Origin: a bacterium
Lineage (GTDB): Bacteria; Hydrothermota; Tepidihabitantia; B3-TA06
Direction: 5' to 3'
Assembly (NCBI GenBank): GCA_012517375.1
Contig: JAAYVC010000032.1
Coordinates: 1-38,811 of the forward strand
Length of the DNA stretch: 38,811 nt
Shown here: one piece after another, positions 1-38,811 of the stretch
Numbering within the stretch: position 1 is the stretch's first letter
Layout: every line of letters begins with the position of its first letter
Program-made: the position numbers and the translations under genes
Notes under the pieces: generated by a model
Seen by the model: only the letters and a program-made list of their open reading frames with translations
Told to the model about the DNA's origin: nothing
The model's database searches: none

Positions 1-966
1 ATGGATAGGCATCCAAATGCTGCAAGAGCAGGAATGTTTCAATCACTGTGGATTATTGGGCTGCTTCTTTTGTCCTGCGAAGCGGAACGAGATAATCCTT
101 ATGACCCTAAATCACCCCTTTACAGGGATGAAGGGGCATTGGTCGGTTGGGTAAAAACACGAACCGGTAAGCCCGTACCGGGTGTTGTCGTCGAAATAAG
201 CCCTCATAATAAGTTCAGCGTAACCGATCTTGATGGTCGCTATGAAATGAAGTGCCTTAAATCAGGTGAAAGCAAGGTTTTTGCCTCTTTAAAAGGCTAT
301 TCAAGGGACTCAGGGGAGGTGACCATAAAGATATTAAAGACGGATACCTTGAATTTCGTTCTCGACTGCCTTCCGCAATTCGAACATTGCTTGGTCAGAA
401 CTTACAATATAATCAACAAGAACAATCAGGCTGAATTCGAGACAGCCGTTGCCGATGGGGACGGTGTTGTTGATATAGATTCTGTTTCATGTTGGGTGGA
501 AGATATTCTGGATACATTCAGGCTTGAATATGACGACGGCGTTTACAAGAAAACAATTCAAGCCAAAACGCTGCCGGGAAATACCCTAGAGTCTCTTGCA
601 GGCAAGGACGTTTTTTTTATTGCCTACGACAAGGCTGGCTCTTCCTCAGTTTCAAGTCCATGCGTGATAACCAGAATCATTGACGAAATCCCAACGCTAG
701 TTGAGCCTGTGAATTTTCAGATTGTGGATAAAAATCCTACACTTGTGTGGAATAAAACCCTTACTTCCTTTCCTTATTCGTGCAGAGTGGAGGTGATGAG
801 TACGCAATTGGGTGTAATATGGTCAAGGGACGGCATTTCTTCGAATGACACGACCGTTACAGTTGATGAAAACCTTGAAGCCGACGACTACTCATGGGTG
901 GTCTGGATAGTAGATGAATACGGGAACCATTCCAGATCGATAACTGCCGGATTCAAGGTAAAATGA
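1..966 (+). CDS. Lipoprotein with carboxypeptidase-regulatory-like domain (5' end possibly outside window)
   Basis: The reading frame is open from the first base, so the true start may lie upstream. A more natural start is Met12 (position 34), which gives a short lipoprotein signal ending in LLLLSC with the lipidated Cys at residue 26. After it comes a DNPYDPKSP linker and, from about residue 45 to 115, a CarboxypepD_reg-like beta-sandwich (pattern GxVxxxxGxPVPGVxVxI followed by TDxDGRYE). The rest (about 120-321) is beta-rich and I cannot assign it, although residues 235-320 resemble an Ig/Fn3-type module. It is probably anchored at the cell envelope as a surface or sensor protein. Its stop overlaps the next start (ATGA at 963-966), so it is co-translated with the sigma-54 activator and may be a sensory partner of that regulator. 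Confidence 0.7.
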   Translation: MDRHPNAARAGMFQSLWIIGLLLLSCEAERDNPYDPKSPLYRDEGALVGWVKTRTGKPVPGVVVEISPHNKFSVTDLDGRYEMKCLKSGESKVFASLKGYSRDSGEVTIKILKTDTLNFVLDCLPQFEHCLVRTYNIINKNNQAEFETAVADGDGVVDIDSVSCWVEDILDTFRLEYDDGVYKKTIQAKTLPGNTLESLAGKDVFFIAYDKAGSSSVSSPCVITRIIDEIPTLVEPVNFQIVDKNPTLVWNKTLTSFPYSCRVEVMSTQLGVIWSRDGISSNDTTVTVDENLEADDYSWVVWIVDEYGNHSRSITAGFKVK

Positions 967-2450
967 CCCGCAAGAATCTTGAAGTCCTGAATAAGGTTAC
1001 AAAGACCATAAATTCAATAATGGATTATCCTGTTCTTTTAGAAAAAGTAATGGACCTTGCGCTTGAAACCGTCAACGCCGAGCGGGGAGCGATAATCCTC
1101 GAGGACGCTAACAATCTTGAATTCGCGGTCGCTCGCGATATCTCCAAAGAGAACTTAAAAGCGCTCGCCGATCTTTCGTCCAGCGTAGTCCGGAAGGTTA
1201 TAACAGAAGGTAAACCGATACTTCTGCATGATGTACAGGACGACCAGCGATTCAAGGAGGCAAAAAGCGTAGTCAAGCACGATATCAGATCGGTTTTGTG
1301 CGTTCCCTTGACGTCAAGGGGCAAACTCTCGGGCGTTATCTATGCAGACACCAGAAGCAGAAGAGGCGTTTTTACGAGCGAGGAGCTTGAGTTCCTGGCT
1401 GCATTTTCAGATCAGGCAGGTATAGCCATTGAAAATGCAAGACTCCACAGCATGTTAGCCCAGGAAAACGTGCATCTGAAACAGGAACTCATGCACGAGA
1501 ATCTGTTTTCGAACATCGTAGGCAGAAGCGCCTCGATGCAACGGGTATTCGATATCCTGCGAAAAATCCTGAATTCCAACGTACCGGTGCTTATTTCAGG
1601 TGAAACTGGCACAGGAAAGGAACAGGTTGCCCGGGCGCTTCATTACAACGGCCCAAGGAAGGACGCTCGATTTGTTCCTATATACTGTGGCTCATTGCCT
1701 TTAGCTCTGTTTGAATCCGAGCTTTTCGGCTACAAAAAAGGGGCGTTTACGGGCGCAAGCCAGGATAAAAAAGGTTTCTTTGATGAGGCAAACGGAGGAA
1801 CACTCTTTCTTGATGAAATCACTGATATCAGCCCGGACGTTCAGGCAAAGCTCTTGCGGGTCTTGCAGGAGCAGGAGTTCTTTCGCATAGGCGATACTTC
1901 TCCGAGAAGGGTTGATGTAAGGGTTATTTCAGCCACGAACAAGAACATCGAAACGGAGATCAAGAATAACCGTTTCCGCGAAGACTTATTTTACAGATTA
2001 AACGTAGTTCGCGTTGAACTTCCGCCTTTAAGGGAACGCAAAGGCGATATTTCACTGCTTTCAGGCCATTTCCTGACCAAGTCTGCTAAAGAGTCTGGGA
2101 AAAAAACGGAAGGGTTTACTCCCGAGGCTTTAGAACTTATGGAAAACTACTCCTGGCCCGGGAACGTCCGTGAACTGGAAAACATCGTTTCAAGAGCCGT
2201 TGCACTAGCCTCAAACCGCTTAATCACACCGGATTTGCTGGGCATTACGCAGCCGCAAAAGAAATCGCCGCCCGACCCAGGCTTTGACAAATCCTACAGA
2301 GAGGCGTTAAAGCATTTTGAGAGTGAGTATATTCTGGATGTTCTCGAGAAATGCAAAGGGAACCGGAAGCTTGCAGCCCAGAGGATGGGTATATCGCTCA
2401 GAAACCTGCAGTACAAACTCCGGGATATTCAGGATGAGGAAAAAGCTTAA
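963..2450 (+). CDS. Sigma-54-dependent transcriptional activator (GAF-AAA+-Fis)
   Basis: This is a bacterial enhancer-binding protein of the NtrC class, 495 residues long. The N-terminal GAF domain (about 10-165) is the sensory module; there is no receiver domain. The AAA+ core (about 180-410) has Walker A GETGTGKE near residue 213, the sigma-54-contacting GAFTGA loop at 260-265 and Walker B GGTLFLDE after it. The C-terminal Fis-type helix-turn-helix (about 450-490) contains KGNRKLAAQRMGISLRNLQYK. All motifs needed to remodel RNA polymerase-sigma54 are intact. It overlaps the lipoprotein upstream (ATGA) and the kinase downstream (17 bp), forming a translationally coupled operon. Three -24/-12 promoters occur within 4.2 kb downstream, so those genes are its probable targets. 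The GAF ligand is unknown, and control by the adjoining kinase is inference. Confidence 0.95.
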   Translation: MTRKNLEVLNKVTKTINSIMDYPVLLEKVMDLALETVNAERGAIILEDANNLEFAVARDISKENLKALADLSSSVVRKVITEGKPILLHDVQDDQRFKEAKSVVKHDIRSVLCVPLTSRGKLSGVIYADTRSRRGVFTSEELEFLAAFSDQAGIAIENARLHSMLAQENVHLKQELMHENLFSNIVGRSASMQRVFDILRKILNSNVPVLISGETGTGKEQVARALHYNGPRKDARFVPIYCGSLPLALFESELFGYKKGAFTGASQDKKGFFDEANGGTLFLDEITDISPDVQAKLLRVLQEQEFFRIGDTSPRRVDVRVISATNKNIETEIKNNRFREDLFYRLNVVRVELPPLRERKGDISLLSGHFLTKSAKESGKKTEGFTPEALELMENYSWPGNVRELENIVSRAVALASNRLITPDLLGITQPQKKSPPDPGFDKSYREALKHFESEYILDVLEKCKGNRKLAAQRMGISLRNLQYKLRDIQDEEKA

Positions 2451-3978
2451 GAACTACCGTATCGTTAGGGAGGTTTCGAGTTCACTGGGTACCACTGTCT
2501 ATAAGGCCGTTCAGGAACCGCTCGCCAGGTACGTAAGCCTTAAGGTAATGCACGAGAAACTTGGGAAGGACGATGAGATGGTGCAGAGATTCGAGCGTGA
2601 GGCCAGGATTTGCGCGAACCTGATTCATCCAAACATCGTAAGGCTTTTCGATTACGGAAGGTGGAGGAATGAGTATTACATCGTCCAGGAGTGGATTGAT
2701 GGTATGTCTTTAAGAGAACTGCTCCAACGAGGACCTATGCCTCTCAACATCGGCGTCTATCTAATAAGAGAACTTACCGCAGGACTAGCTTATGCACATT
2801 CACAAGGCATAGTTCACCGGGACATTAAACCTGCGAATATACTTATAGGCTTTGACGGTTCTGTCAAGATAGCCGATTTCGGCGTGGCACGCTCCTCTTT
2901 TCTTCCCGATCTGACTATAGATGGCACGCTTATAGGTACTCCTGCTTACAGCTCCCCCGAGCAGATAAGATGCGATAAGGTTGACGAAAAAGCGGACATA
3001 TTCTCCCTTGGGGTGGTTGTTTACGAATCGCTTTCAGGCGCAAATCCTTTCGAGGCGGATAATTACTCGCAAATTGTTGAAAAAATCCTTAAGAAAAGAC
3101 CTGAACCTTTATCGAAGGTAAATCCTTCAGTGCCTGCGAAGGTTTCGAAAGCGGTACAGAAGATGCTTTCAAAAACCGCTCAAAAACGTATCGGGGATCT
3201 TCACGAACTCCGGAGAATTCTCGATGGTACTAAAAGCTTCAGGAATATCGAAGCCCAACCAGAAGACATGGCTTTCTATCTTAAAGAACCTGAGGAGTCA
3301 GTTAAACCTCCTCTGATTAACAAAAGAAAAACCATGTGGCAATTTTTCGTGTATCCGGTGCTTGGAGCCTGCGTTTTTCTTCTTCTCGTTTTTTTCCTTG
3401 CAGGTCTTTTTCCAGCCAGGAAAAACACAAGAAACAATGATCGTTCGGATACTCCGTATTTGTCGGCCGATGCCGGTTCCGATGCGCAAAAGATGATACA
3501 AAAAACAACAGTCAATGATAACCGGACACTAGCGCAGTCCACGGCCGCAAGAAACTCTTATTTGAGATTCCAGGTTAAACCATGGGCAAGGGTCTACGTT
3601 GACGGTTCATACTTCGAGACCACGCCTACAGGAAGGCTCGTCTCAGTTGTTCCCGGTACACACAGGCTAAGCTTCAGGCACGATTCCCTGCCGACTTACG
3701 AGGAGGTCGTAAGCGTCCTGCCAGGAGAAACACTGGCGGTTAATGTAAATCTCGAAGCCGAACTGGGCTGGCTGTACGTGTCCGTCCGGCCTTGGGGTGA
3801 GGTCTTCATTGACGGTTCACTGCAGGGCACTTCGCCTTTTCAGAAACCTTTTCGTCTTAGCGCGGGAAGTCACAAATTGATGGTTCTTCATCCCTCATAT
3901 CCTCAGTACGAAAGCGAGATTCACATCTCAGTACAAGACACTCTCAGGATTAACGTTACATTGCAGGATACAATCTGA
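2434..3978 (+). CDS. Membrane serine/threonine protein kinase with two PEGA domains
   Basis: The start chosen is ATG 2434, which lies inside the end of the activator gene and places the kinase domain at the N-terminus (514 residues); an upstream in-frame ATG at 2317 would read antilogous coding sequence. The Hanks-type kinase domain covers about residues 8-270: the catalytic Lys is K37 in YVSLKV, the catalytic loop HRDIKPAN starts at H128, DFG is at 148-150, and the activation loop ends in GTPAYSSPE. The glycine-rich loop is degenerate (SSSLGT). One transmembrane helix (about 305-328) is followed by two PEGA repeats (about 377-445 and 449-514; motifs VYVDGSYFETTP and VFIDGSLQGTSP), predicted to face the periplasm. 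Its overlap with a GAF-type sigma-54 activator suggests a phosphorylation-linked switch (inference). Confidence 0.92.
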   Translation: MRKKLKNYRIVREVSSSLGTTVYKAVQEPLARYVSLKVMHEKLGKDDEMVQRFEREARICANLIHPNIVRLFDYGRWRNEYYIVQEWIDGMSLRELLQRGPMPLNIGVYLIRELTAGLAYAHSQGIVHRDIKPANILIGFDGSVKIADFGVARSSFLPDLTIDGTLIGTPAYSSPEQIRCDKVDEKADIFSLGVVVYESLSGANPFEADNYSQIVEKILKKRPEPLSKVNPSVPAKVSKAVQKMLSKTAQKRIGDLHELRRILDGTKSFRNIEAQPEDMAFYLKEPEESVKPPLINKRKTMWQFFVYPVLGACVFLLLVFFLAGLFPARKNTRNNDRSDTPYLSADAGSDAQKMIQKTTVNDNRTLAQSTAARNSYLRFQVKPWARVYVDGSYFETTPTGRLVSVVPGTHRLSFRHDSLPTYEEVVSVLPGETLAVNVNLEAELGWLYVSVRPWGEVFIDGSLQGTSPFQKPFRLSAGSHKLMVLHPSYPQYESEIHISVQDTLRINVTLQDTI

Positions 3979-3981
3979 TTA

Positions 3982-3998
3982 TGGCACGGAAATTGCTT
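3982..3998 (+). promoter_or_regulatory. Sigma-54 (-24/-12) promoter
   Basis: The sequence TGGCACGGAAATTGCTT matches the consensus TGGCACG-N4-TTGCW at every position, with GG (3983-3984) exactly 12 bp from GC (3995-3996). The start of transcription is expected near 4008. It lies immediately after the kinase stop codon and reads into the 4052 and 4799 genes. Confidence 0.85.
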
Positions 3999-4010
3999 AT
4001 AAATAATATA

Positions 4011-4052
4011 ATGAAGCAATTGAGCGTTTTAATGAATCGGAACGTGTCGTAA
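4011..4052 (+). CDS. Possible 13-codon leader ORF coupled to the next gene
   Basis: An ATG at 4011, only about 3 nt after the predicted sigma-54 transcription start, opens a 13-residue frame (MKQLSVLMNRNVS). Its stop TAA overlaps the ATG of the 4052 gene (TAATG). No clear Shine-Dalgarno precedes 4052, so termination-reinitiation at this overlap would explain how that gene is translated. The small peptide itself has no recognisable function. It could be chance. Confidence 0.3.
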   Translation: MKQLSVLMNRNVS

Positions 4053-4780
4053 TGTACGCCTTTCTGTTTGCATTCTCTCTTGTGGGACTTGCACTTGAGA
4101 ACGAAACGTTGAAGGAACTTGAAGAGCTCTATTATGAAGGTTCGTACGAGAGGGTCATAGAGATAACCGAAAGTTTAATCGCATCCGATAGCAGTATTGA
4201 AAAGGATATGCTTCTTGAATTGCACAAATACAACGGATTTTCCTTCGTTGCACTTGAAAAAAGGGATTCGGCAAAAAAGGAGTTCAAGGCTATCCTGGAA
4301 CTGGAGCCCCGATTCTTGCTTGACCCGCAGATGGTTTCTCCTAAAATAATTGAGATATTTGAGGAGGTCCGGAGCGAGATGCCGAAGATAGCATCCATCC
4401 CTAAGGATTCTCTCGAGGTTGAGTTTCCTGCAGATACCTCAGATAAGAGAACCATACTTGATTACAGGAAAGCGTTGCTTTTCTCGACCGCTTTCCCGGG
4501 TGTAGGACAGGCGTATTCGGGACAAAGACTTAAGGGATGGGGATTCATAGCAGGTGAGGGACTATGTATAGCCGGCTTTATTGTTTCACAAGTTTATACG
4601 GATAAAACTCATGATGAGTATCTCAAGGCTACCGAACCGGCTGATATTGAAGCTAAGTACCGGGTATACAACAACTGGTATAAAGCAAGAAACGCTCTTG
4701 GCGGATTATCCATCGGGATTTGGTTCTCGGCTCCGCTTGAACTGGTTCTTTTTCCGCCAAAGTGGGCAAAAAAACGTTAG
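4052..4780 (+). CDS. TPR-like / DUF5683-type membrane protein
   Basis: The protein has 242 residues. It begins with a short hydrophobic signal (MYAFLFAFSLVGLAL). A helical region follows (about 20-110) that reads like one to two tetratricopeptide units (ELYYEGSYERVIEITESLI; GFSFVALEKRDSAKKEFKAIL). The C-terminal half (about 140-242) has the FPGVGQAYSGQRLKGWGFIAGEG pattern typical of DUF5683, a membrane domain found in FCB-group envelope proteins, with two hydrophobic stretches. The function of that family is not established. It is the first full gene behind the sigma-54 promoter at 3982 and lies 18 bp before the surface-protein gene, so the two are likely co-transcribed. The DUF5683 assignment is from motif memory. 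Confidence 0.7.
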   Translation: MYAFLFAFSLVGLALENETLKELEELYYEGSYERVIEITESLIASDSSIEKDMLLELHKYNGFSFVALEKRDSAKKEFKAILELEPRFLLDPQMVSPKIIEIFEEVRSEMPKIASIPKDSLEVEFPADTSDKRTILDYRKALLFSTAFPGVGQAYSGQRLKGWGFIAGEGLCIAGFIVSQVYTDKTHDEYLKATEPADIEAKYRVYNNWYKARNALGGLSIGIWFSAPLELVLFPPKWAKKR

Positions 4781-4798
4781 CTTAGAGGTTTGTGTATT

Positions 4799-6139
4799 AT
4801 GAATGAACTTACAGGCAAAAAGTCAGAGATAAATGGAATATCTCCGGCAATACGCAACAGAATGAGGGGCATGAAACGCTTGGCGGTGATCGTCGGCGTT
4901 CTGGCTTCTGTTTCTTTCGCGGCTTCCGCCGCCATATCCGGGACCATTTACGATATCGTGACAGGCAAGGGCCTCTCCGAAAAAGTGGTCTTTGCTGAAA
5001 AAATCGATTCCCTTCCTCGTGACTCAATAATCGACCCCATGGATTCCTTGTATTTCAGCACGGTTACAAACGAAAAAGGCGATTACAGTTTTACCGGGCT
5101 TCCTCCCGGAATGTATTCCGTTTATGTAAATTCCCCTAATTACTTTTCTTATGGATTTCCTGAGGTGCTAGATATCAATGACGGCATAGACCAAAGTGGT
5201 ATAGATATTGCCCTTAATTCCCCTGACAGGGACACTTTCAGCGTTTCGGGCGAGGTTCAGCTTCTTGAATCCTTCGGATATCCCTGGTTCGGAGAAGTTA
5301 TGGTTTTCTCAAATAATGGTCAGATTATAGGAGGAATACCAATTTTTTCTCTGGATTCAATACCCTCGAAACCTGCAGATACGGTTCCATCCATCCAATC
5401 GTATTCCGTGGAGTCTCTTCCTCCTGTGGCATGTAAGTTCGAAAGCTTCGTTTACGGTTATCTTCCGCAGTATTTTGATCACGTATATGAAGCCGATACA
5501 GCGGCATTAATGGTAAGGCCTGGAACCGGAGAGATAGATTTCCTGCTCGAAATGGGTACGCCTGACTCCTTCTTTTCCGGAGAGATATCAGGGAATATCC
5601 GGGGCACTCGCGGCCCGCTGCCCTACGCATCTGTTTACGCAAAAAAAGGAACCAAGCTGGCTTATGGAACCATAAGCGATTATTACGGTTTTTACTATAT
5701 TTTCGGCCTTGAACCGGGTACGTACACAATTTACGCCACACGGCCCGGATACTACACCGGACAATACAAAAACAACATCACGGTTGCAGATTCGCCTGTT
5801 TCTGACATTAATATAACGCTTACGCCTAAAGATGCAGTCGAAGAACCGGAAGCATCCCTGCATGATGATTTTGGACTCGAGGTCTTCCCTAACCCTTTCG
5901 CTTTAAACGCAACAATCCGCTATTTGTTAACCCGCCATAGCCGGGTTTCGCTCAAGGTTTACGACGTCACGGGCATGCTGGTAGGAAACCTCTTTGAAGG
6001 TAGCCAGCCGCCCGGTAAATATGATTTCAGCTGGAACGGAACAGATTCAAGAGGCCAACCGCTTCCGCCGGGAGTTTACTTCATAAGACTTGAGCATAAT
6101 GGTTATTCCTGTTCAAAAAGCCTTGTGGTAATAAGATAA
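4799..6139 (+). CDS. Secreted surface protein: CarboxypepD_reg repeats and C-terminal FlgD/Por-like sorting domain
   Basis: I chose ATG 4799, preceded by AGAGG at 4785-4789; TTG 4790 and ATG 4871 are alternatives. The signal peptide core is MKRLAVIVGVLASVSFAASA, which begins at 4871, so from 4799 the N-region is unusually long. Two carboxypeptidase-regulatory-like sandwiches are visible, one after the signal (AAISGTIYDIVTGKGLSE) and one near residues 255-340 (GEISGNIRGTRGPLPYASVYA), with a less conserved segment between. The last 85 residues form a sorting-type domain: EVFPNPF, VSLKVYDVTGMLVG, WNGTDSRGQPLPPGVYFIRL, ending in KSLVVIR. Such tails direct export and surface attachment in FCB-group bacteria. 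It is related to the 6722 gene over its whole length, and both sit under sigma-54 promoters. Confidence 0.85.
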   Translation: MNELTGKKSEINGISPAIRNRMRGMKRLAVIVGVLASVSFAASAAISGTIYDIVTGKGLSEKVVFAEKIDSLPRDSIIDPMDSLYFSTVTNEKGDYSFTGLPPGMYSVYVNSPNYFSYGFPEVLDINDGIDQSGIDIALNSPDRDTFSVSGEVQLLESFGYPWFGEVMVFSNNGQIIGGIPIFSLDSIPSKPADTVPSIQSYSVESLPPVACKFESFVYGYLPQYFDHVYEADTAALMVRPGTGEIDFLLEMGTPDSFFSGEISGNIRGTRGPLPYASVYAKKGTKLAYGTISDYYGFYYIFGLEPGTYTIYATRPGYYTGQYKNNITVADSPVSDINITLTPKDAVEEPEASLHDDFGLEVFPNPFALNATIRYLLTRHSRVSLKVYDVTGMLVGNLFEGSQPPGKYDFSWNGTDSRGQPLPPGVYFIRLEHNGYSCSKSLVVIR

Positions 6140-6164
6140 TACCCTTTTCTATCAATAGAGCAGA

Positions 6165-6180
6165 GTGCAATTTTTTGCAC
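6165..6180. promoter_or_regulatory. Candidate enhancer (activator-binding) dyad, copy 1
   Basis: GTGCAA-tttt-TTGCAC is a perfect 16-bp inverted repeat, 216 bp upstream of the sigma-54 promoter at 6381. A second copy with the same GTGCAA-N4-TTGC core lies at 6541. Further TGCA-type half-sites follow directly (6181-6199). The position and symmetry fit a Fis-type activator site; binding by the 963-2450 protein is inference. Confidence 0.5.
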
Positions 6181-6206
6181 GTGCAGGCAAGAAATTGCAT
6201 ATAAAT

Positions 6207-6249
6207 GGGGTATACTGAAATCACAAAAATTTAGTCCCCGAATTTTTTT
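6207..6249 (+). terminator. Probable intrinsic terminator after the 4799-6139 gene
   Basis: GGGG (6207-6210) can pair with CCCC (6236-6239), extended by an imperfect CTgAAAT/ATTTAG helix, and the hairpin is followed by a run of eight T. The stem is interrupted, so strength is uncertain. Confidence 0.45.
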
Positions 6250-6297
6250 TGTCTCAATAACATTCATGTTCCATGACTTGAAAATGTAACATTAAAC

Positions 6298-6361
6298 ATT
6301 GCATAACTTGCATTCTTAACTTCATCTTGACATTTTTCTTCGTAGTACGATTCACTTGCAT
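6298..6361. repeat. Direct repeats of ACTTGCAT upstream of the second sigma-54 promoter
   Basis: ACTTGCAT occurs at 6306-6313 and again at 6354-6361, with a related ATTGCAT at 6298-6304. They resemble half-sites of the GTGCAA-N4-TTGC dyads and end 20 bp before the -24 box at 6381. They could be weaker activator sites. Confidence 0.3.
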
Positions 6362-6380
6362 TTCGCATTTTCTCCGTGAG

Positions 6381-6396
6381 TGGAACGATTCTTGCT
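6381..6396 (+). promoter_or_regulatory. Sigma-54 (-24/-12) promoter
   Basis: TGGAACGATTCTTGCT matches TGGCACG-N4-TTGCW except for one C-to-A change; GG and GC are 12 bp apart. Expected transcription start is near 6407. No CDS starts for more than 300 bp downstream; a terminator-like hairpin lies 40-70 nt after the start. Confidence 0.75.
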
Positions 6397-6406
6397 TATA
6401 ACGTAC

Positions 6407-6480
6407 TAATCTTAATCTTCTCCTACGCTTGATCCTTACAATAAGCCTGGGATCTCTACTAACAGAGGTCCCAGCATTTT
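6407..6480 (+). ncRNA. Candidate sigma-54-dependent small RNA (about 75 nt)
   Basis: The segment runs from the predicted start of the 6381 promoter to the hairpin at 6447-6474 and its T-rich tail. No ORF with a ribosome-binding site fits inside. The alternative is an untranslated leader that is read through into the 6722 gene. This is a prediction from signal placement only. Confidence 0.35.
6447..6480 (+). terminator. Intrinsic terminator hairpin
   Basis: CTGGGATCTCT (6447-6457) pairs with AGAGGTCCCAG (6464-6474) over 11 bp with one G-T pair and a 6-nt loop, followed by CATTTTGTTG. The stem is strong; the T-tract is short. Confidence 0.6.
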
Positions 6481-6540
6481 GTTGCCTTCAAAAGATATTT
6501 TTTCCCATTCGTCTTGTATATAGGTAAATTTATCCCGCAA

Positions 6541-6556
6541 GTGCAAGCAATTGCGT
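6541..6556. promoter_or_regulatory. Candidate enhancer (activator-binding) dyad, copy 2
   Basis: GTGCAA-gcaa-TTGCGT repeats the core of the site at 6165 (GTGCAA-N4-TTGC) and is nested in a wider CGCAA-N10-TTGCG dyad (6536-6555). It lies about 100 bp upstream of the -24 box at 6643, the usual distance for sigma-54 enhancers. Confidence 0.5.
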
Positions 6557-6642
6557 CAATCTTGTGAGTGAATAATATAAAGCGAAACCGCAGTTACGGT
6601 TTAAGCCTCATAAATGTTTAACTTGTCTTGATCCTGCAGTTC

Positions 6643-6658
6643 TGGCACGGTTATTGCT
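6643..6658 (+). promoter_or_regulatory. Sigma-54 (-24/-12) promoter
   Basis: TGGCACGGTTATTGCT is a full consensus match, GG (6644) to GC (6656) 12 bp apart. The transcription start is expected near 6669, giving a leader of about 53 nt before the ATG at 6722. Confidence 0.87.
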
Positions 6659-6721
6659 CTAAATGCGACTGTAAAGACTTCCGTGGGAGAAGAAAAAAAC
6701 ATTCTCGTAAAGGAGAAAAAG

Positions 6722-8233
6722 ATGAAAAAAACACTAATACTCTCAACGCTTCTGCTTTCGGCGAGTCTGTTTGCACAGACCGGTTCCATCTCGGGTACGA
6801 TAACCGACATGGTCACCGAGCAGCCGATTGAGGGAATAAAAGTCATACTGTCGGATGCTTATTATGAATACCCCTGGGACGATTCCATACCATGGGACGA
6901 CACGATACCCAGAGATACAATCTGGAACGATACTGTACCTATGCCAGGTACGCCAACGGATCCAACAGAACCGCTTTGCTGGGAAACCCTGACCGGCTCG
7001 GACGGTTCCTATAAATTCGATGAATTACCTGAAAGTTTTTATTCCGTTTACGTAGATGTTTTTCCCGAAGGATATGACCCTTTCGATCCTGACGATTCTC
7101 TTGATCCGAGGGATAGTTTGATAGACACCATTCCTTTCAAATACTATCCTGCGGTGTACCCCGAGTTGATAGAGCTTAGCGACGGAGAGGAAGCAAGCGG
7201 CATCGACCTCGCGCTTATTCCCTGGGGTTCGGATACGTGTTCTATTGCCGGAAAGGTTACCCTTGTCGATTATGTCGAGGATTCAAATAAGTTCTGGTGG
7301 GGCTGGGTTACCGTTTTTTCCAAAAACGGACAAATAATCGGCGGAGGATTCGTTGATCCCTTAACGTGGGGAGGAGATAGTCTGGATGACAGCATACCCG
7401 ACGGAATTCCGGGGTATACCTACTACTTTGTCAACTGGCTTCCCCCCGTCCAATGCTATGCAGTAGCCGAAGCGTGGGCGTATACATGCAATTTTGATTC
7501 ACTTAACCCCGGAAGAGACGAACCCGATTACGAATACTACTACCCTCAGTACTACGATCACGTCTACAGTGTAGAGGAAGCAACCCTTATTACGCCACTG
7601 AATCCTATACTTGACGGAATAGATTTCGACCTGGAGAAGGAACAGGGTGAACAGCAGCTTCTTGCAGCTGCATCAGGCAGCATCTCGGGACAGATACTCG
7701 GCGGTAAAGGCGAGATAGCCTATACAACCGTCTATGCAAAGAAGGATGGAAAAATCATAACCGGCAAGCTCAATAAAGATGGAACTTACACCCTCAATGT
7801 CGGACCCGGAACCTACGATGTATACGCATCCCGTCCCGGATACAAGACAGGCAAGTACGCAGGAAAGGTAACGGTTGCAGACAAGCCTGTTACTGGAATC
7901 AACATTTCGATGGTTTACGTTGCGGGAATTAATGAACCTACACCCGGTAACATCTCTCCCAAGCTTCTCATTCAGGCAAATACCGTATCTCGAGGCGCGC
8001 CTTCGGCTATAAGCTTCAGCTTGCCCGAATCAGGCAAGGTGTCGGTCAAGATATACGACGCCAACGGCGCTCTGGTTCGCACGCTTGAGCAACGCTCAGG
8101 CCAGGCAGGCGTTCACAGCCTTAACTGGGACTGGCGCGACGCTTCTGGAAGCCCGCTTGCAAGCGGCGTTTACTTCTGCCGAGTAGAGCAGAACGGCAAG
8201 TGCGCGAGCAAATCACTTGTACTAATCAAATAA
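6722..8233 (+). CDS. Secreted surface protein: Asp/Pro-rich insert, CarboxypepD_reg repeats, C-terminal sorting domain
   Basis: ATG 6722 has AGGAG at 6711-6715 and begins a clean signal peptide (MKKTLILSTLLLSASLFAQ); an upstream in-frame start at 6683 is unlikely. The mature 503-residue protein starts with a CarboxypepD_reg sandwich (GSISGTITDMVTEQPIEGIKV) interrupted by an acidic, Trp/Pro-rich low-complexity insert with repeated DDSIP/DDTIP/NDTVP units (about residues 45-85) and later DPxDPDDSLDPRDSL. A second sandwich follows at about 315-390 (GSISGQILGGKGEIAYTTVYA). The C-terminal 80 residues are a FlgD/Por-like tail (VSVKIYDANGALVRTL, SGSPLASGVYFCRVEQ, KSLVLIK). It is a longer paralogue of the 4799 gene. 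The Asp-rich insert could bind Ca2+ (inference). Expression is expected from the sigma-54 promoter at 6643. Confidence 0.88.
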   Translation: MKKTLILSTLLLSASLFAQTGSISGTITDMVTEQPIEGIKVILSDAYYEYPWDDSIPWDDTIPRDTIWNDTVPMPGTPTDPTEPLCWETLTGSDGSYKFDELPESFYSVYVDVFPEGYDPFDPDDSLDPRDSLIDTIPFKYYPAVYPELIELSDGEEASGIDLALIPWGSDTCSIAGKVTLVDYVEDSNKFWWGWVTVFSKNGQIIGGGFVDPLTWGGDSLDDSIPDGIPGYTYYFVNWLPPVQCYAVAEAWAYTCNFDSLNPGRDEPDYEYYYPQYYDHVYSVEEATLITPLNPILDGIDFDLEKEQGEQQLLAAASGSISGQILGGKGEIAYTTVYAKKDGKIITGKLNKDGTYTLNVGPGTYDVYASRPGYKTGKYAGKVTVADKPVTGINISMVYVAGINEPTPGNISPKLLIQANTVSRGAPSAISFSLPESGKVSVKIYDANGALVRTLEQRSGQAGVHSLNWDWRDASGSPLASGVYFCRVEQNGKCASKSLVLIK

Positions 8234-8250
8234 AAGCTTTACTTACGAAA

Positions 8251-8284
8251 GCGGGAAGTCTCTCGCATCGTTGAGACCTCCCGC
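8251..8284 (+). terminator. Stem-loop just after the surface-protein gene
   Basis: GCGGGAaGTCTC pairs with GAGACcTCCCGC (one A-C mismatch) around a 10-nt loop. No T-run follows directly, so it may be an mRNA-stabilising hairpin or the first half of a double terminator. Confidence 0.4.
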
Positions 8285-8313
8285 AAGTTGCTCCTCCTGG
8301 TAAGACTGCAACT

Positions 8314-8348
8314 AATCAGGACTCTGCAAAGGGTCCTGATTTTTTTTG
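8314..8348 (+). terminator. Strong intrinsic terminator
   Basis: AATCAGGAC (8314-8322) pairs with GTCCTGATT (8333-8341), then eight T (8340-8347). It is a classical Rho-independent terminator for the 6722-8233 gene. Confidence 0.85.
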
Positions 8349-8349
8349 A

Positions 8350-8378
8350 CCCACAAGAATGCATCGCATTCTTGTGGG
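8350..8378. repeat. Perfect 13-bp inverted repeat (hairpin)
   Basis: CCCACAAGAATGC (8350-8362), a 3-nt loop ATC, then GCATTCTTGTGGG (8366-8378) form a perfect stem immediately after the terminator, followed by GGGGGCCCC. Read on the minus strand it precedes no gene end and has no T-run. Its role is unknown. Confidence 0.6.
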
Positions 8379-8501
8379 GGCCCCGAACCTAGTCAGATTT
8401 GACTTTTTGAAGTCAGGTATCATCTTATTTCGCCAAGCCAGAATTAAAGGTATGAATCAAGAATCGCGGTCTGGCTTTAATAAATGTAGTCCCAAATCAT
8501 G

Positions 8502-8604
8502 GTCAAAAGGGTGACAAAAATGGGACAGAAGATGGACAAAAGCCCCCCCAAAAGAGTGACAAAAGATGGACAGAAATAGGACAAAAGTTGGACAGAAAGG
8601 GACG
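8502..8604. repeat. Degenerate 11-bp tandem array (GACARAAnntG)
   Basis: GACA occurs at 8513, 8524, 8535, 8558, 8569, 8580 and 8591, with GACG at 8601 and a related GTCA at 8502. Almost every step is 11 bp; one 23-bp step carries a C7 insertion. The array is non-coding, in the 591-bp gap 8234-8824, which otherwise holds the terminators, hairpin and MITE-like element described separately. Confidence 0.7.
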
Positions 8605-8664
8605 CCTCTTGAGGTCAGAATTGGATATTAGTGATCAGATTTAGAAAAAAACGTCATGAACCAT

Positions 8665-8804
8665 CAACGTCATTGCGAGACGGCTCCCAGCCGACGAAGC
8701 AATCGCCCAAAACCAGGCGATCCTGTCGGTCGCTACCTTTGATTTAAATTAATCTGCTTATTAAGCCCATGCGGCACCTGGCCGCTCACTCAGAGATGAC
8801 GTTG
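8665..8804. mobile_element. MITE-like palindromic element
   Basis: The 140-bp segment is bounded by perfect 9-bp inverted ends, CAACGTCAT (8665-8673) and ATGACGTTG (8796-8804). Inside the left end is the TCATTGCGAG...GACGAAGCAATC word found in dispersed palindromic repeats of many environmental bacteria, and a small hairpin ATCGCC/GGCGAT (8703-8722). It has no coding capacity and no obvious target duplication. A CGTCAT copy also sits just outside at 8652. Copy number elsewhere in the genome cannot be seen from here. Confidence 0.55.
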
Positions 8805-8824
8805 GTGTGAAAGGGGTACCCCCG

Positions 8825-10099
8825 TTATCTAAGAACTACGACCTTACGGATGATACTGGCCTTCCCTGCCGCGAGCTTAATAAAATACACCCCGGACGAG
8901 AAACTCGACTTCATCGCCACTTGACCTTCGCCTTGAACCCGGTAGCTCTCGATACGACGGCCCGCGGGGTCGAAAAGGCTGATGGTTCCCTGTCCGCTAT
9001 TAGGGATTGAGTAAGAAACAATAAGTGAGGAAGGCGGACGTAACAATTCCTCGATCTCAAGACTAATGGCTTGTGGCAATGAGGGTTCTTCTATGCCGAT
9101 TATGGCTATCCAATGCGATAGGGCGTCGTCCTCATCCGATTCGTCGGGCGTCATGACCGTACGTACAGTAAGGGTGCAGTGCTCGGGAGAGGACCATGTT
9201 GCGAACTCAAGGGTATCTTCAGTATCGGCCGGAAGCGACCACGGCAATGTGTCTGCATATAACGTATCGCCGTACTTCCACGCCTCGGCTATGACAAGGA
9301 AGGTGTCAGCAGCCTTACGGCCAAAGTTCTTAATGCGGGCTTTTGGGGTTAGCGGTACGCCCGGGGCTAGACCTTGCGGGCTGAGTATTTCCTTGACACC
9401 AACATCATAGTCCGCGTAGCCGGTAAGCCGGATGTCGTCAAGATATACCTTTTGGCACCACCAAGTGTTTTCGAATTGCATGGCAAAGTTGCGGAGTACG
9501 AATTTGTTAACTTCCCGCGTACCCGAAATTCCTTTAATGCCGTTGAAGTCATCATAAACGTCTCTTGAAAAGGTTTTCCACTTGTTCAGCTCAACCTTTT
9601 CTTTAATAACCTTGAGATATGTCAAATCATCTGGGTATTCGAAGGGATAAGCATAATATAGCTGGTACCGCATATCCAGTGTTGGGCCGATTTCCGGAAT
9701 CGAAAGCAGGTTTACAGAGAAGGTTGAATGTTTTAACGAATCAACGTCGCACGAGTCGAAATAAAATACCGTTAGCGAATCCAAATCCGCCAAAAGCTTA
9801 GTAACTACAAACTCCTGATAGATAATCGCCGAATCCCTTACATCATTAAAAACACCATCAGGGGCATTTCGAGTGTCAAACCATGCAGAATACCTGCCTT
9901 CGTGAACAAGTAATGTGTCCTCTAACATGAACTTCGCGCAGCTTATTAATCCATCGGTTGCGCCTGTCTCAGCGGTCCACGCGCTTACGTTGCTCTCGAA
10001 GTCGTGAGACTTGATAAGGTTGACGCGCTCAAGAGCGAAGAGGTCTAAGTAAATCAAAATACAAAGCAAGGCAATAATTTTCTCAGTATGTCTTTTCAC
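8825..10099 (-). CDS. Exported protein with CARDB-like domain and C-terminal sorting domain
   Basis: The start is GTG 10099, supported by GGAGG six bases upstream. Residues 1-22 form a signal peptide (MKRHTEKIIALLCILIYLDLF). An N-terminal beta-rich region (about 25-225) contains DFESNVSAWTAETGATDG, a pattern seen in carbohydrate-binding-like jelly-roll modules. Residues about 230-340 look like a CARDB/Ig module (YDVGVKEILSPQGLAPGVPL, KARIKNFGRKAADTF). The C-terminal 75 residues are a Por/FlgD-like sorting tail (ISLFDPAGRRIESY, SSGVYFIKLAAG, RKVVVLR). No catalytic motif is visible; a surface-binding role is likely. It is the last gene of a leftward operon, 18 bp after the 10118-11755 gene. Confidence 0.75.
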   Translation of the reverse strand: MKRHTEKIIALLCILIYLDLFALERVNLIKSHDFESNVSAWTAETGATDGLISCAKFMLEDTLLVHEGRYSAWFDTRNAPDGVFNDVRDSAIIYQEFVVTKLLADLDSLTVFYFDSCDVDSLKHSTFSVNLLSIPEIGPTLDMRYQLYYAYPFEYPDDLTYLKVIKEKVELNKWKTFSRDVYDDFNGIKGISGTREVNKFVLRNFAMQFENTWWCQKVYLDDIRLTGYADYDVGVKEILSPQGLAPGVPLTPKARIKNFGRKAADTFLVIAEAWKYGDTLYADTLPWSLPADTEDTLEFATWSSPEHCTLTVRTVMTPDESDEDDALSHWIAIIGIEEPSLPQAISLEIEELLRPPSSLIVSYSIPNSGQGTISLFDPAGRRIESYRVQGEGQVAMKSSFSSGVYFIKLAAGKASIIRKVVVLR

Positions 10100-10117
10100 T
10101 TTTTTCCTCCAAGTGAC

Positions 10118-11755
10118 CTATCTTGGTTTGGGTACAAAATCCGGGTAATCGGCTGGTGAATCTGCGCTCGCGGTTATTGTCCCGTCCTTTGATACCACCA
10201 AAAAGCAGGCCGGACTTTTCAGGATTGGTTCAATTCTTTTGTAATCTATATTAGTAAGTATCGGGTAGTCCCAATCAATCTGTGCAAGTTTTGCTACAAT
10301 GCCCAGTTCTTCTGGAAAAGGGTGACTAAATACAAGCGTCAAATCAAACCCAGGTTTATCATTGACATAATCACGGGCTGCATTGAAAACATTGTAAAGC
10401 GCACATTCTTGTGGGGAACTGAATACTATAATATGATCCTTGTCACGTGTAAGCATGTCTTTAAGCGAATACTCAATACTATCGGATGAAATCAAACGGA
10501 CGGAATCAATTGTGTTGCAGTATCCCTTTGGTTTCAATTTCTCCCTGTCGCACGGCTTGCAGGTGTCAGAGTTAGAAGTATCAGGTACAACCTTGTGAAT
10601 GCCTTTAAGCTGTTCGGCTGTGAGCATCTTTGTGCTCCATCCAAGTTCTCTTTCTTCCCGAAAATTGGGCGTCACAATCTCATATTTCCCAACGACAATT
10701 GATGTATCATCCTTACTTTCAAGTAAGTATATTCCTGATGTGTCGGCAAACAGGAACTCTTTATCGGCTGAAGCATAGCCAAGGTACTTGATCTCCTTAT
10801 CCGAATACGAGTAAAGATCAAGATTGAATATTGGGTAGAGCACTCTAGGGACTACTAAACGATTATTGGATAACTCATAAACTGGATATGAATGCGTCCA
10901 GGTCTTGAACCACTCCTCGGCTTCACCGCTGATGCATCCACTGGAATCGTATTTAAACCATACTTTGTCAAAATCAACAGCATCAAGAAATGACCTAAAA
11001 TGATCAGGAATAGTCCTTTCGACTAACAATATTCCATCTTTAGTTAAAAGATGGATATCAGGACTAATGCTTAAATTGAATACCACTTCTCCAGTTGATA
11101 TTATATTAACAAGCGGATCAATAAATGTTCCTGCAAAAGGCCCTTTTTTTTCGGCCTTAGAATACAGCTTTTCGCACAACTGGTAAGATTTCAATTGTAC
11201 GTCGGTTTCATTGAGTTCAACAATGGAAACAACTGGATAGTTTGTCTGGATGTTTCTTGAAGCAATCGCTAATGTGTTATGATCGTATACGACATCGGAA
11301 ATACCGCTTGATGACAAAGAAAGAGGCATAAGAAGACTAGAGGCATAATTACCGTTACGATCAAAGATATTTAAACGTTTCGAAATATCATAACAACCAA
11401 ACCTTGATTTCGCATCTCTATATAAAGTGTATGGGACAGTGATTGAACCAGGCCTTGATATTCTTTCCGCACTGCCGGTTGGAATTGGAAGTGTTCTTTT
11501 GAGTTCTCCATCTGAAGAAAAAAAATACCCCATCCATAATTTTTGGGCTCCACCGACTTCAATCCAAAAGATTTCGCCAGATGGTATTCGAGCAAAGAGT
11601 GGGCGTATCTGCAACCCCTTCAATACGGGAGGACCTACAGTTTTAGGGCGATATAGATTGAATTCACATCTTTTAACCAGATTTAAATGGCTAAAGTCAG
11701 ATGATGCGATACTTAAAAGAAATTGAATCTGAAGTATTGCTATAAGTATTTTCAT
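10118..11755 (-). CDS. Exported propeller-like protein with C-terminal thioredoxin-like region
   Basis: The protein has 545 residues and begins at ATG 11755 with GGAG upstream. It has a short signal peptide (MKILIAILQIQFLLSIASS). Residues about 25-400 contain repeated strand patterns of the kind seen in six-bladed propellers (SGEIFWIEVGG, KRLNIFDRNGNYASSLLMP, YSYSDKEIKYLGYASADKEF). A Cys cluster follows (DTCKPCDRE, KGYCN, about 415-432). The last 110 residues read like a thioredoxin-fold domain (DHIIVFSSPQECALYNVFNA ... PACFLVVSKDGTI), without a CxxC active site. In Bacteroidota, related propeller and TlpA-like proteins are encoded beside tiny exported peptides, as here with the 11829-12239 gene. 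The fold calls are by eye and tentative. AT-richer than the flanking core genes. Confidence 0.6.
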   Translation of the reverse strand: MKILIAILQIQFLLSIASSDFSHLNLVKRCEFNLYRPKTVGPPVLKGLQIRPLFARIPSGEIFWIEVGGAQKLWMGYFFSSDGELKRTLPIPTGSAERISRPGSITVPYTLYRDAKSRFGCYDISKRLNIFDRNGNYASSLLMPLSLSSSGISDVVYDHNTLAIASRNIQTNYPVVSIVELNETDVQLKSYQLCEKLYSKAEKKGPFAGTFIDPLVNIISTGEVVFNLSISPDIHLLTKDGILLVERTIPDHFRSFLDAVDFDKVWFKYDSSGCISGEAEEWFKTWTHSYPVYELSNNRLVVPRVLYPIFNLDLYSYSDKEIKYLGYASADKEFLFADTSGIYLLESKDDTSIVVGKYEIVTPNFREERELGWSTKMLTAEQLKGIHKVVPDTSNSDTCKPCDREKLKPKGYCNTIDSVRLISSDSIEYSLKDMLTRDKDHIIVFSSPQECALYNVFNAARDYVNDKPGFDLTLVFSHPFPEELGIVAKLAQIDWDYPILTNIDYKRIEPILKSPACFLVVSKDGTITASADSPADYPDFVPKPR

Positions 11756-11779
11756 CTTTTTTTAATCTCCTGGATTACA

Positions 11780-11812
11780 AAAGATTGTGGGAGGATACCT
11801 CCCACAATCTTT
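11780..11812 (-). terminator. Perfect 15-bp intergenic stem-loop (terminator or processing hairpin)
   Basis: AAAGATTGTGGGAGG pairs without mismatch with CCTCCCACAATCTTT around a 3-nt loop. It lies between the small exported protein gene and the propeller gene, both leftward. The T-tract after the stem on the minus strand is only three bases, so partial termination or 3'-end protection of the first message is likely. Confidence 0.6.
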
Positions 11813-11828
11813 AATTGTTGGTTTTAAT

Positions 11829-12239
11829 CTAAATACCAGGACAGCCTGACGCAGCCCAAACATCAAGAGCGCTTTTCAAGTAACTCAGTATGTATCCACC
11901 CGAACTTTGCACCGAATATATTTTATTCATAGGATCAATGATTCCGGCTTTGAAGTAGATGCTTAAATCATCTTCACCTATATAGGCAGGATTATTTCGT
12001 AAGAAACTATACAGCAATTCAGGTGTGCAAGGCCCAGGTGTCCACGGATAAGGTCCTGGAACAAGAGAACAATAACAAGAGCCGGCACCTCGGGGGCAAT
12101 CTTCACAACCCGAAGTGAGTTTGTTTTGATTGCCTGGCCCCTGGGCACCATCATATATGGCATACGTAACCATAGGAAATAGCATCAAACCTAGCACCAT
12201 CGCTATGCCTATTATCGTCGCTATCGTTCCTTTTTTCAT
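11829..12239 (-). CDS. Small exported Cys-rich protein
   Basis: This 136-residue protein starts at ATG 12239 with GGAG nine bases upstream. The N-terminus (MKKGTIATIIGIAMVLGLML, ending near TYA) is a signal peptide or single membrane anchor. The mature part carries a compact cluster CEDCPRGAGSCYCS (about residues 45-58), then a Pro/Gly-rich stretch (PGPYPWTPGPC) and a C-terminal helical segment ending in SGCPGI. I do not recognise a named family. The layout (signal, CxxC...CxC cluster, adjacent propeller gene) is reminiscent of the small NVEAL-type exported proteins of Bacteroidota, but the NVEAL word itself is absent. It is the first gene of a leftward operon with an unusual leader. Confidence 0.65.
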   Translation of the reverse strand: MKKGTIATIIGIAMVLGLMLFPMVTYAIYDGAQGPGNQNKLTSGCEDCPRGAGSCYCSLVPGPYPWTPGPCTPELLYSFLRNNPAYIGEDDLSIYFKAGIIDPMNKIYSVQSSGGYILSYLKSALDVWAASGCPGI

Positions 12240-12355
12240 GATTTTTTTCTCCTTTTCATTACCCCCCCCCCCCCGTTTATATTACAGGGGGGAGTTTGGT
12301 TTTCCCTCCTCGTTCGGAAAACCTCTTTTCCTGTTGCTTCGCTAAACTCACCTTA
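12240..12355 (-). promoter_or_regulatory. Structured leader of the leftward operon with a C13 (G13) homopolymer
   Basis: On the transcribed minus strand the leader contains a hairpin GGTTTTCC/GGAAAACC (12298-12323) and CCCCCC able to pair with the run of 13 G (12262-12274). The G-run lies about 10 bp before the ribosome-binding site of the 12239 gene. Slippage in the run would alter the second hairpin. The remainder of the 355-bp gap holds divergent promoters. Confidence 0.45.
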
Positions 12356-12383
12356 AAATTACGCATTTTTTGAAAAATGTCAA
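12356..12383 (-). promoter_or_regulatory. Probable sigma-70 promoter of the leftward operon
   Basis: On the minus strand, TTGACA (12383-12378), a 16-bp spacer, then TAATTT (12361-12356). The -35 is consensus and the -10 is weak. It gives a leader of roughly 110 nt. Confidence 0.45.
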
Positions 12384-12493
12384 TACTTGCATTAATAGTA
12401 TCATTTTTTACAGAAGTATTTTGTTGGAGTTGAGCAAGGTTCATTTAAGAGGTTGACAGCTTTCCTCTTTTGGGTTACTTCAGCGCCGAGACC

Positions 12494-12521
12494 TTGACAA
12501 ACCCTTTTAATTTATTAGTAT
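12494..12521 (+). promoter_or_regulatory. Probable sigma-70 promoter of the cyclase gene
   Basis: TTGACA (12494-12499), 16-bp spacer, TAGTAT (12516-12521). It lies about 70 bp before the TTG start at 12595. Confidence 0.45.
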
Positions 12522-12594
12522 GTGTTTATAGGTAAGATGGGATATGGCGTAATAAATAAGTTAGCGAGTTGTTTCATTTGCTGGAGGACTTAAA

Positions 12595-15500
12595 TTGAAT
12601 GCCCTTGAAAAAAAGGCGGAGAGGCGTCTGGTTACCGTATTATTTGCGGACCTCTCGAACTTCACAAGCCTTTGCCACGAGATTGACCCAGAGGAAAGCG
12701 TCAAGATAGCGAACATCGCCTTCGAGCGCATCAATAAGGTAGTCTCGGCAAACGGCGGCATGATTCACAAGTACGAGGGCGACGCCGTTATGTGTCTCTA
12801 CGGATTCCCTGTTTCCCACGAGGACGCGCCCGAACGGGCGGTAAAGACCGGTCTCGAGCTTTTAGGAATAATGCCCGATATAAATGAATCCGTTCACAGC
12901 CAGACCGGCATCAAGTCAGGACTCGACCTTCACGTGGGCATACATTCGGGTCCTGTTGTCGTGAGCGAGGTGGGTTCCAACGAAAAGAAGGAATACACCG
13001 TGATGGGCAACACGGTGAACCTTGCATCCCGTCTCAAGGACGCGGCGCATGCAGGAACCGTGCTCGTCTCGACATCCGTCTACCGCACAACGCGATACCT
13101 AATCGAATATCAGGACGAGGGCATGCAGACTCTCAAGGGCATTGATACTCAGGTGAAGCTCTACCGACCGGTAAAGCTCAGGGAAAAGCCGGAACCAAAG
13201 CGGGGGATAAGGGGTCTTCACTCGCCGCTCGTAGGCAGGGATTCAGAGTTCGAGGCTATAAAGGAAAAGATTCGCGGCCTCGAACAAGGCTCGAGCGGCG
13301 TATCGTTCATCACGGGCGATGCGGGAATAGGCAAATCCCGGATATGGCAGGAGATAAAGGATTTCATTGAATACGAGGACGTGGGCGTTCGGATACTCGA
13401 GGGGCAGTGCATTTACCACGGCGAACACCTTGCCTACTGGCCCGTTCTGCAGATACTGGACCAGATTTTTGCAATAACGGACAAGGACAACCCTGACGCC
13501 ATCAAGGCTAAGATAACGGAAAAGGTGTCCGGACTGCTTCCCCAGAACTGGAAGGACATTGCGCCCTACGTCGGCCAGCTTTTCTCGCTCAAGTTCTCGG
13601 ACGAACTCGACGAGAAGATCCGCTATCTTTCGCCCCGCGACCTTCAGCTGAAGATTCTCGGCAGCATAACGACCCTTCTTGAGGCAATGGCGGAACAAAT
13701 CCCCGTACTCCTTGCCATAGAAGACTATCATTGGATTGACCCGGCGTCGCTTGCTTTCATAAGATTCGCTTTCGGCTCCCGGGACACGCGAAACGTGATG
13801 CTTCTGTGCCTGTCGCGCGACGGGATGGACGAGGAGTTCCAGAAGGTCAAGGAGGAGCTCAGAACAAAGTCCCAGGAATCGTTTACGGAGATAAAGCTCA
13901 ACCCCCTGGACCGCTACTCCTCGCTTGAGCTGACGTACAATCTTTTAGAGATACCCGGATTCTCGAAGGACTTCAAGAACAAGGTGCTCGCAAAGGCGGA
14001 GGGCAACCCGTTCTTCCTGGAGGAGATAATCAACTCGCTCATTGATTCGGGCGTTATCGTCTTCGAGGACGGCATGTGGCTGCAGCAAAAGAAGCTCGAA
14101 GAGATAAAGATTCCGGATACCATCCAACTCGTAATAGCCTCAAGGCTTGACAGGCTCGAGGAGAATCTCAGGAGCGTTCTGCAGATGGCTTCAGTCATCG
14201 GCCGCACGTTCTACAAGAGCATTCTAGCAGAGATTCACGAGGACAAGAAGCGCCTCATCGGCTACCTCGAGACGCTCGAGGAGTACAAGTTCATACTGCA
14301 TCTCTTGTCGTCCGGTCAATCCGCAGAAGACGTCGAATACATGTTCAAGCATCCCTTGATTCAGCAGGTTACTTACACGAGCCTTCTCAAGGCGAAGCGC
14401 AGGAAGCTTCACAAGCTTGTTGCCGAGTCCATGGAGCTTTTGTACAAGGACAGGATAGAGGATTTCGTGGAGCTTATTGCCCAGCAGTACGCCTCAAGCG
14501 ACGACTTCGATAAGGCCGTCGAATGGCTGCTGCGCGCGGGCAAGAAGGCGAAATCGAACTACGCGAACGAAAACGCGCTTGAGTATTACCGCAGCATAGT
14601 TTCCATAATTACCGAGAATGCAATCAGCAACCCTCAAGCGCTAATTGCCTCTTACGAATCTATGGCTGATATCTGCAAGAACACGGGCCGCAACGCCGAA
14701 TCTATAGAGAATTACACCAAGATATTCGATATAACGGAGGACGGACTCATCAGGGCGAGAATCACGAGGAAGATAGCGGATACCTACCAGAAGCAAAGCA
14801 TGTACGCCGAGGCGCTAGAGCATCTCGAAAAGAGCGGCGAAATACTGGACGAGGTGAAGCGAAACATCCACTCGCTGGAGCGCAAGGACGATTACTTCCT
14901 TGAACGCTACACACTTTACCATCACATCGCATGGGTGAACTATCTGAAGGGCGATTTCGCCGAGGCGAAAGCTTACTCCGACAAATCGTTCGGGGAGATA
15001 GAAAAAGTGGAAGACAGGAAGGAGAAGAGCATTGCCATGGCGAGCGCCCTAAACGTTCAGGCTGCGGTCATGTGCAGGACAGGAGAAACCGAGCAATCGT
15101 ACGAATGCTATATGAAGGCGGAGAAGATTTTCGAGGAGGAGGGGGACCTTTCCGGTCTCGGCACTATCTACAACAACTGCGTCAACTACTTCGCAGAGAA
15201 GGGCGACTACATAAGCTGCATAAGGTATCTCGAAAAATCCATCGAGATAGCAACCAAGACCGGCAACGCGCTCGGAGAGGCAATATCGAGCTTCAACCTC
15301 GGGCACGAATACCTCAATCTAGGCAACTACGTGATGGCAAGGGATTATCTCGAGCGTTACCAGAAGCTCAACAAGCTCATTAATAACCGTCTTGGCGAGG
15401 GCTGGGCCGCGGAAACATATGCAAGGTTCTATGAAGAGCAGGGCATGAAGGATAAGGCAATGGAATCGGCAAATCTGGCCATAGAGATATTCCGCGAGGT

Positions 15501-15933
15501 GAAGAGCGAGATAAAGGAGATGGGCGCGAAGCTTACTAAGGCAGATCTCTTGACAGAGTCGGGAGCCTACGAGGAAGCGCAGGTGCTGCTCTGCCAGGTC
15601 GAGGAGTATGCGAGGAAGAACTCGGTAACGGACTATATTGTCGCAGTCCACATCTCCCGCGGCGCCATCCTCGAACGCAAGGACCCAGAGGCGGCGCTTG
15701 CGGAGTATCATAAAGCACTTGATCTCGTAAAGAGGATAGGCTGGGTTTCAGGTCTGTCTGAGATATACTTCAATATCGGCAGGATGATGGAATCCATGAA
15801 CAAGGAGGGGTACTCCGAGTATTACGAGAATGCGAAAAAAACACTCAGGGAAACGGCCGAGAAGATTACGGACGAGGATTTAAGGCATTCGTTTCTGAAC
15901 AAGCCTTTTAATAAGAGGATAATGTCCGCATAG
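12595..15933 (+). CDS. Class III adenylate/guanylate cyclase - AAA ATPase - TPR protein
   Basis: The start is TTG 12595, with GGAGGA at 12583-12588; the protein has 1112 residues. The N-terminal cyclase domain (about 10-195) has the metal-binding Asp D19 (VLFADLSNF) and D63 in KYEGDAVM, and the transition-state Asn/Arg motif YTVMGNTVNLASRL. K59 and the Thr of YTVMGN sit where ATP-specific cyclases usually have their adenine contacts, so cAMP is the likely product. An AAA/STAND-type ATPase follows (Walker A GDAGIGKS at about 241-248, Walker-B-like PVLLAIEDYHW). From about 640 to 1090 there are tandem TPR units (ALEHLEKSGEIL, SYECYMKAEKIF). No signal peptide or TM helix: a cytoplasmic signal integrator. 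It is monocistronic, and no cAMP receptor gene is near. Confidence 0.9.
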   Translation: MNALEKKAERRLVTVLFADLSNFTSLCHEIDPEESVKIANIAFERINKVVSANGGMIHKYEGDAVMCLYGFPVSHEDAPERAVKTGLELLGIMPDINESVHSQTGIKSGLDLHVGIHSGPVVVSEVGSNEKKEYTVMGNTVNLASRLKDAAHAGTVLVSTSVYRTTRYLIEYQDEGMQTLKGIDTQVKLYRPVKLREKPEPKRGIRGLHSPLVGRDSEFEAIKEKIRGLEQGSSGVSFITGDAGIGKSRIWQEIKDFIEYEDVGVRILEGQCIYHGEHLAYWPVLQILDQIFAITDKDNPDAIKAKITEKVSGLLPQNWKDIAPYVGQLFSLKFSDELDEKIRYLSPRDLQLKILGSITTLLEAMAEQIPVLLAIEDYHWIDPASLAFIRFAFGSRDTRNVMLLCLSRDGMDEEFQKVKEELRTKSQESFTEIKLNPLDRYSSLELTYNLLEIPGFSKDFKNKVLAKAEGNPFFLEEIINSLIDSGVIVFEDGMWLQQKKLEEIKIPDTIQLVIASRLDRLEENLRSVLQMASVIGRTFYKSILAEIHEDKKRLIGYLETLEEYKFILHLLSSGQSAEDVEYMFKHPLIQQVTYTSLLKAKRRKLHKLVAESMELLYKDRIEDFVELIAQQYASSDDFDKAVEWLLRAGKKAKSNYANENALEYYRSIVSIITENAISNPQALIASYESMADICKNTGRNAESIENYTKIFDITEDGLIRARITRKIADTYQKQSMYAEALEHLEKSGEILDEVKRNIHSLERKDDYFLERYTLYHHIAWVNYLKGDFAEAKAYSDKSFGEIEKVEDRKEKSIAMASALNVQAAVMCRTGETEQSYECYMKAEKIFEEEGDLSGLGTIYNNCVNYFAEKGDYISCIRYLEKSIEIATKTGNALGEAISSFNLGHEYLNLGNYVMARDYLERYQKLNKLINNRLGEGWAAETYARFYEEQGMKDKAMESANLAIEIFREVKSEIKEMGAKLTKADLLTESGAYEEAQVLLCQVEEYARKNSVTDYIVAVHISRGAILERKDPEAALAEYHKALDLVKRIGWVSGLSEIYFNIGRMMESMNKEGYSEYYENAKKTLRETAEKITDEDLRHSFLNKPFNKRIMSA

Positions 15934-16085
15934 ATAAAAAGATCTCCTGGAATTAATCAGCCGAACAGGTCTTGTTTGTTGGAGTCGCGAGTAAAAAAAT
16001 ATCGATATTACTGATCAGGCTCTATTAAAAAACTGCTGGTTTTAAAAGAATGCTCAAGCGAGAGGGGTAAAAAAAACCCGATAAA

Positions 16086-17342
16086 TTAGTCGGCTTTGCG
16101 TCTCTGGGGCGCTTTCTTGAAGCGGGGGTGCTTGCCTTCGAGAATTGTATCCTCGTCGATAATGCATTCTACACAGCCTTCAGACTTGCGCTCGGGCAGC
16201 TCGAACATGATGTCGAGCATGGTCTGCTCCATTATCGAACGCAGTCCGCGTGCTCCTGAGCCGCGTTCGTATGCTCGCCGGGCTACAGCTCCGAGCGCGG
16301 ATTGTGTGAACGAAAGCTTTATGCCTTCCATCTGGAAGTAATGCTCGTACTGAGTGAGAACAGCGTTGCGTGGCTCGGTAAGGATGCGGACGAGCGACGG
16401 TTCATCCAGAGAAGTCAGGGATACAATGACCGGTATGCGGCCCACGAGTTCTGGAATCAGACCGTAGTGAACGAGGTCCTCCGGCTCAACGCGCGCGAGA
16501 ATCTCGTCGTCGGAATAGTGCTCGACCCTGTCGCGTTCGATTCCAAAGCCTATGGCAACCTTGCGTAGTCTTGACCGTATTATGGGAGCAAGGCCGTCAA
16601 ACATGCCGCCGAAGATGAAGAGAATCCCCCTGGTATCCATGGGAATGTACTGCTGTTCAGGATGCTTGCGACCGCCCTTCGGGGGAACGTTCGCCGTGGT
16701 TCCCTCAATAATTTTTAATAGCGCCTGCTGGACGCCCTCTCCTGAGACGTCCCGCGTTATAGAGGGCGAGTCAGATTTACGGCCTATTTTATCTATCTCA
16801 TCAAGATAGATGATTCCCTGCTGCGCCCGGTCAAGGTCGTAGTTCGCGGCTTGAAGGAGCCGCAGAAGGATGTTTTCAACATCCTCTCCAACGTAGCCAG
16901 CCTCGGTCAACGGAGTGGCATCCGAGATTGAGAAAGGCACGTTCAGGTAGCGCGCCATCGTCTGCGCGAGAAGGGTTTTGCCTACGCCGGTCGGACCAAT
17001 CAAAAGGATGTTGGATTTATCAATCTCCACTCCCTTCGAGCGCGTTATCAGTCTCTTGTAGTGGTTGTAGACCGCTACCGACAGAACCTTCTTCGCGCGC
17101 TCCTGGCCTATAACGTATGCGTCGAGATGGTTCTTGAACTCCGAAGGGGTGGGCAGAGTACCGAGCGAGAGGGTCTGTTCGGCCTTCTCCTCGTTGGTGA
17201 TGACTTCCCCGAACAGCCTTACGCACGAATCGCATATGTATGCGTGTCTTCCGGAGATGAGCCGCTTGACGAGCTGTCTGGGTCTTCCGCAGAAAGAGCA
17301 TTCGATCTGCTTTGCAGACTGCGATTTATTTTTTTCCGGCAT
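16086..17342 (-). CDS. clpX: ATP-dependent Clp protease, unfoldase subunit ClpX
   Basis: ClpX unfolds tagged substrates and feeds them to ClpP. The 418-residue protein has the N-terminal C4 zinc finger (C15, C18, C37, C40), Walker A GPTGVGKT, the pore-proximal [15 protein letters not shown] segment, Walker B IIYLDEID and the IGF loop that docks ClpP ([10 protein letters not shown]). The sensor-2 end reads [21 protein letters not shown]. The length is typical. Its start lies inside the end of clpP (17-bp overlap), so it is the last gene of tig-clpP-clpX, the common bacterial order. The 152-bp gap 15934-16085 downstream shows only a weak GGGT/ACCC hairpin. Confidence 0.97.
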
Positions 17343-17931
17343 CAGGAATGCTCGAAGGAACGAGTATATCGTCGATGAGGCCGTAGGTCTTTGCTTCCTC
17401 CGGGCTCATGAAGTTGTCGCGGTCGGAATCAACCGCTATCTTTTCAATGGGCTGACCGGTCGCATCTGCAAGTATCTCGTTCAGGCGCTGCCTCCACTTA
17501 AGGAGTTCGCGGGCGTGAATTTCGACATCCGAGGCCACGCCTGAAAGTCCTGATATCGAAGGCTGGTGAAGCATTATGCGCGAGTTTGGAAGTGCGAAGC
17601 GCTTGCCCTTTGTTCCTGCGGCGAGAAGAACAGACGCAATGGACGCTGCCATTCCCACGCATATGGTCATGACCTTTGATTTTATGTACCGCATGGTGTC
17701 GTAAATCGCAAGGCCGGACGTTATTATTCCGCCCGGCGAGTTAATGTAAAGATAGATATCCTTGTCAGAGCTTTCAGCGTCAAGGAACAATAGCTGCGCC
17801 ACGATAAGATTGGCTACGTTGTCGTCCACAGGCGAACCCAGGAACACGATTCTGTCCTTCAACAATCTGGAGTAGATGTCATATGCCCTTTCTCCTCTTC
17901 CTGTCTGTTCAATTACTATCGGGATATACAA
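17326..17931 (-). CDS. clpP: ATP-dependent Clp protease, proteolytic subunit ClpP
   Basis: The 201-residue serine peptidase forms the proteolytic chamber for ClpX. The catalytic triad is present: S97 in GMAASIAS (most ClpPs have GQAASMGA, so this version is slightly divergent), H122 in IMLHQPS, and D172 in [11 protein letters not shown]. The N-terminus is short, without a long propeptide. The start ATG at 17931 lies 23 bp inside tig, and the end overlaps clpX, so the three genes are translationally coupled. Confidence 0.97.
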
Positions 17932-19135
17932 TCCTGCCTCCTTGAGCTGCTCGCTCCAAGAGAAAATCTATTGTTTTCCTGCGCCTTGCTTCATCCCGGG
18001 CTCTTTGTTTCTTCCATAGCTGTTTTGCCTGCGTAAGCGGAATGTTGAAGCCTTTCGCGCGGTCTTCGTACCATTTTTCAAGCTCTTTATCCGAGACTTC
18101 TACGTTTTCCTTATCGGCAATCGCCTCCATTATAAGGTCAAGCCTGACATGCTCCTGGGCTTTTGGCTCAAGCTCCTTAAGCACCTCAGGCGTCTCGTCG
18201 AGCCTGAGACGTTTTGCAAGGTAACGCGTCTGTTCGTTGACAAGCGTGGGAGGCGGCTCGAAAGGATTGCTTTCGATGAGCTGCTTGAATATCTGATCCT
18301 CCCTCTTCTCCTTTACTATAGTCTCCGCTTCAACCCCGGCATCTTCGTCGAGCTTGGCCCGGAAAGCCTGCATGTTCTCGAATCCCATATCCTTGGCGAA
18401 ATTATCGTCCGCATCGGGGAGCTTGCGTTCCTTCACTTCATGAATCGTGAAATGAAAACGCGCTTTTGATTTTTTGTTTTCTCCTTCATTAAGCTCTATT
18501 TCTACCTCGACCGTTTCCTGGGATTTCTTGCCTTCGAGTGCGGAATTGATCTCGGGGAAGTTTTCCTTGTCTCCGAGAAGAATAAGGACATTGGTGTGTT
18601 TTTCGTCCTTCATTCCAGCTTTCGAGACCGTATAGTCGCATCTTAAGAAATCGCCGTTCACTGCCTGTCTCTCCACCGGCTCAAGCCTTGCCGCACGCTG
18701 CCTAAGCGATTCAAGACGGCGCTCGATAAGCTCCTCCCGCGCAGGCGGAGTAACCGGCTCGAGCTTCAGTTGATTGTAGCCTTTTACATCGAATGAGGGA
18801 AGAACCTCGGCTTCAACCTCGAATCGAAGCTCGTCATCCTGGATATAGTTCCAGTGCGTTAGCCGCGCCTGGGTAAGGGGCTTTATGTCCTTTTCCTTGA
18901 GAGCCTGGCTGTAAGCCTCTGAAGCGAAATCCTCGACAAGCTCGGTGCGTATCTCTTCGTCGTATCTTGCCTCCACCATTGCAAGGGGCGCCTTGCCCGG
19001 CCTGAAGCCTTGAATCTTGACCTTCCTTGCGAATCTTTTAACAAGCTTTTCTCTTTCCTTCCGGACTTCTTCCGACGGCACCTTGCCCTCTATCGCAAGA
19101 AGCCAGTCATTCTTATGGACTACGTTGGTTTCCAA
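17909..19135 (-). CDS. tig: Trigger factor (ribosome-associated chaperone / PPIase)
   Basis: Trigger factor binds at the ribosomal exit tunnel and folds nascent chains. I start it at TTG 19135 (408 residues), because this places the ribosome-docking signature GFRPGKAP at residues 43-50, as in the family, and AGGA lies 11 bases upstream. A longer in-frame version from 19279 would translate the tRNA-Leu gene and is spurious. The ribosome-binding domain is residues 1-110. A shortened FKBP-like domain follows ([10 protein letters not shown] ... [13 protein letters not shown]) and then the helical C-terminal chaperone domain. It is the first protein gene after tRNA-Leu and probably shares its promoter at 19380-19407. 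Confidence 0.93.
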
Positions 19136-19203
19136 GTTTATCAGTTTCCTTTCATAAAATCGTAGCTTATTTAAAACCTGCAACTCAGCGCAGGTAAAAG
19201 TCA

Positions 19204-19285
19204 TGCGAGGAGGGGGAGTTGAACCCCCATGAGTTACCTCACTGGATCCTAAATCCAGCGCGTCTGCCTGTTCCGCCATCCTCGC
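19204..19285 (-). tRNA. tRNA-Leu (anticodon UAG)
   Basis: The 82-nt sequence folds as a class II tRNA on the minus strand: acceptor GCGAGGA/TCCTCGC, D-arm with GGCAGACGC, anticodon stem CTGGA/TCCAG with loop TTTAGGA (anticodon TAG), a long variable arm GAGGTAACTC, and T-arm GGGGG-TTCAACT-CCCCC. The discriminator is A and CCA is not encoded. It lies 68 bp upstream of the tig start. Confidence 0.95.
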
Positions 19286-19379
19286 GTTTCTCTATCGAGC
19301 AACCCATTGCTTCTCTCGGAAAAAAAGCATAAACCAATGAAAAACCTCGGTTGAATGGATTTTTCAAAGTCAAATAGTA

Positions 19380-19407
19380 ATTATAGGTTGTGCATCAAAA
19401 GTGTCAA
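19380..19407 (-). promoter_or_regulatory. Consensus sigma-70 promoter for tRNA-Leu-tig-clpP-clpX
   Basis: On the minus strand TTGACA (19407-19402), a 16-bp spacer and TATAAT (19385-19380). It is a perfect-box promoter about 90 bp upstream of the tRNA 5' end. No other promoter of comparable quality precedes tig. Confidence 0.8.
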
Positions 19408-19471
19408 CCTGCGCTGAATTATACTCAGGGACGCTGAATGGTTCAATTTAAATCTGACGTTGACAACGATA

Positions 19472-22345
19472 ATGAACCGCATATCATCCGCTGTGGTGCA
19501 CAGGATTGAAGTATCAAAAAAAGGTCAGGATCCGCAAGTTGAAGGGCTTGTGAGACTGATGGTGGAGGAGGGACTTCCTTCAAAGGGGCTTTCAATCATA
19601 CGAGTTTACTTTCTGAAAACCGAGTTGGCGAAATCGGATGTTGAGAAGCTTGTGTTTGAATTATTCGCAGACCCGGTAAGCGAAGAGGTGTCTTTCGGAA
19701 GGGCAGTGCCTGCAGGTATGCGGGCTCTTGAGGTCTGGTATCATCCCGGAGTTACGGATCCGGAATCAACCTGGATACTGACGCATCTAAAACGAAGAAG
19801 TATCGCGATTGAAGACGTGCGAAGGGCGACCCGCTTCATCTTTCCTGCATCCGTTCAGAGGGCCAAACTCGTCCGATTCGCGGAACGCCACCTCTTCAAC
19901 CCGCTCATTCAGCATCTCACGCTCAGGGGCGAAGAGCCTTTTCCTCACCATCACGGAATACGATTCAAGCAGGAGTTCGTGAAGCTTGAAGGGCTTTCAG
20001 ATGCGGAGCTCTCGGAATTATCCCAGAAATCCAGCTGGCATTTCAACCTTGCAGAACTGGGGGCTATAAAGGAGCATTTCAGGAACAAGGGCCGTGAACC
20101 ATCCCTCATTGAAATCGAAACCATCGCGCAGACCTGGTCCGAGCACTGCGTGCACAAGACGTTCAATGCATCTTTCGAAATGAACGGCGATAAGATAGAG
20201 AATCTTCTTAAGGACACGATAATGCAGCCTTCAAGGGACCTGAATCTGCCGTGGTGCCTTTCCCTGTTCAAGGATAACTCTGGTGTTATAGAGTTCACAA
20301 AAGAATCGGCGCTCTCCTTCAAGGTCGAAACCCACAACCACCCGTCTGCAATAGAACCCTACGGCGGCGCTGCGACAGGTATCGGCGGGGTCATAAGGGA
20401 CGCTTTAGGTACCGGACTCGGAGCAGACCCGGTATTCAACACCGATGTCTTCTGTTTCGGACCCCCCGGATTCCCGACACGCAAGCTGCCAAAAGGGGTG
20501 CTTTCACCGAGAACGGTGCTTGAAGGAGTCGTTGGAGGCGTCAGGGATTACGGCAACAGGATGGGGATTCCCACGGTTGCCGGAGCCGTTTACTTCGATG
20601 AGCTGTATTTAGCAAATCCCTTGGTTTTTTGCGGCACCGTAGGGCTTTTGCCGCGCGATGCCATCGAAAAGAAGGTTTCAAAGGGCGACGCGATAATAGT
20701 GGCAGGCGCAAAAACAGGAAGAGACGGCATTCACGGCGTCACCTTCGCCTCGACCGCTCTTGCCGGTGCGTCCCAGACCAAGTACGGGTCCGCAGTGCAG
20801 ATAGGCAATCCAATAGAAGAAAAACTCCTCAGGGATCTGATTGTTGAAGCCAGAGACAAAGGGTTAATCTCGAGCATTACAGACTGCGGCGGCGGCGGTC
20901 TCTCTTCAGCGGTCGGCGAGATGACGAAAAATCACGGCTGTATAGTAGACCTCGACAGAGTCCCGCTCAAATACTCGGGTCTCGCGCCTCACGAGATATG
21001 GATATCCGAATCCCAGGAAAGAATGCTTGTCTTTGTGAAACCTGAGAAGGCGAACGCTTTCCTTGAACTCGCCGTCAAGATTGGCATAGATGCGACCATA
21101 ATCGGAGAGGTGACATCCGACAAGATTCTTCGTCTGAGGTTCAAGGGCAACGAAATCGCCTCCCTTGGTATGGATTTCCTGCACAACGGTCTTCCCCAGA
21201 GGAAGTTCAAGATAAAGGTCCCTGAATCCAAGCCTCAATCGGACCCTGAGATACTGCAGCCGAAAGACCTGGGCCAGACTCTGCTTCGGCTTCTGGGACA
21301 GATGAACATAGCCTCGAAGGAGTGGGTAATCCGGCAGTACGATCACGAAGTAAAGGGTACGACTGTTCTGAAACCCCTTGCGGGCATTAAGGCGGATGCG
21401 CCGTCCGATGCAGCTGTAATGAAGCCCTTGCTTGATGAGCCTTTGTGCGTAGCCGTGTCGCACGGAATTGCTCCCAGATACGCCTTGATAGACTCCTACT
21501 GGGCCGCGGCTTCGGCGGTAGACGAAGCCATACGCAATCTCGTGGCGGTCGGAGGGAGGCTTGACCGAATAGCGCTCCTTGATAATTTCTGCGCCGGCGA
21601 CGCGGACGACGCCAGGGTGCTCTACGAGATATTAAGAGCCGCTCTTGCATGCAGGGATGCGACTAAGAATTACGGCGTTCCTTTCATATCAGGCAAAGAC
21701 AGTCTTAACAACTTCTTTACGCCGGGCAAAGATCAGAAGATCAATATTCCCACAACACTTCTATGCTCGGCTCTTACGCTTGTCAGGGACTCAAAGAGTA
21801 TTATCTCGACCGACTTCAAGCGCGCCCGCTCTAAGATATACCTTTTGGGAATGACCAGGGCAGAACTGGGCGGGTCGGAGTATATGCATCTCAACATGCA
21901 CCTTGGAGCCAGCGTGCCCAGGGTCGATATGAAGTCGGCCAAGAAGAGATACGCAAAACTGGAAAAAGCGATGCGGGCGGGACTCGTTCTATCCGCTCAC
22001 GACCTGTCAGAGGGAGGAGTCGGTGTCGCCGTTGCCGAGATGTGTCTTGGCGGCGAGATGGGAGCAAGGATTCATCTTGGAAGCATACCGGCGGCAAAGG
22101 AAATTAAAAGAAACGATTACCTTCTCTTCTCCGAGAGCCAGAGCCGCCTGCTTGTCGAGGTCTCAGAGAAGAACGCGTCCGATTTCGAAAAGATAATGGA
22201 AGGCGATGTCTTTGCATCCATCGGCGAGACCACATCTGAACCGAGACTTATCATGCAGGAGGATGGCAGACGCACCATTGCCACGGTGTCCGTAGAGGAG
22301 ATAAGAGCCTCGTGGACACAGGGGCTTAACCGCTTTCTCGATTGA
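19472..22345 (+). CDS. purL: Phosphoribosylformylglycinamidine synthase, PurS-PurL fusion
   Basis: The enzyme makes FGAM from FGAR, ATP and glutamine-derived ammonia in purine synthesis. The first 80 or so residues match a PurS-type domain (HRIEVSKKGQDPQVEGLVRL), and the remainder is the PurL synthetase: TWSEHCVHKTF, THNHPSAIEPYGGAATGIGG, DCGGGGLSSAVGEM and HDLSEGGVGVAVAEM. There is no glutaminase domain, so ammonia must come from the separate PurQ encoded at 23848-24642. The length of 957 residues from ATG 19472 fits PurSL. TTG 19460 and GTG 19493/19496 are alternative starts, and no clear Shine-Dalgarno decides between them. Its stop overlaps the start of the nitrilase gene. Confidence 0.93.
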   Translation: MNRISSAVVHRIEVSKKGQDPQVEGLVRLMVEEGLPSKGLSIIRVYFLKTELAKSDVEKLVFELFADPVSEEVSFGRAVPAGMRALEVWYHPGVTDPESTWILTHLKRRSIAIEDVRRATRFIFPASVQRAKLVRFAERHLFNPLIQHLTLRGEEPFPHHHGIRFKQEFVKLEGLSDAELSELSQKSSWHFNLAELGAIKEHFRNKGREPSLIEIETIAQTWSEHCVHKTFNASFEMNGDKIENLLKDTIMQPSRDLNLPWCLSLFKDNSGVIEFTKESALSFKVETHNHPSAIEPYGGAATGIGGVIRDALGTGLGADPVFNTDVFCFGPPGFPTRKLPKGVLSPRTVLEGVVGGVRDYGNRMGIPTVAGAVYFDELYLANPLVFCGTVGLLPRDAIEKKVSKGDAIIVAGAKTGRDGIHGVTFASTALAGASQTKYGSAVQIGNPIEEKLLRDLIVEARDKGLISSITDCGGGGLSSAVGEMTKNHGCIVDLDRVPLKYSGLAPHEIWISESQERMLVFVKPEKANAFLELAVKIGIDATIIGEVTSDKILRLRFKGNEIASLGMDFLHNGLPQRKFKIKVPESKPQSDPEILQPKDLGQTLLRLLGQMNIASKEWVIRQYDHEVKGTTVLKPLAGIKADAPSDAAVMKPLLDEPLCVAVSHGIAPRYALIDSYWAAASAVDEAIRNLVAVGGRLDRIALLDNFCAGDADDARVLYEILRAALACRDATKNYGVPFISGKDSLNNFFTPGKDQKINIPTTLLCSALTLVRDSKSIISTDFKRARSKIYLLGMTRAELGGSEYMHLNMHLGASVPRVDMKSAKKRYAKLEKAMRAGLVLSAHDLSEGGVGVAVAEMCLGGEMGARIHLGSIPAAKEIKRNDYLLFSESQSRLLVEVSEKNASDFEKIMEGDVFASIGETTSEPRLIMQEDGRRTIATVSVEEIRASWTQGLNRFLD

Positions 22346-23130
22346 TGATTGCAGGCGTTCTTCAGTTTGAGCCTGCATGGGGTGTCAAGGACGCAAATTT
22401 CAAAAAGATTGAGTCATTGTGCAGGAATGCAAAACTCGACCTTCTGGTGTTGCCTGAACTCTCTACCACGGGCTACCTGTTCCTTTCAAAGAAAGAACTA
22501 AGCTCGCATGCTGAAGAGTTTCCTGGCGGCGAAACAAGCTCCTTTCTTCAGGAACTCTCAATAAAGACCGGCGGATTCGTTGTTGCAGGCGTTGCCGAAA
22601 AGGATGAGGGCATATTTTACAACTCGGCCGTTCTCTTCGGTCGGAAAGGCCACATGGGAACGTACCGCAAGGTCCATCTCTTTTCCACGGAGAAGAAGGT
22701 CTTCGAGCCGGGCAATCTCGGATTTCCAGTATTCGATATAGGTGTGGCTAAGGTCGGAATGATGGTCTGCTTCGACTGGATATTTCCCGAGGCGGCTCGC
22801 ACGCTTGCGCTGAGTGGAGCCGATATAATCGCACATCCTTCGAATCTGGTAATGCCTTACTGCCCTGATGCAGCGTCCACGCGAGCGCTCGAAAACAACG
22901 TATTCTACCTGCTTTCGAACCGGACAGGCGAGGAGAGGAGAAAAACCTTACACCTGAAGTTCATAGGCAGCAGCCGGATAATCGGCACTAAGGGCGAAGT
23001 GCTTTCATCTGCGGACAAGGAAGAGCGTCTTTTAAGTTGCAAAATCGATCCGCAAAAAGCCAGAACCAAGCGGATTACCCCGCAGAACGATCTCTTTTCA
23101 GATAGACGCAGCGATCAATACAAGCTTTAA
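22345..23130 (+). CDS. Carbon-nitrogen hydrolase (nitrilase superfamily)
   Basis: The ATG at 22345 overlaps the purL stop (TGATG); TTG 22342 is also possible. The 261-residue protein has the superfamily triad: E38 (LPELSTTGY), K109 (TYRKVHLF) and C142 (MVCFDWIFPE). The pattern fits the amidase/N-carbamoyl-putrescine/omega-amidase branches. The substrate cannot be read from sequence. Translational coupling with purL suggests a role linked to nitrogen or purine metabolism (inference). No signal peptide, so cytoplasmic. Confidence 0.87.
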   Translation: MIAGVLQFEPAWGVKDANFKKIESLCRNAKLDLLVLPELSTTGYLFLSKKELSSHAEEFPGGETSSFLQELSIKTGGFVVAGVAEKDEGIFYNSAVLFGRKGHMGTYRKVHLFSTEKKVFEPGNLGFPVFDIGVAKVGMMVCFDWIFPEAARTLALSGADIIAHPSNLVMPYCPDAASTRALENNVFYLLSNRTGEERRKTLHLKFIGSSRIIGTKGEVLSSADKEERLLSCKIDPQKARTKRITPQNDLFSDRRSDQYKL

Positions 23131-23149
23131 CAAAACTCTTCCTTATAAC

Positions 23150-23177
23150 TTGACATGCACAACAGTGACTATATAAT
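23150..23177 (+). promoter_or_regulatory. Consensus sigma-70 promoter of the Roadblock gene
   Basis: TTGACA (23150-23155), 16-bp spacer, TATAAT (23172-23177). It lies 21 bp before the ATG at 23199, with GGAGGA at 23190-23195 between. Confidence 0.8.
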
Positions 23178-23198
23178 GTTACTCTAACCGGAGGATAG

Positions 23199-23609
23199 AT
23201 GCCAGGACTTGAAGACAAGCTGAAGGCAATTTTATTCAAATTAAGCCAGTCCTCACCCGAAATCCAGGCTTCGGCCGTAGTCAGCATGGACGGCTTAATG
23301 CTGGCATCCGCGCTTTCACCAGGCACAAAGGACGACGACGTTGCCGCCATCGCGGCAACCCTGCTCGGACTCGGCGAACGAACGGTCGAAGAGTTCAGGC
23401 AGGGCAGTCTCGAACAGGTTTATGTCAAGGGAAGCAAGGGTTATACGATAATCACCAATACGGGCCAGGATACGGTGCTGGTCGTGGTAACAGACGAAAA
23501 CGCAAAGCTGGGCTTGATTTTCTTCCAGATAAGGATAGTCGCAAGAGAGATAGTTCAGGCGTTCGCGAACCTTTTGGAATCCCCTGGTTCAGGCCCCTAC
23601 ATGCGCTAA
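23199..23609 (+). CDS. Roadblock/LC7 domain protein (MglB-like)
   Basis: The single-domain protein has 136 residues and a Roadblock/LC7 fold: an N-terminal helix (LEDKLKAILFKLSQ), then the strands EIQASAVVSMDGLMLASAL and a central helix (AAIAATLLGLGERTVEEF), followed by QVYVKGSKGYTIITN and VLVVVTDENAKLGLIFFQIR. Family members such as MglB regulate small Ras-like GTPases in polarity or motility, but no MglA-type GTPase is in the window. It has its own strong promoter, and an 11-bp-phased repeat array begins right after the stop codon. Confidence 0.85.
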   Translation: MPGLEDKLKAILFKLSQSSPEIQASAVVSMDGLMLASALSPGTKDDDVAAIAATLLGLGERTVEEFRQGSLEQVYVKGSKGYTIITNTGQDTVLVVVTDENAKLGLIFFQIRIVAREIVQAFANLLESPGSGPYMR

Positions 23610-23690
23610 CCCGTAACACTACCGTAACACTCCAGTAACACCGCCGTAACGCCGCCGTAACGCAACCTTAACGCCCCTGTAACACCATAA
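23610..23690. repeat. 11-bp-phased GTAAC tandem array
   Basis: GTAAC (or TTAAC) recurs at 23613, 23624, 23635, 23646, 23657, 23668 and 23679, exactly 11 bp apart each time, in C-rich context (CCGTAACAC, GCCGTAACG). It starts at the Roadblock stop codon. On the transcribed strand it is C-rich, G-poor and unstructured, as expected of a Rho-utilisation site. The rest of the gap to 23847 shows nothing I can identify. Confidence 0.7.
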
Positions 23691-23847
23691 AACTCCATAC
23701 GCGCAACGCCTGACGCCTTCATGAACATATTGATCTCTTTAATCCATATCTCCACAACACCGCGACACCGAGACTGCTTATAAATATGATACTGGCGCCA
23801 ATCCCCGGAGGGTTAACTCGACTCAAAATAATCTTGAGCGAAAAGGG

Positions 23848-24642
23848 CTAGGAGAACCTCGAGCGGGCCTCATTGACCAGGTTTGAAAGAAGAAGCGCAC
23901 CGTGAGGTTCTCCTGAAAAATTCCCCCTTGTATGCGAAGGATGGTGCTCGGCGAGCATGAAGCGCTCCGGGTGCGGCATCATCCCCATAATCTGACCGGT
24001 TTTATCCGTGATGGCCGCGATATGAGCTTCGGAACCATTGGGGTTCGCCGGGTACCTAGGAGGAGTTCCGTCATTCGTGGCGTATCTCAGGATTATCTGC
24101 CCGTTTGTTTCGAGCAAACGGAGCACTTTCTTGTCGCGCACGGTGAAGCGTCCCTCAGCATGGGCTACAGGAAGCGTTATCAACTTGGGAAGTTTTTTTG
24201 TCCAGAAGCTTGAACCCTCAGGCTTGAGATATATCCAGCGGTCCTCGAACCTCAAGGACTTGTTGACCTCGAGTGTAACCGAAGGGTCCTCGAAGGGCTT
24301 TTCTAAAGCGGGAAGAAGACCGCATTTTGCGAGTATCTGGAACCCGTTGCATATTCCGATTATGAATTTCCCATTTGATATGAATTCTGTTATCTCATCG
24401 GCCATTGTGTGCTTGAGATCCGATGCGTAAAGGGTTCCGGCACCAAGGTAGTCGCCGTAGGTGAAGCCGCCCGGCAGCACCAGAATCTCATAGGATTCGA
24501 GCTCCCCGGGATTACCAGAGAATACGCGCAGGCTCTTTTCCGTAACCTTGCATCCGAGACGGTTGAATGCGAAGACGGTCTCCGCATCGCAGTTTGTTCC
24601 GGGACCCGTCAGGACTAAAACCTTTAACGCTTTAGAGCTCAC
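23848..24642 (-). CDS. purQ: Phosphoribosylformylglycinamidine synthase, glutaminase subunit PurQ
   Basis: PurQ hydrolyses glutamine and supplies ammonia to PurL. The 264-residue protein is a class I amidotransferase: nucleophile C98 in GICNGFQ, and H224 and E226 in MPHPERF, with the oxyanion region LPGGFTYGDYLGAG. The start is GTG 24642. No convincing Shine-Dalgarno precedes it, and a promoter -10 box ends only five bases upstream, suggesting a leaderless message. It is convergent with purSL and separated from it by two genes. An 11-bp inverted repeat (AGGAGAACCTC 23850-23860, GAGGTTCTCCT 23904-23914) spans the last codons. Confidence 0.95.
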   Translation of the reverse strand: MSSKALKVLVLTGPGTNCDAETVFAFNRLGCKVTEKSLRVFSGNPGELESYEILVLPGGFTYGDYLGAGTLYASDLKHTMADEITEFISNGKFIIGICNGFQILAKCGLLPALEKPFEDPSVTLEVNKSLRFEDRWIYLKPEGSSFWTKKLPKLITLPVAHAEGRFTVRDKKVLRLLETNGQIILRYATNDGTPPRYPANPNGSEAHIAAITDKTGQIMGMMPHPERFMLAEHHPSHTRGNFSGEPHGALLLSNLVNEARSRFS

Positions 24643-24647
24643 GCTGG

Positions 24648-24675
24648 AGTTTACCTAAGGGCTTGTTTTTGTCAA
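24648..24675 (-). promoter_or_regulatory. Probable promoter of purQ, abutting the start codon
   Basis: On the minus strand TTGACA (24675-24670), 16-bp spacer, TAAACT (24653-24648), then five bases before GTG 24642. Transcription would begin at or beside the start codon. Confidence 0.55.
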
Positions 24676-24736
24676 CGCTCGTAAAACACGGCCAGCCACG
24701 CCATTGAACTCGGAATGCCGCATCGTCTCGTCCTGA

Positions 24737-26131
24737 TTAATTCTTGATGTGTATGGCTTTCTTATACACGTTTTCTGCCGCCTCCATCACCGCCTCAAGA
24801 AGGGTCGGATGGGGCTGTACGGACGAACCAAGCACCTCTAAGGATGCTTCAAGCTCTAAACTTACAATACCTTCGCCTATAAGGGTGTCCGCTCCTGTAC
24901 CTATCACGTGCATGCCCAGAAGTTTGCCCGAACCCTTCTCCGCGATTATCTTCACGAACCCGTCGCGTTCGCCGAGCGTGGATGCACGTCCGAGCGCAGA
25001 ATACGGAAAGCGTCCTACCTCGAACTCAAGCCCTGCATCCTGTGCCTGCTTCTCGGATAGTCCCACAGACGCAACGTTCGGAATCGTATATATGCAAGCC
25101 GGCATCGCCTTGGGGTCGAACTTCACGTCGTGTCCGGCGATAACCTCAGCCGCCACCACGCCCTGTTTTGTCGCTCGGTGGGCAAGAAGGGGAGGTCCCG
25201 TAACATCGCCCACGGCGTATATTCCTTTCACCGAGGTCTCCAATTTGTCCGAGACCTTGATGAAGCCCTTCTTGTCGGTCACAATAGCGACCGCATCCTG
25301 CCACAGACCTTCCGTCAGCGGCTTGCGGCCCACACCCAATAAAAGCTTCTGGCAGTCCTTCTCCACCTTCCTCCCGTCCTCGGTCTCTATAACGGCATGA
25401 AGACCCGCGTCCGTCCTCTCGAGCTCCGTCACCTTCGACGAGAGATATAGCTCTATTCCCTGGCGCTGGATGAGTTTCGCAATATTATCCGCTACCTCCG
25501 CGTCCAGACCGGGCTGAACCTGGGGCATTATCTCCACTATAGTCACCTTTGTGCCGAAGGAGTTGTATACGGTCGCCATCTCGAGGCCGGAGGCGCCGGC
25601 GCCCACCACTATCATGCTCTCCGGAACGCTTGCGAAGAATAGCGCGCGCTCGGCGTAGAAAATCCGCTCGTCGTCCGGCACAATGCCGGGCAGGGGTGTC
25701 GGCGCAGAACCTGTTGCGATGATTATCGAGTCCGTTTCGAGAATCCGCTTCTGCGCTGCCTCCTCGACCTCCACCTTACCGGGCTCCGCAATCCTTGCGA
25801 CCCCTTTCACAAGTTCAACGTTGTTTGCGGTGAATAGGAACTCGACGCCCTTGACGAGCTTGGTCACCACCGAGTCCTTCCACTGCTGGAGTTTGGGGAA
25901 ATCGAGTTCCTTATCTTCGAACCCAAGCCCCATCCGCTGGAAGAGGGGGATGGAGTGCTTAACCTCAGCCGCGTGGCAGAGCGCCTTGGTGGGTATGCAT
26001 CCCCAGTTGAGGCACACGCCTCCAACCGCGTTCTTTTCGACTACCGCCACCTTCTTTCCCAATTGCCCGAGTCTTATTGCCGCAGGGTAACCGCCAGGTC
26101 CGGCGCCTATTACAACAGCATCATACTTCAT
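24737..26131 (-). CDS. lpdA: Dihydrolipoyl dehydrogenase
   Basis: This FAD- and NAD-dependent flavoenzyme reoxidises the lipoyl groups of 2-oxoacid dehydrogenase complexes or the glycine cleavage system. The 464-residue protein has the FAD-binding VIGAGPGGYPAAIRLGQLGK, the redox disulfide C40/C45 (GGVCLNWGCIPTK), a second Rossmann motif (VVGAGASGLEMATVYNSFG), the FAD motif IYAVGDVTG, and the dimer-interface catalytic segment QPHPTLLEAVMEA near the C-terminus. AAGGAG lies upstream of ATG 26131. No E1/E2 or gcv genes are adjacent, so its partner complex is not shown here. Confidence 0.95.
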   Translation of the reverse strand: MKYDAVVIGAGPGGYPAAIRLGQLGKKVAVVEKNAVGGVCLNWGCIPTKALCHAAEVKHSIPLFQRMGLGFEDKELDFPKLQQWKDSVVTKLVKGVEFLFTANNVELVKGVARIAEPGKVEVEEAAQKRILETDSIIIATGSAPTPLPGIVPDDERIFYAERALFFASVPESMIVVGAGASGLEMATVYNSFGTKVTIVEIMPQVQPGLDAEVADNIAKLIQRQGIELYLSSKVTELERTDAGLHAVIETEDGRKVEKDCQKLLLGVGRKPLTEGLWQDAVAIVTDKKGFIKVSDKLETSVKGIYAVGDVTGPPLLAHRATKQGVVAAEVIAGHDVKFDPKAMPACIYTIPNVASVGLSEKQAQDAGLEFEVGRFPYSALGRASTLGERDGFVKIIAEKGSGKLLGMHVIGTGADTLIGEGIVSLELEASLEVLGSSVQPHPTLLEAVMEAAENVYKKAIHIKN

Positions 26132-26178
26132 CGCAAAACTCCTTGGCTGAACTTGTGAATAATCCGTTGAATCAAGAA

Positions 26179-26206
26179 ATTCTAGTCCCTCGAACTCTCA
26201 AGTCAA
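26179..26206 (-). promoter_or_regulatory. Probable sigma-70 promoter of lpdA
   Basis: On the minus strand TTGACT (26206-26201), 16-bp spacer, TAGAAT (26184-26179), leaving a 40-50 nt leader. Confidence 0.6.
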
Positions 26207-26226
26207 CAGCAGTCAGTATCACGATA

Positions 26227-26254
26227 TTGACAACCCTAACCCCCAGCATATCAT
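26227..26254 (+). promoter_or_regulatory. Probable sigma-70 promoter of the metallopeptidase operon
   Basis: TTGACA (26227-26232), 16-bp spacer, TATCAT (26249-26254), 34 bp before the ATG at 26288. GGGAGG at 26278-26283 is the ribosome-binding site. Confidence 0.65.
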
Positions 26255-26287
26255 TTATCCGTAAATTGCAATAAAACGGGAGGAAAT

Positions 26288-26946
26288 ATGAAAAAAAACT
26301 TCCCATAATCCTGACTTCCGTTGCGGTGATGGTTGTTTTGGGCTGCGCGGCGTACTTTCCCTATGTTACGATATACGACGTTGTTCTTACGAAAATGGTA
26401 GAGGCTTCAGAGGATGCCTTGCCGCTTGATCCCAACATATTCCGGCTGCAAGTGACGATTGCGTCCTTGTTGATAGCAGGTGTCTTATCCGTGTCGATGG
26501 TTTTACTTAGAAAGGCATGTCGTTCGCTTGAACTCCAGCTTTTTAAAAGAATACTCTCTTGGGGCATCTTTTACATCCCTATAGTGACTATACTCATGCT
26601 CACAGGTTTGTGGCTGGATTTCAGGATGGGTCTTCCTTTAACAGAAGAATATCGAGAAGATTTCTGCAGGGTAGCTTATATCTTTGCCCATATATTAGCG
26701 CATGAAATCGGACATGCACTGGGCTTGAAAGACGAAAAGTTGGACCCAAATGACGACGAAGATCCAGTAAGCTACCAGTTGATGTGTAGCGAGCTTCTGT
26801 ACGGTGTATACGAATCACAAAAATTCGGTGTTTCCTATGAAAATTCCAATTTCATGACTGATATCAGTGAAGAGAATAGGAACAATGATTGTCTGATCAA
26901 CTTTCATAAGTTGCTCGGAAGAGAAACAACAACAAACCTTTGGTAG
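26288..26946 (+). pseudogene. Membrane zinc-metallopeptidase lipoprotein, frame interrupted at an A8 run
   Basis: GGGAGG precedes ATG 26288, but that frame stops after six codons. The long frame (open from about 26299 and with its first internal ATG at 26326) is joined to the ATG if one A is added to the A8 run at 26291-26298. The joined protein starts MKKKLPIILTSVAVMVVLGC, a textbook lipoprotein signal with Cys20. After two hydrophobic segments comes HEIGHALGLKDE, a metzincin-type HExxHxxGxxD zinc motif, with SYQLMC downstream as a possible Met-turn. So this is either an assembly error, a phase-variable gene or one expressed by slippage. The coding frame is otherwise intact to 26946. Natural substrate unknown. 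AT-rich relative to lpdA. Confidence 0.7.
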
Positions 26947-26956
26947 GAGGTATCAA

Positions 26957-28096
26957 ATGCATTTAACATTAATTTCGTTTCTCTTAACCGTAACCGTTAT
27001 AGGCAATGCTAAGTCTCAAGCTGAGGTATTGCTTTCTTGTCTCACGCAAACGGATCCAATGTTGTATAGTTCACTTGAGGATTTTGACGCTTCAGGTAAT
27101 CTTTGGTTTATTAGCAAAGTCGGTAAAAACCTATATGCGACAAAAATCAGTCCAAAAGGTGAGTTAATTTTCAGCAAAATACTCCTTTTTACCTCCCCCA
27201 AAAACCAGAGGGTAAACATTGGGACATCAAGAATAACTTTTGATCGATGGGAAAATGCGTATTTCCTGTTTTCATCCGACGAATCCGATAATAGCAGTGA
27301 AGATCTTCACTTTATTCGAGTAAGCTCGAATGGAGTTTTCAATGATTACTACCCATGGCCACGCTTAGCAAATGCTAGCAGCTACAAGACAGTCTTACCC
27401 GGTGATACACTGATGCTGATAGGTTCTGAAATGTTAACAAGTTCAACTAAGATAGAAGAATTTCGATGGGTCATGCATAAAGCCTTACTTGACCAGACGG
27501 GACTCACTCCTATTAGCCAGGAAACATACGACTACCGACTTTATCCCTATCATATTATGTGGACTGGTCGTTACGGTGCAGTTTTCACTGACTGGATTCG
27601 CAGATTTGGGCTTAACGCAAGAATCAAGGTCAATCCTCATGAATCTAACGACAGGTCCGGTGAAATCGATCTTATCAAACTTGACTTAAATATACCTCAT
27701 CAAAACACTTCTGAACCTCTCATTGATACTTTCTCGTGGAGAAAATACATCTGGAGAACCTATCAAAACGCTTGTATTGGCTACATGACCTTTGCCCCTT
27801 TCAAAAATGAAGGATACGTCCTATACATCCCAGATCCTGATGATTCGACCCTTTCTCACGCAATACTCTTTGATACGAATTTCGTGCTTCTTGAGCCATC
27901 AGAATTGAAGGGCGGCGGTTCACGTTATCCGAAGAATTTTGATCTACTTCCTACTGATGCAGAACGACACTCTAGCTTCCGTTGGCGTCGTGACTGTTAC
28001 GGCAATTTAATTGAAGCCCAAGTTTTATTCTGGGGTAGCGACAATTACGGAAATCTTTATACTTTTAAGAAAATGAATACTATGGACGGGAGGTAA
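26957..28096 (+). CDS. Exported protein of unknown function, propeller-like
   Basis: I do not recognise a family. The 379-residue product has a signal peptide (MHLTLISFLLTVTVIGNAKS). The mature part is beta-rich with repeated sentences such as DASGNLWFISKVGKNLYATK and FDRWENAYFLFSSDESDN, the kind seen in propeller folds. It lies 10 bp after the metallopeptidase and 2 bp before the next gene, so the three form one operon. GGAGG precedes the ATG. Codon use is AT-rich, as in the 10118-11755 gene, suggesting a similar accessory origin. Confidence 0.6.
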   Translation: MHLTLISFLLTVTVIGNAKSQAEVLLSCLTQTDPMLYSSLEDFDASGNLWFISKVGKNLYATKISPKGELIFSKILLFTSPKNQRVNIGTSRITFDRWENAYFLFSSDESDNSSEDLHFIRVSSNGVFNDYYPWPRLANASSYKTVLPGDTLMLIGSEMLTSSTKIEEFRWVMHKALLDQTGLTPISQETYDYRLYPYHIMWTGRYGAVFTDWIRRFGLNARIKVNPHESNDRSGEIDLIKLDLNIPHQNTSEPLIDTFSWRKYIWRTYQNACIGYMTFAPFKNEGYVLYIPDPDDSTLSHAILFDTNFVLLEPSELKGGGSRYPKNFDLLPTDAERHSSFRWRRDCYGNLIEAQVLFWGSDNYGNLYTFKKMNTMDGR

Positions 28097-28098
28097 CT

Positions 28099-28419
28099 AT
28101 GCATAATAGGTTTATAATTCTGTTCCTTTTCCTCTCAAATCTAATGATGGCGGTACTTATTCCCCAACCTGTAGTAAATGGATATCAACGTTTGACCAAG
28201 GATTTGTCTGACTCTCAATTAGGGAAAACCCTCTTTGGATACCTAAAAGGAGAAATCTCTTTCAAATATAGCTCCTCTAATGAATGGGTTACCATTTGTG
28301 CAGACCGGGCATGGAGTCGACTCATCTATATCCATTCTTATCTCCAAAATGGTGAGCGTGTTCTGTTTCAGCGCCCATTGGACAAATTGTCAGAGAATGA
28401 ATGCATAGTTGGGGGTTGA
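28099..28419 (+). CDS. Exported protein, probably truncated by the IS fragment
   Basis: The product is 106 residues with a signal peptide (MHNRFIILFLFLSNLMMAV) and no recognised domain. GGGAGG precedes the ATG by five bases. The frame ends in VGG-stop just where transposase-associated sequence begins (TGAGCCTGG, near 28417), so the stop codon was probably supplied by the insertion and the original protein was longer. The IS boundary is approximate. Confidence 0.5.
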   Translation: MHNRFIILFLFLSNLMMAVLIPQPVVNGYQRLTKDLSDSQLGKTLFGYLKGEISFKYSSSNEWVTICADRAWSRLIYIHSYLQNGERVLFQRPLDKLSENECIVGG

Positions 28420-28461
28420 GCCTGGTCGTAAAAGGGGTTATACTGACCCCAAGGAGCGCGC

Positions 28462-28762
28462 ATGGATGCAACGACCCAGGCTCAGGGAGGAGCGGCAAGG
28501 CTGATCCAGAAGGTAAAACAGGAGACACGGCGCAAGTTCAGCGCAGAGGATAAGATAAGGATTGTATTGGAGGGTTTCAGGAAGGAGATTTCGGTAGCGG
28601 AGTTATGCCGTCGGGAACGGATCAATCCGACGGTATACTACAACTGGCTGAAGCAGTTCATGGAGGGCGGGAAGTGTCAGCTGCGAGGCGATACGCTCCG
28701 CAGCGCGACGAGGGAGGAGGTATCCTCACTTCGGGAGGAGAACCTTCGGTTGAAGGAGCTAC
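28462..28762 (+). pseudogene. IS3-family transposase OrfA, 3'-truncated
   Basis: The first 100 residues match the HTH-Tnp_1 transposase subunit of IS3-type elements: RRKFSAEDKIRIVLEGFRKE, ISVAELCRRERINPTVYYNW, LKQFMEGGKCQLRGDT, then the leucine-zipper-like SLREENLRLKEL. AAGGAG precedes the ATG. Homology ends near 28760, and the frame runs on to 28887 with unrelated, Arg-rich residues because it reads the wrong frame of the next gene remnant. No orfB (DDE integrase) is present, so the element is dead. Confidence 0.8.
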
Positions 28763-29059
28763 GGCGGCGAGCGGGAGGATATCGCCTACTCCATCGTCGC
28801 GACTCCGGACTCGGGCGCGGTCGTCGCAGGGTATACCAAGTCGCGAGGCGCAGGAAGAAAGGACGTATGGCTGTTCAAGGTCGATAGAGATGGCAAGCTC
28901 TTGTGGGAAAACACGTTCGGAACATGGCAGGACGAGGAGGCTTTCTCCGTAGACGCCACCCCGGAGGCCGGGTTCATACTCACAGGCTACTGCACTGTCA
29001 AAGGTTCCAAAGACCTTTGGGTCATTAAAACAAACGCGCAGGGAAACGTAAACCAGTAA
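28763..29059 (+). pseudogene. 3' remnant of a GGxxxD-type repeat protein
   Basis: In a different frame from the transposase, codons 28763-29059 encode about 98 residues: GGEREDIAYSIVATPDSGAV, VAGYT, KDVWLFKVDRDGKLLW, DEEAFSVDATPEAGFILTGY, DLWVIKTNAQGNV, stop TAA 29057-29059. This is two units of the propeller-like repeat (GGxxxDxAxSxxxTxDGGxxxxGYT ... DxWxxKxDxxGxxxW) common in exported proteins of FCB-type bacteria. It has no start; the 5' part is replaced by the IS fragment. Confidence 0.7.
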
Positions 29060-29109
29060 TTCAGAATACCAACAAAATCAGATAATCCAGGTTGTGCTAT
29101 TTTCTTTAG

Positions 29110-30582
29110 TTAATCCCCGAACGCGCGGTCGAGCAGCTCCTTCGAGGGCTTCTTCGTAAAGAGCGATACGAGCACGATAATTAAGAGGGAGATCAGTATT
29201 CCCGGAATGAAGCCGTGAATGCCTGAATCCGCAACAAGCTTCCAGCCCGCCTTTCCGAGAATCTGCCACGCGAGGGCGACAAAAGAGCCTGTAATCATTG
29301 AGAGAAGAACGCCCATCTTCGAGGCGCCGCGCCAGTAGACGCCGAAGAGCATGGGCCAGAGATTGGTGGATGCGATTATTGCCCATGCAAAGCCGGTTAT
29401 GACGAGTATGAGGTCTGGCGGCTTAAGGGCTATGACGAGCGAGATGAGCCCGGCTGCAAGACTCACTATCCTGCCCCACAGCACCTGCCTCTTGTCGCTC
29501 ATCTCAATTTTAAGCCCCTTCTCCACGACGTCGCGCACGACGCCAGAGGAGACAATAATCAAAACCGATGCGAACGTGCTCATTCCGGCGGCAAGAACCC
29601 CTGCAAGGAGCAGGCCTCCTGCCCAAGGGGGGAGTGTGTGCTTCACGAGCGTCGGTATGGCAAGGTCGGGGTTTGGGAGATTGGGGAAAAGCGCGCGCGC
29701 GGCCGCTCCTGTGAGATAGGGCAGAAGCGCTATCGAGCCGCCGACAGTCGCAACAAGAGTCCCGATCCGCAAGAGCTTTGCTTTTTCAATCGAATAGAAG
29801 CGCACGACAAGCTGGGGCATTCCCCACACGCCGAAGCTCATTATCAATGAGAAGCTTATGAGCCCAGCCCAGCCCCACTCTCCAGGCGTCTGCACGAGTC
29901 CCATGTTGATGGCTGAAAGCGCGTGATTGAGCTTCTCGAACCCTCCAACAGCCATTACCGCGAAGATGCTCATGAACACGAGCGCGAATATCATAACCCA
30001 TGCCTGCAGAAAGCTCGTCCAGACTACCGCAAGATAGCCGCCCACCGCCACGTAGATCAGGATAAGGAGGCCCGAAACGAGCACGGCAGTCGTATAAGGC
30101 CAGCCCATGAGTACCTCGAACGCGTTGCCCATTCCCTTCAAGACGCTCACGTTGTATATAATGAGGAATATTATGATGATTGCCGCGGAGAAGAGTCTTG
30201 CCGCAGGAGAGGAGAAGCGCTCGGCGAAAAACTCGGGCACCGTCATTGTGCCGAGCCTTTTGGTCATGACCCTTACCCTCCGTCCGATTACTGCCCACAC
30301 GAGGAAGCATCCCACAAGGACGTTTATGGCGCCAATCCAGAGCGTTGAAAGCCCGTACTTGTAACCAAACCCTCCACCTCCGATTATCAACACCGATGAG
30401 AAGTATGCGGCAACAAAGGACAAAGCCGTAACCCAGGGCCCGACCTTGCGTCCGCCCAGAAAGTAGTCCTCGCCCTTGGATGAACGTTTTCCAAGCAGGA
30501 TTCCTGTGACGAGCGTAATTGCGAAGTAGACAACGATTATCGTCCAGTACGTGAATGCCGAGGATTTGATAAACTCAATCAT
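29110..30582 (-). CDS. Sodium:solute symporter (SSS family)
   Basis: ATG 30582 has AAGGAG upstream and gives 490 residues with about 13 hydrophobic helices; a longer frame from 30618 is unlikely. SSS-family signs are the early GKRSSKGEDYFLGGRKVGPW, the following FVAAYFSSVLIIGGGGFGYKYG, TMTVPEFFAERF, and GVLAAGMSTFASVLIIVSSGVVRDVV in the TM8/Na2-site region. It is an inner-membrane Na+-coupled importer; substrate (amino acid, acetate, pantothenate and so on) cannot be decided. It overlaps the 38-residue membrane protein upstream by 8 bp. Confidence 0.92.
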   Translation of the reverse strand: MIEFIKSSAFTYWTIIVVYFAITLVTGILLGKRSSKGEDYFLGGRKVGPWVTALSFVAAYFSSVLIIGGGGFGYKYGLSTLWIGAINVLVGCFLVWAVIGRRVRVMTKRLGTMTVPEFFAERFSSPAARLFSAAIIIIFLIIYNVSVLKGMGNAFEVLMGWPYTTAVLVSGLLILIYVAVGGYLAVVWTSFLQAWVMIFALVFMSIFAVMAVGGFEKLNHALSAINMGLVQTPGEWGWAGLISFSLIMSFGVWGMPQLVVRFYSIEKAKLLRIGTLVATVGGSIALLPYLTGAAARALFPNLPNPDLAIPTLVKHTLPPWAGGLLLAGVLAAGMSTFASVLIIVSSGVVRDVVEKGLKIEMSDKRQVLWGRIVSLAAGLISLVIALKPPDLILVITGFAWAIIASTNLWPMLFGVYWRGASKMGVLLSMITGSFVALAWQILGKAGWKLVADSGIHGFIPGILISLLIIVLVSLFTKKPSKELLDRAFGD

Positions 30583-30691
30583 CTTCGCGCTCCTTCGTGC
30601 GCACAAGCGCAAATACAATCGAAGCGATAATGGTCAAAAACGTTACGATAACGGCCGCAAACGTCATCCACTTAAAACCGAAAGGTGCCAT
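30575..30691 (-). CDS. Small single-pass membrane protein, symporter accessory subunit
   Basis: A start at ATG 30691 with GGAGG upstream gives 38 residues: MAPFGFKWMTFAAVIVTFLT then IIASIVFALVRTKE and an acidic end. It is one transmembrane helix with a charged cytoplasmic tail. Small proteins of this kind are often encoded directly before SSS symporters, and the overlap with the symporter start supports a joint complex. The longer frame from 30811 would run through the promoter. Confidence 0.75.
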   Translation of the reverse strand: MAPFGFKWMTFAAVIVTFLTIIASIVFALVRTKEREDD

Positions 30692-30719
30692 CAGTATTCC
30701 TCCTTTAGACTTGTTCAGT

Positions 30720-30747
30720 ACTATACATAAGCTGCGGTCGCAGTCAA
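30720..30747 (-). promoter_or_regulatory. Probable promoter of the symporter operon
   Basis: On the minus strand TTGACT (30747-30742), 16-bp spacer, TATAGT (30725-30720), about 22 nt of leader before ATG 30691. It has identical hexamers and spacing to the divergent promoter at 30768. Confidence 0.7.
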
Positions 30748-30767
30748 GAAAAGTCTGCGCTCCGGAC

Positions 30768-30795
30768 TTGACTCTTTTTTGCAGCCGAGTATAGT
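30768..30795 (+). promoter_or_regulatory. Probable promoter of the DUF3160 gene
   Basis: TTGACT (30768-30773), 16-bp spacer, TATAGT (30790-30795), then GGAGGA and ATG 30821. Confidence 0.7.
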
Positions 30796-30820
30796 AACCA
30801 AGATATTTCAAGGAGGAACA

Positions 30821-32881
30821 ATGCGTGCATCGGCATTTTTTTTAACCTTTAACGTGGGAGTTCTTATGGCTTTTAGCGGAAAACTCAAGGACATGAATCC
30901 TCTGGAAACCCAGAAGGATTTATCCTACCGGCTCAGCCAGGAATCGCTCGAAAAAATAGATTCGATCGGCTTCGTGCTTCTTGAGACTGCCGAATACGAT
31001 ATTTATGATCTGTACGACGGCTACGAGACCTCTCCGTACACACCCATGTTCATCTCGACCGACCTCGTTCTCCACACCATGCACCTGCTCGTGGACAGGA
31101 CCGTCCGCAAGATGGAGGTCGAGGAGCTTCTTCCGAAGCTCGAGACGCTAACCAAGAGCATGTTCGAGAAGGCAAAAAGGGATTATGAGGGTTTTAAGGG
31201 TCAGCAAAGGGACGTGGCAGCCCGGGAACTCGTCTATTTTACCGTTGCCTCAAGGCTCCTTGGGGACGAGCCTTTGGTCGGCTTAGAAATAAAAAAGATG
31301 GCCGATGAGGAGGTGGCAAAGATTGAAAATCACGAAGGCATAAGGGAACTCTCCTTTCTTCCCGGAGTCAAGGAGGACTACTCCCAGTACGTTCCGCGCG
31401 GTCATTACACTCGCTCCGAAGACTTGAAGCGCTACTTTATGACCATGATGTGGTACGGCCGGCTTCCCCTGCACGTCCCGAAGGCTACCGATGGCGGGGA
31501 GAAGCTTCTTGCATTCAAGACGGCGGTGCTCATCAGCTGGAACTTGTCCGGCGACGGCAAACTCAGGGATACCTGGTCTGAGATATACAACCCGACAGCC
31601 TTCTTCTTCGGCTCCGCCGAGGATTTGACGCCCGACAACGTCTACTCCGCGGTGACAAAATACTGCTCAGGCGAAAAAGTCGATGAACTCTTAAGCGACG
31701 AAACCAGACTTCGCGAGATTGCGAAATACCTCAGGGAAACCTACAAGCCAAAGATCCTTTCAGAGTACGCAGAATCGAAGCCCGGTGAGGAGCCTGTAGA
31801 AGTCCCTCTATCTTTCCGGTTCATGCCCCAGCGTTTCGTTCCGGATTCCTACATCTTCACCGAACTGGTTGCCGACAGGGTGCGCGGATACGAGGGCGAG
31901 TATCTTGGCGGCGGTCAGGCGCCCTTCACCTTCGGCATGACAGAGATGGGACCAATGCGCGTATTCCCGCGGGGACTCGATGTTATGTCCGTTCTGGGCT
32001 GGAGACCTGCTGAAGAAATAATCTCCGCTGAAGGCGACGCGATTTACGAAAACTATCCCGAGCAGCTTGAGAAGATGCGAGAATGGCACTCCTCGCTCCC
32101 GGATGAGGAGAAGGCGTCGTCAATATACTTCAGGTGGTTCGAGACGTTTTCGGCTTACAAGCAGGCGGTTCCTCCGGGGGACGTAGACCCCGATGCATGG
32201 GCGCGCAAGATGCTTTTAACCGCACTCGGCTCATGGACCGAGCTTCGCCACGACGCAATCCTCTACGCAAAACAAAGCTATACCGCCTATGCGACGGGCG
32301 CACCTCCCGGTCGTGACACAGAGCCTCCTCCCCCTCCGCTGAAGCTTGCAGTCTTAGAGGAGTCGCCGGAGGTATACGTCATAATGGCTGAATGCTCCAG
32401 CCTGATAGCCGGTTTCCTGTCCGCAAGCGATGAATCGAACCCCATCCGCTACACGTTCGAGAATTTTCGAGAGATGCTTTCAAAGCTCGACACCCTTTCG
32501 CGCAAGCAGATGTTCGAATCGCTTTCGAAGGATGAGCACGAATGGCTGTGGTCGCTGCCGGCGAGGCTTTCAGGTCTAGAGTACAGTCTTGGCGATATCC
32601 CGGAAACCCAAGCGGACAAACGCATGGCGCTTGTCGCGGACGTGCACACCGATCCAAACACGAACAAGGTGCTTGAGGAGGCAACGGGAAATCCGGCAAG
32701 GATATACATCGTTTCGAACATCAACGGCAAAAGATATGTCGCTCAGGGCGCGGCATTCTCATATTACGAGTTCAAGCAGGCAATATCTGACCGTTTGACC
32801 GATGAAGCATGGCAGGAGAAGCTCGATAGGGAAGAAGCGCCCGCAATGCCCGACTGGACGCTTGAGCTTTTCTCAAGGTAG
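30821..32881 (+). CDS. Exported DUF3160 family protein
   Basis: ATG 30821 follows GGAGGA at 30811-30816 and starts a signal peptide (MRASAFFLTFNVGVLMAFS); the upstream start at 30779 would read promoter DNA. The 686-residue protein matches DUF3160 in length and in features such as TSPYTPMFISTDLVLHTMHL near residue 70, VPDSYIFTELV, FPRGLDVMSVLGWRPAEEII, and LGSWTELRHDAILYAKQSY. It is a largely helical family of unknown function found in envelope-rich bacteria and some archaea. It lies 6 bp before the next gene, so they are co-transcribed. Confidence 0.8.
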   Translation: MRASAFFLTFNVGVLMAFSGKLKDMNPLETQKDLSYRLSQESLEKIDSIGFVLLETAEYDIYDLYDGYETSPYTPMFISTDLVLHTMHLLVDRTVRKMEVEELLPKLETLTKSMFEKAKRDYEGFKGQQRDVAARELVYFTVASRLLGDEPLVGLEIKKMADEEVAKIENHEGIRELSFLPGVKEDYSQYVPRGHYTRSEDLKRYFMTMMWYGRLPLHVPKATDGGEKLLAFKTAVLISWNLSGDGKLRDTWSEIYNPTAFFFGSAEDLTPDNVYSAVTKYCSGEKVDELLSDETRLREIAKYLRETYKPKILSEYAESKPGEEPVEVPLSFRFMPQRFVPDSYIFTELVADRVRGYEGEYLGGGQAPFTFGMTEMGPMRVFPRGLDVMSVLGWRPAEEIISAEGDAIYENYPEQLEKMREWHSSLPDEEKASSIYFRWFETFSAYKQAVPPGDVDPDAWARKMLLTALGSWTELRHDAILYAKQSYTAYATGAPPGRDTEPPPPPLKLAVLEESPEVYVIMAECSSLIAGFLSASDESNPIRYTFENFREMLSKLDTLSRKQMFESLSKDEHEWLWSLPARLSGLEYSLGDIPETQADKRMALVADVHTDPNTNKVLEEATGNPARIYIVSNINGKRYVAQGAAFSYYEFKQAISDRLTDEAWQEKLDREEAPAMPDWTLELFSR

Positions 32882-32887
32882 GTTTAT

Positions 32888-33433
32888 TTGCTTAGAATCG
32901 GCGCGGCGTTACTCCTCGTATCACTGACAGGTCTTTCTGCAGGCGGTTGGGCCTTCGGTATAGGCGGCGGAGGCATCAACTACATCTCCTCCGACACGCT
33001 GAGCGTTTACGGCGTTAACGTGGGCAGGCCGGGCTGGCGTCTTGACGCGGAGGCAGGCTACTACTCCGGACGAGAGGGGTTTAATATACTCGGGGTCTGG
33101 GCCGAGAGCTTTACAAGGATTGATTCGTCATCCTCCTATCTCAGGGATTCGCACGCAGCGCTTATGGGAGAATACAGGCTGTTTCTTCTGGATTCAGCTG
33201 GTATTATTCAGGGCGCTGTGGGACTCGGTCCATCTCTGCATTTTCCAAGATACAGGTCCGGAGGGACAGTCCATGGCTACCCGCCGGTATTTTCCATCGA
33301 CGCGGAAGCCGCATGCATTCTCTTTGTATCCGAGCACTTTCTTATCAGGCTTCAGGGGGTTTATTCGTTTATGCCGCTGTATCCGCGAAACGGTATAGCA
33401 AGCATAAGCCTTCGGGCGGTGCTGAGGTCGTAG
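32888..33433 (+). CDS. Small exported protein, possible outer-membrane beta-barrel
   Basis: The start appears to be TTG 32888, six bases after the DUF3160 stop, with AAGGTAGG just upstream; 181 residues. A signal peptide (LRIGAALLLVSLTGLSAGGW) is followed by alternating amphipathic strands with Gly and aromatic girdle residues (GWRLDAEAGYYSGREGFNIL, LMGEYRLFLL, FLIRLQGVYSF) and a C-terminal strand ending in SISLRAVLRS. This fits an 8-stranded barrel. No family name is certain. Confidence 0.6.
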   Translation: MLRIGAALLLVSLTGLSAGGWAFGIGGGGINYISSDTLSVYGVNVGRPGWRLDAEAGYYSGREGFNILGVWAESFTRIDSSSSYLRDSHAALMGEYRLFLLDSAGIIQGAVGLGPSLHFPRYRSGGTVHGYPPVFSIDAEAACILFVSEHFLIRLQGVYSFMPLYPRNGIASISLRAVLRS

Positions 33434-33439
33434 GCGTCA

Positions 33440-33554
33440 ATAGAGCTTTTAACCAGGCTCCGTCTCTGAAGAGAGCTAATCCGCCTAACTCTTCCTTCGA
33501 GAAACCGTATAAAATTCCAATGATCGCAATTATGGTAAAAATTAGTTTCCTCGC
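33440..33554 (-). pseudogene. 5' remnant of a paralogue of the 34932-35804 gene
   Basis: On the minus strand, codons from 33554 read xRKLIFTIIAIIGILYGFSK then EEL, against MRKLIFTMFAIVAVSFGFSK then EEF in the 35804 gene. A stretch of about 20 bases is identical. Its start codon is GCG instead of GTG and no downstream ATG is in frame. Similarity fades beyond about 33490 and the frame runs into the tail of the outer-membrane gene. Its promoter is kept (33562-33589). Confidence 0.65.
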
Positions 33555-33561
33555 GGAAGTG

Positions 33562-33589
33562 AGTATAGCTTTTCAGCATTGTTTGTCAA
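33562..33589 (-). promoter_or_regulatory. Duplicated promoter in front of the remnant
   Basis: TTGACA (33589-33584), 16-bp spacer, TATACT (33567-33562), 7 nt before the former start codon. It is homologous to the promoter at 35811-35839. Confidence 0.6.
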
Positions 33590-33598
33590 GATATCCGG

Positions 33599-34774
33599 TT
33601 ACGGTTCGCCGCTCTGCAAATCGAGCATATTTATTTGCACCCTTGAGACCTTTTCCTTCTCAATGCCGTGATTGCTTAAATAAGTGAGAAAGCCCGACAT
33701 CCAGCCGGCGGACACCGCACCGTTGGGATCAAGACTCCCCACATTAGATACAAGCCAGTCGAGGGTGAAGGTGTTCGCGTCAAAATCTTTCCAGTAATTG
33801 GTTATTGCATTGGGTCCCAGGTCCTCCTTTAGTAAATTTGGGCTCCACTTGTACTCGTGCGGGAGCTCTCCGAGGTATGGTCTAACTAGCTCTGGCGTGA
33901 CGACCTCGCTAATCGCGCTCTCGTTCAGCAAATAGGTGTAGCTGACATGAACTACTTCGTTGCCTGCAGTCTCTTCGACTAACGTATAAGGTTTCTTTCC
34001 AAAGGCCGCCTTGCCTGTAACCCTGAAAAGCCATGCCAGATAACCCCAGAACACAAACTTTTTTTTATTACCTGCAAAGAGTATGAAATCTTGATTAGGC
34101 TGAACGTCTATCGCGCCGCCCGTTGCGTGTGTGGTCTCCTGGTTCTTTCTCGCTGTCGGAACAAGGTCTTGCTCCCTCGGTGTCCTGTAAGATGATGTAA
34201 TCTTTATCGTGGTTACGCTTCCGAACACCGAATCCCATGCTGTTTTGACTTTTCCGTAAAGAACAGCAATCTCGGGAAGGATAATCTTTGAGTTTGCGGC
34301 ATTTTGCACACCGATGAGGGTTGAGGAGTAAGTCATGATCTTTTGCCATGCCACGTCCCTTGCCTCCATTGCACGGCCATACATTCCGGCGTAGTTGCCT
34401 TCAGTAATATCGAAGCCAAGTACCTTGTCTGAGTGCTTGGGTGTGTCATGCCATTTTGCAGTCAATTTCTTGATGTAATCGAGCAGGATCTTGAAATAAT
34501 TGCCTTTGACCGCAGCCTCATTCCTGCCGTATATGAAGCGGAAAGGATCACATACGTCTTCCCACATATTCCACCGCACATCTCCGGTTTCCTGACGGTA
34601 TTCAGGCATAAAAGACGGGTGGCCTTCCCCATCAGACGAGCAATCAAGATAAACGTATATGAAATACGCCCAGGCCTTTAAATCTTCAGGAGCAAAGTCA
34701 GGAAATCTTGATGGCGGCGGAGGGTTCGCAGGTGAGACCCTTGAAAGAATCTCCTCGATCGCGGCGTATGCCAT
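33599..34774 (-). CDS. M15-type zinc peptidase domain protein without signal peptide
   Basis: The 391-residue product starts at ATG 34774 with GGAGG upstream. Residues about 185-280 contain the M15/DD-peptidase signature: SSYRTPREQ, then THATGGAIDV with H216 and D223, and VVHVSY with H276 as third zinc ligand. Such domains cut peptidoglycan cross-links or stem peptides (D-Ala-D-Ala carboxypeptidases, endolysins). The N-terminal 180 residues and C-terminal 100 residues are unassigned. There is no signal peptide or TM helix, so it would reach the wall only through lysis, a dedicated secretion machine or a contractile injection device; no such genes are in the window. Confidence 0.7.
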   Translation of the reverse strand: MAYAAIEEILSRVSPANPPPPSRFPDFAPEDLKAWAYFIYVYLDCSSDGEGHPSFMPEYRQETGDVRWNMWEDVCDPFRFIYGRNEAAVKGNYFKILLDYIKKLTAKWHDTPKHSDKVLGFDITEGNYAGMYGRAMEARDVAWQKIMTYSSTLIGVQNAANSKIILPEIAVLYGKVKTAWDSVFGSVTTIKITSSYRTPREQDLVPTARKNQETTHATGGAIDVQPNQDFILFAGNKKKFVFWGYLAWLFRVTGKAAFGKKPYTLVEETAGNEVVHVSYTYLLNESAISEVVTPELVRPYLGELPHEYKWSPNLLKEDLGPNAITNYWKDFDANTFTLDWLVSNVGSLDPNGAVSAGWMSGFLTYLSNHGIEKEKVSRVQINMLDLQSGEP

Positions 34775-34931
34775 AACATACCTCCTTTTCGGATTTTCTT
34801 AATTATCTCCCTTTTGCTGACGAGTGCAATAGAAATCTGAACTTTACGTGTTTGCAGTCACTCGAAAATCATCTTGTATTAAGACTTTTAAAAAAGAGGA
34901 GTTGATCTGTTTTTAGTTTTGAGATATTGCC

Positions 34932-35804
34932 TTAGAAGGCCAGACAATCTTCTTGAATAGAATAAAGCCTTGTCAATCTTTGGGAATAGGCGATAAGATA
35001 TTCGTATCCACTCTTTAAGCAGGTTATGACAATCATCGTATCCAGCCTTCTAAAGACCTCCGGGTAATCATTGCAGCAGTCGTACTCGACCGGAATCTCG
35101 ATCTTAAAAGCAGGAAGATTGTAGCGCACGTGATAGATGCACGGCCCAAAACTCATGATAGGTCCCCATCGAGGATTGGAAAGCCGGTTTACCAACATGT
35201 TTCCTTTAACCGCCCTTTGAAGCATTCCCATTGCTAGGGCAGAATCCATGAGGGTATCTGCCGTCTTGTTCCAAAGCGCGGTAAAATAGCCCGTAAAATC
35301 CATCTTAGCCTCCTCCAAGCAAACCGGGAATACGTGCGCATAGCGGCTCCAGCCTCCCTCATATGTCCAGACCCCTCCGCTGAAGAACAAATTTATAGGC
35401 GTTTCATTACCCCATGACCAGGGTTTTTTCGTTTGAGACAGAATATCGTGGTAAAGAACATAAAGCATCTCGCGCCGGACTGAATCCGCAAGCGAGGCTG
35501 CAGGACCCGTGGCAGGCTTCAAGGAATCCAGTGCCCAGTCAAGGCTCTTTTGCTCACTCATCGCCTGAACCACGAGTTCCTTGAGCTCTGCGGTTGATTG
35601 CGGACGTTCGGTCAGCACTGGCATGGGGATTATCTTATCCGTACTCCAGAAGTCGTCTTTATATTTCGCCTCATATTCTGCTCTATTCTCATGCCACAGA
35701 TAACCGTTGTAATCTCTCCAGAAGAATACCCATCTGAACTCCTCCTTCGAAAAACCAAATGATACCGCGACAATCGCAAACATGGTAAAAATTAGTTTCC
35801 TCAC
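34932..35804 (-). CDS. Exported protein of unknown function
   Basis: The product is 290 residues from GTG 35804. The signal peptide is MRKLIFTMFAIVAVSFGFS. I recognise no family. The mature part is rich in Trp and Tyr (WVFFWRDYNGYLWHENRAEY), and has scattered Cys (VFPVCLEEAK, GPCIYHVRYN, EYDCCNDYPE) that could form disulfides. No Shine-Dalgarno precedes the GTG; the bases before it are pyrimidines (CTCCTC), and the -10 box ends six bases upstream, so translation from a leaderless message is likely. A paralogous 5' remnant lies 2.2 kb away. Confidence 0.65.
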   Translation of the reverse strand: MRKLIFTMFAIVAVSFGFSKEEFRWVFFWRDYNGYLWHENRAEYEAKYKDDFWSTDKIIPMPVLTERPQSTAELKELVVQAMSEQKSLDWALDSLKPATGPAASLADSVRREMLYVLYHDILSQTKKPWSWGNETPINLFFSGGVWTYEGGWSRYAHVFPVCLEEAKMDFTGYFTALWNKTADTLMDSALAMGMLQRAVKGNMLVNRLSNPRWGPIMSFGPCIYHVRYNLPAFKIEIPVEYDCCNDYPEVFRRLDTMIVITCLKSGYEYLIAYSQRLTRLYSIQEDCLAF

Positions 35805-35810
35805 GAGGAG

Positions 35811-35839
35811 AGTATAGTCTTATAGCAATAAGGTGTCAA
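35811..35839 (-). promoter_or_regulatory. Promoter abutting the GTG start of the 34932-35804 gene
   Basis: On the minus strand TTGACA (35839-35834), 17-bp spacer, TATACT (35816-35811), six bases before GTG. Expected transcription start is at the start codon. Confidence 0.7.
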
Positions 35840-35877
35840 GGGGTTCCCAAAGAAACGCCAGGCCGTCTATCTAGATG

Positions 35878-36855
35878 TTATTTAAGCCTCTCCCACCACC
35901 GGGGAGAGGCTTTCTCGAGCTTTTCGGGCGCGTTTTTCTCAGCCCAGCGCCGGGTTTCCTCGTACTGCTCGCGCTGGGTGTCGAAATCGAGCATCGAATA
36001 TGACCTGGAAAGCTTCGGCATGTAGACGTATGCGCGTCTTGCAATGTAGGGCGCGCGCTCGAGCTGGCAGAGGAACATGTCGTTATTTAGGATGCTTGAT
36101 GCTTCAAGGTAGTTTGAAAGTATCTTAGGCGTCTTGAACAGTTTCCTTGGGCCGAACTCCTCGCCCTTGGGTTCCTTCTCGCCGCGCATCTTGGAGATGA
36201 CGTAAAGCTCCGAGCAGTTCTCCCGCGCCAGCGACTCTACCGGTATTCCGTCCCGTCCTGTGCAGCCGTCCACGAACTCGCCATCAAGACCGTCAATCTT
36301 CTGCGGCTTGAACGCGACCGCTATAGCGGTGGACGCCATGAGAACGTCCAGAAGCGAAAGCTTTGAATGAGAAGGGTCCCGGCTCGAGAGCCGCATCGTC
36401 TCGCGCTTGTCCGTATTGACCACCGAGATGTATGTCTGAAGAAAAAGGCTTCCAAGCGTGTCGAATCCCATTCTCACAAGAGTATCCTCAAGAAGTTTGC
36501 GCAACGGAGAAGTATCGAGTAAAAACCCCTCGGCGATGTTGTTCCTGAGTATCCTCGCAATACCCCGCGCAGAAAGGTCAAACACGTTCTCGTTTCTCAA
36601 ACCGAATAGAATGGATTTGTAGGTCTCCCAGCCCATGCCCTTTCTGCCGTTCGTTTCCTTGAACATGAGAACGGCGTTCACTGCAACCGCATTCAAGGCG
36701 CCGGAGCTTGAACCCGAGACCACGTCGGGTACTATCTTCCTTCCAAGCGGCGTTAAGCCCTCGATGAGCGCCTCGGAGAGCGCGCATTCCTGCGCGATGC
36801 GTGCGGCCGCGCCCGAAAAGGCAAAACCTGTCTTCTGGGTAAGGAGATTTAGCAT
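35878..36855 (-). CDS. Patatin-like phospholipase with altered oxyanion loop
   Basis: Patatin-type lipid acyl hydrolase, 325 residues. The nucleophile elbow is GSSSG with S50, and the dyad Asp is D196 in FVDGCTGRDG (usual form DGG or DGA). The Gly-rich oxyanion loop near the N-terminus reads FSGAAARI, whereas active family members usually have SGGGARG, so activity may be reduced or changed. No signal peptide, hence cytoplasmic or membrane-peripheral. The start ATG 36855 has no clear Shine-Dalgarno. A possible promoter (TTGACT, 16 bp, TAAGCT; 36892-36865) would put transcription start within a few bases of the ATG. Confidence 0.8.
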   Translation of the reverse strand: MLNLLTQKTGFAFSGAAARIAQECALSEALIEGLTPLGRKIVPDVVSGSSSGALNAVAVNAVLMFKETNGRKGMGWETYKSILFGLRNENVFDLSARGIARILRNNIAEGFLLDTSPLRKLLEDTLVRMGFDTLGSLFLQTYISVVNTDKRETMRLSSRDPSHSKLSLLDVLMASTAIAVAFKPQKIDGLDGEFVDGCTGRDGIPVESLARENCSELYVISKMRGEKEPKGEEFGPRKLFKTPKILSNYLEASSILNNDMFLCQLERAPYIARRAYVYMPKLSRSYSMLDFDTQREQYEETRRWAEKNAPEKLEKASPRWWERLK

Positions 36856-36893
36856 TCGGCATAAAGCTTATTGCACTATCTCTGGAAGTCAAC

Positions 36894-36968
36894 GCCCTCC
36901 TCATGTCCTCCTCCAGCCTCTATTGCCCTCCTCGCCCTCCTCACCAAGAACACCCTCCTCCCCTCCAT
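36894..36968. repeat. Pyrimidine-rich CCCTCCTC array
   Basis: CCCTCCTC or TCCTCCTC occurs at 36895, 36906, 36926, 36935 and 36953, with more CCCTCC after. Spacing is irregular (8-20 bp). On the minus strand this is a chain of GAGGAGGG words. It occupies the gap between patatin and rho. Confidence 0.65.
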
Positions 36969-37067
36969 CTCTAGCATCCCTACTTCGAGTCGCATAGATG
37001 ATAAGCTTTCTTTATCGTGAATGATTTCAAGAAATTGGGTGTTTTGGGGTAAATGTTGCGGGGCAAG

Positions 37068-37148
37068 TATTACGGGTATTACGGGGTATTACGGGGTATT
37101 ACGGGGTATTACGGGGTGTTACGGGGTGTTACGGGGTGTTACGGGGGC
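37068..37148. repeat. 10-bp tandem array (TTACGGGGTR) abutting the rho promoter
   Basis: TTACGGG starts at 37070 and then at 37079, 37089, 37099, 37109, 37119, 37129 and 37139; the last seven are exactly 10 bp apart. The first copies are TATTACGGGG and the last three TGTTACGGGG. The next 10-bp step lands on the -35 TTGACA at 37149. The complementary strand reads CCCCGTAACA, the same word as in the 23610 array. Confidence 0.85.
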
Positions 37149-37176
37149 TTGACAGGATTCCGAAATCTCTTATAAT
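37149..37176 (+). promoter_or_regulatory. Consensus sigma-70 promoter of rho
   Basis: TTGACA (37149-37154), 16-bp spacer, TATAAT (37171-37176), about 53 nt of leader before ATG 37236. Confidence 0.82.
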
Positions 37177-37235
37177 CATCGTGTCCAGGGAAAAAGAATA
37201 AAAACCCTCTTATAAATCCCCCAGACGGGAGACTC

Positions 37236-38489
37236 ATGGAACTTGAAGAACTGCGAAAAAAGAAGATTATCGATCTTCAAAAAATCGCTGAGAAATTCAG
37301 CATTGATACAACCGATAAGGAAAAAGAAGACCTTGTTCGCGCGATACTTGAGGCCGAGAGCAAGGAGCACGAAAACGGACTCGTCGAGTGTTCGGGCGTG
37401 CTTGAAATCCTCAGCGAAGGCTTCGGATTCCTGCGCTCGCCGAACTACAGCTACCTGCCCAGCCAGGATGATATCTACATCTCGCCTGCACAGGTCAAGC
37501 GCTTCGGGCTGAAATCGGGCGATACGGTAGCCGCACGCGCAAGGCCTCCCCGCGACAGCGAGAAGTTCTTTTCCGTTGTCAAGGTAGAGACGGTAAACAA
37601 CGACCCCGTCGCTTCGGTGCGCGGACGCATACCATTCGACAGCCTTACGCCCCTTTATCCTACGCAGCGCATCCACATGGAGAATCTTGACGACCGCGAC
37701 TTCACGACCCGCGTGATAGACCTATTTACGCCTATAGGAATGGGCCAGCGCGGCCTCATCGTTTCGCCGCCGCGCGCAGGAAAGACCGTCATACTTCAGA
37801 AGATTGCAAACTCCATAACCCGCAACCATCCTGAGATAGAGCTCATCATACTTCTCATCGACGAGCGTCCCGAGGAGGTTACAGACATGGAGCGCTCGGT
37901 GAATGCCGAGGTTATAAGCTCCACGTTCGACGAAGCGCCCGAACGCCACGTTCAGGTCGCCGAGATGGTGCTCCAGAAGGCTAAAAGGCTCGTTGAGCAC
38001 AAGCGCGACGTAGTCATTCTTTTGGACTCGATTACGCGTCTCGCGCGCGCGCACAACATGGTTATCCCTCACTCGGGAAAGACCCTTTCGGGCGGTCTCG
38101 ACTCCAACGCTCTGCAGAAGCCAAAGAAGTTCTTCGGCTCCGCGCGAAACATCGAAGAAGGCGGCTCCCTGACCATTATGGCAACCGCTCTCATCGACAC
38201 CGGTTCGCGCATGGACGAGGTCATCTTCGAGGAGTTCAAGGGCACAGGCAACAACGAGATGGTTCTTGACCGCCGTCTTGCCGACCGCCGCGTGTTCCCG
38301 GCTATTGACCTTCAGCGTTCGGGAACCCGAAAGGAAGAGCTTTTGCTGACCGAGCACGAGCTGAACCGCGTGTGGCTTTTGAGGAAGATTCTTGCCGAGA
38401 TGACGCCTGTGGACATGATGGAGTTCATCCTCGACAAGATGCGGCTCACGAAGAGCAACGCCGACTTCCTCGAAGCGATGAACGAATAG
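37236..38489 (+). CDS. rho: Transcription termination factor Rho
   Basis: Rho is the hexameric RNA helicase that ends transcription at C-rich sites. The 417-residue protein has the N-terminal Rho-N helical domain ([17 protein letters not shown]), the cold-shock-like RNA-binding domain with GFGFLRSP (about 62-69), Walker A PPRAGKT with K183, Walker [17 protein letters not shown], and the R-loop [17 protein letters not shown]. No insert or missing motif is seen. A weak GGGAG precedes the ATG. No intrinsic terminator is visible in the 266 bp that follow. Confidence 0.97.
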
Positions 38490-38755
38490 AGCCCGACCTC
38501 GATCTTAACTACAATCCAACCCGGGAGAAGGTCTGCGCGAAGCGGACGTATGCGCTTTTGCTGATTAGGGCATAACTGCATACTTTCACGTAAAAGCTAT
38601 CTATTAAATATCCACAGACTGCTTGTGAACCTTTCGAGATTTTTTGGCGTAAAAAGACTTGACATGCGGTTTTTTTCTATAATTATGTTGCCGAGGGCAA
38701 GACAGGATTGACAGGGTTCCTGAGAAATCATTGTAAAATAAACAAAGGAGAAACA
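38490..38755 (+). promoter_or_regulatory. Intergenic region with promoter-like boxes before the last gene
   Basis: Two TTGACA hexamers occur (38660 and 38710 neighbourhoods). The second is followed by GGGTTCCTGAGAAATC and then TTGTAAAAT, resembling the rho promoter (TTGACAGGATTCC...AAATC...TATAAT) with a longer spacer. Neither pair has the 16-bp spacing seen elsewhere, so the active promoter is uncertain. Confidence 0.3.
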
Positions 38756-38811
38756 ATGGGCAGGAATAAAGCCCTCATCCTTGCCGCAGTAGTGATGGCG
38801 CTTGCGGCGGC
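38756..38811 (+). CDS. Start of an exported protein gene (cut by window end)
   Basis: AAGGAG at 38745-38750 precedes ATG 38756. The 18 visible residues, MGRNKALILAAVVMALAA, are the beginning of a signal peptide. Nothing can be said about function. Confidence 0.75.
   Translation, partial: MGRNKALILAAVVMALAA

Follow-up and report, generated by a model that had tools for sequence, protein, structure and literature searches.

A conserved sigma-54 module with a PEGA kinase gene, a predicted enhancer and putative surface-protein targets in the Hydrothermota

What does a sigma-54 activator control when its gene overlaps that of a membrane Ser/Thr kinase and sigma-54-type boxes lie immediately downstream? 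The window (the whole stretch of DNA analysed, 38,811 nucleotides) begins with such a locus (Table 1). An earlier note had described an activator with an intact GAFTGA loop, an overlapping PEGA-domain kinase and three boxes, all of which we confirm, and had read them as a self-contained sigma-54 module. That interpretation is supported by the gene order, the box position, the enhancer palindrome and kinase-activator fusion proteins, with two details changed, namely the first target and the product of box 2. Sequence comparison shows an operon of a lipoprotein, the activator and the kinase, behind which lie sigma-54-type promoters predicted to serve a DUF5683/TPR protein and exported sorting-tail proteins. 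We consider it likely that this is a conserved sigma-54 module with a predicted enhancer, an activator set by the kinase, and exported proteins and a short RNA as its output.

Table 1 Features of the locus and the evidence for each.
Feature	Position	Strand	Evidence
Lipoprotein with CarboxypepD_reg domain, lipobox LLLLSC	1..966	+	ORF, Pfam
GAF-AAA+-Fis sigma-54 activator (bEBP)	963..2450	+	Pfam domains, ORF list
Ser/Thr kinase, one transmembrane segment, two PEGA stretches	2434..3978	+	Pkinase and PEGA matches
Sigma-54 -24/-12 box 1, exact, TGGCACGGAAATTGCT, 4 nt past kinase stop	3982..3997	+	Pattern match
DUF5683-like protein, TPR-like N-part, C-terminal membrane segments	4052..4780	+	Pfam E 4e-4, below Pfam cut-off; alignment A4
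cpd1, exported, CarboxypepD_reg repeats, T9SS type A sorting tail	4799..6139	+	Pfam, TIGR04183
Predicted enhancer GTGCAATTTTTTGCAC	6165..6180	.	Perfect palindrome GTGCAA-N4-TTGCAC
Second, degenerate predicted enhancer copy AGGCAAGAAATTGCAT, 20 bp from first	6185..6200	.	Palindrome comparison
Sigma-54 box 2, one mismatch, TGGAACGATTCTTGCT, 216 bp downstream of predicted enhancer	6381..6396	+	Pattern match
Candidate sigma-54-dependent small RNA	6407..6480	+	Fold z -4.1; terminator-like hairpin 6447-6474, then CATTTTGTT
Imperfect predicted enhancer GTGCAAGCAATTGCGT, 2 mismatches, 102 bp upstream of box 3	6541..6556	.	Palindrome match
Sigma-54 box 3, exact, TGGCACGGTTATTGCT	6643..6658	+	Pattern match
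cpd2, exported CarboxypepD_reg protein with sorting tail, cpd1 paralogue	6722..8233	+	ORF, Pfam, TIGR04183
Terminator-like hairpin at end of cpd2 unit	8314..8341	+	Hairpin search

The activator has the features that define a bEBP, i.e., an AAA+ sigma-54 interaction domain (Sigma54_activat, PF00158, E = 4.4e-68) with Walker motifs (Walker A, GETGTGK, is intact), the GAFTGA loop, and a Fis-type HTH (HTH_8, E = 6.8e-11), preceded by a GAF domain (E = 2.3e-21). In an alignment of 13 orthologues (A1), G260 and F262-T263-G264-A265 of the loop were invariant and position 261 was A or S. Its top curated neighbor by score is NifA (TIGR01817), though at 389.2 bits it falls below the curated cut-off of 528.85 and is not assigned to that family. 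The activator shares the domain order GAF-AAA+-HTH_8 with NifA/NorR-type activators, as well as sigma-54 dependence and a palindromic upstream enhancer (both predicted here), whereas it scores under the curated cut-offs of both families. The module further differs from these systems in having a PEGA kinase as partner, GTGCAA-N4-TTGCAC as the predicted enhancer, and exported proteins as putative targets.

The kinase gene overlaps the activator gene by 17 nt and encodes a Hanks-type Ser/Thr kinase (Pkinase, PF00069, E = 7.1e-49; PEGA, E = 8.2e-12), in which the catalytic Lys (K37), HRD (H128-R129-D130) and DFG (D148-F149-G150) are intact and invariant (alignment A2). Like PknB/Stk1-type PASTA kinases, it combines a cytoplasmic Hanks kinase, one membrane segment and small repeats outside; the PknB/Stk1-type model NF033483 is the top match of the kinase part, yet below the family cut-off. 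Unlike those kinases, it carries PEGA in place of PASTA, and its gene is linked to a sigma-54 activator. The visible part of the regulator operon opens with the lipoprotein gene, which shares 4 nt (ATGA) with the start of the activator gene. Since the contig starts at this gene, the promoter of the operon lies outside the view. Lipoprotein orthologues are full-length across the phylum and adjoin the activator in most module loci.

All three boxes follow the sigma-54 promoter pattern TGGCACG-N4-TTGCW, with GG at -24 and GC at -12, and the genome carries rpoN. Transcript starts, expected 12 nt downstream, are predicted at about 4008 (box 1), 6407 (box 2) and 6669 (box 3). Within the window, the number of matches with up to two mismatches is unremarkable (8 seen versus 4.7 expected). 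Genome-wide, the exact box has 8 matches versus 0 for the reversed control pattern, and all 8 fall outside called genes of ≥100 aa. Of the 25 sites that are exact or differ at one position, 22 are intergenic, in a genome with 88% coding DNA (P about 7e-18). Two of the findings that the earlier note had named as counterarguments, a missing rpoN and boxes equally frequent in coding DNA, were not obtained. An internal positive control comes from a response-regulator activator of this genome (C88), downstream of which lie a box and two glutamate dehydrogenase-like genes; a role in nitrogen metabolism is classical for sigma-54.

The module has the order lipoprotein, GAF activator, PEGA kinase, [sigma-54 box], (Kelch protein), DUF5683 protein, [box], carboxypeptidase-regulatory-domain protein. 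Among relatives, this order is conserved in the class, and the lipoprotein-activator-kinase core is found in other families of the phylum, with about 20 loci across the phylum carrying the core. An exact box lies between -10 and +70 of the kinase stop in 5 of 14 loci (P 7e-16), and one with ≤2 mismatches in 9 of 14 (P about 1e-19), both values being computed against the same 14 loci. In the orthologous loci of five genomes (G010, G048, G056, G088, G078), no box could be recognised downstream of the kinase gene. Two further genomes, G035 and G037, are without rpoN and without detectable activators.

The palindrome GTGCAA-N4-TTGCAC is likely the binding site of the activator. The copy upstream of box 2 is the sole perfect one in this genome, and the palindrome also occurs in the module of G001 (2 copies), G025 and G031, 100–250 bp upstream of boxes. 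Across these four genomes, a box lies no more than 420 bp from seven of the eight perfect palindromes. Three loci (here, L092 and L094) have a second copy, spaced 20 bp from the first. At the second locus of G001 (L093), boxes occur without the palindrome, and G007 has the palindrome without the module, upstream of a different box. No enhancer copy was found near box 1 in any module locus, and box 1 would therefore be activated via looping over about 2 kb or from another site. A half-site dyad (GCAA-N4-TTGC) was also sought upstream of all boxes; it was present in four regions only, within the shuffle range, and was rejected. Unlike this dyad, the full 12-base palindrome is informative.

Could the boxes instead be chance matches in intergenic DNA, with the targets transcribed by the housekeeping sigma factor? 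Weak sigma-70-like matches do occur in the region, about as many as chance predicts (17 found versus 17.9 expected). Against this stand the genome-wide excess over the control and the intergenic bias, the conservation of box position across families, and the pairing with the enhancer, and we regard a chance origin as extremely improbable.

The earlier note had two boxes driving paralogous exported proteins with sorting tails. The tails are borne out: cpd1 and cpd2 match the T9SS type A sorting domain TIGR04183 at 34 and 31.2 bits (curated cut-off 23), and the genome encodes an SprA-like translocon (TIGR04189, 326 bits, cut-off 200), so that both proteins have the characteristics of T9SS cargo. 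Peptidase_C25 proteins, candidates for PorU, also occur in the genome. The assignment of boxes holds in part, as only box 3 directly precedes a gene for a sorting-tail protein, whereas box 1 precedes the gene for the DUF5683/TPR membrane protein, with cpd1 second behind it (its start codon is likely the ATG at 4871). The DUF5683-like protein is the conserved first or second putative target in the module. Francke et al. (2011, PMC3162934) regard sigma-54 as controlling the bacterial exterior, a general view that covers the transport and synthesis of exterior building blocks and predicts envelope and exported targets such as those proposed here. The portion of that article considered here holds no counterpart of the kinase-activator-cargo module.

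Box 2 probably gives rise to a terminated RNA of ~70 nt rather than to cpd2 mRNA, as suggested by the 11-pair hairpin (-17.6 kcal/mol) and the fold z-score of the predicted transcript. Further boxes without an ORF, in this genome and in the family, have a strong terminator within 65–200 nt. The same hairpin might be a leader structure that is read through, making box 2 a second, distal cpd2 promoter. cpd2 is indeed the next gene on the strand, and the T-tract after the hairpin (CATTTTGTT) is interrupted; given the strength of the hairpin and fold, and the terminators behind the other ORF-less boxes, we think this somewhat unlikely. The candidate RNA has no match among Rfam families, and no specific base-pairing target was found for it, the cpd2 ribosome-binding region ranking 92 of 196.

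The usual switch for a sigma-54 activator is a histidine kinase, a ligand or a protein partner. From the gene linkage and the natural fusions, we infer that here the kinase acts on the activator: fused kinase-AAA-TPR-GAF-sigma54-Fis proteins occur in this genome (one protein) and in G001. Alternatively, the sigma-54 circuit is real, the GAF domain binds a small ligand of its own, and the co-transcribed kinase regulates the envelope through other proteins. NorR, NifA and similar GAF activators respond to ligands or partners with no Ser/Thr kinase involved, NifA is the best curated neighbor (below the cut-off), and a Pfam search of the activator detected neither an FHA domain nor any other that reads phosphorylation. 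A kinase-independent activator is nevertheless unlikely, given the tight, conserved coupling with gene overlap in about 20 loci and the presence in this very genome of a single protein that combines kinase, GAF, AAA+ and Fis domains. In Myxococcus xanthus, sigma-54 activators with an FHA domain are reportedly coupled to Ser/Thr rather than histidine kinases. The idea of a sigma-54 activator coupled to a Ser/Thr kinase would be common to both systems. Compared with these FHA-domain activators (Jelsbak et al. 2005, cited in PMC12288465), the module has a GAF sensory domain, a kinase with PEGA repeats in the same overlapping operon, and adjacent targets. In the literature searched, we found no matching case of such kinase-controlled sigma-54 activators and no paper on the PEGA domain together with sigma-54.

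On the reading that the kinase sets the activator, the PEGA part of the membrane kinase is expected to point out of the cell, perhaps alongside the lipoprotein, and the kinase would sense the envelope state and, either directly or via a ligand, determine how active the GAF activator is. An activator hexamer on the enhancer would open sigma-54 RNA polymerase at the three boxes, yielding the exported proteins and the short RNA. The switch would probably turn on exported surface proteins upon a signal that we infer to come from the envelope. A bolder version, which we offer tentatively and with more doubt than confidence, is that the outward PEGA kinase directly phosphorylates the GAF activator, that one enhancer controls both surface proteins and small RNA, and that sigma-54 has a broad role in the lineage, extending to surface proteins, microproteins and small RNAs.

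The individual parts are already known, while no description of the wiring of kinase, activator, enhancer and promoters was found in the literature searched. Because the Ser/Thr kinase gene overlaps that of the activator and natural fusions exist, Ser/Thr control of a sigma-54 activator is directly testable, with the proteins, the enhancer and the promoters all named. The locus provides a concrete surface-protein circuit for a phylum that is represented here by mostly fragmented genome assemblies.

ORF, motif and domain analysis of the window, which spans the whole of contig C32 in an assembly of 2.54 Mb and 97% completeness (G000), recovered the three sigma-54 -24/-12 promoter matches (boxes), the GAF-AAA+-Fis activator and the overlapping PEGA kinase as the earlier note had described them. 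A lipoprotein gene absent from that description overlaps the start of the activator gene, which brings the regulator operon to a minimum of three genes. The contig begins at the first codon of the lipoprotein gene, and the operon's own promoter therefore lies outside the visible DNA.

Features of the module in the window, and fused chains in other fetched stretches (L)
Feature	Coordinates	Remark
Lipoprotein gene with CarboxypepD_reg domain	1-966	5' of activator gene, 4-nt overlap
GAF-AAA+-Fis activator	963-2450	
PEGA kinase	2434-3978	overlaps activator gene
Box	3982	exact
cpd1 (CarboxypepD_reg)	4799-6139	
Box	6381	one change
Box	6643	exact
cpd2 (CarboxypepD_reg)	6722-8233	
Fused kinase-activator chain	L110:6306-11483	
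Fused kinase-activator chain	L111:3796-8829	
Fused kinase-activator chain	L211:603-5753	

The genome encodes rpoN, and a genome-wide scan with TGGCACG-N4-TTGCW yielded 8 exact sites versus 0 with a reversed control pattern, with 17 further sites at one mismatch. The boxes were not equally frequent in coding DNA: all eight exact sites, and 22 of the 25 exact and one-mismatch sites together, fell outside called genes (≥100 aa), in sampled DNA that is 88% coding. On contig C88, a one-mismatch box sits after a response-regulator activator and before two glutamate dehydrogenase-like genes, a layout that matches the classical nitrogen use of sigma-54 and thus serves as an internal positive control. 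The sorting tails claimed for cpd1 and cpd2 held up, as both proteins scored above the curated cut-off for the sorting domain, and the genome encodes a SprA-like translocon and Peptidase_C25 proteins. Sorting-tail proteins were enriched among box-served genes (4 of ~15, versus 88 genome-wide; P ~0.002, a rough figure given an assumed gene total of 2300).

Other box-served genes were also seen. A large exported protein (MSKKL...; C10:3072 (L048), L118, L128, L148, L153, L156, L162) has a conserved box upstream, ~100 nt 5' of a clear TTGACA/TATACT-type promoter, and is possibly under dual control. Exact or near-exact boxes also stand before a conserved microprotein of ~38 residues (MKLK..KEKE.LKKELIRKLEA.IRQA..ADAA..Y; C118:17514 (L059:6515), L116, L122, L136, L140, L147, L159), often with a terminator downstream.

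A search of 60 relatives with the activator as query was followed by a reading of the gene surroundings. The order lipoprotein, activator, kinase, (Kelch protein), DUF5683 protein and carboxypeptidase-regulatory-domain protein was wholly or largely retained in ~15 loci of the class, a contiguous lipoprotein-activator-kinase core occurred in six more genomes beyond it (G088, G070, G080, G082, G078 and G079), and a profile search found full-length lipoprotein relatives throughout the phylum. The kinase end was readable in 14 loci. Between -10 and +70 relative to the kinase stop, 5 of them carried an exact box (background chance 0.0002 per locus, from the same loci) and 9 a box with up to two mismatches and an intact GG/GC core (0.0034 per locus); the window prompted this test, and omitting it altered the result little. 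No recognisable box followed the kinase in the loci of G010, G048, G056, G088 and G078, which means that part of the phylum has either rewired this promoter or let it diverge. Two genomes of one genus (G035 and G037) had neither rpoN nor detectable activators.

The palindrome GTGCAA-N4-TTGCAC (GTGCAATTTTTTGCAC at 6165, inside the 583-bp cpd1-cpd2 gap) has the look expected of a predicted binding site for the module's activator, and is likely its enhancer. The fetched DNA (648 kb) contained six perfect sites, all intergenic and five in module loci. It is rare over 61 genomes: G000 has a single copy, which lies within the module; three occur in G001, two of these sharing one module locus; G031 and G025 each carry one module copy and one elsewhere. 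When boxes with at most 2 mismatches were sought over the 420 bp downstream, 7 of 8 copies in these four genomes had one, at distances of 91-254 bp, versus 1 of 8 in the remaining genomes (Fisher P 0.005). A weaker second copy lies 20 bp (two helical turns) away in the window, L092 and L094, and at 6541, 102 bp 5' of box 6643, there is a copy with two mismatches. No copy was found near box 3982 in any locus examined, and none at all in the second G001 locus.

Box 6381 has no gene start close downstream. An 11-pair hairpin with a T-rich tail lies 40 nt past its predicted start, the 82-nt stretch folds far more strongly than shuffled sequences, and the box-then-hairpin layout recurs at several other boxes in G000 and its family; on these grounds, a promoter of a short sigma-54-dependent RNA is the most economical reading. 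No target was supported for this RNA, and no counterpart was found in the fetched relatives. Two RNAs of this layout are conserved. The first, a candidate sigma-54-dependent small RNA of ~90 nt (C106:19132 (L051:7133-7250), L131, L157; relatives G003 and G007), follows an exact box with no ORF after it, and has a strong terminator as well as a hairpin (CCAAA-CCTCC-TTTGG) whose anti-Shine-Dalgarno-like loop presents CCUCC; in G007 (L157), GTGCAA-N4-TTGCAC lies 90 bp upstream. The second (C2:2021 (L047), L142, L149, L151, L155), with a purine-rich body and a GC-rich terminator (GGGGCGCTT...AAGCGCCTCC), occurs in five genomes of the family (G000, G002, G004, G006 and G007). Separately, two boxes lie 3' of a response-regulator activator (C87:13351 and 13111; L041), the first with a strong terminator at 65-95 nt and an RNA containing CCCTCCTCCC, the second with a run of SpoIIAA-like proteins downstream. 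Short repeated phrases, variants of 'gggtgacaaaaatgggacagaagatggacaaaag', occupy 8500-8610 of the window, past the cpd2 terminator and ahead of the gene that follows.

The catalytic motifs of the kinase are intact, and a single membrane segment separates them from two PEGA stretches on the opposite side. Receiver domains occur in 4 of the 7 activators of G000; the module's activator carries a GAF domain but lacks a receiver, which makes a histidine kinase unlikely as its switch. Chains of ~1700 residues in G000 and G001 join Pkinase, AAA_16, TPR, GAF, Sigma54_activat and HTH_8 in one protein, and those of G001 have boxes directly beside the gene. These natural fusions, the gene overlap and the conservation of both genes favour a signal from kinase to activator, which is probable though unproven, through phosphorylation or a shared complex. 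FHA-type sigma-54 activators are reported from Myxococcus (Jelsbak et al. 2005, cited in PMC12288465). Activators of that type probably respond to Ser/Thr kinases. No description of a PEGA kinase paired with a sigma-54 activator was found in the library searched.

The promoters, the module and its target class are well supported. Sigma-54 has been proposed in general terms as a regulator of the cell exterior (PMC3162934), and the module's targets are likewise exported or membrane proteins. Given the expected location of PEGA, the lipoprotein and the targets, the signal may originate at the envelope, where the PEGA kinase would sense it and then signal to the GAF activator.
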